Below are positions 1-41,879 of a DNA stretch of 41,879 bases, piece after piece. Source of the stretch: Acetobacteraceae bacterium (GTDB lineage: Bacteria > Pseudomonadota > Alphaproteobacteria > Acetobacterales > Acetobacteraceae); contig JARLIJ010000287.1 of the NCBI GenBank assembly GCA_031291795.1, positions 1 through 41,879 of the forward strand, given 5' to 3'. Positions within the stretch are counted from its first letter, which is position 1. Each line of letters starts with the position of its first letter. A program made the position numbers and the translations under genes. The notes under the pieces are model-generated. The model saw only the letters and a list, made by a program, of their open reading frames with translations. It did not search any database and had not been told where the DNA came from.

Positions 1-1477
1 AAGGGGGAAGCGGGGCGGTGTCGGCAGGTGCGTCGATCCAGCAGCGGTCGCGCTGGAAGACGGCGGTGGGAAGGGCAACCTTGCGGCCGGAGGTGGGCGT
101 AGGGGCGGCGTCCCCAGGCGCACGTTCCAGCACGATATGCGCGTTGGTGCCGCTGAAGCCGAACGAGCTGACGCCGATCGCGCCGATCGGGGATTCGGTC
201 AGCGTGGTGGGCACGCGGATGTCCACCGATCCGAGGTCGATATGCGGGTTCAACTGCCGGAAATGCAGCGTGGGAGGCAGCGCCTGGTGGCGCAGCATCT
301 GCACCGCCTTAATCAGGCCCGCCACGCCGGCGGCGGCCTCGGTATGGCCGATATTGGTCTTCACCGACCCGACATGCAGCGGCCGCGTGCGGCCGGCGAA
401 CACCGAAGCCAGAGCATGCATCTCGATCGGATCGCCGAGCGCGGTGCCGGTGCCGTGGGCTTCCACGTAATCGATCGCGTCGGGACGCATTCCGGCATTC
501 GCCAGCGCGCGGCGGATCACCGCCTCCTGCGCCAGGCCGTTCGGGGCAGTCAGGCCGGCGCTGCGGCCGTCCTGGTTCAGTGCACTGCCGCGGATCACCG
601 CCAGCACGCGGTCGCCGTCGGCCAGCGCCTCCGACAGGCGTTTCAGGACCAGCGCGCCGCAGCCCTCGCCGCGCACATAGCCATCCGCCGCGGCGTCGAA
701 CGTCTTGCACGCGCCGTCCGGCGACAGCATGCGGCCCTGGCAGAAATTCACCGTAATATCCGGCGTCAGCATCAGGTTGACGCCGGCCACCACCGCCAGC
801 CCGCATTCCCGGTTGCGCAGCGCCTGCACCGCCAGATGCGTCGCGACCAGCGAGGATGAGCAGGCGGTGTCCACCGCCATGCACGGCCCCTGGAAGCCGA
901 ACGTGTAGGACAGCCGTCCCGACGCCACCGACGCGGCATTGCCTGCCCCGGCGGACGCATTGCTGCCCGACCCATGCGCGGTGCGCGACAACAAGGCGGA
1001 ATAATCGTTGGTGCTGATGCCGATGAACACGCCGGTCTGGCTGCCGACCAGCGTCGGTGGCGGGATGGCGGCATCCTCCAGCGCCTCCCACGTGGTTTCC
1101 AGCAGCAGGCGCTGTTGCGGATCGATGCCGACCGCCTCGCGCGGGGAGATCCGGAAGAACAGCGGCTCGAACTGGTCCACGCCGTCGATGAAGCAGCTCC
1201 GGCGCACGTACATCTTGCCGGGCCGGCCGGGCGTGGGATCGTACAGCGCGTCGATGTCCCAGCGATCGGGCGGGACCTCCCGGCTGCCGTTGCGCCCGTC
1301 GCGCACGGCGTCCCACAATGCGGCGGGGGAGGTCGCTTCGGCCGGATAGCGGCACGCCATGCCGACGATGGCGATCGGTGCGGTGGCGGCCTGCTCCAGC
1401 TCTGCGATGCGCGCGCGCTGGGCCTGCAACGCGACGACCGCCTGTTGCATGGGCGTCATGGCGACATCGTCAGGCAT
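1..1477 (-). CDS. Type I polyketide synthase, N-terminal ketosynthase portion (truncated by window edge)
   Basis: Reverse-strand frame from ATG at 1477 reads [45 protein letters not shown]...[20 protein letters not shown]...[15 protein letters not shown]...[18 protein letters not shown]...[18 protein letters not shown]; all KS motifs present. Not in the ORF track because it has no stop in the window. Confidence 0.93.
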
Positions 1478-1567
1478 CGTGGGCGGTCCTTTTTTTGGGC
1501 CAGCTTCGCGCGCGGGTCGTCGATCGCGATGGTAACGGGCGGTTCAATTGCATGCCAGACCGAACGG

Positions 1568-2710
1568 TCAATCGCAGGCATTCAGCAACTGGTCGGCGAC
1601 GGCCTGCAGCGGCACCTTGGGCTGGTCGGACGGCGTGCCGGCGATGAGCTGCAGGCAGTCCCACTGCCAGGATAGGATGACGATGCCGCCGCCGCCACGT
1701 GCGGAACTCATGACAAGCTGCATGATCGTATCCGGATCGGCCGTTCGGGTGCCGACGGTGGGCGCGCCGGTGATGGTCATCACAGCGGGCTGGTAGGTCG
1801 GTTCGGCACCCAGCAAAAGCCGAGGCAGAGACAGCAATACATCGCCCGCGGCGCCAATGCGGATCTGCTCGAACAGGGCGGCGCGATTGTCCCGTGCGGC
1901 GTCCCAGAACGGGCCGGGTACGAGCGGCGTGAAGACATGCGCCACGGCGAGGCCGGGGCCACGCGGCGGGGCCGGGCGGATGAAGCGGTCCATGTCGACC
2001 GAGTGTGCAACGGCGTCGATTTGCATCGTGTCGCGCAGCGCGATCGCGAGGGCCCCGTTGAGCGACACGCCCTCGGCCTCGCAGCGGCCTTGCAGGCGCG
2101 TGGTGTCGGTTTGCGAGAGGCGGTGAAGGGAGAACCGGGTGGGTGCCTGGTGCGGCAGGATGGCGGTCAGGCCGCCGCGTCCGAGCGCCTGCCAGCGGAG
2201 GGCGGCGCGGCTGCTCCACCAGGCGTCGAGCAACGCACCGGCGTCGGGCGCGCCGAATGAAGACGCCGGCAGCATTTCCTCGCAGGGTGGCGCGAGCGGA
2301 CCGGAATGTTTGTCGTTGAGGAAAGCGTGGGCGACGTGCAGGCTGGTGCGCCAATCGGTCAGCGCGTGGTTGACCGCCAGAACCAGCGTCGTGGTGTCGG
2401 GGTGGTGCTGGACCACGGCGTGCCATGGCGGATGACCGGCACTGCCGACCCGGATGTCCTGCAGGCGTTGTGCGGCGACAAGCCAGGAATCGTCGCTGTT
2501 CACGTCTTCGTGTTCAAGGGTGCCGGGCCGGTCGGCCTCACCCCAGCGCGGTCGTTGTTGCGCGTCCGTGTGCACCACGGGCACGGCGAAAAGCTGCGGC
2601 TGATCGATCGCGGCGTGGCCCGCGCGCTGCACGACGACCACGCTGTTCATCGGCGCGACCCAGTCCAGCAGCCAGAACTTTGCCTCATTGGGGCTGAGCA
2701 GGCGGTGCAT
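1568..2710 (-). CDS. Condensation-domain/PapA-like acyltransferase
   Basis: 380 aa ORF; TTTLVLAVNHALTDWRTSL resembles the HHxxxDG motif with first His replaced by Asn; sits between PKS and ACP genes. Confidence 0.6.
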   Translation of the reverse strand: MHRLLSPNEAKFWLLDWVAPMNSVVVVQRAGHAAIDQPQLFAVPVVHTDAQQRPRWGEADRPGTLEHEDVNSDDSWLVAAQRLQDIRVGSAGHPPWHAVVQHHPDTTTLVLAVNHALTDWRTSLHVAHAFLNDKHSGPLAPPCEEMLPASSFGAPDAGALLDAWWSSRAALRWQALGRGGLTAILPHQAPTRFSLHRLSQTDTTRLQGRCEAEGVSLNGALAIALRDTMQIDAVAHSVDMDRFIRPAPPRGPGLAVAHVFTPLVPGPFWDAARDNRAALFEQIRIGAAGDVLLSLPRLLLGAEPTYQPAVMTITGAPTVGTRTADPDTIMQLVMSSARGGGGIVILSWQWDCLQLIAGTPSDQPKVPLQAVADQLLNACD

Positions 2711-2713
2711 CGA

Positions 2714-2968
2714 TCAGGCCTTCGCGGTGGCCTTGGCAAGCAGCAGATCGACCATCTTGCCGACGTTCTCCAGCTTGCCGACCTCGGCGGGATTGAGCTT
2801 CACCGCGAAGGCTCGCTCGACGGCCAGCACCAGTACGATGTGCTGCAGCGAATCCCAGTCGTCGAGGTCGGCGGCGGTCATCGTGTCGTGCAATTCGATG
2901 CCGGGATCCTCGAACACGTCCTGGAACACCGTGGTCAGGCGGCGAACGATGTCGGCGCGGTCAGGCAT
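2714..2968 (-). CDS. Free-standing acyl carrier protein
   Basis: 84 aa with phosphopantetheine-site-like DDWDSLQHIVLVLAVERAF. Confidence 0.9.
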   Translation of the reverse strand: MPDRADIVRRLTTVFQDVFEDPGIELHDTMTAADLDDWDSLQHIVLVLAVERAFAVKLNPAEVGKLENVGKMVDLLLAKATAKA

Positions 2969-4838
2969 GCAGCGTTTCCTCTTGGGCGGTGCTCACCCAG
3001 GTTTTCCAGTCTGGGCGCGCGGTGTCGATGGTCCAGTGCGTGACCGTAGCGGTTTCGTCGGCGCAGGCGAAGTCCAGGCGGTCGTACAGACCGGCGACCA
3101 GTGCGTTCTTGGCGGAGCGGACATAGCGGCCGGCGAGGCGGTCACAGCCCGCTTCCTGGGCGATTTTCCGCAACTCATTCGAAATGAAACCTTCGACGGT
3201 GCGTCCGAGGACGCGGCAGCTCATGACCCAGGTGTCGATGTGGAGGGTGCGGTCGATGCGGTGGGTGACTAGCACAGCGATCAGGCCGTTGTCGCCGAAC
3301 CGGTCGGCGAGGTGGATGCGGCGGACGAACCAATCCGGGTGGGCGGCGAGGGCCGCGAGTTCCGCCTCGGTATAGCGGGTGCCGGTCAAATGAAACTGGT
3401 TACTCTTGCCGATGAGCTGCGCCATGCGCGGCAGGTGGAACGGATCGGGGCCGCCGACCGTTGCGACCATCTCCAGGCTTTGCAGGTAGTCGTCCATGTC
3501 GACGAACGCGGCCCGCACGGCGGTGCGTTGGGCGTTCTCAGCGTAATAGCGGCTACGGTCGCGGTCTTCGGCGGAGAAGGCGATGGTTTCGAACCAGTTT
3601 CCGGCGGCCAACGCGGCGACGAAGCCGGACGGGTCGTCAGGCAGTTCGACCACCGCGACCTCCGGCAGATGGCGGCGGACGATGTCGCGTTCGGCCGGGC
3701 TGTCGTCGACGAACACCAGTGCGTCGAGGCCGATGTTCAGGGTGGCGGCGATGTCGCGGATGTTGTCCGCCTTGTTGTCCCAGTTGGCGGTGAACACGGC
3801 GAAATCGTCGCGCCGCAGCACGCTGTCGGGATGGTCGCGGAACACGGCGGTGGCGGTCTCGGGGTCGTTCTTCGAGCAGGCGGCAAGGATCACGCCGCGT
3901 TCCTTCAACGCTCGCACGAAGACCTGGAAGGCCGCGAAGGCTTCCCCGTCGGCGCCGGACCCAAGCCGGATGCCGTTGATCCCGTCGTCGCCGATGACGC
4001 CGCCCCACAGCGTGTTGTCCAGGTCGAGCACGAGGCATTTCTTCGCCAGCCCGCGCGCCCCGGCCAGCAGCCGGGCTGCGGCATGCGCAACAGTGCCGGA
4101 GGCGTCGAGCGCGAAGGCGTGGCGCGAATGGAACCAGTAGCGCGCGTCCGCCCAGCGGCGCTTGCCCCACAGGCTCGCGACATGGTCGAGGTCGAGCAGC
4201 ATTACCCCCGATGGCGCAGCCTCGGGCAAGGCGACGTTGTAGCGGTGCAGTAGCGTACGGCGGCCCCAGGGGGCGGCGCCGGCGAGGTTGCCGAACGGAT
4301 CGTCGACGGGGATGTCGACGGTATTGTCGATGACCAGGCAGCCGGACAGGCTGCGCCACAGCGTTGCCCGCGTCGCGACGGCCTGCGCGATGGCGGTTTC
4401 GATCGCGGTGGTGGGGGCGTCCGGCGGCACGTCCAGCACGACGTCGCGATGGGTGGCGAACAGCCAGACCACGTCCGGCTTCCAGCGGTGCAGTGTGCTG
4501 TCGGGATCGAGCACCGACTGTATCGTGGTGTCGAACGGGGTGATCATTATGTCTGCGTTAAAGCCGGCTTCGGCGAGCCAGAAGCGGAACACGCCGGCCA
4601 GGTGCTCCATCGTGCTGGCGGCCACCAATGCCACGCGCAACGCGCGCAGGCCGATCGCACCGAGGTCGATGGCGGCGAGCGCCTTGGCGACGCGGGCCTG
4701 GTCGACATAGTCGGCCTCCGGCGCGGTGCAGCCGCGCAGGGCGGCGAACGCGGCGCGATGGTCTCCGGCAGCGACGGCCGCCTTGGCGTGCGACAGGGCT
4801 GCCCTGAAGCTGGCCTGGCCTGCTGCGTCCGACGCCAT
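2961..4838 (-). CDS. FkbH-like HAD-superfamily protein (predicted glyceryl-ACP loading enzyme)
   Basis: KKCLVLDLDNTLWGGVIGDDGINGIRLG, CSKNDPETA, VFVDDSPAERDIVRRHLPEVAVVELPDDP, C-terminal GNAT-like segment. Start taken at MASDAAGQ (ATG 4836-4838); the longer ORF to 5477 would overlap the divergent MaoC gene. Confidence 0.9.
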   Translation of the reverse strand: MASDAAGQASFRAALSHAKAAVAAGDHRAAFAALRGCTAPEADYVDQARVAKALAAIDLGAIGLRALRVALVAASTMEHLAGVFRFWLAEAGFNADIMITPFDTTIQSVLDPDSTLHRWKPDVVWLFATHRDVVLDVPPDAPTTAIETAIAQAVATRATLWRSLSGCLVIDNTVDIPVDDPFGNLAGAAPWGRRTLLHRYNVALPEAAPSGVMLLDLDHVASLWGKRRWADARYWFHSRHAFALDASGTVAHAAARLLAGARGLAKKCLVLDLDNTLWGGVIGDDGINGIRLGSGADGEAFAAFQVFVRALKERGVILAACSKNDPETATAVFRDHPDSVLRRDDFAVFTANWDNKADNIRDIAATLNIGLDALVFVDDSPAERDIVRRHLPEVAVVELPDDPSGFVAALAAGNWFETIAFSAEDRDRSRYYAENAQRTAVRAAFVDMDDYLQSLEMVATVGGPDPFHLPRMAQLIGKSNQFHLTGTRYTEAELAALAAHPDWFVRRIHLADRFGDNGLIAVLVTHRIDRTLHIDTWVMSCRVLGRTVEGFISNELRKIAQEAGCDRLAGRYVRSAKNALVAGLYDRLDFACADETATVTHWTIDTARPDWKTWVSTAQEETLHA

Positions 4839-4985
4839 CCCGCTCCCCCGCTGCCTTGTGTGGTGGGACGATAGCCAGTCGGTCGTGCCCACGCCAGCGT
4901 GAACCGCGCTTGCTCCCGACCGGTCCGATATGGCAGCGTCTCCCCACGATCGAACGGCAATCGAATCAACGGGGGAGACCGCAGC

Positions 4986-5447
4986 ATGAGGCCATCCGCC
5001 GCCGCGCTCGTGCTGGAGGATCTCAGCATCGGGCAAAGTGCCGCGTTCGATGCGGTGATTACGGGTAACGACATCGATGCATTTGCGGCGCTGTCCGGCG
5101 ACACCAGCCCGTTGCATGTCGACGCAACGTTCGCGCGGGACCGAGGCTTCGGCGACCGCGTGGCGCATGGCGCGCATCTTGTGGCGCTCGCCAGCCGGCT
5201 TGCGGGGATGTACCTGCCGGGCCGCAACGCGCTGCTGCTTGCGGTGAACGCGTCGTTTGCCGCCCCCGTCCTGCCGGGCACCCGCGTCACCGTCAGCGGG
5301 GTCGTCGAGCAGGTGTCCGACAGCGTGCGGTCGGTCGTGCTGAAGCTGCGCGTGGTGGACACCGACAGCCGCGCGACCCTCGCCCGCGGCCGGCTGACGA
5401 TTGGTTTCACCGATGGCGGACCCGCCCGGAGCACCGCCCATGGATGA
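4986..5447 (+). CDS. MaoC-like (R)-specific enoyl-CoA hydratase/dehydratase
   Basis: NDIDAFAALSGDTSPLHVDATFARDRGFGDRVAHGAHLVALASRL hot-dog/MaoC pattern; GGGGGAG RBS upstream of ATG 4986. Confidence 0.85.
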   Translation: MRPSAAALVLEDLSIGQSAAFDAVITGNDIDAFAALSGDTSPLHVDATFARDRGFGDRVAHGAHLVALASRLAGMYLPGRNALLLAVNASFAAPVLPGTRVTVSGVVEQVSDSVRSVVLKLRVVDTDSRATLARGRLTIGFTDGGPARSTAHG

Positions 5448-7068
5448 TGTCGACCTGATCCTGGTCACCCAGTCCAACGTCGTGGATTATGAGGGCTACG
5501 GCAAGCTGCCGCTCGACCGGCTGGACCTGTACAAATCGCTGGTCTATCCGCGGATGGTGCACCATGCGGGCGGGTTCCGCTCGCACCTGGACTACCTCAA
5601 CCACCGTCGGTTTGGAAAGTTCTTCGAGGACGGCACGTATCCCGAACGGCGCCAGATGATGAACATCTGGAACCTGCCGTCGATGTCCGGCGTGCACCTG
5701 GCGAACTACCTGACGCAGTTCGGCCTGCGGGTGCGGGTGATCAACAACCTCGACGCCGAGTGGGACTGGTTCGAGGCGGCCTATGCCGCGTGCCGGCGGC
5801 CGCCGCTAGTGGGCATTTCTTCCACGTTCTATCTGTCGTGGAAGGAAGTGGGCAATGTCGCGAAGCGGTTGCGCGCGATCGACCCGGACATGGACATCGT
5901 GCTGGGCGGTGCGTTCGCCAATGCCGAGACCATCCACAACAGCCCGGACGATTTTGCTGCCCGCATGCGCCGGTTCGGCATTCGCTATGTGCTGCACGCG
6001 TTCAACTCGGAACCCGACCTGCGCGATCTGCTGCTGGCACGCAGGAAGGCCGGCGGGTACGGCGACGTGCACAACCTGGCCTGGATCGCGGGCAGCCTGC
6101 AGACCGGCAGCTTCGAAGGCGGCTCGAAGCAATGGAACACCCCGCTGCTGGCGCTGGCCGACGTGCCGCCGACCTGGCATCTGCAGGACCTACCATTTCT
6201 CAACCGGACCATCCAGATCCGCACCGCGTCGGGCTGTCCGTTCGCCTGCGCGTTCTGCTCCTATCCGACCACGGCCGGGCCGTGGACCACGGTCGAGTCC
6301 GAACATGTGCGGGCGCACCTGGACTCGGTGATGAAGATCCCCGGCATCGACCGCATCATCTTCATCGATGACACATTCAACGTGCCGCCGCACCGGTTTC
6401 GCGAGCTGATCCGCATCTTCGCGGAGTACCCGTTCGAATGGTTCTCCTTCCTGCGCGTGCAGTACGTGAACGAGGACGACGTGAAGCTGATGAAGGACTC
6501 CGGGTGCGCCGGCGTCTATCTCGGCATCGAATCGGCGTCCGACACGGTGCTGAAGAACATGAACAAGCGGGCGACGGGCAAGCAGTTCGCCGAGGGCGTG
6601 CGGCTGCTCAACAAATACGACATCCCCTATCTGGCCGCCTTCGTGCTGGGCTTCCCCGGCGAGACCGACGCCACCATCCAGCAGAACGTCGATTTCATCC
6701 GCAACAACGGCGTGCGATTCTACTCGCTGAAAGAATTCTTCTACATGGCGCACACCCAGGTGCACGACAAGCGGAACGAGTACGGCCTGACCGGCATGGG
6801 CGGCAAATGGTCGCACGCCACGATGAACCATGAGGACGCCGCGCGGATAAAGCTCGATATCTTCCAGTCAGTGACCGAAAGCACCCATATCGATCCCGAT
6901 ACCAGCTTGTGGTACATGGCGTATCTCTACGACCAGGGCTACGACTTCGCCGAGATCACCCGCCAGCAGGGCGGCATCAACGACCTGATGAAGCGCCAGC
7001 TTGCCACGCTGGATCGCGCGCCGTCCTGGGAGACGGCCGCGCTCGCCCCGCTGCGCGCGGCGGAATAG
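5440..7068 (+). CDS. Radical SAM protein with N-terminal B12-binding-like region
   Basis: CPFACAFCSYPTTAG = CxxxCxxC cluster motif; preceding VGISSTFYLSWKEVGNVAKRLRAIDPDMDIVLGGAFAN resembles the B12-binding fold of this class; overlaps MaoC stop (alternative start 5413). Confidence 0.88.
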   Translation: MDDVDLILVTQSNVVDYEGYGKLPLDRLDLYKSLVYPRMVHHAGGFRSHLDYLNHRRFGKFFEDGTYPERRQMMNIWNLPSMSGVHLANYLTQFGLRVRVINNLDAEWDWFEAAYAACRRPPLVGISSTFYLSWKEVGNVAKRLRAIDPDMDIVLGGAFANAETIHNSPDDFAARMRRFGIRYVLHAFNSEPDLRDLLLARRKAGGYGDVHNLAWIAGSLQTGSFEGGSKQWNTPLLALADVPPTWHLQDLPFLNRTIQIRTASGCPFACAFCSYPTTAGPWTTVESEHVRAHLDSVMKIPGIDRIIFIDDTFNVPPHRFRELIRIFAEYPFEWFSFLRVQYVNEDDVKLMKDSGCAGVYLGIESASDTVLKNMNKRATGKQFAEGVRLLNKYDIPYLAAFVLGFPGETDATIQQNVDFIRNNGVRFYSLKEFFYMAHTQVHDKRNEYGLTGMGGKWSHATMNHEDAARIKLDIFQSVTESTHIDPDTSLWYMAYLYDQGYDFAEITRQQGGINDLMKRQLATLDRAPSWETAALAPLRAAE

Positions 7069-7095
7069 GCGGCACCGCACGCCTCGCATCGCGGC

Positions 7096-8457
7096 ATGAC
7101 CGTCGTCGACCTGCCATTCCTGCTGATCGCGCTCGCCACCATCCTGGTGCTGCGCTTTACCCCGCTGCGGACCCGGCGCGTCGAGGTCCTTGCGGTCGCG
7201 AGCCTAGGCTTCGTCGCGAGCGTGACCCGGTCGGTCGGCGATGCCGCCTGCCTGCTGGCGATGGCCGCGACAGGATGGTTCCTGATGAAAGCGCTTGCGC
7301 GCCACAAGCGCGGCTGGCTGTTGGCGGGCGGCATCGCCTGCGTGCTGGCGGAGTTCGTCGTCAGCCGCCGCGTCCTGCCGATGACGTGGGACGCCATGGG
7401 GCCGACCATCGGGCTGTCCTACGTGATGTTCCGCGTCATCCACCTCGCGGTCGACGCCCAGGGTGACGAACTGCCTGCCGGCCTGCGGCTGCGCGACTAT
7501 GTCTGCTACCTGTTCTGCTACCTGACCTTCCTCGCCGGCCCCATCCAGCGCGTCCAGGACTTTACCGCCGAGGCAGCGCGGCCCATCCGCACCACGCTGC
7601 GCACCGCGCTGGCGGACGACCTGCCCGGGCTCCTGGGCGGCACCCTCAAAGTCACCGTCCTGGCCGGAGCAGCGTTCACGGTCTTCACCTGGAGCCAGAG
7701 CCCCGCCTTGCCCGCCGCGCTCGCCCATGCCGTCGCGTGGCTCAGCTTTACGGCGTGGCTGTATTGGAGCTTCTCCGGCTACACCGATGTCGTGCGCGGC
7801 ATTGGCGGATTGCTCGACTTTCATCTGCCGGAAAACTTCGCGCAGCCTTTTGCGTCGGCGAACTTCCTTGACCTGTGGTCACGCTGGCACATCAGCCTGT
7901 CCGAATGGTTCAAGCTCTACGTGTTCAATCCGAGCGTGAAAGAATTGATCGCGGTTGCGAACCGGCCCGCGCTGACGGCGTATCTGGGCGCGGTCGGATA
8001 TTTCGTGACGTTCTTCCTGATGGGCCTGTGGCACGGGATCAGCCTGCGCTTCGTGCTGTACGGCCTGTGCCTCGGGGCCGGCGTCAGCGTCAATAAGCTT
8101 TACCAGGCGCTGATACTGAAACGATTGGGCCGGCCGCGCTACGCGGCTCTGACGCGCCGTCCGCTTTACATGGCCGGCGCACGTGCGTTGGCGGTGAGCT
8201 TCTTCGTCCTGGCGCTGGGGTTCCTGTGGATCCCCGGCGACACCGGCCCCGGGTTGGCCTGGACGGCCGGCGGCGCGCTGGTCGTCCTGTGCGTCGGGTT
8301 GCTGGTCATCGCCGCGTCGGCCGTGAAACGCATCGGGGTGCGAATCCCGTTGACCCGGACCATGACCATTGCGCTGTGTACGGCAGAGGCGGTCGCCGTC
8401 CTGGCCTACCTGCTGGTAGGCGGGCCGGTGCCGCCGCTGCTCTACACGTATTTCTGA
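7096..8457 (+). CDS. MBOAT-family (AlgI/DltB-like) membrane O-acyltransferase
   Basis: Multi-TM protein; YWSFSGYTDVVRGIGGLLDFHLPENFAQPFASANFLDLWSRWHISLSEWFKLYVF...FFLMGLWHGIS. Confidence 0.88.
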   Translation: MTVVDLPFLLIALATILVLRFTPLRTRRVEVLAVASLGFVASVTRSVGDAACLLAMAATGWFLMKALARHKRGWLLAGGIACVLAEFVVSRRVLPMTWDAMGPTIGLSYVMFRVIHLAVDAQGDELPAGLRLRDYVCYLFCYLTFLAGPIQRVQDFTAEAARPIRTTLRTALADDLPGLLGGTLKVTVLAGAAFTVFTWSQSPALPAALAHAVAWLSFTAWLYWSFSGYTDVVRGIGGLLDFHLPENFAQPFASANFLDLWSRWHISLSEWFKLYVFNPSVKELIAVANRPALTAYLGAVGYFVTFFLMGLWHGISLRFVLYGLCLGAGVSVNKLYQALILKRLGRPRYAALTRRPLYMAGARALAVSFFVLALGFLWIPGDTGPGLAWTAGGALVVLCVGLLVIAASAVKRIGVRIPLTRTMTIALCTAEAVAVLAYLLVGGPVPPLLYTYF

Positions 8458-8467
8458 ACTTGCGGCC

Positions 8468-8875
8468 TCAGCCCTGCATCGCCTTGCGGACGTCGAGCGC
8501 GGCCTGACGATAATCGTAGGTCGGATAGAACTCGGTACGGTAGCCGCCCCAGGCCGATTCCTCCAGCACGCGATTGACCTCCCGTAACCGCTCCGGCGGC
8601 ACCTTCAGCGTCACCACCTGGCCGATGCCCATCATGACGTACCACGACACGACCTCGATCCCCGGCGGCGGGAAGCGTCGGAAGAAGCCGGTCTGCTTCA
8701 GGTGCTCGTTGATCTCCGCAAGCGTCTTGGTCTCATCGTGACGCAGGAACACGGTCAGCAGGAAGTCCTGCGCTGCCGCGGCCGGCGCGGGGGGCGCCTG
8801 CTGCGCATCGGCCACACCCGCAACCAGGGTCAGAAGCGTGGCGCCGGTCACTGCGCGCCGGGTCGTCGTGGTCAT
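8468..8875 (-). CDS. Small exported protein of unknown function
   Basis: Signal-peptide-like N-terminus MTTTTRRAVTGATLLTLVAGVADAQQ; ~110 aa mature domain. Confidence 0.65.
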   Translation of the reverse strand: MTTTTRRAVTGATLLTLVAGVADAQQAPPAPAAAAQDFLLTVFLRHDETKTLAEINEHLKQTGFFRRFPPPGIEVVSWYVMMGIGQVVTLKVPPERLREVNRVLEESAWGGYRTEFYPTYDYRQAALDVRKAMQG

Positions 8876-9050
8876 ACTGTTCTCTCTCCGCATCTCGTCG
8901 GTTGAACCGAAAGCCGTACCGCTCTTGCGGTTTGGCAGGGCAGCCATGTCCGCGCCGGTCGGTGGTCGCCGCGCGGATGCAGCGCATATGGGGATGCGAT
9001 CGCAGTGCGAATGGAGAAAGGGTCACGCCGGGGATAGTGCGGCAGGCCCG

Positions 9051-9084
9051 CCTGTTTGCTATTCTGTGGAAAACCGCAAACAGG
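9051..9084. promoter_or_regulatory. Perfect 9-bp inverted repeat over the LysR-gene leader/RBS
   Basis: CCTGTTTGC-N16-GCAAACAGG, 8 nt before ATG 9093. Confidence 0.75.
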
Positions 9085-9092
9085 AACGAGCC

Positions 9093-10082
9093 ATGCCGCG
9101 AGGGTCGGATCGGCTGTTGCTACAGCCTGACGAGAATCACGATGTCGTTACTCCCGAGGTGATAACCAACCACCCTGGGGAACTCGTAAGCTGGGCCAAT
9201 GTAGACCTCAACCTGCTGGTGGTGTTCGACGCCATCCTGCAGGACGCCAGCCTCACGCGCGCGGGCCGTCGGCTCGGCCTCAGCCAGCCCGCCACCAGCC
9301 ACGCCCTGGGGCGCCTGCGCCACATGCTGCATGACGAATTGTTCATCCGCGGCCCTGACGGCATGCAGCCCACCCCCCGCGCCATTCAGATGGCCGAACC
9401 GGTGCGCGAGGCGCTCAGCCTGTTGCGCCTGACGCTGGAGCCCGAGGAATTCGATCCGCGCACCAGCAAGCGCAAGTTCACGCTCGCGGTCAACAACTTC
9501 GCCGCCCGCGCCATCATCCCCGCCTTGACGCGCCGGGTCGCACAGGAGGCGCCGAATCTCTCGCTCGACGTGCGCCCGATCGGTCGGCTGGACGTGCTCG
9601 ATTCGCTGGACTCGGATGGCGCGGACGTCGCCCTGACCGTGGTGGGCGAGGGCGGCGAGCGCTTCAAATGCGTGCGCATCATGGAGGACGACTACGTCGC
9701 GGTGCTCGACCGCAACCATCCGGCTGCGCACACGGTGCTCACCCACAAGCGCCTGGCGGAGATGCCGCACATCGCCGTCACCTCGACCGGCGACGACACC
9801 AGCTTCGTCGATCGTGCCCTGGCCGAGCACGGACTGACCCGCCGGATCGCCGTGCGCGTGCCGTTCCTCACGATCGCCGTGCTGCTGGCGGACTCCGAAT
9901 ACGTCGTGGTCTTGCCGCGACGGGTCGGCACCGACCTTGCGAGAATTTGTTCGCTGGTGGTGAAGGACCTGCCGTTCGCGCCGCCATGGATCGCGGTTTC
10001 GATGATCTGGCACCGGCGGCTCGACAACCACCCGGCCCAGCGCTGGCTGCGTGATACGATCCGTAGCATTTCTCCGGATTGA
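9093..10082 (+). CDS. LysR-family transcriptional regulator
   Basis: VDLNLLVVFDAILQDASLTRAGRRLGLSQPATSHALGRLRHMLHDELFIR HTH plus substrate-binding domain. Confidence 0.95.
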   Translation: MPRGSDRLLLQPDENHDVVTPEVITNHPGELVSWANVDLNLLVVFDAILQDASLTRAGRRLGLSQPATSHALGRLRHMLHDELFIRGPDGMQPTPRAIQMAEPVREALSLLRLTLEPEEFDPRTSKRKFTLAVNNFAARAIIPALTRRVAQEAPNLSLDVRPIGRLDVLDSLDSDGADVALTVVGEGGERFKCVRIMEDDYVAVLDRNHPAAHTVLTHKRLAEMPHIAVTSTGDDTSFVDRALAEHGLTRRIAVRVPFLTIAVLLADSEYVVVLPRRVGTDLARICSLVVKDLPFAPPWIAVSMIWHRRLDNHPAQRWLRDTIRSISPD

Positions 10083-10185
10083 ACTGCCACATTCGCGCCG
10101 CACATGTCCCCATGCGTACGGCGACGGCTCCCCTGGACCCACCTGCCGACAATATGAGTGCGTGTCAGTGAAGTCAGGAGGTCCG

Positions 10186-11358
10186 ATGCCCGGTTCGGCG
10201 CGGTTTTCATTCCGCTCATGGAGAAATGTGCTCGGGGTGGCGCTGGGCGCGGCCCTGGCCGGCGGCACCGCGATCGGGGTCGGCATGGCGCAGCAGGCGG
10301 CGCCGGCCTCCGCGCCCGCCAATGCTCCCCCTGCCAACCCCGCCGTGCCGGTGATGACGACGGTCGCGCAGCGTCGCGACGTACCGATCGACGCCGAGGG
10401 TGTCGGCACCATCCAGGCCTACCAGTCAGTGTTGATCCGTTCGCGCGTCGACGGCCAGCTCATGCAGGTCCCGGTGGCCGAGGGCCAGATGGTGCGCAAG
10501 GGCGACCTGATCGCGCAAATCGATCCACGGCCTTACCAGGCGGCGCTCGACGGTGCCCGCGCCAGGCAGGCGCAGGACGCCGCCCAACTGGCGAACGCAC
10601 AGCGCGACCTGGTGCGCTATTCGTCGCTGTCGCGGCAGGACTTCGCGTCGCGCCAGCAGGTCGACACCCAGCAGGCACTGGTGAACCAGGACGTCGCCAC
10701 GGTGCAGGGTGATGTCGCCGCAGTGGAAGCGGCACAGATCAATCTCGACTACTGCTCGATCACCTCGCCAGTGGACGGGCGCGTCGGGCTGCGGCTGGTC
10801 GATCCCGGCAACCTGGTGCACGCCACCGACACGACCGGCATCATCAGCATCACCCAGGTGCATCCGATCGCGCTGACCTTCACCCTGCCACAGACCGCGC
10901 TGCCCGCGATCCAGGCCGGCCTGGCGCAGGGCAAGCTCCCGGTGCGGGCCTACAGCACGGACGACCGCACGCTGCTGGGGGAGGGCACGCTGCTGACCCC
11001 GGACAACGCGATCGACACCACGACCGGCACGATCCGGTTGAAGGCGGTGTTTGCGAACCAGGACAACCGGCTGTGGCCGGGCCAGTTCGTCAACGCCCAT
11101 CAGCAACTTTCGATCGCGCACCAGGCCGTGACGGTGGCGCCGGCGGCGATCCAGCACGGGCCGGACGGGCTGTACGTCTATCTTGTCAAGCCGGACAACA
11201 GCGTCGCCAGCCAGCCTGTGACGGTCGGCTACCAGACCCCGCAACTGGCGGTCGTCACCGCTGGCCTCTCGGGCGGCGAAACCGTCGTGCTCAGCGGCCA
11301 GTCCCGGTTGCAGCCCGGCCTGCGAGTCGCTGCCACGCCCGCCCCGGCAGCGGGTTGA
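10186..11358 (+). CDS. RND efflux periplasmic adaptor subunit (MdtA/AcrA-like)
   Basis: VLIRSRVDGQLMQVPVAEGQMVRKGDLIAQIDPRPYQAALDGARARQ; SD aggagg before ATG 10186; followed by RND permease. Confidence 0.93.
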   Translation: MPGSARFSFRSWRNVLGVALGAALAGGTAIGVGMAQQAAPASAPANAPPANPAVPVMTTVAQRRDVPIDAEGVGTIQAYQSVLIRSRVDGQLMQVPVAEGQMVRKGDLIAQIDPRPYQAALDGARARQAQDAAQLANAQRDLVRYSSLSRQDFASRQQVDTQQALVNQDVATVQGDVAAVEAAQINLDYCSITSPVDGRVGLRLVDPGNLVHATDTTGIISITQVHPIALTFTLPQTALPAIQAGLAQGKLPVRAYSTDDRTLLGEGTLLTPDNAIDTTTGTIRLKAVFANQDNRLWPGQFVNAHQQLSIAHQAVTVAPAAIQHGPDGLYVYLVKPDNSVASQPVTVGYQTPQLAVVTAGLSGGETVVLSGQSRLQPGLRVAATPAPAAG

Positions 11359-11383
11359 ACCCATCTTCTGACGGACGGTCCGC

Positions 11384-14300
11384 ATGAGTATTTCCACGCC
11401 CTTCATCCGGCGCCCGATCGGCACATCGTTGCTGATGGCGGCCGTCTTCCTGGTGGGGCTGGCGGCCTATCCGCTGCTGCCGGTGGCCCCCCTGCCGCAG
11501 GTGGACTTCCCGACCATCACCGTTACTGCCCAGTATCCCGGCGCCAGCCCGGACACCATGGCCTCCTCCGTCGCCGAACCGCTGGAGACGCAGTTCAGCC
11601 AGATCAACGGCCTGGCGCAGATGACGTCGATGAACGTGCTGGGCACCAGCACGCTGACACTGCAGTTCGACCTCGACCGCAACATCGACGCCGCCGCCGC
11701 CGACGTGCTGGAGGCGATCAACGCCGCGCAAGGCCAGTTGCCGAAGAACCTGCCCAACCAGCCGACGATCCGGAAGATCAACCCGGCCGACGCGCCGATC
11801 TTTCTGCTGTCGGTACAGTCCGACCAATTGCCGCTGACCGCGGTCGATGATGCCGCCGAGAACATCCTGGCCCAGCATCTGTCGAAGATCTCCGGCGTTG
11901 CGCAGGTCCTGGTGGGCGGCCAGCAGAAGCCTGCCATCCGCGTGCAGATCGATCCCGCGAAGCTGGCCTCGATGGGCCTGACGCTGGAGGACGTGCGTGG
12001 CGTGCTGGCCAACGCCACGGTGAACAGCCCGAAGGGCAGCATCGACGGGCCGACCTCGTCCTACACCGTGATGGCGGACGATCAGCTCACGCACCCGGAC
12101 CCGTACAACGACATCGTCGTGGCCTGGAAGAATGGTGCGCCGGTGCGCATCCGCGACATCGGCCAGGCCGTGCGCGGCCCGCAGAATCGCGAGCTGCAGG
12201 CCTGGCAGAACGGCAAGTCCGGCGTGCTGCTGGTGGTGTTCAAGCAGCCGGGTGCCAACGTCATCGGCACGGTGGATCGCGTGAAGGCGGCGCTGCCGGC
12301 GCTGGAGGCCTCGATACCGCCCGCTATCCACGTCAACACCATCGTCGATCGCACGCAGACCATCCGCGCTTCCGTGGCCGACGTGGAGTTCACGCTGGCG
12401 CTGTCGATCGGCCTTGTCGTGATGGTGATCTTCCTGTTCCTGCGCAGCGTCTGGGCGACGATCATCCCGTCCATCACCGTCCCGCTCGCGCTGGTCGGCA
12501 CGCTGGCCGTGATGTACGTGCTGGGCTACAGCCTGGACAATCTGTCGCTGATGGCGCTGACCATCGCGGTCGGCTTCGTGGTCGACGATGCGATCGTGAT
12601 GCTGGAGAACATCCACCGCCACATCGAGGACGGCATGGCGCCGATGGAGGCGGCCATCAAGGGCGCCGGCGAGATCGGCTTCACCATCGTCTCCATCAGC
12701 GTGTCGTTGATCGCCGTGTTCATCCCGCTGCTGCTGATGGGTGGCATCGTGGGCCGGCTGTTCCGCGAGTTCGCCATGACGGTGTCGATCACCGTGGTGG
12801 TCTCGGCGATGGTGTCGCTGACGCTGACGCCGATGATGTCGTCGCGCTTCCTGGCCGCCGAACATGGCAAACACGGCAAGCTCTACCGCATCATTGAAGC
12901 AGGCTTCGACGGTATCCTCGGCTTCTACCGGCGCACGCTGGATATCGCTCTGAAGTTCCGGTTCATCACGCTGATGGTGTTCCTGGCCACGGTGACGGTG
13001 ACCGGCATGCTGTTCGTTGCAATCCCCAAGGGCTTCTTTCCGACCCAGGATATCGGCCTGATCATCGGCATCACGGAGGGCGCGCAGAACGCCTCCTACC
13101 AGCAGATGGTCGAGCTGCAACGCAAGATCAACGACATCATCGGGCAGGACCCGGCGGTGGCGAGCTATGCCGCGCAGGTCGGCGCGGGGACGGCCGGCCA
13201 GCAGGGCAATGACGGGCGCGTCTACATCAACCTGAAGCCGTGGGACCAGCGGCCGGGCGATGACGTGATGAAGGTGATCGCCCGGCTGTCGCAGAAGGTG
13301 CAGTCGGTGGCCGGCATCCAGCTGTTCATGCAGCCGGCGCAGGACATCAACGTCGGCGGCCGCATGTCACGCACGATGTATCAGTACACCCTGCAGGACG
13401 CCGATACCGGGGAGCTGAATGCCTGGGCGCCGAAGCTCCTCGCGCGGATGAAGGCCGATCCGCATCTGCGCGACGTCGCGACCGACCAGCAGATCGCCGG
13501 CACCACGGCCACGCTGACGATCGACCGCAACGCCGCCCAGCGCTTCGGCATCCAGCCGCAGCAGATCGACGACACGCTGTACGACGCGTTCGGCCAGCGT
13601 GAGGTGACGCAGTACTTCACCCAGCTCAACTCGTATTTCGTGATCCTGGAGGTGCCGCCGGACCTGGAGGGTGAGGTCTCGACGCTGGACAAGCTGTACG
13701 TGAAGGCGCCCAGCGGGCAGGCGGTGCCGCTGTCGGTGCTGGTGCATGTCGATACGCGGCCGGTGACGCCGCTGGCCGTCAACCACCAGAGCCAGTTCCC
13801 CGCCGTGACCATCTCCTTCAACCTCGCAGCCGGCGCCTCGCTCGGAGACGCCGTGAACGCGATCGACAGCATGCGGACGGAGCTGCACGCACCGCTTTCG
13901 CTGGAGGGCGACTTCGAGGGATCGGCCCAGGCTTTCCAGAGTTCGCTGGCGAGCGAGCCCTACCTGATCGCAGCCGCGCTGACTGCGGTCTACATCATCC
14001 TGGGCGTGCTGTATGAGAGCTACATCCTGCCGCTGACCATCCTCTCGACGCTGCCATCCGCGGGCGTGGGCGCTCTGCTGATGCTGATGGCGGCGCACAC
14101 CGACCTTTCCGTGATCGCGATGATCGGCGTCATCCTGCTGATCGGCATCGTCAAGAAGAACGGCATCATGATGGTGGACTTTGCCATCCACGCCGAACGC
14201 AACGACGGCATGGCGCCGCTGAACGCGATCCGCCAGGCCTGCCTGTTGCGCTTCCGCCCGATCCTGATGACGACGATGGCCGCCCTGCTGTCCGGCCTGC

Positions 14301-14512
14301 CGCTGATGCTGGAGAACGGGGCGGGGTCGGAACTGCGCAAACCGCTGGGCTATGCGATGGTCGGCGGCCTTGCACTGAGCCAGATCCTGACGCTTTACAC
14401 GACCCCGGTGATCTACCTGTACCTCGACCGGCTGCAGCATTGGCTGATGCCGCGGCGGCACGCGCATCTGCCGCGACTGGCATCGAAGTTGGCCGAAGCC
14501 GAGGGGGACTGA
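11384..14512 (+). CDS. RND multidrug efflux permease (MdtB/MdtC/AcrB-like)
   Basis: 1042 aa; N-term RRPIGTSLLMAAVFLVGLAAYPLLPVAPLPQVDFPTITVTAQYPGASPDTMASSVAEPLE; VGFVVDDAIVMLENIHRHIEDG. Confidence 0.96.
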   Translation: MSISTPFIRRPIGTSLLMAAVFLVGLAAYPLLPVAPLPQVDFPTITVTAQYPGASPDTMASSVAEPLETQFSQINGLAQMTSMNVLGTSTLTLQFDLDRNIDAAAADVLEAINAAQGQLPKNLPNQPTIRKINPADAPIFLLSVQSDQLPLTAVDDAAENILAQHLSKISGVAQVLVGGQQKPAIRVQIDPAKLASMGLTLEDVRGVLANATVNSPKGSIDGPTSSYTVMADDQLTHPDPYNDIVVAWKNGAPVRIRDIGQAVRGPQNRELQAWQNGKSGVLLVVFKQPGANVIGTVDRVKAALPALEASIPPAIHVNTIVDRTQTIRASVADVEFTLALSIGLVVMVIFLFLRSVWATIIPSITVPLALVGTLAVMYVLGYSLDNLSLMALTIAVGFVVDDAIVMLENIHRHIEDGMAPMEAAIKGAGEIGFTIVSISVSLIAVFIPLLLMGGIVGRLFREFAMTVSITVVVSAMVSLTLTPMMSSRFLAAEHGKHGKLYRIIEAGFDGILGFYRRTLDIALKFRFITLMVFLATVTVTGMLFVAIPKGFFPTQDIGLIIGITEGAQNASYQQMVELQRKINDIIGQDPAVASYAAQVGAGTAGQQGNDGRVYINLKPWDQRPGDDVMKVIARLSQKVQSVAGIQLFMQPAQDINVGGRMSRTMYQYTLQDADTGELNAWAPKLLARMKADPHLRDVATDQQIAGTTATLTIDRNAAQRFGIQPQQIDDTLYDAFGQREVTQYFTQLNSYFVILEVPPDLEGEVSTLDKLYVKAPSGQAVPLSVLVHVDTRPVTPLAVNHQSQFPAVTISFNLAAGASLGDAVNAIDSMRTELHAPLSLEGDFEGSAQAFQSSLASEPYLIAAALTAVYIILGVLYESYILPLTILSTLPSAGVGALLMLMAAHTDLSVIAMIGVILLIGIVKKNGIMMVDFAIHAERNDGMAPLNAIRQACLLRFRPILMTTMAALLSGLPLMLENGAGSELRKPLGYAMVGGLALSQILTLYTTPVIYLYLDRLQHWLMPRRHAHLPRLASKLAEAEGD

Positions 14513-14532
14513 GGCTCCGGCTGGGGCCTCAG
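14509..14532. terminator. Bidirectional hairpin between convergent genes
   Basis: CTGAGGCTCC-GGCT-GGGGCCTCAG: 10 bp (one G-T wobble), contains stop codons of both genes. Confidence 0.6.
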
Positions 14533-15530
14533 ACCTCGGCGCTGGTCGCGCGCTGCCGGCGGGCGCGCACCGCAACCAGGCCGAACGCGGCCGGCAGCAG
14601 GCAGGCGAGCGCCGTGGGTTCCGGCGCCGCCTGCCAGCCCAGGTCGTTCATGATCTCCTGGTCGACCAGAGAGAGCGGGGCGTACACGCCGGGCGTGCCA
14701 TACGCATCGTACGGATCGGCGAAAGCGGTGCTGGCCCAGTCCTGGATATCGGCGCCGTTGCCGTTCGGGCCGTTATAGTATTTGGCCACGGTCGCGCAGC
14801 CGTCGGTCGAGAAGTAGACGTTGGTCGCCGCCGGATCCATGTTGATCACGCCCGATCCGCCAGGGCCAGTCGCGGTGCAGCGGAACAGGTCGATCGGCGT
14901 GTTGTAGTTGAAGTTGCCGTTCGCGAGCTGCGTGGACCGGCCCATCAGCTCCGAGATCTCGTGCTCGGCCGCGTCGATGAAGCTGTACGCGTTGGCGGCC
15001 GGCGTGCTGGTGCCCGCGAAGTCCCAGCCCTGCCCGCTGCCGATATTGCTGCCGATGTAGAACGTGCCGTTCAACCCCGCCAGCTTGCCGGGAATGAGGC
15101 CGAGTGCCTTTTCCTCGGCGGTCGACACGGCGATCAGGCCGCTCTTGGTGGTGGCCGGTTCGGTCAGCGGCAGTTCGTTGGTCGCAGTGATCGAGGCCGC
15201 GGTCGATGCGCTATCGATCAACGCCGTCCGGACATCGGCATAGGTATAGGCATCGTTGTAGGTGGCGAGGCTGCCGGCGAGGAAACCCTGCGTCGTCATC
15301 GCCGATACGGTGATGTTGAGCGTGACGTTGTTGGCGAACATGCTGCTGAAGGTGTTGCCGACCGCGATGACGTCGGCCTCCAGCGTGGCCACGTTCGCGC
15401 CGAAATTGGTCGCGTTGATGCTCGAATCGAAGGTGAAGTCGAAGGTCAGCCCGGCGCGGGCCGGCGACGCGGCGCCGCCCAGCACAAGGATTGCGGCGGC
15501 GAGGGCGAGCGGTGACGTGAAGCGGGTCAT
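14529..15530 (-). CDS. PEP-CTERM-anchored putative metalloprotease-like protein
   Basis: Signal peptide; FIDAAEHEISELMGRSTQ; C-terminal PEPTALACLLPAAFGLVAVRARRQRA (PEP motif, TM helix, Arg-rich tail). Confidence 0.75.
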   Translation of the reverse strand: MTRFTSPLALAAAILVLGGAASPARAGLTFDFTFDSSINATNFGANVATLEADVIAVGNTFSSMFANNVTLNITVSAMTTQGFLAGSLATYNDAYTYADVRTALIDSASTAASITATNELPLTEPATTKSGLIAVSTAEEKALGLIPGKLAGLNGTFYIGSNIGSGQGWDFAGTSTPAANAYSFIDAAEHEISELMGRSTQLANGNFNYNTPIDLFRCTATGPGGSGVINMDPAATNVYFSTDGCATVAKYYNGPNGNGADIQDWASTAFADPYDAYGTPGVYAPLSLVDQEIMNDLGWQAAPEPTALACLLPAAFGLVAVRARRQRATSAEV

Positions 15531-15632
15531 GTCCTCTCCGGATAGAAGGCCAACGGCAATAATGTCGATTGGCAATTCTAAACGGCCAGGGGCGTCCTGT
15601 CTTCCCATTTGCCCGCCACGTGCGGGCCGTCG

Positions 15633-17306
15633 TCACATCGCCGGGGCCGAGGATCGATCGACCTCGCCGGCGCGCGCATCCAGCGGCGCCTGTCCGCTCA
15701 GGCTGAGCGCCACCGCTTCCGCCAGCCGGATCCCGTCCACGCCCGCCGACAGGATCCCCCCCGCGTAGCCCGCGCCTTCGCCGCCCGGGAACAGCCCCCC
15801 GGTGTTCAGGCTCTCGAACCCCAGGTTGCGGGTGACGCGCACCGGCGAGGAGGTACGGGTCTCCACGCCCGTCATCACGGCATCGTCACGGGCGAAACCG
15901 GGGATTTGCCGGTCGAACGCCGGCAGCGCCTCCCGGATCGCATCCACCGCAAACGCCGGCAGGCAGGTCGCGAGGTCGGTTGGGGTCACGCCCGGCTTGT
16001 ACGACGGCACGATCTCCCCCAGCCCCGCCGACGGTTTCCCGGCGAGGAAATCCCCTACCGTTTGGCACGGCGCCGCATAGGTGCCCCCGCCCGCCTCGAA
16101 CGCGCGATGCTCCCAATGCCGCTGGAACGCGATGCCCGCCAGCGGCCCGTCGGGATAATCCGTCGCCGGATCGACCCCCACCACGATGCCGGCATTGGCA
16201 TTGAACTCCGCTCGCGAATACTGGCTCATGCCGTTGGTCGCGACGCAGCCCGGCTCCGAGGTCGCGGCGACCACGCGCCCGCCCGGGCACATGCAGAACG
16301 TGTAGACCGAACGCCCGTTGGCGGCATGGTGCACCAGCTTGTAGTCGGCCGCCCCCAACACGGGATGGCCCGCGAACCGGCCGAACCGGGCGCGGTCGAT
16401 CAGCGCCTGCGGATGCTCGATGCGCACCCCGATGGAGAACGCCTTGGCCTCGATATGCACGCCGCGGGCATGCAGCATCGCGAACGTCTCGCGCGCGCTA
16501 TGCCCGATCGCCAGCACGACATGGTCGGCGGCGATCCGCTCGCCGTCCGCCAGCACGACGCCGCGGACCTGGCGCGACCCGTCGGGGCGGGTCTCGATAT
16601 CGAAATCCTCGACGCGTGCGCCGAAGCGGTATTCCCCGCCCAGCGCCTCGATCTTGGTGCGGATGCCCTCCACGACGGTGACCAGGCGGAATGTGCCGAT
16701 GTGCGGCTTGCTGACATACAGGATGTCCTCCGGCGCGCCGGCCGCCACGAACTCGGTCAGCACCTTCCGGCCGAGATGGCGCGGGTCCTTGATCCCGCTG
16801 TACAGTTTGCCGTCGGAGAACGTGCCCGCACCGCCCTCACCGAACTGCACGTTGCTTTCGGCGGTCAGCACGGAGCGCCGCCACAGCGCCCAGGTGTCGC
16901 GGGTCCGTTCGCGCACGATCCGGCCGCGTTCGAGGATGATCGGGCGGAACCCCATCTCGGCCAGCGCGAGCGCGGCCATCAGGCCGCACGGCCCGCAGCC
17001 GATCACGATCGGACGCAACCCAACCGGCTCCGAGACCTTCACCGGCGGGCGGTAGGTTGTATCGGGCGCGGGGCCGACATGCGTGTCGCCGGCGAGGCGG
17101 CCCAGCACACCGGGCTCATCGCGCAACGCGACGTCGATATTGTAGACCAGCCGGATCTCGCTGCGCCGGCGCGCATCGTGGCCGCGGCGCGCGATAGACC
17201 AGTGCAGGATGTCGGCCGGCGCGCATCGCAAGCGTCCGGCGATCGCGGCCGGCAGGGCGGCAGCGTCGTGGTCAAGTGGCAGGATCAGTTCGGTCAGTCT
17301 TAACAC
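15633..17306 (-). CDS. NAD(P)/FAD-dependent oxidoreductase (COG2509-like)
   Basis: IVIGCGPCGLMAALALAEMGFRPIILERG dinucleotide-binding motif; GGLFPGGEGAGYAGGILSAGVDGIRLAEAV; GTG start at 17306; longer ORF start at 17927 overlaps prpB. Confidence 0.88.
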   Translation of the reverse strand: MLRLTELILPLDHDAAALPAAIAGRLRCAPADILHWSIARRGHDARRRSEIRLVYNIDVALRDEPGVLGRLAGDTHVGPAPDTTYRPPVKVSEPVGLRPIVIGCGPCGLMAALALAEMGFRPIILERGRIVRERTRDTWALWRRSVLTAESNVQFGEGGAGTFSDGKLYSGIKDPRHLGRKVLTEFVAAGAPEDILYVSKPHIGTFRLVTVVEGIRTKIEALGGEYRFGARVEDFDIETRPDGSRQVRGVVLADGERIAADHVVLAIGHSARETFAMLHARGVHIEAKAFSIGVRIEHPQALIDRARFGRFAGHPVLGAADYKLVHHAANGRSVYTFCMCPGGRVVAATSEPGCVATNGMSQYSRAEFNANAGIVVGVDPATDYPDGPLAGIAFQRHWEHRAFEAGGGTYAAPCQTVGDFLAGKPSAGLGEIVPSYKPGVTPTDLATCLPAFAVDAIREALPAFDRQIPGFARDDAVMTGVETRTSSPVRVTRNLGFESLNTGGLFPGGEGAGYAGGILSAGVDGIRLAEAVALSLSGQAPLDARAGEVDRSSAPAM

Positions 17307-17459
17307 GGCACATGGTCCTGGTGCGGGCGGGGCGGAGAAACGCGCACCGCGCGCGCGGGTCAAGCCGCCACGCGGTTTTACACCCTCGATTTTTCCCCAC
17401 TCTGTTTTTCCTGGGACGCATCGGCTATCGGAAGCCAGCAGCCTCGGGAGCCAACCGCC

Positions 17460-18386
17460 ATGACCTATCTCGTTGCCGATGACCTGCCGACCGCCCCCGC
17501 CGGGGAGCGGTTGCGTGCCCTGCTGGCGCGGCCCGGCATCCTGCAGATGCCCGGCGCGCATAACGGCCAGGCCGCGTTGCAGGCCAAAGCCGCCGGCTTC
17601 GAGGCGCTGTACCTGTCGGGCGCGGCGATGACCGCCTCCATGGGCCTGCCGGACCTCGGCATCATCACGGTCGACGAGGTTTGCTTCTTCATCCGCCAGA
17701 TCACCCGTTCCTCCGGCCTGCCGCTGCTGGTCGACGGCGACACCGGTTACGGCGAGGCGCTGAACGTCATGCATATGGTGCGTAGCTTCGAGGATGCCGG
17801 CGCCGCGGCGGTCCATATCGAGGACCAGCTGCTGCCCAAGAAATGCGGCCACCTGAACGACAAGAAGCTGGCCGACGCGCATGACATGGCGGCCAAGATC
17901 GCGGCTGCCCGCAAGGCGCGCCGGCACCTCTACCTAATCGCCCGCACCGATGCCGCCGCCAGCGAGGGCCTGGACGGCGCCGTCGCCCGCGCGAAGCTGT
18001 TCATGGAGGCCGGCGCCGACGCGATCTTCCCCGAGGCGCTGAACACCGCCGAGATGTTCCGTGCCGCGGCGGAGCGGCTGCCGGGCGTGCCGCTGCTCGC
18101 CAACATGACGGAGTTCGGCCGCACGCCGTTCTTCTCCGCCAGCGAATTCGAGGCGATGGGCTACAAGATGGTGATCTGGCCGGTCAGCAGCCTGCGCGTC
18201 GCCAACAAGGCGCAGGAGGAGCTCTATGCCGCGCTGAAGCGGGATGGCGGCACGCACAGCATGGTCGAGCGCATGCAGACGCGCGCCGAGCTGTACGCGA
18301 CGATCGGGTACCATGATTATGAGGCGCTGGATGCGTCGATCGTGACGACCATCATCCCGCAAGGGATGCCCCAACGCCCCAAGTGA
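17460..18386 (+). CDS. prpB: Methylisocitrate lyase / isocitrate lyase-PEP mutase family
   Basis: PGAHNGQAALQAKAAGFEALYLSGAAMTASMGLPDLGIIT, DGDTGYGEALNV, HIEDQLLPKKCGHLNDKKL. Confidence 0.9.
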   Translation: MTYLVADDLPTAPAGERLRALLARPGILQMPGAHNGQAALQAKAAGFEALYLSGAAMTASMGLPDLGIITVDEVCFFIRQITRSSGLPLLVDGDTGYGEALNVMHMVRSFEDAGAAAVHIEDQLLPKKCGHLNDKKLADAHDMAAKIAAARKARRHLYLIARTDAAASEGLDGAVARAKLFMEAGADAIFPEALNTAEMFRAAAERLPGVPLLANMTEFGRTPFFSASEFEAMGYKMVIWPVSSLRVANKAQEELYAALKRDGGTHSMVERMQTRAELYATIGYHDYEALDASIVTTIIPQGMPQRPK

Positions 18387-19495
18387 CGCGTCCGTGCTAC
18401 ATCGGCAGCGAGATTTACCGGAACTCCAGCTATGGCCCGAAGCACCCGCTCGCCATGCAGCGCGTCCCGGTCTGTACAGACCTGTGCCATGCGCTCGGCT
18501 GGCTGTCCGATGCTGTCTACCACGACGCGCCGATGGCGAGCGTGGCGGTGCTGACGCGCTTCCACGACCCGGAATACATCGCCGCTTTGCAGCGTGCGGA
18601 GGCGACGCAGACCGTCTCCGAGGCCGATCGTGCTCGCTTCCGGATCGGCGCCAAGGGCAACCCAGTATACTGGGAGGTATACGGTCGCCCGGCGATCTCG
18701 GCCGGCGGCATCATGCTTGCGGCACGGTTGACCGCCGATGGCGGCGTTGCACATTGTCCCGGCGGCGGCACGCATCGCGGCAGGCCGGACCGCGCGACGG
18801 GGTTCTGTTTCCTCAACGACCCGGTGCTGGGCTTGCTGGCCTGGCTGGACGTGGGCCTGGACAACATCGTCTGCCTGGACATCGATGCCCATCATGGCGA
18901 TGGCGTGCAGGACGCGTTCCGCGATGATCCGCGCGTGTTCACCATCAGCCTGCATGAGGCTGGGCGCTGGCCGTTCACCGGGGCCGCCTACGACCGCGCG
19001 GGCGGGGCGGCGCGCAATTTTCCGCTGCCGGCCCAGTGCAACGACAGCGAGTTCGCCTGGGTGATGCGCCACGCGGTGCTGCCGCTGATCGAAGCGTGCA
19101 GGCCGCAGGCGATCATGCTGCAGGCGGGGGCCGACGCGCTGGAGGAAGACCCGTTGGCCAGGTTGTCTCTGTCCAACAATGTGCATTGCGCGGTTGCTGC
19201 GTCCCTGTTGCCTTTGGCACCGACGCCTCGTCGTGCTCGGCGGCGGCTACAATCCGTGGTCGGTCGGCCGCTGCTGGGCCGCGATCTGGGGCACGCTGAA
19301 CGACTCCCGATGCCGGATCGGCGGCCCGATGCTGCCGAACAGGCGTTGCGCGGCGCGCGGTTCAACCGCGCTGCGGGCCACAATCCGCCCGGCCACTGGT
19401 TCACGACGCTGCGCGACGCCCCGCGTGAGGGGGTCGTGCGCAGCACGGTCAAACGCCTGGCAGACCAGGCCCTGAAGGAGAGTCTTTCCGCATGA
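18383..19495 (+). CDS. Histone deacetylase/AcuC-family protein with a ~80-nt out-of-frame internal segment
   Basis: CLDIDAHHGDGVQDAFRDDPRVFTISLHEAG and RFNRAAGHNPPGHWFTTLRDAPREG in frame; conserved RLVVLGGGYNPWSVGRCWAAIWGTLN is readable only in the +1 frame. Confidence 0.85.
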   Translation: MTRPCYIGSEIYRNSSYGPKHPLAMQRVPVCTDLCHALGWLSDAVYHDAPMASVAVLTRFHDPEYIAALQRAEATQTVSEADRARFRIGAKGNPVYWEVYGRPAISAGGIMLAARLTADGGVAHCPGGGTHRGRPDRATGFCFLNDPVLGLLAWLDVGLDNIVCLDIDAHHGDGVQDAFRDDPRVFTISLHEAGRWPFTGAAYDRAGGAARNFPLPAQCNDSEFAWVMRHAVLPLIEACRPQAIMLQAGADALEEDPLARLSLSNNVHCAVAASLLPLAPTPRRARRRLQSVVGRPLLGRDLGHAERLPMPDRRPDAAEQALRGARFNRAAGHNPPGHWFTTLRDAPREGVVRSTVKRLADQALKESLSA

Positions 19496-19971
19496 ACCGA
19501 CGCTATCTGCTGGTCCTGGCTGCGCTGTTGCCGTTCGTCGGGCACGCCCAGTCGGTCGATCCCACAGGCCCGCAACCAGCCTTGCCCAAGGAACAGCTCG
19601 CCATCGTCACCCGCGACGGGGGCAAGCACGATTTCACCGTCGAGATGGCACTGAAGACCGAGCAACAGACCGTGGGGGAGATGTTCCGTACGAGCGTGCC
19701 GGCGGACAGTGGGATGCTGTTCGACTGGGGCATGTCGCGCGAGTCGCAGATGTGGATGAAGAACACGCTGGTGCCGCTCGACATGGTGTTTATCAAGTCG
19801 GACGGGACGATCCGCGCGATCGCGGAGAACACCGTGCCGCAGAGCCTGGCCGTCATCGACAGCCATGGGCCGGTGCGCGCAACCCTGGAGCTGCAAGGTG
19901 GCATCACGGCAAAACTCGGCATCCGGGTGGGCGATCGGGTGCAGCAGCGGCTCTTCGGCAACGCGCCCTGA
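19492..19971 (+). CDS. DUF192-family exported protein
   Basis: Signal peptide; MFRTSVPADSGMLFDWGMSRESQMWMKNTLVPLDMVFIKSDGTI...AVIDSHGPVRATLELQGG. Confidence 0.88.
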   Translation: MNRRYLLVLAALLPFVGHAQSVDPTGPQPALPKEQLAIVTRDGGKHDFTVEMALKTEQQTVGEMFRTSVPADSGMLFDWGMSRESQMWMKNTLVPLDMVFIKSDGTIRAIAENTVPQSLAVIDSHGPVRATLELQGGITAKLGIRVGDRVQQRLFGNAP

Positions 19972-20046
19972 GGCAGGAAAGGCTGGGGCTGCCGCCTCGG
20001 ACTCCGATCTGGGACGCTGCCCCTGGCCCCTACCAAGGGCGACGGC

Positions 20047-20067
20047 CCACCGGGTCAAGCCCGGTGG
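20047..20067. repeat. Palindromic intergenic element, perfect 8-bp stem
   Basis: CCACCGGG-TCAAG-CCCGGTGG. Confidence 0.7.
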
Positions 20068-20190
20068 CACGCTCTTGGAACCGGTCCATGGTGCTCGCCG
20101 GGGAGTGCCGTGACTCTGTCCTGCTTACCCGGATGAGCGTGGTGCGCCTTGCGTTGCGCAGCGTGCATCCATAGGTTCGCATTCTCCTGA

Positions 20191-20268
20191 CGGGGCGTGG
20201 CGCAGCCTGGTTAGCGCGCGTGTTTTGGGTACACGAGGCCGCCGGTTCGAATCCGGCCGCCCCGACCA
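20191..20268 (+). tRNA. tRNA-Pro (anticodon TGG), CCA encoded
   Basis: Acceptor CGGGGCG/CGCCCCG; anticodon arm CGTGT-TTTGGGT-ACACG; T arm GCCGG-TTCGAAT-CCGGC; 3' ACCA. Confidence 0.96.
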
Positions 20269-20755
20269 GGAGGGCACCCCTGTGAAAACACCGCCGGCGA
20301 AGCGGCGGTAACGGTGGACAAAGGGGTGGTCGCCATGGGGGCAGCCCACATGCGCCGGAGCCGCCGGCAGGCGGCATAAGCGTGCGATATTTGCTACTGG
20401 ATAAATGATGCAGGGCAGGCGCAACGTGTCTGACGGTCCGCGTTTGCTGGCCATTTCGGTCCGCAATGGACGATGTCCGTATCTGGGTATGCTTGTCAGG
20501 CCAAGTGAGTACGCGATAGAACGAAGGGACCGTATGAATTTCGAGACCTGAGACATATTTCTGGCGCGGTGGCTATGAAATCCCTCTTCCATCCACACCC
20601 TTGGGTGGAATTTTTACGGATGCGACTTACAATCCAACTGAAGCGATGCATGATCCAACCGATGAAGATAGAGGCAGCCATTACATGGCCGTCAGGGACG
20701 GCGATGGCGGTCCGCCCGCAAGCCGATGACTCGGAGAGGACCACAGGGGCGCAGA

Positions 20756-21961
20756 ATGGCCGCTGAACTTGAGCTGACGATCGGCTTCGCAGCTGCTGGC
20801 AATTCGCTGGGCTATCTCGGCGGCGGCTGGGCGCGGGCCGAGTCGGAATTCACTTGGGCGGTCGGCAGCGAAAGCCACCTCATGCTGCAACGCAGCAAGG
20901 AACCAGGCGACTACGTCCTGACCCTCGACGTCATTCCGTTCGTGCATGAACCGGAATTGCCGGCCCAGCGCCTGATCGTCTCGGTGAACGACACCGTCGT
21001 CGGCACGTCGCTGCTGTATCGTCCCAGCCTGCTGGGCTACCGCATCCCCGCCGACCTGATGCGCCGCGCGGATCGGGTACTGATCACGCTCCTGCATCCG
21101 GATGCTGCACGGCCGCTCGACTTCTCGATCAGCCCGGACGAACGCAGCCTCGCTTTTTCGCTGACCGAGGCAAAGCTGTATCGCATTGTGGACGACAGCA
21201 CGACCGCAGCCGCTGACCTGCCGGTCGGGTTGATGCTGTCTGGCGACACGATGCGCCGGTTCGGCGGCCAGACGCATACCGACCTGGCGCAGTGGGTGAA
21301 CGAGCGCACTGGCCTCGCTCTCGCCCAGCTCGCCATGCGCTTCGAGAGTCTGGGTGAGAATTGCGAGTTCGGCCTCGTGCAGCGCCGCTGCGACTCCGAA
21401 CCGTTGGGCCTGCTGCGGTTCTCCTCTACCTTCCTGCGCAACCTGATCCGCGGTCTGGACAGCGGCTTCGAGGGCCTCGGCGAGGCGGAGGAGATCGACC
21501 CGCGCCTCGAAGGGGGCGGGCCGCTCAAGGAATACATGATCCACGAGAAGCGCTACGGCCTCGTCTATCATACGTTCGTCTACGAAGGTCAGCGCAGCGT
21601 CTGGCTCATGCGCGAGCAGGAAGCCGCGCGGCTCAAGTTCCTCCGCCGCAAATTTCTCGAGGAGATCGAGGGATCGGAGAAAATATTCGTCTACAAGCGG
21701 AACGCCTCAGTGTCCGAGGAGGAGATCCTGCCGCTGTTCATGGCGCTCAACCGGCACGGCTCGAACCGCCTGCTGTGGGTCATGCAAGCCGACGAGACGC
21801 ATCCGCCGGGGACCGTCGAAGTCGCCATGCATGGGTTGCTGAAGGGCTACATCGACCGGTTCGCGCCCGACGACAACGCGCATGACTTCTCGTTCGATGG
21901 CTGGATCCGGGTGTGCGCCAACGCATACCTGCTCTCCCGATTGCAGAAGGTGGACGGCTAA
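20756..21961 (+). CDS. Uncharacterised protein with FESLGENCEFGLVQRRCDSEPLGLLRF-type domain
   Basis: Long ORF with good codon bias; N-terminal beta-rich region, internal SLGENCEFGLVQRR motif; start 20756 or 20726. Confidence 0.75.
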   Translation: MAAELELTIGFAAAGNSLGYLGGGWARAESEFTWAVGSESHLMLQRSKEPGDYVLTLDVIPFVHEPELPAQRLIVSVNDTVVGTSLLYRPSLLGYRIPADLMRRADRVLITLLHPDAARPLDFSISPDERSLAFSLTEAKLYRIVDDSTTAAADLPVGLMLSGDTMRRFGGQTHTDLAQWVNERTGLALAQLAMRFESLGENCEFGLVQRRCDSEPLGLLRFSSTFLRNLIRGLDSGFEGLGEAEEIDPRLEGGGPLKEYMIHEKRYGLVYHTFVYEGQRSVWLMREQEAARLKFLRRKFLEEIEGSEKIFVYKRNASVSEEEILPLFMALNRHGSNRLLWVMQADETHPPGTVEVAMHGLLKGYIDRFAPDDNAHDFSFDGWIRVCANAYLLSRLQKVDG

Positions 21962-22055
21962 GCGCTTCGACGTAGCCGATCGCCTGACAGCCATGCGTTG
22001 CCGGCAATGCCGTTGAACCTGTGTCCGTTGGCCATGTCGTCTTTGGTCATATCCT

Positions 22056-22100
22056 GGTCGGTCGGTCGGTCGGTCAGTCGGTCGGTCAGTCGGTCGGTCG
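22056..22100. repeat. Tetranucleotide microsatellite (GGTC/AGTC), 11 units
   Basis: ggtc x5, agtc, ggtc x2, agtc, ggtc x2. Confidence 0.95.
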
Positions 22101-22133
22101 TGCCCGCCCGTGCCGCGTGCTAAGACGCGCGGC

Positions 22134-22796
22134 ATGCAAGGATCGACCGTGCCCGACGTCCGCCCGACCGTCCTGCTGTACGACTGGGACAACACCCTGG
22201 TCGACGGCTGGGCGGGCATCACGGCCGCGCTTAACGCCGTATTCACGGCGTTCGACAAGCCGCTCTGGCGGGTCGAGGACACCCGTAACCGTGTCCGCGT
22301 CTCCCTGCGCGAGAGCTTCCCGGTGATGTTCGGCGACGCCTGGTGGCGGGCGCGCGACCTGTTCTATGCGACTCTGACCGAACAGCACCTCGACCATATC
22401 CAGCCGATGCCTGGGGCCGCCGAGGCGCTGGCCGCCGGCAATGCCTGGCCACAGGGTGTGGTGTCTAACAAGGATGGCGGATTCCTGCGGCGGGAGGTCG
22501 CGCATCTTGGCTGGTCCGACCATTTTGGGCCGCTGATCGGGGCAGGCGACGCGCCGATCGACAAGCCGGACCCAGCGCCGATCTTCCTTGCACTGCAGCA
22601 ACTGGGGCGTGCGCCCGATCCGTCCGTATGGTATCTTGGTGACACCGCACTCGACATGCAGGCCGCACGGGCGGCCGGGGTCACTGCGGTACTGGTCGGC
22701 GATGCCGCGCATGATGGGGGAGTTGCACGAGCGGCGCCGCATCGCCATTTCACGTCAGCCTACTCACTGGCCGACGAACTACGTGCCTTCACCTGA
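22134..22796 (+). CDS. HAD-superfamily hydrolase (phosphoglycolate phosphatase-like)
   Basis: VLLYDWDNTLVDGW; GVVSNKDGGFLRREV; KPDPAPIF; WYLGDTALDMQAARAAG. Confidence 0.9.
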   Translation: MQGSTVPDVRPTVLLYDWDNTLVDGWAGITAALNAVFTAFDKPLWRVEDTRNRVRVSLRESFPVMFGDAWWRARDLFYATLTEQHLDHIQPMPGAAEALAAGNAWPQGVVSNKDGGFLRREVAHLGWSDHFGPLIGAGDAPIDKPDPAPIFLALQQLGRAPDPSVWYLGDTALDMQAARAAGVTAVLVGDAAHDGGVARAAPHRHFTSAYSLADELRAFT

Positions 22797-22931
22797 AGCG
22801 GACGCGTCCTTGACCGGATGGGGCGGAGCGAAGGACAGGGTGCAACGACGCAAGATTCACCGTCGGCGGGCGTGCCACGACCCGTCGGGCCGACCAACAA
22901 CAACGACTGCCTAGCAGAAGGATTGCCCGCC

Positions 22932-23228
22932 GTGGCCAACGAGAAATCGCAGAATGTTCAGGATGTCTTCCTGAACCATGTGCGAAAGAACAAAACACCT
23001 GTGACGGTGTTCCTTGTGAACGGTGTCAAACTTCAGGGGATTATCACCTGGTTCGACAATTTTTCCGTTCTTCTGAGACGGGATGGGCATACCCAGCTCG
23101 TTTACAAACATGCCATCAGCACGGTTATGCCGGGCGCGCCGATCCAGTTGTTCGACGGAGCCAAGGCTGAGCCCGGAGCCGGAGTCGGCGTAGCGCGGGA
23201 GATGGCCCCTGCCAACGGCGGCGGGTGA
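22932..23228 (+). CDS. hfq: RNA chaperone Hfq
   Basis: [63 protein letters not shown] start 22932. Confidence 0.98.
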
Positions 23229-23304
23229 CCCCGCAACACAGGACAGCAGGGATGACATCAGGCAAGACAACGGCGTAGGGCCGACCCGCGCCGCCGTCAT
23301 CCTG

Positions 23305-23340
23305 CCCTGGGAAAAACATGGGCCCTGGGAAAAGCATGGC
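23305..23340. repeat. 18-bp tandem duplication
   Basis: ccctgggaaaaacatggg / ccctgggaaaagcatggc (2 mismatches). Confidence 0.9.
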
Positions 23341-23391
23341 CCCCGCGACAACGGCGCCAGGGACGCTGGCAGCCGGGACGGCGGCATCGAC

Positions 23392-24618
23392 GTGAGTCGT
23401 GCCGCCGAGGCCCGGCTGGCCGAGGCTGCTGGCCTCGTCGCCTCGATCGGCCTTGTGGTGGTCCACTCCGCCATCCTGCCGCTGCGTGCCCGGCGCCCTG
23501 CCACCCTGCTGGGGGAGGGGCAGGTCGCGCAGCAGGGGGTTGCCCTGAAGGAACAGGACGTCGAGGTCGTCGTCGTCGACTCGGCCCTGTCACCCGTGCA
23601 GCAGCGCAACCTGGAACGTGCCTGGGGGTGCAAGGTCATCGACCGCACCGGCCTGATCCTCGATATATTCGGGGAACGCGCCGCCACCCGCGAAGGCACG
23701 CTGCAGGTCGAACTCGCTCATTTGGACTATCAGCGCTCCCGCCTCGTGCGGTCCTGGACCCACCTCGAACGCCAGCGCGGCGGTTTCGGCTTCCTGGGCG
23801 GTCCCGGTGAAACCCAGATCGAGGCGGACCGACGCCTGATCGGCGACCGCATCGTGCGGCTGAAAAAAGAACTCGAGCAGGTCCGCCGCACCCGCGGCCT
23901 GCACCGCTCTGCACGCCGGCGCGTGCCGTTCCCGGTGGTCGCCCTCGTCGGTTACACCAACGCCGGCAAATCCACCCTGTTCAACGCCCTGACGGGCGCC
24001 GAGGTCACCGCGCGCGACCAGCTTTTCGCCACCCTCGACCCCACCATGCGCGGGCTGCGCCTGCCCTCCGGCCGGCGGGCCATCCTGTCCGACACCGTCG
24101 GCTTCATCAGCGACCTGCCGCACGAACTGGTGGAAGCCTTCCGCGCCACGCTGGAGGAAGTCGCCGAGGCCGACGTCATCCTGCATGTCCGCGACGCCGC
24201 CCATCCAGAAACCGCCGCCCAGCGCGCCGACGTGCTGAAGGTGCTAGACGAGATGGTGGCCGACGGCCTGCTCGACGCTGACTATCCGACCCGTCTGGTC
24301 GAGGTGCTGAATAAGGCCGACCTGCTGGGCGGCACCGGCCAGGTCGCGTTGCGCCCCGGCGCCGTAGCGGTCTCCGCCATCACCGGCGAAGGCCTCGACG
24401 CGTTGCAGGCCGCCATCGATGTCCGCATCGCCGAGGGCATGGAAACCGCCGACTACGACATCCCACCGCAGGACGGCGCGCGCCTGGCCTGGCTCTACCA
24501 GCACGGTGAGGTCGTGGACCGCCAGGATGCCGACACCGCGGTGCATGTGCGCGTCCGCCTGTTGCCGGCCGACCGCGCCCGCTTCGAGCGCCAGGCCCCG
24601 GGATCGCCCCAGGGGTGA
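23392..24618 (+). CDS. hflX: GTPase HflX (5' end uncertain)
   Basis: LERQRGGFGFLGGPGETQIEADRRLIGDRI; VALVGYTNAGKSTLFNALTGA; DTVGFISDLPHELVEAFRATLEE; downstream of hfq. Confidence 0.95.
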   Translation: MSRAAEARLAEAAGLVASIGLVVVHSAILPLRARRPATLLGEGQVAQQGVALKEQDVEVVVVDSALSPVQQRNLERAWGCKVIDRTGLILDIFGERAATREGTLQVELAHLDYQRSRLVRSWTHLERQRGGFGFLGGPGETQIEADRRLIGDRIVRLKKELEQVRRTRGLHRSARRRVPFPVVALVGYTNAGKSTLFNALTGAEVTARDQLFATLDPTMRGLRLPSGRRAILSDTVGFISDLPHELVEAFRATLEEVAEADVILHVRDAAHPETAAQRADVLKVLDEMVADGLLDADYPTRLVEVLNKADLLGGTGQVALRPGAVAVSAITGEGLDALQAAIDVRIAEGMETADYDIPPQDGARLAWLYQHGEVVDRQDADTAVHVRVRLLPADRARFERQAPGSPQG

Positions 24619-25472
24619 GCTTTTTGCTGGCCGAGCTCGCCGACGTCGCCGACTTGCTGCGCATGGCCGCCCGTACCGAGATACTGCCCCGCTTCCGTAA
24701 TCTCGCCGACGCCGATATCCGCGCCAAGACCGGTCCGCTCGACCTGGTCACCGATGCAGACGAGGCGGCTGAACGCGTCATCGATGCCGGCTTGGCGCAC
24801 CGGTTCCCCGGCTGCGTCGTGGTCGGTGAGGAAGCCACCGCCGCCGATCCCACCCGGCTCGACCTGCTGGCGGACGCCGACCTGGCCTTCGTGGTCGATC
24901 CGATCGATGGCACCGCAAACTTCGCCGCCGGCCTGCCGCTGTTCGGCGTGATGGCAGCTGCGATTGTCCGGGGCGAGGTCGTCGCCGCGGCGATCCACGA
25001 TCCGCTGGGCGATGACACCGCGCTCGCCCTGCGCGGGGAGGGGGCCTGGATCGAGACACCCGCCGGCCGCCGGACCGACCTGCGCGTTGCGGCGTCGGCA
25101 CCGGTCGGGGAAATGGCCGGCAACGTCTCCTGGCGCTTTCTGCCTGAGCCGGCCCGCAGCACGGTCTGCGGCAACCTGATCCGGCTGGGCGGCTGCTGGG
25201 ACTACCGCTGTTCCGCCCATGAATACCGCATGGTCGCCGCCGGGCACTGCCATTTCCTGTTCTTCAACCGGCTGTATCCCTGGGACCATGCCCCGGGATG
25301 GCTGCTGCACCGCGAAGCCGGCGGCTATTCCGCACGCCTGGATGGCAGCTTCTATGGTCCCACCCGTATCGATGGCGGGCTGATCTGCGCGCCCGACCTG
25401 ACCTCCTGGCAGGCGTTGCGCGATACGCTGCTGGGCCCCTCCGAACTCACGGCAATCGTCAAAAATCCTTGA
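24615..25472 (+). CDS. Inositol monophosphatase-family phosphatase
   Basis: VVGEEATAADP; FVVDPIDGTANFAAGLPLFGVMAA; YPWDHAPGWLLHREAGG; GTGA overlap with hflX stop. Confidence 0.92.
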   Translation: MSFLLAELADVADLLRMAARTEILPRFRNLADADIRAKTGPLDLVTDADEAAERVIDAGLAHRFPGCVVVGEEATAADPTRLDLLADADLAFVVDPIDGTANFAAGLPLFGVMAAAIVRGEVVAAAIHDPLGDDTALALRGEGAWIETPAGRRTDLRVAASAPVGEMAGNVSWRFLPEPARSTVCGNLIRLGGCWDYRCSAHEYRMVAAGHCHFLFFNRLYPWDHAPGWLLHREAGGYSARLDGSFYGPTRIDGGLICAPDLTSWQALRDTLLGPSELTAIVKNP

Positions 25473-25517
25473 CACAGGCTTGAATTCAAACTGATTCACC
25501 ATCGACGGGCGTGTCGC

Positions 25518-26612
25518 ATGCGCCGGGATGAGCCGGTGGGAGTGACCATGTTGCATCGTGTCGGGGCTGCCTGGCGTTGCCTGCCGCGCGTTGTGCTGGC
25601 CGCACTCGCCGTATTGGCGTTGGGCGTTGCGGTGCAGGGGGCGCTCGGCCAGTCTGTCACACCGGACGCGACCCAACCGGCGTCTGCCCAACCTGCGGCC
25701 GGCCAGGCTGCGCCGGGCGGGACGGTCGTCCTCTCCCCGCCGCTCAAGGCATCCGACCTCGCGCCGGACCAGCCGATCAAGGGCGCCACCGACCCCGTCG
25801 TCGGCAGCGTCGACGGCCACCTGATCTACCTGAGCGAGCTCGGCCGCGCGACCCAGGCGCTGCCCGAGAACCTGCGCGACCTGCCATTCGACATGCTGTT
25901 CCCCGTGCTGCTCGACCGCATGGTCGACCACGAATCGCTGGTGTTGATGGCCCGCCGCCGCAGCATGGACGACAACCCCGCAGTGAAGCGCGAGATCCAG
26001 GCGGCGATCGACCGCATCCTGGAAGGCGCCTACCTCAGCGCCGTCGCCACGCCGAAAGTCACCGAACAGGCGATCCTTGACCGCTATAACAAGCAGTACG
26101 CCAACCGCCCGGCTGCCGAGGAAGTCCACGCCCGCCACATCCTAGTCGCCACCGAGGACGAGGCGAAGGCCGTACTGACCCAGCTGAAGGGGGGCGCCGA
26201 CTTCGCAACCCTGGCAAAGCAATACAGCAAGGACCCGGACGGCGCGCGTGGTGGCGACCTTGGCTTCTTCCGGCGTGAGCAGGTGTGGCCGACCTTCGCC
26301 GACATGGCCTTCACCCTGCAGCCGGGACAGGTGGGGCCGACACCGATCCACAACGAGTTCGGCTGGCACGTCATCAAGGTGGATGAGCGCCGCCTGGTGG
26401 GGACCCCCAGCTTCTCCGACATGCACGAGGCAATCCGCCAGGAACTGCTGCAACAAGCCGTGCAGGACGCGATCGACCAGGCCCGCGCGCAGATGACGAT
26501 CCATAAGTTCAACCTGGACGGGACGGAGATGAACGCCGCCCTGCGCACGGTACAGCCCCAGGCAAAGCCCGCCAGCGCCTCGGCGCCCAAGGTCGCCCCC
26601 CTGCCGCGGTAG
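25518..26612 (+). CDS. Parvulin-type (PpiC) peptidyl-prolyl isomerase, exported
   Basis: VHARHILVATEDEAKAVLTQLKGGADFATLAKQYSKDPDGARGGDLGFF...IHNEFGWHVIKVDE. Confidence 0.93.
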   Translation: MRRDEPVGVTMLHRVGAAWRCLPRVVLAALAVLALGVAVQGALGQSVTPDATQPASAQPAAGQAAPGGTVVLSPPLKASDLAPDQPIKGATDPVVGSVDGHLIYLSELGRATQALPENLRDLPFDMLFPVLLDRMVDHESLVLMARRRSMDDNPAVKREIQAAIDRILEGAYLSAVATPKVTEQAILDRYNKQYANRPAAEEVHARHILVATEDEAKAVLTQLKGGADFATLAKQYSKDPDGARGGDLGFFRREQVWPTFADMAFTLQPGQVGPTPIHNEFGWHVIKVDERRLVGTPSFSDMHEAIRQELLQQAVQDAIDQARAQMTIHKFNLDGTEMNAALRTVQPQAKPASASAPKVAPLPR

Positions 26613-26734
26613 GAAGGCCGGGGCTGCCGCCTTGGGCTGGTCCAGGGCGGCAAGCCCCGCCCTTTCTTCCGCACCTGCGCTTGTGGCGCGCGGAGCGTTC
26701 GGCCATGATCCGGCCGCTAAACTCAGGGGTTCTT

Positions 26735-27646
26735 ATGAAAGATATAGCGGATTCGTCCGTCGGCAGCCGCCTGACGGTCGCCTCCTCACGCCGTTTGCTC
26801 GCCCTGGTGCTGCTCGCCGGCGTCTCGTTCGCCCCTGGCCTGCATGCCCAGACCCCCGCCGATCCGGTAGTTGCCAAGGTCGATGGCCAGCCGATCCTGC
26901 TGAGCGAATTGAAGGAGGCCGCGGCCAGCCTGCCGCCGAGCACCCGCAGCATGCCGCAACAGACCCTGTTGCCGTTGCTGCTGGAGCAGCTGGTCGATGG
27001 CCGTGCCCTGGTGGCCGAGGCACGCAAGACCGGCCTCGACAAGGACCCCGCGGTCCAGCGTCAGGTGCAGGCCGCCGAGGACCAAGCCCTGCAGACCGCT
27101 TTGCTGCACAAGCAGGTCGGCCCTCTGGTGTCCGAGGACGCCGTGCGTGCGCGCTATGAGAAGGACATCGCCGGCAAGCCGGGCATCGGGGAGGTGCATG
27201 CGCGCCACATCCTGGTTCCCGACGAGGCGACCGCCAAGCAGATCATCGCGGAGCTGAAGAAGGGCGGTGATTTCGGTGCGCTGTCCAAGCAATACAGCAA
27301 GGACCCTGGCGCGGCCTCGCAGGGCGGCGATCTGGGCTTCTTCAAGAAGGGTGACATGGTGCCGGAGTTCGCCGATGCCGCCTTTGCGCTGAAGGACGGC
27401 GAGATTTCGCCGACCCCGATCCACACCCAGTTCGGCTGGCACGTAATTCAGACGTTGGAGCATCGCCAAGCGCCCCCGCCGGACTTCGACCAGGCGAAGG
27501 ATGAACTGCGCCAGCAGATGATCCAGGACGCTGTGAAGCAGGCGGTGGCGCAGGCCCGCGCGGACGTGAAGGTCGAGACCTTCAACCTCGATGGCTCGCC
27601 CGTGAAGGCCACCGACAGCGCCGAACCCCCGCCTGCCAAGCCCTGA
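26735..27646 (+). CDS. Parvulin-type (PpiC) peptidyl-prolyl isomerase, second tandem copy
   Basis: VHARHILVPDEATAKQIIAELKKGGDFGALSKQYSKDPGAASQGGDLGFFKKGDMVPEFADAAFAL...IHTQFGWHVIQ. Confidence 0.93.
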   Translation: MKDIADSSVGSRLTVASSRRLLALVLLAGVSFAPGLHAQTPADPVVAKVDGQPILLSELKEAAASLPPSTRSMPQQTLLPLLLEQLVDGRALVAEARKTGLDKDPAVQRQVQAAEDQALQTALLHKQVGPLVSEDAVRARYEKDIAGKPGIGEVHARHILVPDEATAKQIIAELKKGGDFGALSKQYSKDPGAASQGGDLGFFKKGDMVPEFADAAFALKDGEISPTPIHTQFGWHVIQTLEHRQAPPPDFDQAKDELRQQMIQDAVKQAVAQARADVKVETFNLDGSPVKATDSAEPPPAKP

Positions 27647-27735
27647 ACGGCCCGCCAAGCCCAGAACGACCGCCAAGCCCTGGCCGCCCGCCAGGCTGCC
27701 AACGCCCAGCCTGAACACCTGCCAAGCCGTGACCC
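27633..27735. repeat. Degenerate short tandem repeat around CCGCCAAGCCC
   Basis: cctgccaagccctgaacggcccgccaagcccagaacgaccgccaagccctggccgcccgccaggctgccaacgcccagcctgaacacctgccaagccgtg. Confidence 0.6.
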
Positions 27736-27774
27736 CCTGGGCGTGAACGACCCAGGGGCGCAAGGAAACCACCG

Positions 27775-29025
27775 ATGGCCATCCCAGTCCCAGTCTCCCC
27801 GCTTGCTGCTCCGCTGCCTGAACTTCCCCCGCTGGCCGGCGTTCGCCTGAGTGCTGCGGCTGCCGGTATCCGCTACCAGGGTCGCACCGACGCGGTCCTG
27901 ATGGAGGTCGCCGCCGGCAGCACTGCCGCTGGCGTGTTCACCTCCAACAAATGCCCTGGCGCGCCGGTGGACTGGTGCCGCGCCGCGCTGAAAGGCGGCA
28001 AGGCTCGCATGGTCGTGGTGAATGCGGGGAATGCCAACGTGTTCACCGGCAAGGCCGGCCGCGACGCCTGTGCCGCCACCGCGGCGGCTGCTGCCAAGCT
28101 CGCGGGCTGCCCGGCAAAGCAGGTGTTCGTGGCCTCGACCGGCGTGATCGGGGAGGTCCTGCCGCATGAAAAGCTGGTCGCCGCGTTGCCCGGCCTGCAG
28201 GAGGGCCTGAGCGAGACCAACTGGGAAGCGGCTGCCCGTGGCATCATGACCACCGACACCTTCCCCAAGGCGGCTACACGGGTGGCGCAGATCGGTGACA
28301 TGCCGGTGCGCATCACCGGCATCGCCAAGGGCAGCGGCATGATCGCGCCCGACATGGCGACGATGCTGTGCTTCGTGTTCACCGACGCCAAGATCCCGGC
28401 CGATGCGCTGCAGACCTTGCTGAGCAAGGGCGTCGGCGGGACCTTCAACGCCACAACGGTGGACAGCGATACCTCGACCTCGGACACGGTGCTGCTGTTC
28501 GCGACCGGCCAGGCGAAGCACCCGCGCGTGCCGCCGGCCGACGGCAATGCCGCGCGCAATCGTTTCCTGGCCGATTTCGCTCGCAAGCTGGAGGAGGTGC
28601 TGCTGGAGCTCGCCCTGAAGGTGGTGCGGGACGGCGAGGGCGCCCAGAAGCTCGTGAAAATCGATGTCACCGGTGCCGTCACCGCCCGCTCGGCCAAGCG
28701 GATCGGCATGGCGGTGGCAAACTCGCCGCTGGTGAAGACCGCGATCGCGGGCGAGGACGCGAACTGGGGCCGCATCGTCATGGCGGTGGGCAAGGCGGGC
28801 GAGCCGGCCGATCGCGACCTGCTGTCGATCGGCGTCGGCGGCGTCTGGATGGCGAAGGATGGTGCGGTCGTGCCAAGTTATGATGAGGCACCGGTCGTGG
28901 CCCACATGAAAGGCCGTGAGGTGGAGATCGCCATCGATCTCGGCCTGGGGCGTGGCAAGGCCACGGTGTGGACCTGCGACCTGACGCATGGCTACATCGA
29001 CATCAACGGATCGTACCGCTCCTGA
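27775..29025 (+). CDS. argJ: Bifunctional glutamate N-acetyltransferase/amino-acid acetyltransferase
   Basis: [56 protein letters not shown]. Confidence 0.96.
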
Positions 29026-29105
29026 CGGCTGTGGAACGGTGCGGCGCGCTGCGATTGCGCCGGGGATAGTCCGGTTCGGTGCGGTCGCCTCGATGGAGGC
29101 ATCAC

Positions 29106-30158
29106 ATGGCCGACCGCATTGCGATCTTCGATGGCCACAACGACGCCGTTCAGTCCCTGGCGGAATTCGTCCCCGGCGGCCGCGACTTCCTGGCGCGTTC
29201 CGATAACGGCCACCTGGACCTGCCGCGCGCGCGGGAAGGCGGGCTGGCCGGCGGCCTGTTCGCCCTGTTCGCGCGGCCGCCGCAGCCACCGAAGGACGAT
29301 TTCACCAGAACGGCAACCGGCTACGAGGTGCGCCTGGCGGACCCTCTCGACCCCGACTTCGCCCGGCACCGCATCGACGCCCAGCTGGACGCCCTCCTCC
29401 GTGTCATCGATCGCGCCGATGACCAGATCCGCCAGGCAACCACGGTCGCCGACATCGAGGCCGGGCGGCGCGACGGCGTCTTCACAATGGTGCTGCACCT
29501 GGAGGGCGCCGAGGCGATTGGTCCCGGCCTGGAAAACCTCGAACGCCTCTATGTCGCGGGTCTGCGCTCGTTGGGCCCGGTCTGGAGTCGGCCGAACATT
29601 TTCGGGACCGGCGTGCCGTTCGCTTATCCGCGCTCGCCCGACATCGGCCCTGGCCTGACCGCCGCCGGGCTGGACCTGGTCCGAGCCTGCAATCGGATGG
29701 GGATCATGGTGGATGTGTCGCATCTTAATGAGCGCGGTTTCCGGGACGTTGCAGGCGTAACCAATGCACCGATTGTGGCGACGCATGCCTGCGCGCATGC
29801 GATCTGCCCCTCGACCCGCAACCTTACGGACCGGCAGCTCGACGCGATCCGCGAGTCGCATGGCGTGGTGCGGTTCAATTTCAGCGTGTGCGATGTGCGG
29901 CCCGACGGGTACCTCGATGCAGATACGTCGCTTGAAACGATCGTGCGCCATGTCGCGTACCTGGTGGAGCGGCTGGGGGAGGATTGCGTGGCGCTCGGGT
30001 CCGACTTCGATGGCGCGGTGATGCCCCGGCCGATCGGGGATGCAAGCAAGCTGCCGCATCTGATCGGGGCATTGCTGGCCCATGGCTTCGATGATCGGGT
30101 GGTGCGCAAGCTCGCCATGGGAAACTGGCTGAGGGTATTCCGCCTGACCTGGCAGTGA
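29106..30158 (+). CDS. Membrane dipeptidase (peptidase M19 family)
   Basis: IFDGHNDAVQSL; MVDVSHLNERGFRDVAGVTNAPIVATHACAHAICPSTRNLTDRQLDAI; VALGSDFDGA. Confidence 0.94.
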   Translation: MADRIAIFDGHNDAVQSLAEFVPGGRDFLARSDNGHLDLPRAREGGLAGGLFALFARPPQPPKDDFTRTATGYEVRLADPLDPDFARHRIDAQLDALLRVIDRADDQIRQATTVADIEAGRRDGVFTMVLHLEGAEAIGPGLENLERLYVAGLRSLGPVWSRPNIFGTGVPFAYPRSPDIGPGLTAAGLDLVRACNRMGIMVDVSHLNERGFRDVAGVTNAPIVATHACAHAICPSTRNLTDRQLDAIRESHGVVRFNFSVCDVRPDGYLDADTSLETIVRHVAYLVERLGEDCVALGSDFDGAVMPRPIGDASKLPHLIGALLAHGFDDRVVRKLAMGNWLRVFRLTWQ

Positions 30159-30220
30159 CATGATCGGTACTGGGCGCTATTTCACCGAGGCCTGCAGTGC
30201 CGATAATAGCCGGTACAACT

Positions 30221-30475
30221 CCCTGAAATAGCCCCGGTTTCGTGGAGTTTGGGCGGCTTGGGAAATTGCGCGTCCGTGGCGACAACTGCCTTGGCAGCGT
30301 CGTAGACCTTCGATGCGCGGTAGCCCAACGCGGAATCCAGCCGGACCGGGTTGAACCAGCTCTCATGAAGCTGAAGCACGTCCTCCTCGTTTCGGCCTGG
30401 GACGGGAAGCGGCGGCTGTCCAGCAACTCGCATTCCAAGGTGGCGAAGAAGCCCCCCGGCTTGCCGTCGCATTCG
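30221..30475 (-). mobile_element. Decayed IS3-family element: 3' part of OrfB transposase and probable terminal inverted repeat
   Basis: One minus frame reads GGFFATLECELLDSRRFPSQAETR, the next frame LHESWFNPVRLDSALGYRASKVYDAA, matching the ESFFATLKxEL...YNxxRxHSALGYxxPxxY C-terminus of IS3 transposases; adjacent TCCACGAAACCGGGGC resembles an IS3-type end. Confidence 0.72.
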
Positions 30476-30830
30476 GGACGGGGTGCGCAGGCAGCAAGGG
30501 CGACCGGGGTGTCCTGAATCTCACAAACTTCGTCGAACTTCCGATCCAGGCGTTCTGTCATGGGGGGAGGGCATCCGCGCTCTGCCGCCAGGATAGGTCG
30601 GACGCGAGGGCGATGTAGCCCTCCTCAGTTGCACGTCAGTGATAGCGTCGCTGTGGTGGTCGACGCCCAGGATGTTGTGCAGCAGCAGTCCCGGTGACTC
30701 GCCGGCGGACGGCGCCGCGAGATAGCCGCTGCAGCCCTTGTGCCCAATGTCGACCCAGAAGCCCGGGACGTGCTCTCCCTGACGTTGCAGTGCCGGCCGC
30801 CAAAGCCTTCCCGCAATGCCTGTCTCGTCT

Positions 30831-32702
30831 TCAGAACCCGAACATATGGTCCAGCGAGAAACCACCCACATCATCCATCAGGCCGTGATATCCGAACAGC
30901 CGGCAGGTCTGATCGCGCACCAGCACGTAGCCGTTCTCCCCCGCGGCGGTGAGAAGGTCTGCATCGAACGCCTCATGCGGGCGGACCGTGGTAGATCCAG
31001 AGCATGGGATCGATAGCGCGGTCTCCGCTATCATGCGTCCTGCACCGTCGTGCAACTGCAGCGCGGTAGAGGAGCGCGGATGCCAGCTCGCCGAAGCTGG
31101 GTAGATCAGCACTGCGAAGCTGCGTCGTCGCGCATCGCCCAATTTCAGGAACAGCCGAGTCGACAGGCCCGGCGGTGCGCCGGAATAGGATTGCGGCTCG
31201 TCCTTGAAGGTCATCACAGTGTTGAAAATATGCGCGCCGAAGCTCGATTCGGCGATGTGTCCTGAGCGCCGGTCCTCGTAACGGAACAGCGCGTGCATCC
31301 AGCCGTCCGCCTCGCCGCCGTCACGGAAATCATAGACGAGTTCAGCATGGCCTTCGTCGACCGCAATATCGTCGAAGTCCAGGGCCAGGCCATGGTCGCG
31401 CGGCAGGCATCCGAGAAAGCGCTCATGGACGCGCCGCCCCTCAGTGTCGAACACATCGAGTCGCAGCGGCAGGTTGCGCTGCTCCGCCGCCATCGGTGTC
31501 GGCTGCACAAGGCTGCGGAACCGCGCGCGCGGCAAGACCGGAAAAGGCAGCAGGTAGCCGCGGCCCAATTGCTCCGGCAGCGTCGCTATGGCGGGGTCGG
31601 GACGGATATTGTCCCGCTCTACATTCACATGTGCAATGCGGATACGCTCACCGCGTGTCACTTCGTAGCGCGGGCGCACGACATGGCGGCCGGTGCGGAT
31701 TTCGATTTGTGCAGGCCAGTGCACCGCCGGCAGGAAGTCCCCCACATCCAGCGCCACGGTGGCAAACGGTCCGACCGGCCGGTCCAATGCCACCGGTGCT
31801 TCGGCCCCCATGCGGTCTAACATGACGGCTCCGGCGGGGATCGGCACTGCGTGGCTGTTCTGCAGCCATAGCACCACACGTTCATCCGGACACGGCGCGG
31901 GCAAGCCGGCGAAGCGGTCGGACGGCCACGCGTTGGCGTCGTGCGTGCAGGACAAGGACACGCCGTTGTTCGTGGCATAGGTGTCGAGTGCGTACTTCAC
32001 GACGTCATGTCCGGCGACACCGAGGGCGTGGATGAACAACTGGCCGGTGAACGGCGTGAGCCCGAAGCGATCCCGCACCTGCCGACTGTCGATCGAGAAC
32101 CCGCCGGGCCCGGTCGGCACTACCTGCTCCCACGTCGCCAGCACCGCTCCGTCGCCTCCGAACAGCCGCAGCCACAGTCGCACTGAGGCGGCGCCATAGG
32201 CCGACCAGTAATTAGCGGAGACCAAGCGCGTCGACAGGCCATCTGCGTCGCGGAAGAAGGCGAAGTTCGTCGCAAAGTTCAGCTTGTCGAGGTACCGTCC
32301 TCGCACGGACAGCATCGCTTCGGGCAACCGTGCCTCGTCCAGTGTGAGCACCGTGGCGTCCTTCGGCAGCAAATGTGCGATGCGTGCCGCGATCCGCCCC
32401 GCATCGAATGCCGCGATCAGCACGGTCCCGGGAGCAGACGCCGATAGATCCGTCAGCGGACGCGCGGTCAGGCCTGCCCGCTGCTGTCCCACCAACGCCA
32501 CGTCATGTACGAACAACACATCGATCGGCATAGGGTAAAGCGCGAGCAAGGCCTCGGCGATGCCGTCGGGGTCGTAGATAGCCACCGGCCCAACCAGGCA
32601 GTCATGCAGGCGTCCGATCGCCTCAGCTGCCAACGGGTGCGCCAGGGCCTTGTAGATGACATTCCCCCCAGCCCGCGCGTCGAACGTTTGAATCTGCAGC
32701 AT
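30831..32702 (-). CDS. Uncharacterised 623-aa protein
   Basis: Single long ORF with clear codon bias; no motif I can name. Confidence 0.75.
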   Translation of the reverse strand: MLQIQTFDARAGGNVIYKALAHPLAAEAIGRLHDCLVGPVAIYDPDGIAEALLALYPMPIDVLFVHDVALVGQQRAGLTARPLTDLSASAPGTVLIAAFDAGRIAARIAHLLPKDATVLTLDEARLPEAMLSVRGRYLDKLNFATNFAFFRDADGLSTRLVSANYWSAYGAASVRLWLRLFGGDGAVLATWEQVVPTGPGGFSIDSRQVRDRFGLTPFTGQLFIHALGVAGHDVVKYALDTYATNNGVSLSCTHDANAWPSDRFAGLPAPCPDERVVLWLQNSHAVPIPAGAVMLDRMGAEAPVALDRPVGPFATVALDVGDFLPAVHWPAQIEIRTGRHVVRPRYEVTRGERIRIAHVNVERDNIRPDPAIATLPEQLGRGYLLPFPVLPRARFRSLVQPTPMAAEQRNLPLRLDVFDTEGRRVHERFLGCLPRDHGLALDFDDIAVDEGHAELVYDFRDGGEADGWMHALFRYEDRRSGHIAESSFGAHIFNTVMTFKDEPQSYSGAPPGLSTRLFLKLGDARRRSFAVLIYPASASWHPRSSTALQLHDGAGRMIAETALSIPCSGSTTVRPHEAFDADLLTAAGENGYVLVRDQTCRLFGYHGLMDDVGGFSLDHMFGF

Positions 32703-32751
32703 TCGCCAAGGTCCTAAGGTCGGTGGGCGTGGGATTGGAAAGACGCAGTCC

Positions 32752-32774
32752 GTGCAGGGGCGTTACCCCTGCAC
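32752..32774. repeat. Perfect 9-bp stem-loop
   Basis: GTGCAGGGG-CGTTA-CCCCTGCAC. Confidence 0.85.
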
Positions 32775-32908
32775 TCCACCAACGGGCGCTGCCTCTTGGA
32801 TCCCCGACAGGAACACGGCCCCCGGACCCATTCGCTATCTGGGTAGCGCCGGGGGGACGGCGCAACCCAGACAGCAGAGGAAGCCGTGGGGTTCGATCCC
32901 GCTGGGTG

Positions 32909-32928
32909 GTAGGGGGTAAGGCCCCTAC
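32909..32928. repeat. Perfect 7-bp stem-loop
   Basis: GTAGGGG-GTAAGG-CCCCTAC. Confidence 0.8.
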
Positions 32929-32966
32929 ATGGACTGTCCGGCCTCGGCCCTGCGCTCTTCGACACC

Positions 32967-33905
32967 CTAAAACCCCAGGCGGCGGCGCATTTCAGCGGCG
33001 GCGGCCTGGGTGTCGTTGAGCGGGGCGACCATCCAGGTTTCGATGCGTCCGTCGAATATGCGGACGCGCCCGTCCGCGATCATGCCTTCGTGGAAGAGGC
33101 CGATGCGCCGCGACCGTCCCGGCAAGGGGTAGAGCAGGATCGGGGCTGCGGTGGCGGCTGCTTCCGATACCATGGAGACGCTGTCCATGGTGACGATGAT
33201 TGTGTCGGCCAGTGCGAGCATGCCAAAATACGGGTTCTCGCCCGTGAAATCCCAGACCCATCCGCCCAGCGGGGCGAGCGCGTCGTGTAGCATCCGGGTG
33301 ACGGCCGGATCAGTGCGGCGGGAGGGGGTTACGACAATCCCCACATGGTCGCGTCGTGCAAGGTCAGCCAGATCTCGGGCGAGTTGGGCGCCCTCTGTCG
33401 GGCCCAGACGGTAGCGTCCGTTGCTGCCACCGACCAGCACAGCGACCATCGGGCGCCTATAGGGTGCCAACCTGTCCCGCCATTTCGTCCCTTCTGCTGC
33501 CAGCCGTTCGGGTGTGACCCGGTGCAGGGCATTGCGGGTGACGATGACGTTCGGGCCGGTCAATTCGTCGTGGCGGTTGACCACGATCAGGTCGAACCGA
33601 CGGGGGTCCATGCGCGGGTGTTGCACCTGCACGACAGGACCGCTTCGTTTGCGCAATGCGGCGAGGACAGCAGCTGCCATGCCGCCGCAGCCGATAGTGA
33701 TATTGGCCAGGGGAGCGCGGACGGCGTCCGGAACGGCTGCCAGTGGTTTCGGCCAGAGGCTGGCGGCGAAGTATTTCCAGGGGGCACGCGGCTTGAGCAC
33801 GCGCAGGTCTGGCGCGAGGCCCGCGGCCTCCGCCAGTCCCATCGCCTGGGCCTGCAGCCCGGCCATGGCTTCGCTCAGGATCCAGGAAGTAGCGGTTTCT
33901 GGCAT
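32967..33905 (-). CDS. ELM1/GtrOC1-like family protein
   Basis: ILSEAMAGLQAQAMGLAEAAGL; VAVLVGGSNGRYRLGPTEGAQLARDL; TMDSVSMVSEAAATAAPILLYPLPGRSRRIGLFHEGM. Confidence 0.85.
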   Translation of the reverse strand: MPETATSWILSEAMAGLQAQAMGLAEAAGLAPDLRVLKPRAPWKYFAASLWPKPLAAVPDAVRAPLANITIGCGGMAAAVLAALRKRSGPVVQVQHPRMDPRRFDLIVVNRHDELTGPNVIVTRNALHRVTPERLAAEGTKWRDRLAPYRRPMVAVLVGGSNGRYRLGPTEGAQLARDLADLARRDHVGIVVTPSRRTDPAVTRMLHDALAPLGGWVWDFTGENPYFGMLALADTIIVTMDSVSMVSEAAATAAPILLYPLPGRSRRIGLFHEGMIADGRVRIFDGRIETWMVAPLNDTQAAAAEMRRRLGF

Positions 33906-34053
33906 GAACGGGGTTTTGTCTGCGCCGTCATCAAACGTCAATGTGGGTGGAGCGAGTGACAGGGGCGTGCGGCGGCATGATGCGTTGGGGGGTGGCCGCG
34001 CTGTACCCTTGGGGGAGCCTGTCAAGATAGGCGATTTCGAGGAGGCATGACAG

Positions 34054-34971
34054 ATGGACCGCAACCTTATCGGCTATGGCGCCAATCCGCCGGACCCGCG
34101 CTGGCCGGGCGGCGCCAGGCTGGCAGTGAATTTCGTGCTGAATTTCGAGGAGGGGGCCGAACCGTCGATCGGTGACGGGGACCCGGCCTCCGAATGGGGC
34201 CTGACCGAATATGGCGGGGCAAGCCCCGGTGTGGTCGGGCGCGACCTAGCCGCCGAGGGCATGTTCGCCTACGGTAGCCGGGTCGGTTTCTGGCGGATCA
34301 TGCGGCTTTTCAAGGAGCGCGGCCTGCCGCTGACGATCTTCGGCTGCGCCCTGGCGTTGGAGCGCAATCTGCCGGCCGTCGAGGCCATCAAGGCGGCCGG
34401 CCACGATGTTTGCTGCCACGGCTGGCGCTGGGAGAAGCATTTCGAGCTGTCGGAGGAGGTCGAGCGGGAGCATATCCGCCGTGCCGTGGCGTCATTGCAA
34501 CAGACCATGGGGGAGCGTCCGCTGGGGTGGTATTGCCGCAGCGGTCCGGGGGTGAACACGCGCCGGCTGCTGGTGGAGGAGGGTGGATTCCTCTACGATT
34601 CAGATGCTTATGACGACGAATTGCCCTATTGGACTGATGTCGGCGGTCGTTCTCACCTGATCGTGCCGTACAGCTTATCGACCAATGACTCGAAATTCGG
34701 CCGGGGTACCTTCGCGACCGGGGACGATTTCTTCCATTACTGCCGGGACGCGTTCGACTTCCTGTACCGGGAGGGGGCGACTCAGCCGCGCATGCTGTCG
34801 ATCGGGTTGCACATGCGCCTGATTGGTCACCCGGCGCGGGCGACGGGGCTGGAGCGGTTGCTCGATCATGTTGGGCGGTTTGGTTCGGTTTGGGTGACCC
34901 GGCGGCTCGATATCGCGTGTCACTGGGCTGCCACGCATCCGACCCCGGTTGCAGCCACGCAATCAGGCTGA
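34054..34971 (+). CDS. puuE: Polysaccharide deacetylase-family protein, PuuE allantoinase-like
   Basis: LAVNFVLNFEEGAEPSIGDGDPASEWGLTEYGG; AAGHDVCCHGWRWEKHFELSEEVEREHIRRAVASLQQTMGERPLGWYCRSGPGVNTRRLLVEEGGFLYDSDAYDDELPYW. Confidence 0.88.
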   Translation: MDRNLIGYGANPPDPRWPGGARLAVNFVLNFEEGAEPSIGDGDPASEWGLTEYGGASPGVVGRDLAAEGMFAYGSRVGFWRIMRLFKERGLPLTIFGCALALERNLPAVEAIKAAGHDVCCHGWRWEKHFELSEEVEREHIRRAVASLQQTMGERPLGWYCRSGPGVNTRRLLVEEGGFLYDSDAYDDELPYWTDVGGRSHLIVPYSLSTNDSKFGRGTFATGDDFFHYCRDAFDFLYREGATQPRMLSIGLHMRLIGHPARATGLERLLDHVGRFGSVWVTRRLDIACHWAATHPTPVAATQSG

Positions 34972-34982
34972 TACGGGGCGGC

Positions 34983-35729
34983 ATGCTGCAGACGAATTCG
35001 CTGGGAATCAGCCGCTGGACGCGCATGCGCCGGCTGGCGGGTGCTTGGCTGAACGACCGCCACCAGTTCCGCGCCCCACGCCTGCCGCGCACCTGCTCGA
35101 TCTGCGGATACCATGGCGTATTCATCTCCGTCGGCCATCCGGGACGGTGGGATGCCCGTTGCCTGAACTGCGGCTCGCGCGAACGCCACCGTCTGCTGCG
35201 GCTCTGGGTGACCGAGGGCGGCGGCGACCGCTTCGCCGGCAAGCGTATCCTGCATTTCGCGCCGGAAAAGGCGATTATGCGCATGATGCGCGACAACCCG
35301 CTGTATGAGACGGCCGACCTGCTGCAAAAGGGCGTGACATATCAGGTCGATATCACGCGGGTGCCGCTGCCGGATGCGCGCTACGATGTCGTCATGGCGA
35401 ACCACGTGCTGGAGCACATCCCCGACGATTGGGCGGCGATGCGGGAGCTGTTCCGGCTGCTGAAACCCGGCGGTTTGGCCCTGCTGACGGTGCCGCTGAA
35501 CCCAACCCGGCAGGAGACCTACGAGAATCCGGCCGTCGCCACCCCGGCCGAACGCTGGGCACATTTCAGCGCGCACGACCATGTCCGCATGTATGGGCTG
35601 GATTTCGCCGACAGGCTGGCGGCCACCGGGTTCGAGGTCGACACCTTCCGCATGGGGCCCCAGGATGAGGTACGCTACGCCCTGCTGCGCAACGAGTGGA
35701 TCTATGTGGCGCGGAAGCCGGATGCCTGA
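34983..35729 (+). CDS. Class I SAM-dependent methyltransferase with N-terminal zinc-ribbon-like Cys pairs
   Basis: CSICGYHG...CLNCGSRERHR; MANHVLEHIPDDWAAMRELFRLLKPGGLALLTVP. Confidence 0.88.
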   Translation: MLQTNSLGISRWTRMRRLAGAWLNDRHQFRAPRLPRTCSICGYHGVFISVGHPGRWDARCLNCGSRERHRLLRLWVTEGGGDRFAGKRILHFAPEKAIMRMMRDNPLYETADLLQKGVTYQVDITRVPLPDARYDVVMANHVLEHIPDDWAAMRELFRLLKPGGLALLTVPLNPTRQETYENPAVATPAERWAHFSAHDHVRMYGLDFADRLAATGFEVDTFRMGPQDEVRYALLRNEWIYVARKPDA

Positions 35730-36654
35730 GCCGCCGCGGATACTCGTCATCAAACTGAGCGCGTTCGGCAATATCGTGCTGTCGGTGCGGCCGTTCGCGG
35801 CGATCCGAGCGCACCATCCGGAGGCGGAGATCAGTATCCTGACGACGCCGCCTTATGCGGATTGGTTTGCCGCGATGCCGTATTTCGACCGGGTCCTGGT
35901 AGACCATCGGCCAAAATGGTGGGATCTCGCCGGCCTTTGGCGGCTGTGGCGCATGTTGCGGACCGGCGGGTTCGAGCGGATCTACGACCTGCAGACTTCC
36001 GGCCGTTCGTCGCGTTATTTGCGGATGTTTCCGCGCGGCAAACGGCCCGAGTGGTCGGGGATCGCGCCGGGTTGCTCGCATCCGGACCGCGCCCCCGACC
36101 GCGACCGGCTGCACGACCTAGACCGCCAGATCAGCCAGTTGCGCCAGGCCGGCATCACCGAGATCCCGCCGTTAGACCTGTCCTGGTGCCACGGCGATAC
36201 GACCCGGTTCAGCCTGCCGGGCGACCTGGTACTGTTAGTACCTGGCAGTTCTGCCCATCGTCCCGGCAAGCGCTGGCCGCCTGCCCACTACAACGCCCTG
36301 GCCGAGACCCTGCGCGCCCGCGGCATGACCCCCGTCGTTCTTGGCAGTGCCGGCGAGCAGGCGTTGGCGCGCCAGATCCCGGCTGGTTTCGATCTGACGG
36401 GCCAGACTACGCCTGGGGACATAGCCGATTTGGCGCGATCAGCTCGCGTCGCGATTGGCAATGACACCGGTCCAATGCACCTCATCGCCGCGGCGGGCTG
36501 TCCCTCGGTCGTGCTGTTCTCCGACCACTCCGACCCGGCCCTCTGTGCACCGCGAGGCCCCAGCGTCACGGTGCTGCACCGGCCCGACCTCGTGCGCCTG
36601 GACGTGGCCGCGGTCCTCGACGCACTCCCCGCTGCTGCGCCGGTGACCGCCTGA
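35722..36654 (+). CDS. Glycosyltransferase family 9 (heptosyltransferase-like)
   Basis: ILVIKLSAFGNIVLSVRPFAAIRAHHPEAEISILT; LLVPGSSAHRPGKRWPPAHYNALAETL; VAIGNDTGPMHLIAAAGCPSVVLFS. Confidence 0.92.
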   Translation: MPEPPRILVIKLSAFGNIVLSVRPFAAIRAHHPEAEISILTTPPYADWFAAMPYFDRVLVDHRPKWWDLAGLWRLWRMLRTGGFERIYDLQTSGRSSRYLRMFPRGKRPEWSGIAPGCSHPDRAPDRDRLHDLDRQISQLRQAGITEIPPLDLSWCHGDTTRFSLPGDLVLLVPGSSAHRPGKRWPPAHYNALAETLRARGMTPVVLGSAGEQALARQIPAGFDLTGQTTPGDIADLARSARVAIGNDTGPMHLIAAAGCPSVVLFSDHSDPALCAPRGPSVTVLHRPDLVRLDVAAVLDALPAAAPVTA

Positions 36655-37215
36655 TGGCGCAAAGCACGGTGCGAGCCGGCAATCCCGGCCTCACATCGCC
36701 CGACCGCGTCCCGATCCCGCAGCGCTACTGGGCGATCCTAACCATCAGCCTCGGCCTGACCCTGGCTGTGCTCGACGGCTCGGTCGCCAATGTCGCTCTG
36801 CCGACCATCGCGGCCAACGTCTACACCTCGCCGTCGAACTCGATCTGGGTGGTCAACGCCTTCCAGCTGGCGGTGACCATCTCTCTCCTGCCGCTTCCCT
36901 CCCTGGAGGAGATCTACGGCTACCGATGCGTCTATCGCTTCGGCGTCGTGGTGTTCACCATCGCGTCCATATCCTTATTCTGGGCGCTGCCGGACAGTCT
37001 GGCGATGCTGACCCTTGCCCGCACCGTGCAAGGCGTCGGCGCGGCCGGCATCACTTGAGTGTCAACAGCGCCTTGATCCGCTTCATCTATCCGCGCGCTG
37101 GCTGGGCCGCGGTGTGGGCATCAACGCCACCATTGGCTCGATCGCCTCGGTGCTGGGGCCGACTGTGGCCTCTGACATCCTCTCGGTCACACAATGGCCT
37201 TGGCTGTTCGCGGAT
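36654..37215 (+). pseudogene. MFS (DHA2-type) transporter remnant, frameshifted and C-terminally truncated
   Basis: ILTISLGLTLAVLDGSVANVALPTIAANV...LARTVQGVGAAGIT* then SVNSALIRFIYPRA and WLGRGVGINATIGSIASVLGPTVASDILSVTQWPWLFA in two other frames. Confidence 0.85.
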
Positions 37216-37282
37216 GGCGGCGTAGGGCTGCCCAGGTCTCCAGGGCAAAAAACACAGGCAACCCTGCCCGGTCAGATAGAAC

Positions 37283-37924
37283 TTACTCAGTCAAAATCGT
37301 CGAGCCGCGATTGCCGATCATCGCCAGCAACTCCCGCCGCGTGGTCGGGTCGTCGCGGAAAGCACCCAGCATGCGGCTGGTCACCATCGTCACACCCGGC
37401 TTGTGGACACCGCGGGTCGTCATGCATTGGTGTGCGGCCTCGATCACCACGGCAACGCCGCGCGGCACCAGCACGTCCTGGATCGTGTTGGCGATCTGTG
37501 CCGTCAGCTTCTCCTGGATCTGCAGCCGCTTGGCGTAGGCGTCCACCACGCGCGCCAGCTTGCTGATGCCGACGACGCGGCGATGCGGCAGGTAGGCGAC
37601 ATGCACTCGGCCGATGATCGGCGCCATGTGGTGCTCGCAGGTGCTTTCCAGCCGGATGTCGCGCAGCAGTACGATCTCGTCGTAGCCGTCGGTCTCTGCG
37701 AAGGTTCGTTCAAGCAGGGCCACCGGATCGACGGCGTAGCCCACGAAGAATTCCTGGAACGCGCGGGTCACGCGCTTCGGCGTATCGAGCAACCCCTCGC
37801 GGGCCGGGTCGTCGCCGGCCCAGCGCAGCAGCGTTCGGACGGCGGCTTCCGCTTCCTCCCGTGACGGGCGCAGGTCCGACGCCGTGGTGCCGGCGCGGCC
37901 GGAAGCAGGGGTCACGATGTTCAC
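37283..37924 (-). CDS. folE: GTP cyclohydrolase I
   Basis: [65 protein letters not shown]. Confidence 0.97.
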
Positions 37925-38037
37925 CGAAGAGGTTCCTCCGCGTTGGCTTGCTTGGGGGAGGGGGGCTCCGCCAGCGGCGATATGGGACCACGCGCCATGA
38001 CCACAAGACGGCGAGCGGCCAAGGGAACAACCGCGCC

Positions 38038-38535
38038 CTAGTGGACGCGCCCGCCCTGATGGGGGCTGTCGAGACTGAACGCCGGGATCGCCACGTCGAA
38101 GTTCTCGCCCGAGGACGACACCACCATGTGATAGGCGCCGACCATGAAGCCGGACGGCGTATCGAGCGGCGTGCCGGACGTGTATTCGAAGCTTTCTCCC
38201 GGTTCGAGCAGCGGCTGCTCGCCCAGCACGCCGGCGCCATGCACGTGCTGCGTACGCCCACGCGCGTCAGTAATCTGCCAGGTGCGACGCAGCAGTTGCA
38301 CAGCCTCGCGCCCTTGGTTCTCGATCTTCACGCGGTAAGCCCAGACGAAACGGCTTTCATCCGGTTGAGACTGGTCGGCGAGGAAGAACGACCGCACAGA
38401 TACCCGGACGCCCCGGGTCGTCTTGCAATAGTCCTCTCGCGCGGCGCGTGATTCAACGCGGCGTGGCCGTCCACGGGCCTCGCGCGCTGGGGTGGGGCGC
38501 TCGTTGCGGGCCCCGTCGTCGTCGTCGTGCTGCAT
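38038..38535 (-). CDS. apaG: ApaG-domain protein
   Basis: [75 protein letters not shown]. Confidence 0.95.
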
Positions 38536-38666
38536 GACACGGCCGCCTTTCCCATGGCCCAATGGGGATTCAAGCCGCAACAGGGGTTCTTGTCCAGCAG
38601 CGTCAATCCGGCCGCAGGGCAATCGCCTGAACGCGGGAAGACCAGAGCTGCGGCTGGCTGGCCCGC

Positions 38667-39370
38667 TTAGCCGGCGATGGCGCACGCCTCGCGGTTGAAC
38701 GGACGGAACGCGCCGGTCTGCGCGATGGTGACGACCGGCTCCAGATCCTGCCATGGATGTCGGTCGGCGGAAGGCGGCCGCACTTGGTAGAGTGTTGCGT
38801 CGAACAGCACTCGGCCATCGCCCCGCAAATGCCCGCTTTGACCGAAAAATGCACTGGCAATCGGCGCATCGTATCGTATCGTTGACCACAAGTGCGTCCC
38901 TTGTGTCCGAAGCTGCCACGGCTCGCAGGTAGTGGATGACCGTGGCGTAGGTCTCGGCATGGGCGCGACTGGGCTTGGTGCCCAGTTTTGCTGCTAGACG
39001 GTCGGTGAACGCGCGAGCGGGATCGTTTTTGGTCCCAGTAGAACCAGGTCACGAGGTGCAGCCCCTGCATTGCGTCGAGGCCAGCGTCATGGATCTCCGG
39101 CAAGTAGGTCTGCAACGCCGCGACGCGATGGGACGGCTGCAAACAGCCCGCTTCGGCGTGCCTGGTGTACCTGGCGGATCAGTTCGTCCCCGGTGCTGCC
39201 GAGCAGCACGGCGTGTGCGCGGCAGTATCCTCCGCCCAATGGGTGGCGATCCGTGCGCACGCGGCGCCTGTCAGCTCCGAGGTGGTTGCGACGGTGACCA
39301 GAAGCGTGCGCCACCGGGTCCGGGCGAGGTCCTGCACCGCCAGCGCGGCGGCGGTGCCCAGCACGCCGAC
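38667..39370 (-). pseudogene. Branched-chain-amino-acid-type ABC transporter substrate-binding protein, frameshifted remnant
   Basis: Fragments in different minus frames: GVLGTAAALAVQDLARTRWRTLLVTVATTSELTGAACARIATHWAEDT; GDELIRQVHQARRSGLFAAVPS; ALQTYLPEIHDAGLDAMQGLHLVTWFYWDQ; NDPARAFTDRLAAKLGTKPSRAHAETYATVIHYLRAVAASDTRDAL; IASAFFGQSGHLRGDGRVLFDATLYQVRPPSADRHPW. Confidence 0.82.
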
Positions 39371-39471
39371 GCGCGGATGGTCCGGTCCTGCTCGGCGGCG
39401 CGGCGGCCGCCCGGGACGGCGGCGCATGCCGTGCGGCGAGGCCATCCAGCCCCGCGCGCCGCGCCGGCATG

Positions 39472-40689
39472 CTACTCGGCGGCGCGCGTCGCAGGGACGC
39501 GGGCAACTGCGGCGAGCGCCTGGCCGAGGTCGTCCTTCAGGTCTTCCACGTCCTCCAACCCGATCGAGAGGCGGATCGTGCCGTCCGTGATGCCCAGGCG
39601 AGCCCGCTCGACCTCACCGATGCGCATATGGGTGGTCGTTGCGGGATGCGTGGCCAACGATTTGGAATCGCCCAGGTTGTTCGATACGGCGATCAGGTTG
39701 AACGCGTTCATGGCAGCGAACGCGCCGGCCTTCCCGCCGACCACCTCGAACGTGACGATGGTGCCGCCTGCGCTCATCTGTTTCGCCGCTAGGGCGCGCT
39801 GCGGGTGGTCCTGCCGGGTCGGGTACCACACCCGGCCGATGGCCGGGTGGGCTGCCAGGAAATCGGCGATGGCGGCGGCACTGCGGCAGCTGGCATCGAC
39901 CCGCAGGGCCAGGGTCTCGATGCCCTTCAGCAGCACCCCGGCGTTGAACGGCGACAGAGTGGGGCCGGTGTTGCGCACGAACGGCAGCAGCGTGTCGTCG
40001 ATCCACTTCTTGTTCGACAGGATTGCGCCGCCTAGCACACGGCCCTGGCCGTCGATGTGCTTGGTGCAGGAATAGACCACGATATCGGCACCCAGGGTCA
40101 GCGGCTGCTGCAACAGCGGCGTGGCGAACACGTTGTCGACCACGACGACCGCACCGGCCTGGTGCGCGAAGTCCGCGACCGCCTGCAGGTCGACCAGCTC
40201 CAGCATCGGGTTGGACGGCGTTTCCAGCAGCACGAGGTTGGCCGGGCGGGACAGCGCTTTGCGCCACTGGTCGAGATCGGCACCGTCGACGAATTCGGTG
40301 GCGATGCCGAACTTCGGCAACAGGGTGGAGACGATCCAGTGGCACGACCCGAACAGCGCGCGCGAGGCCACCACGCGGTCGCCGGCCTTCAGGTGCGACA
40401 GCAGGGCGGCGTTCACCGCGGCCATGCCGGTGGCGGTGGTGCAGCAGGCCTCGGCGCCCTCGATCAGGCATAGCCGGTCCTCCAGCATCTTCACCGTCGG
40501 GTTGGCGAAGCGGGAATACTGGTAGTGCGTGACGGCGCCGGTGAACGTGGCCTCGGCCTGTTCGGCGCTGTCGTAGACATAGCCGGAGGTCAGAAACAGT
40601 GCCTCGGCTGTCTCGCCATGGGCAGTGCGCTGGACACCACCTTGCACGAGGCGGGTGGCGGGACGCAGCTTGCTGGGATCGAGTGGCAT
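39472..40689 (-). CDS. metZ: O-succinylhomoserine sulfhydrylase (Cys/Met PLP-dependent enzyme)
   Basis: TSGYVYDSAEQAEATFTG; YSRFANPTVKMLEDRL; VVVDNVFATPLLQQPLTLGADIVVYSCTKHIDGQGRVLGGAIL; SAM-II-like leader upstream. Confidence 0.92.
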   Translation of the reverse strand: MPLDPSKLRPATRLVQGGVQRTAHGETAEALFLTSGYVYDSAEQAEATFTGAVTHYQYSRFANPTVKMLEDRLCLIEGAEACCTTATGMAAVNAALLSHLKAGDRVVASRALFGSCHWIVSTLLPKFGIATEFVDGADLDQWRKALSRPANLVLLETPSNPMLELVDLQAVADFAHQAGAVVVVDNVFATPLLQQPLTLGADIVVYSCTKHIDGQGRVLGGAILSNKKWIDDTLLPFVRNTGPTLSPFNAGVLLKGIETLALRVDASCRSAAAIADFLAAHPAIGRVWYPTRQDHPQRALAAKQMSAGGTIVTFEVVGGKAGAFAAMNAFNLIAVSNNLGDSKSLATHPATTTHMRIGEVERARLGITDGTIRLSIGLEDVEDLKDDLGQALAAVARVPATRAAE

Positions 40690-40760
40690 GTCAGGGCCCT
40701 TCCAAGATGATGGCCCGACCGATGGAGCAGCCTCGGCCCAAAGCAACGGACCTTCCGCTG

Positions 40761-40816
40761 GCCTCTTTAGCGCGCTTGTTTCACCTCGCCGCAATCCGGC
40801 CGGACAAATCACGAGG
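40761..40816 (-). promoter_or_regulatory. SAM-II riboswitch upstream of metZ
   Basis: Minus strand CCTCG-TGATTTG-TCCGGCCGGATTGCGG-CGAGG-TGAAACAAGCGCGCTAAAGAGGC; P1 CCTCG/CGAGG plus conserved GATTTG, TTGC, TGAAACAA and GCTAAAGAGG blocks; 71 nt from metZ start. Confidence 0.88.
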
Positions 40817-40885
40817 ACCGGCTTCCACCGGCGGCGCGCAAATTAGGCACCGATGCCGGGGCCGTCAATGCGCCGACAGTCGCGT

Positions 40886-40910
40886 GCCGGGGCGGCGCTT
40901 CCGCCCCGGC
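40886..40910 (-). terminator. Putative terminator hairpin between the substrate-binding protein and metZ
   Basis: GCCGGGGCGG-CGCTT-CCGCCCCGGC, perfect 10-bp stem; no strong U-tract. Confidence 0.5.
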
Positions 40911-40934
40911 CTTCCTGTTCAGGCCATCGCCCGG

Positions 40935-41879
40935 TCAGACGGCCGGTGCCACGCCGACATAGCGGTATTGGTGCACCAGGTCGTCGTTCGGGAACGCCGT
41001 GTCGTGCTTGACCTGGAACACCGCGACCACCCGCTGGTTGAGGTCGCCGTTCGGATCGAAGCTGACCTCGCCCTGCAGCGTCTTGAGCTTTGTCGCGGCG
41101 ATCGCGTCCCGCACATTCGTTCGGTCGACTGGCTTGCCCGATTTGGCCACCCGCTCGATCGCATCGATCACCACCAGCACGGCATCGTACGCAGTGATCG
41201 AGTAATCGGACGGCTGCCGGCCGGTCTTGGCGGTGAAGCGCTTCACCCAGGGCTGCAGCTCGGCATCCTCCATCATGTGCGGGGAGGCGACCGTGGCGTA
41301 CCATCCCTCTGAGGCCGGGAAGCCGGCGCCCTGCAGGATCGAGGGGCCATACATGCCGTCGCCGCCTGACTTAATCACATCCGGAATGATGTCATAGGAC
41401 TGCTTGACGAGCTTCACGCCCGCCTGGGCATCGCCGCCGTAATACAGCGCCTGCGCCCCGAGCGATTTTATCTTGGTCAGAACCGGCATGTAATCGGATG
41501 CCTTGGGGTCGAGCCGATCGTGACCCAGCACCTCGATCCCGCGCTTTTTCGCCTGGACTTCGAACGCAGTAGACAGGCCGATGCCGTAGGCGCCGCTGTC
41601 GTCCAGGCCGTAGATTGTCTTCACCTTCAGTGTGTCGGCGAAGTAGTTCGCCATGTTCGGCCCCTGGAAGGCATCGGTCGTCACGGTACGGAAATAGATC
41701 GCCTTGCCCTCGGGGCGGTACTGCGCGGCGAATTTGGGATCCGTGATATCGGGGTTGGTCGAGGTCGGCGTGATGGTTGCGAGGCCACCCTGGCTGAAGA
41801 TCGGCGCCATTGCCTTGCCGGGCGTGCTGCTCATCGGACCGAGCGCGGCGACGACGGAACGATCGGACACCATCTTGCG
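40935..41879 (-). CDS. Branched-chain-amino-acid-type ABC transporter substrate-binding protein (5' truncated by window edge)
   Basis: VAALGPMSSTPGKAMAPIFSQGGLATITPTSTNPDIT; YFRTVTTDAFQGPNMANYFADTLKVKTIYGLDDSGAYGIGLSTAFEVQAKKRG; frame still open at 41879. Confidence 0.93.
   Translation of the reverse strand, partial: RKMVSDRSVVAALGPMSSTPGKAMAPIFSQGGLATITPTSTNPDITDPKFAAQYRPEGKAIYFRTVTTDAFQGPNMANYFADTLKVKTIYGLDDSGAYGIGLSTAFEVQAKKRGIEVLGHDRLDPKASDYMPVLTKIKSLGAQALYYGGDAQAGVKLVKQSYDIIPDVIKSGGDGMYGPSILQGAGFPASEGWYATVASPHMMEDAELQPWVKRFTAKTGRQPSDYSITAYDAVLVVIDAIERVAKSGKPVDRTNVRDAIAATKLKTLQGEVSFDPNGDLNQRVVAVFQVKHDTAFPNDDLVHQYRYVGVAPAV

Follow-up and report, generated by a model that had tools for sequence, protein, structure and literature searches.

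The window, by which we mean the whole 41,879-nucleotide stretch of Acetobacteraceae DNA that was analyzed, lies at a contig edge, and profile searches confirmed seven genes at its left end in the families and orientations that had been proposed. They form two divergent runs separated by an intergenic (promoter) region of 147 bp (positions 4839–4985), close to the original estimate of about 150 bp. Encoded on the minus strand are an FkbH-type enzyme composed of a HAD-IIIC phosphatase and an acyl-transfer part (2961–4838), a stand-alone acyl carrier protein (ACP; 2714–2968; Pfam PP-binding) with the phosphopantetheine site DWDSLQH, a free-standing condensation-fold acyltransferase, here termed C-like (1568–2710), and the ketosynthase (KS) start of a terminal PKS-NRPS gene (2–1477; Pfam KS) that runs off the contig. 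The plus strand encodes a MaoC-type (R)-specific hydratase/dehydratase with a GDTSPLH motif (4986–5447; PF01575, 68.1 bits), a PhpK-like, B12-binding radical SAM enzyme (rSAM) with the cluster motif CPFACAFC (5440–7068; PF04055 and a weak B12-binding match), and a DltB/AlgI-type MBOAT with the C terminus LLYTYF (7096–8457; PF03062). Catalytic residues are intact in the KS (DTACSS, EAHGTGT, NIGHTE), FkbH (DLDNTLW, MSCRVLG), ACP (DSL), MaoC (GDxSPLH), rSAM (CxxxCxxC), and C-like (NHALTD) proteins. The enzyme families named in the original prediction are supported.

The original prediction placed the left part of the gene set outside the window. The PKS gene does continue leftward, but the contig itself ends, and the continuation lies on another contig of the assembly (C82), with 99 identical overlapping bases and the reading frame kept; the join is backed by homologs in which this gene is contiguous. 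The joined gene has the domain order KS-(no AT)-DH-MT-KR-ACP-ACP-Cy-A-MT-PCP-TE and encodes the terminal protein of a PKS-NRPS cluster of ~72 kb, the whole of which is present in Roseomonas ponticola. Since the PKS gene runs on into C82, the gene set is the edge of a large cluster rather than a small cluster. No AT is found between the KS and DH domains (P0008), which makes this an AT-less, trans-AT type module; KS-linker-DH junctions without an AT also occur in G024, G019, G030, R. ponticola, L041, and L045, and an AT is present in other modules of the same cluster. The polyketide-peptide pathway of this cluster is apparently large and undescribed.

A small glyceryl- or lactyl-primed polyketide, as first envisaged, is not supported. 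Because the KS stands at the start of the last protein in an assembly line of ~72 kb, it most likely accepts a long chain rather than a three-carbon starter. It could nevertheless be argued that the cassette supplies a starter, with a glycerate-derived acyl-ACP modified by MaoC and rSAM being delivered to the first PKS module by the C-like protein, and the MBOAT tailoring the finished product. Glyceryl and lactyl starters derived from FkbH are known in other PKS systems, in R. ponticola the first PKS protein has an ACP ahead of its KS with no loading AT of its own seen, and the C-like protein could work between carrier proteins. We regard this route as rather unlikely, since the cassette adjoins the terminal PKS-NRPS gene and not the first, the same core genes occur in genomes that do not have this PKS, and an MBOAT bearing a shuttle-like motif, described below, would be left unexplained.

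Enzymes of the FkbH family dephosphorylate 1,3-bisphosphoglycerate and load glycerate onto an ACP. The window FkbH scores 296.9 bits against TIGR01686, above the curated cut-off of 146.65, and has the HAD DxD motif; it is predicted to transfer glycerate from 1,3-bisphosphoglycerate to the ACP. Its motifs are invariant in 18 homologs, except for N275G in two, and Ser40 of the ACP, which is co-encoded with the cassette and conserved, is invariant in 17 homologs. A PDB sequence search with FkbH returned only a distant relative, the uncharacterized BF1531 (residues 61–423). An FkbH and a stand-alone ACP beside a PKS are likewise found in FkbH-dependent glyceryl-ACP pathways (the tetronates RK-682 and tetromadurin, oocydin, methoxymalonyl-ACP). 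They also constitute half of the pathway to a hydroxymalonyl/methoxymalonyl-type extender, as in FK520 or zwittermicin, and the KS module next to them has no AT. The other half is missing: neither an acyl-ACP/alcohol dehydrogenase nor an O-methyltransferase (FkbK, FkbI, and FkbG types) is encoded in the operon, and we rejected a methoxymalonyl extender on the absence of these dehydrogenases and the O-methyltransferase beside FkbH-ACP in both the window and R. ponticola. The cassette instead adds a MaoC and a B12 rSAM, which are foreign to the methoxymalonyl pathway, as well as an MBOAT, and it also occurs without a PKS, so that extender supply appears very improbable.

Neither Pfam nor NCBIfam gave a match for the C-like protein. 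Its structural model (pLDDT 72) matches NRPS condensation and cyclization domains, SgcC5 and PapA5 (Foldseek probability 1.00, E down to 2e-19, TM about 0.6); the predicted fold is two-lobed and chloramphenicol-acetyltransferase-like and the HxxxD motif is present, which places the protein in the condensation-domain superfamily. It shares with SgcC5, PapA5, and other free-standing condensation-fold acyltransferases the catalytic His and Asp, H115 and D119, which are invariant in 10 homologs, but it differs from them in lacking a sequence family match and in its motif, xHALTD[WY], where the first His of HHxxxDG is replaced by Asn or Ser and the Gly by Trp or Tyr. Among 150 genomes sampled across the family, it was found only in the window genome, with one further marginal match.

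D39 and H44 of MaoC are invariant in 13 homologs. MaoC adjoins the rSAM gene in 17 of the 18 orthologous loci, and none was found in the Thalassobaculum cluster. The best family match of the rSAM is TIGR04479 (PhpK), at 348.7 bits against a cut-off of 600, and three relatives score 363 to 383 bits, also below it. The cassette enzyme has in common with the P-methyltransferases PhpK and BcpD, its closest named family, a B12-binding domain and a radical SAM core; since it falls well under the cut-off, methylation is predicted from family membership, and a PDB sequence search found only a distant relative, AprD4. These scores could also be read as pointing to P-methylation in a phosphinate or phosphonate pathway. 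PEP mutase, however, is above cut-off in only one of 11 cassette genomes, the sole strong match below cut-off (285 bits) being in Thalassobaculum, so most carriers are without the usual entry into phosphonate metabolism, and on this ground we consider P-methylation highly doubtful. The rSAM is rare: with the window's own genome counted in, sampling by class found it in 1 of 385 genomes and sampling by phylum in 3 of 399. A search for plasmid-borne copies found none.

The best NCBIfam match of the window MBOAT is TIGR04091 (DltB), at 155.5 bits and below cut-off, and the other cassette MBOATs likewise score best against DltB. The window protein contains GLWHG, which includes the conserved His of the WHG motif. 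Every recovered MBOAT has the C terminus [FLV][ILV]YxxF. DltB receives the acyl group from the carrier protein DltC, and in PatA and DltX it is the Tyr of an FXYXXF motif that bears this group (PMC12148441). The window sequence LLYTYF retains the Tyr and the final Phe of FXYXXF, with Leu instead of Phe at the first position, and PKS-type MBOATs in general have Leu or Val in place of the DltX Phe. The MBOATs of L048 and L049 end in an exact FIYFQF; these nearby proteins are only 26 to 27% identical and may be a different subfamily. The presence on the MBOAT of a motif like the acyl shuttle of polymer-acylation systems had escaped the first reading of the locus.

Orthologs of the rSAM define 18 loci in Alphaproteobacteria, Planctomycetota, Binatota, and Myxococcota, 17 of them at named loci. 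An MBOAT lies within 10 kb of the rSAM in 17 of the 18, and in the other the contig stops 158 bp past the rSAM match; FkbH is within 10 kb in 15 and elsewhere in the genome in the remaining three. The gene set is thus far-spread in its conservation, though rare. Cultured carriers are R. ponticola, Falsiroseomonas stagni, F. algicola, Thalassobaculum fulvum, and Paramagnetospirillum marisnigri. The core of FkbH, ACP, MaoC, rSAM, and MBOAT is found in two contexts. In PKS-NRPS clusters, it is accompanied by the C-like protein, without an SGNH protein of the family described below; each of the 10 PKS-type genomes encodes the C-like protein, and all other loci lack it. In surface-polysaccharide clusters, the C-like protein is absent and several loci encode an SGNH protein, and the genes on the flanks of the cassette in L050 and L046 are of glycosyltransferase, aminotransferase, and asparagine-synthase-like types. 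The SGNH family of these glycan-type loci has the motif GxSN...DxxH and a fold matching PatB and TesA and, weakly, DltD. Searches for this family (A4) alone detected it in 3 of 3 glycan-type genomes versus 0 of 8 PKS-type genomes, the window genome included; L049 and L052, like the PKS type, yielded no member of it.

The two divergent halves lie on different contigs in G019 and G030, which might suggest that the edge of a PKS-NRPS cluster happens to adjoin an unrelated MaoC-rSAM-MBOAT operon. Independence of the halves was rejected, as FkbH-ACP-C-like-PKS genes are found on other contigs of those same genomes. All PKS-type genomes examined have both halves, in some cases on different contigs, so the genes belong together; the neighborhood test of co-conservation shows the halves to be physically separable and not evolutionarily independent. 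In addition, FkbH, ACP, MaoC, and rSAM occur together in unrelated phyla without a PKS, a point missed in the original prediction, and chance proximity is therefore extremely improbable. The alphaproteobacterial groups agree between the FkbH and rSAM trees. The FkbH proteins of L052, L054, and L055 show no greater similarity than a non-cassette paralog does (37 to 40% versus 42 to 44% identity), so the cassette has been reassembled in part.

On balance, we favor, by a modest degree, a modular Dlt-like cassette for making and exporting an acyl group, coupled here to a PKS-NRPS. The acyl group is probably an unusual one of three or four carbons, built on the small carrier protein and passed across the membrane. 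From what is known of its family, FkbH would dephosphorylate 1,3-bisphosphoglycerate and load glycerate on the stand-alone ACP, and MaoC would then remove or shift water on the ACP-bound three-carbon unit; elimination from glyceryl-ACP would give enol-pyruvyl- or pyruvyl-ACP. The PhpK-like cobalamin rSAM would methylate the ACP-bound unit, most likely on carbon. By analogy with DltB/DltX and PatA, the MBOAT would accept the acyl group carried by the ACP and place it on the Tyr in the shuttle motif at its own C terminus, which would face the periplasm. In the surface-polysaccharide context, an SGNH partner would then pass the acyl group to a glycan, and in the PKS-NRPS context the C-like protein would probably esterify the PKS-NRPS product with the ACP-bound unit.

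The cassette resembles DltABCDX, which D-alanylates teichoic acids, in its small, predicted carrier-bound acyl group, DltB-like MBOAT, and Tyr shuttle-like motif, and in the glycan-type loci also in the SGNH partner, whose family was not found in the PKS-type genomes searched. It differs in that FkbH replaces DltA as loader, MaoC and the B12 rSAM are proposed to modify the acyl group, the MBOAT C terminus rather than DltX has the motif, and the hosts are Gram-negative. PatA/PatB and AlgI/AlgJ/AlgX share an MBOAT with a C-terminal FXYXXF-like motif and, with several cassette loci, an SGNH protein of PatB-like fold, but PatA uses the acetyl group of acetyl-CoA, and these systems have no FkbH, ACP, MaoC, or rSAM. 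We place the cassette within known MBOAT/Dlt-type acylation, as a variant not found in the searched literature; searches of open-access text found no description of this gene set, in keeping with the original statement that no described pathway was recognized. More tentatively, and with appreciably less assurance than for the cassette as such, it may represent an undescribed carrier-dependent acyl-export route from 1,3-bisphosphoglycerate to a methylated four-carbon acyl-ACP, formed by MaoC and the cobalamin rSAM, that interchangeably decorates extracellular glycans (MBOAT and SGNH) or a polyketide-peptide (condensation-fold transferase). If true, this would join the acylation of cell-surface polymers by Dlt/MBOAT-SGNH systems and polyketide biosynthesis, which are normally separate fields, and the B12 radical SAM family nearest the PhpK P-methyltransferases would gain a probable new carrier-bound substrate.

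All seven genes claimed in the original prediction are present in the window, as read from their coordinates and families. The minus strand carries the KS that starts a terminal PKS-NRPS gene (2-1477), a free-standing condensation-fold (C-like) protein (1568-2710), an ACP (2714-2968) and FkbH (2961-4838), and the plus strand carries MaoC (4986-5447), a radical SAM protein (5440-7068, its start codon chosen from homologs) and an MBOAT (7096-8457). Most genes in both runs overlap or are closely packed, the KS gene beginning 90 bp past the end of the C-like gene, and a 147-bp gap separates the two divergent runs. The curated score places the FkbH protein in the FkbH family. The locus is not a methoxymalonyl pathway, and membership of the radical SAM protein in the PhpK family was rejected by score. 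In the open-access literature searched, no account was found of FkbH together with radical SAM and MBOAT proteins, by which measure the combination is apparently undescribed. To the right of this cassette (8838-14512) are genes for a LysR-type regulator, then a membrane-fusion protein and an RND efflux pump; in relatives, nothing was seen that ties these genes to the cluster.

The two divergent halves, whose co-conservation was the check named in the original prediction, are linked across radical SAM loci. A genome-wide scan with a radical SAM alignment identified 17 orthologous loci, 50 to 84% identical to the window protein; many compared loci are MAG contigs. With the window included (n = 18), FkbH is within 10 kb of the radical SAM gene in 15 loci, and MaoC and MBOAT are each present in 17. 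In the three exceptions, L039 (genome G030), L040 (G019), and L042 (G208, Thalassobaculum), FkbH (63-71% identity) is found elsewhere in the genome, accompanied by ACP and C-like genes and, in G019 and G030, by the terminal PKS-NRPS. MaoC was not found in Thalassobaculum, nor ACP in locus L047, and the L054 contig stops 158 bp beyond the radical SAM match. With one or two FkbH genes in the genomes checked, proximity by chance cannot credibly explain most loci; we estimate its probability at under 1% per locus. At a threshold of E ≤ 1e-50, the radical SAM family is rare, with one genome among 385 carrying it in the class sample and three among 399 in the phylum sample, the window's own genome being counted in both; FkbH and MaoC pieces adjoin the phylum-sample match in G568 (46.5% identical). 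The FkbH and radical SAM trees place the alphaproteobacterial groups concordantly. In L054 and L055, the radical SAM proteins are 65 to 66% identical to that of the window but FkbH only 37 to 39%, so that the cassette there combines a close radical SAM with a distant FkbH. A clearly separate second FkbH paralog (42-44% identical) occurs in four related genomes (L081, L083, L084 and the window genome, contig C99, L011 672-2642), in the last near TPR-protein and minC/minD-like genes.

The cassette is found in two genomic contexts. The C-like gene was present in 10 of 10 genomes of the PKS type, which are not 10 independent events because some are close relatives, and was not found in loci of other types. 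The window is a complete contig (C112) from a genome that is 68.8% complete, and its first 99 bases exactly match, in frame, a stretch of contig C82 (C82 20699-20797, equivalent to L009 10700-10798; junction region of the window, 1-125). There the PKS continues as linker-DH-MT-KR-ACP-ACP-Cy-A-MT-PCP-TE, followed by P450 genes. At the junction C112 lacks a post-KS linker of ~75 residues that is present in C82 and all homologs read, which is probably an assembly artefact, or else a strain variant. In G024, an uncultured Rhodopila MAG (locus L053), the KS is contiguous with the remainder and the KS-DH interval contains no AT. The entire cluster is on a single contig in Roseomonas ponticola (about 422.8-495.4 kb): a type II thioesterase, eight PKS/NRPS genes, a nitroreductase and a methyltransferase, then MBOAT, radical SAM and MaoC divergent from FkbH, ACP, C-like and the terminal PKS-NRPS, and finally two P450s. 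This layout and the C82 continuation indicate that the window KS opens the last protein of the assembly line, which argues against the small primed polyketide originally proposed. Three R. ponticola modules contain AT domains (425.2, 440.6 and 469.1 kb), and AT-containing and AT-less modules are mixed within one PKS cluster (L069, L070 and the C82 protein P0008; R. ponticola 439-474 kb, C82). The terminal protein has tandem ACPs, and heterocyclization (Cy)-like domains in the cluster hint at a thiazole and a methylated thiazoline. Repeated peptides (VMAGEGRPSTT..., VVDGRDKPGHD...) are inserted in frame into both the C-like gene and the terminal PKS gene of G019 and G030 (L087 12146-13618 and 322-12132, L089 15031-16362 and 2997-15128), and resemble ORF-internal repeat elements.

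The second context is that of surface-polysaccharide clusters (L046, L047, L050), where the cassette lies amid glycosyltransferase, DegT aminotransferase, asparagine-synthase-like and acetyltransferase genes, several of them identified by sequence reading without profiles. A protein of ~350 aa carrying GxSN and DxxH motifs adjoins the MBOAT in these three loci and in L055; its model (pLDDT 65, higher in the core regions) matches SGNH proteins, PatB among them, and gives a weak match to DltD. A profile of this protein had no match in eight genomes of the PKS type and a single one in each of three genomes of the glycan type; those three had contributed to the profile. All recovered family MBOATs terminate within a [FLV][ILV]YxxF peptide, LLYTYF in the window. 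In PatA, a C-terminal FXYXXF is auto-acylated on Tyr and supplies the SGNH protein, and in the Dlt system the Tyr sits on DltX and the carrier protein DltC gives the acyl group to DltB (PMC12148441). The C-terminal motif, on which the original prediction did not draw, is the strongest functional clue for the cassette. The MBOATs of L048 and L049 have an exact FIYFQF, yet are only 26 to 27% identical to the window MBOAT. The cassette would resemble Dlt/MBOAT-SGNH acylation in its working mode; the window locus is not classed as a member because the profile search turned up no SGNH partner.

FkbH enzymes take a glycerate unit from 1,3-bisphosphoglycerate, loading and dephosphorylating it, as the window protein would be expected to do. 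MaoC, with its catalytic Asp/His intact, could then eliminate the 3-hydroxyl as water to give enol-pyruvyl/pyruvyl-ACP, or alternatively act on a later intermediate. Methylation of the acyl unit may follow, by the radical SAM protein, which is PhpK-like; carbon would be a more probable target than phosphorus, given that PEP mutase scored above the cut-off in just 1 of 11 carriers. In G648 (L086 10140-13387), genes for an ACP and an AMP-binding (adenylation) enzyme come after that of a distant PhpK-like radical SAM protein (31%), which may point to a further carrier-bound substrate for this radical SAM superfamily. The modeled fold and catalytic His/Asp of the C-like protein are consistent with a role in forming esters or amides from a donor bound to a carrier protein. 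The acyl group would then have two outlets, the MBOAT at the membrane and, in the PKS type, also the C-like protein.
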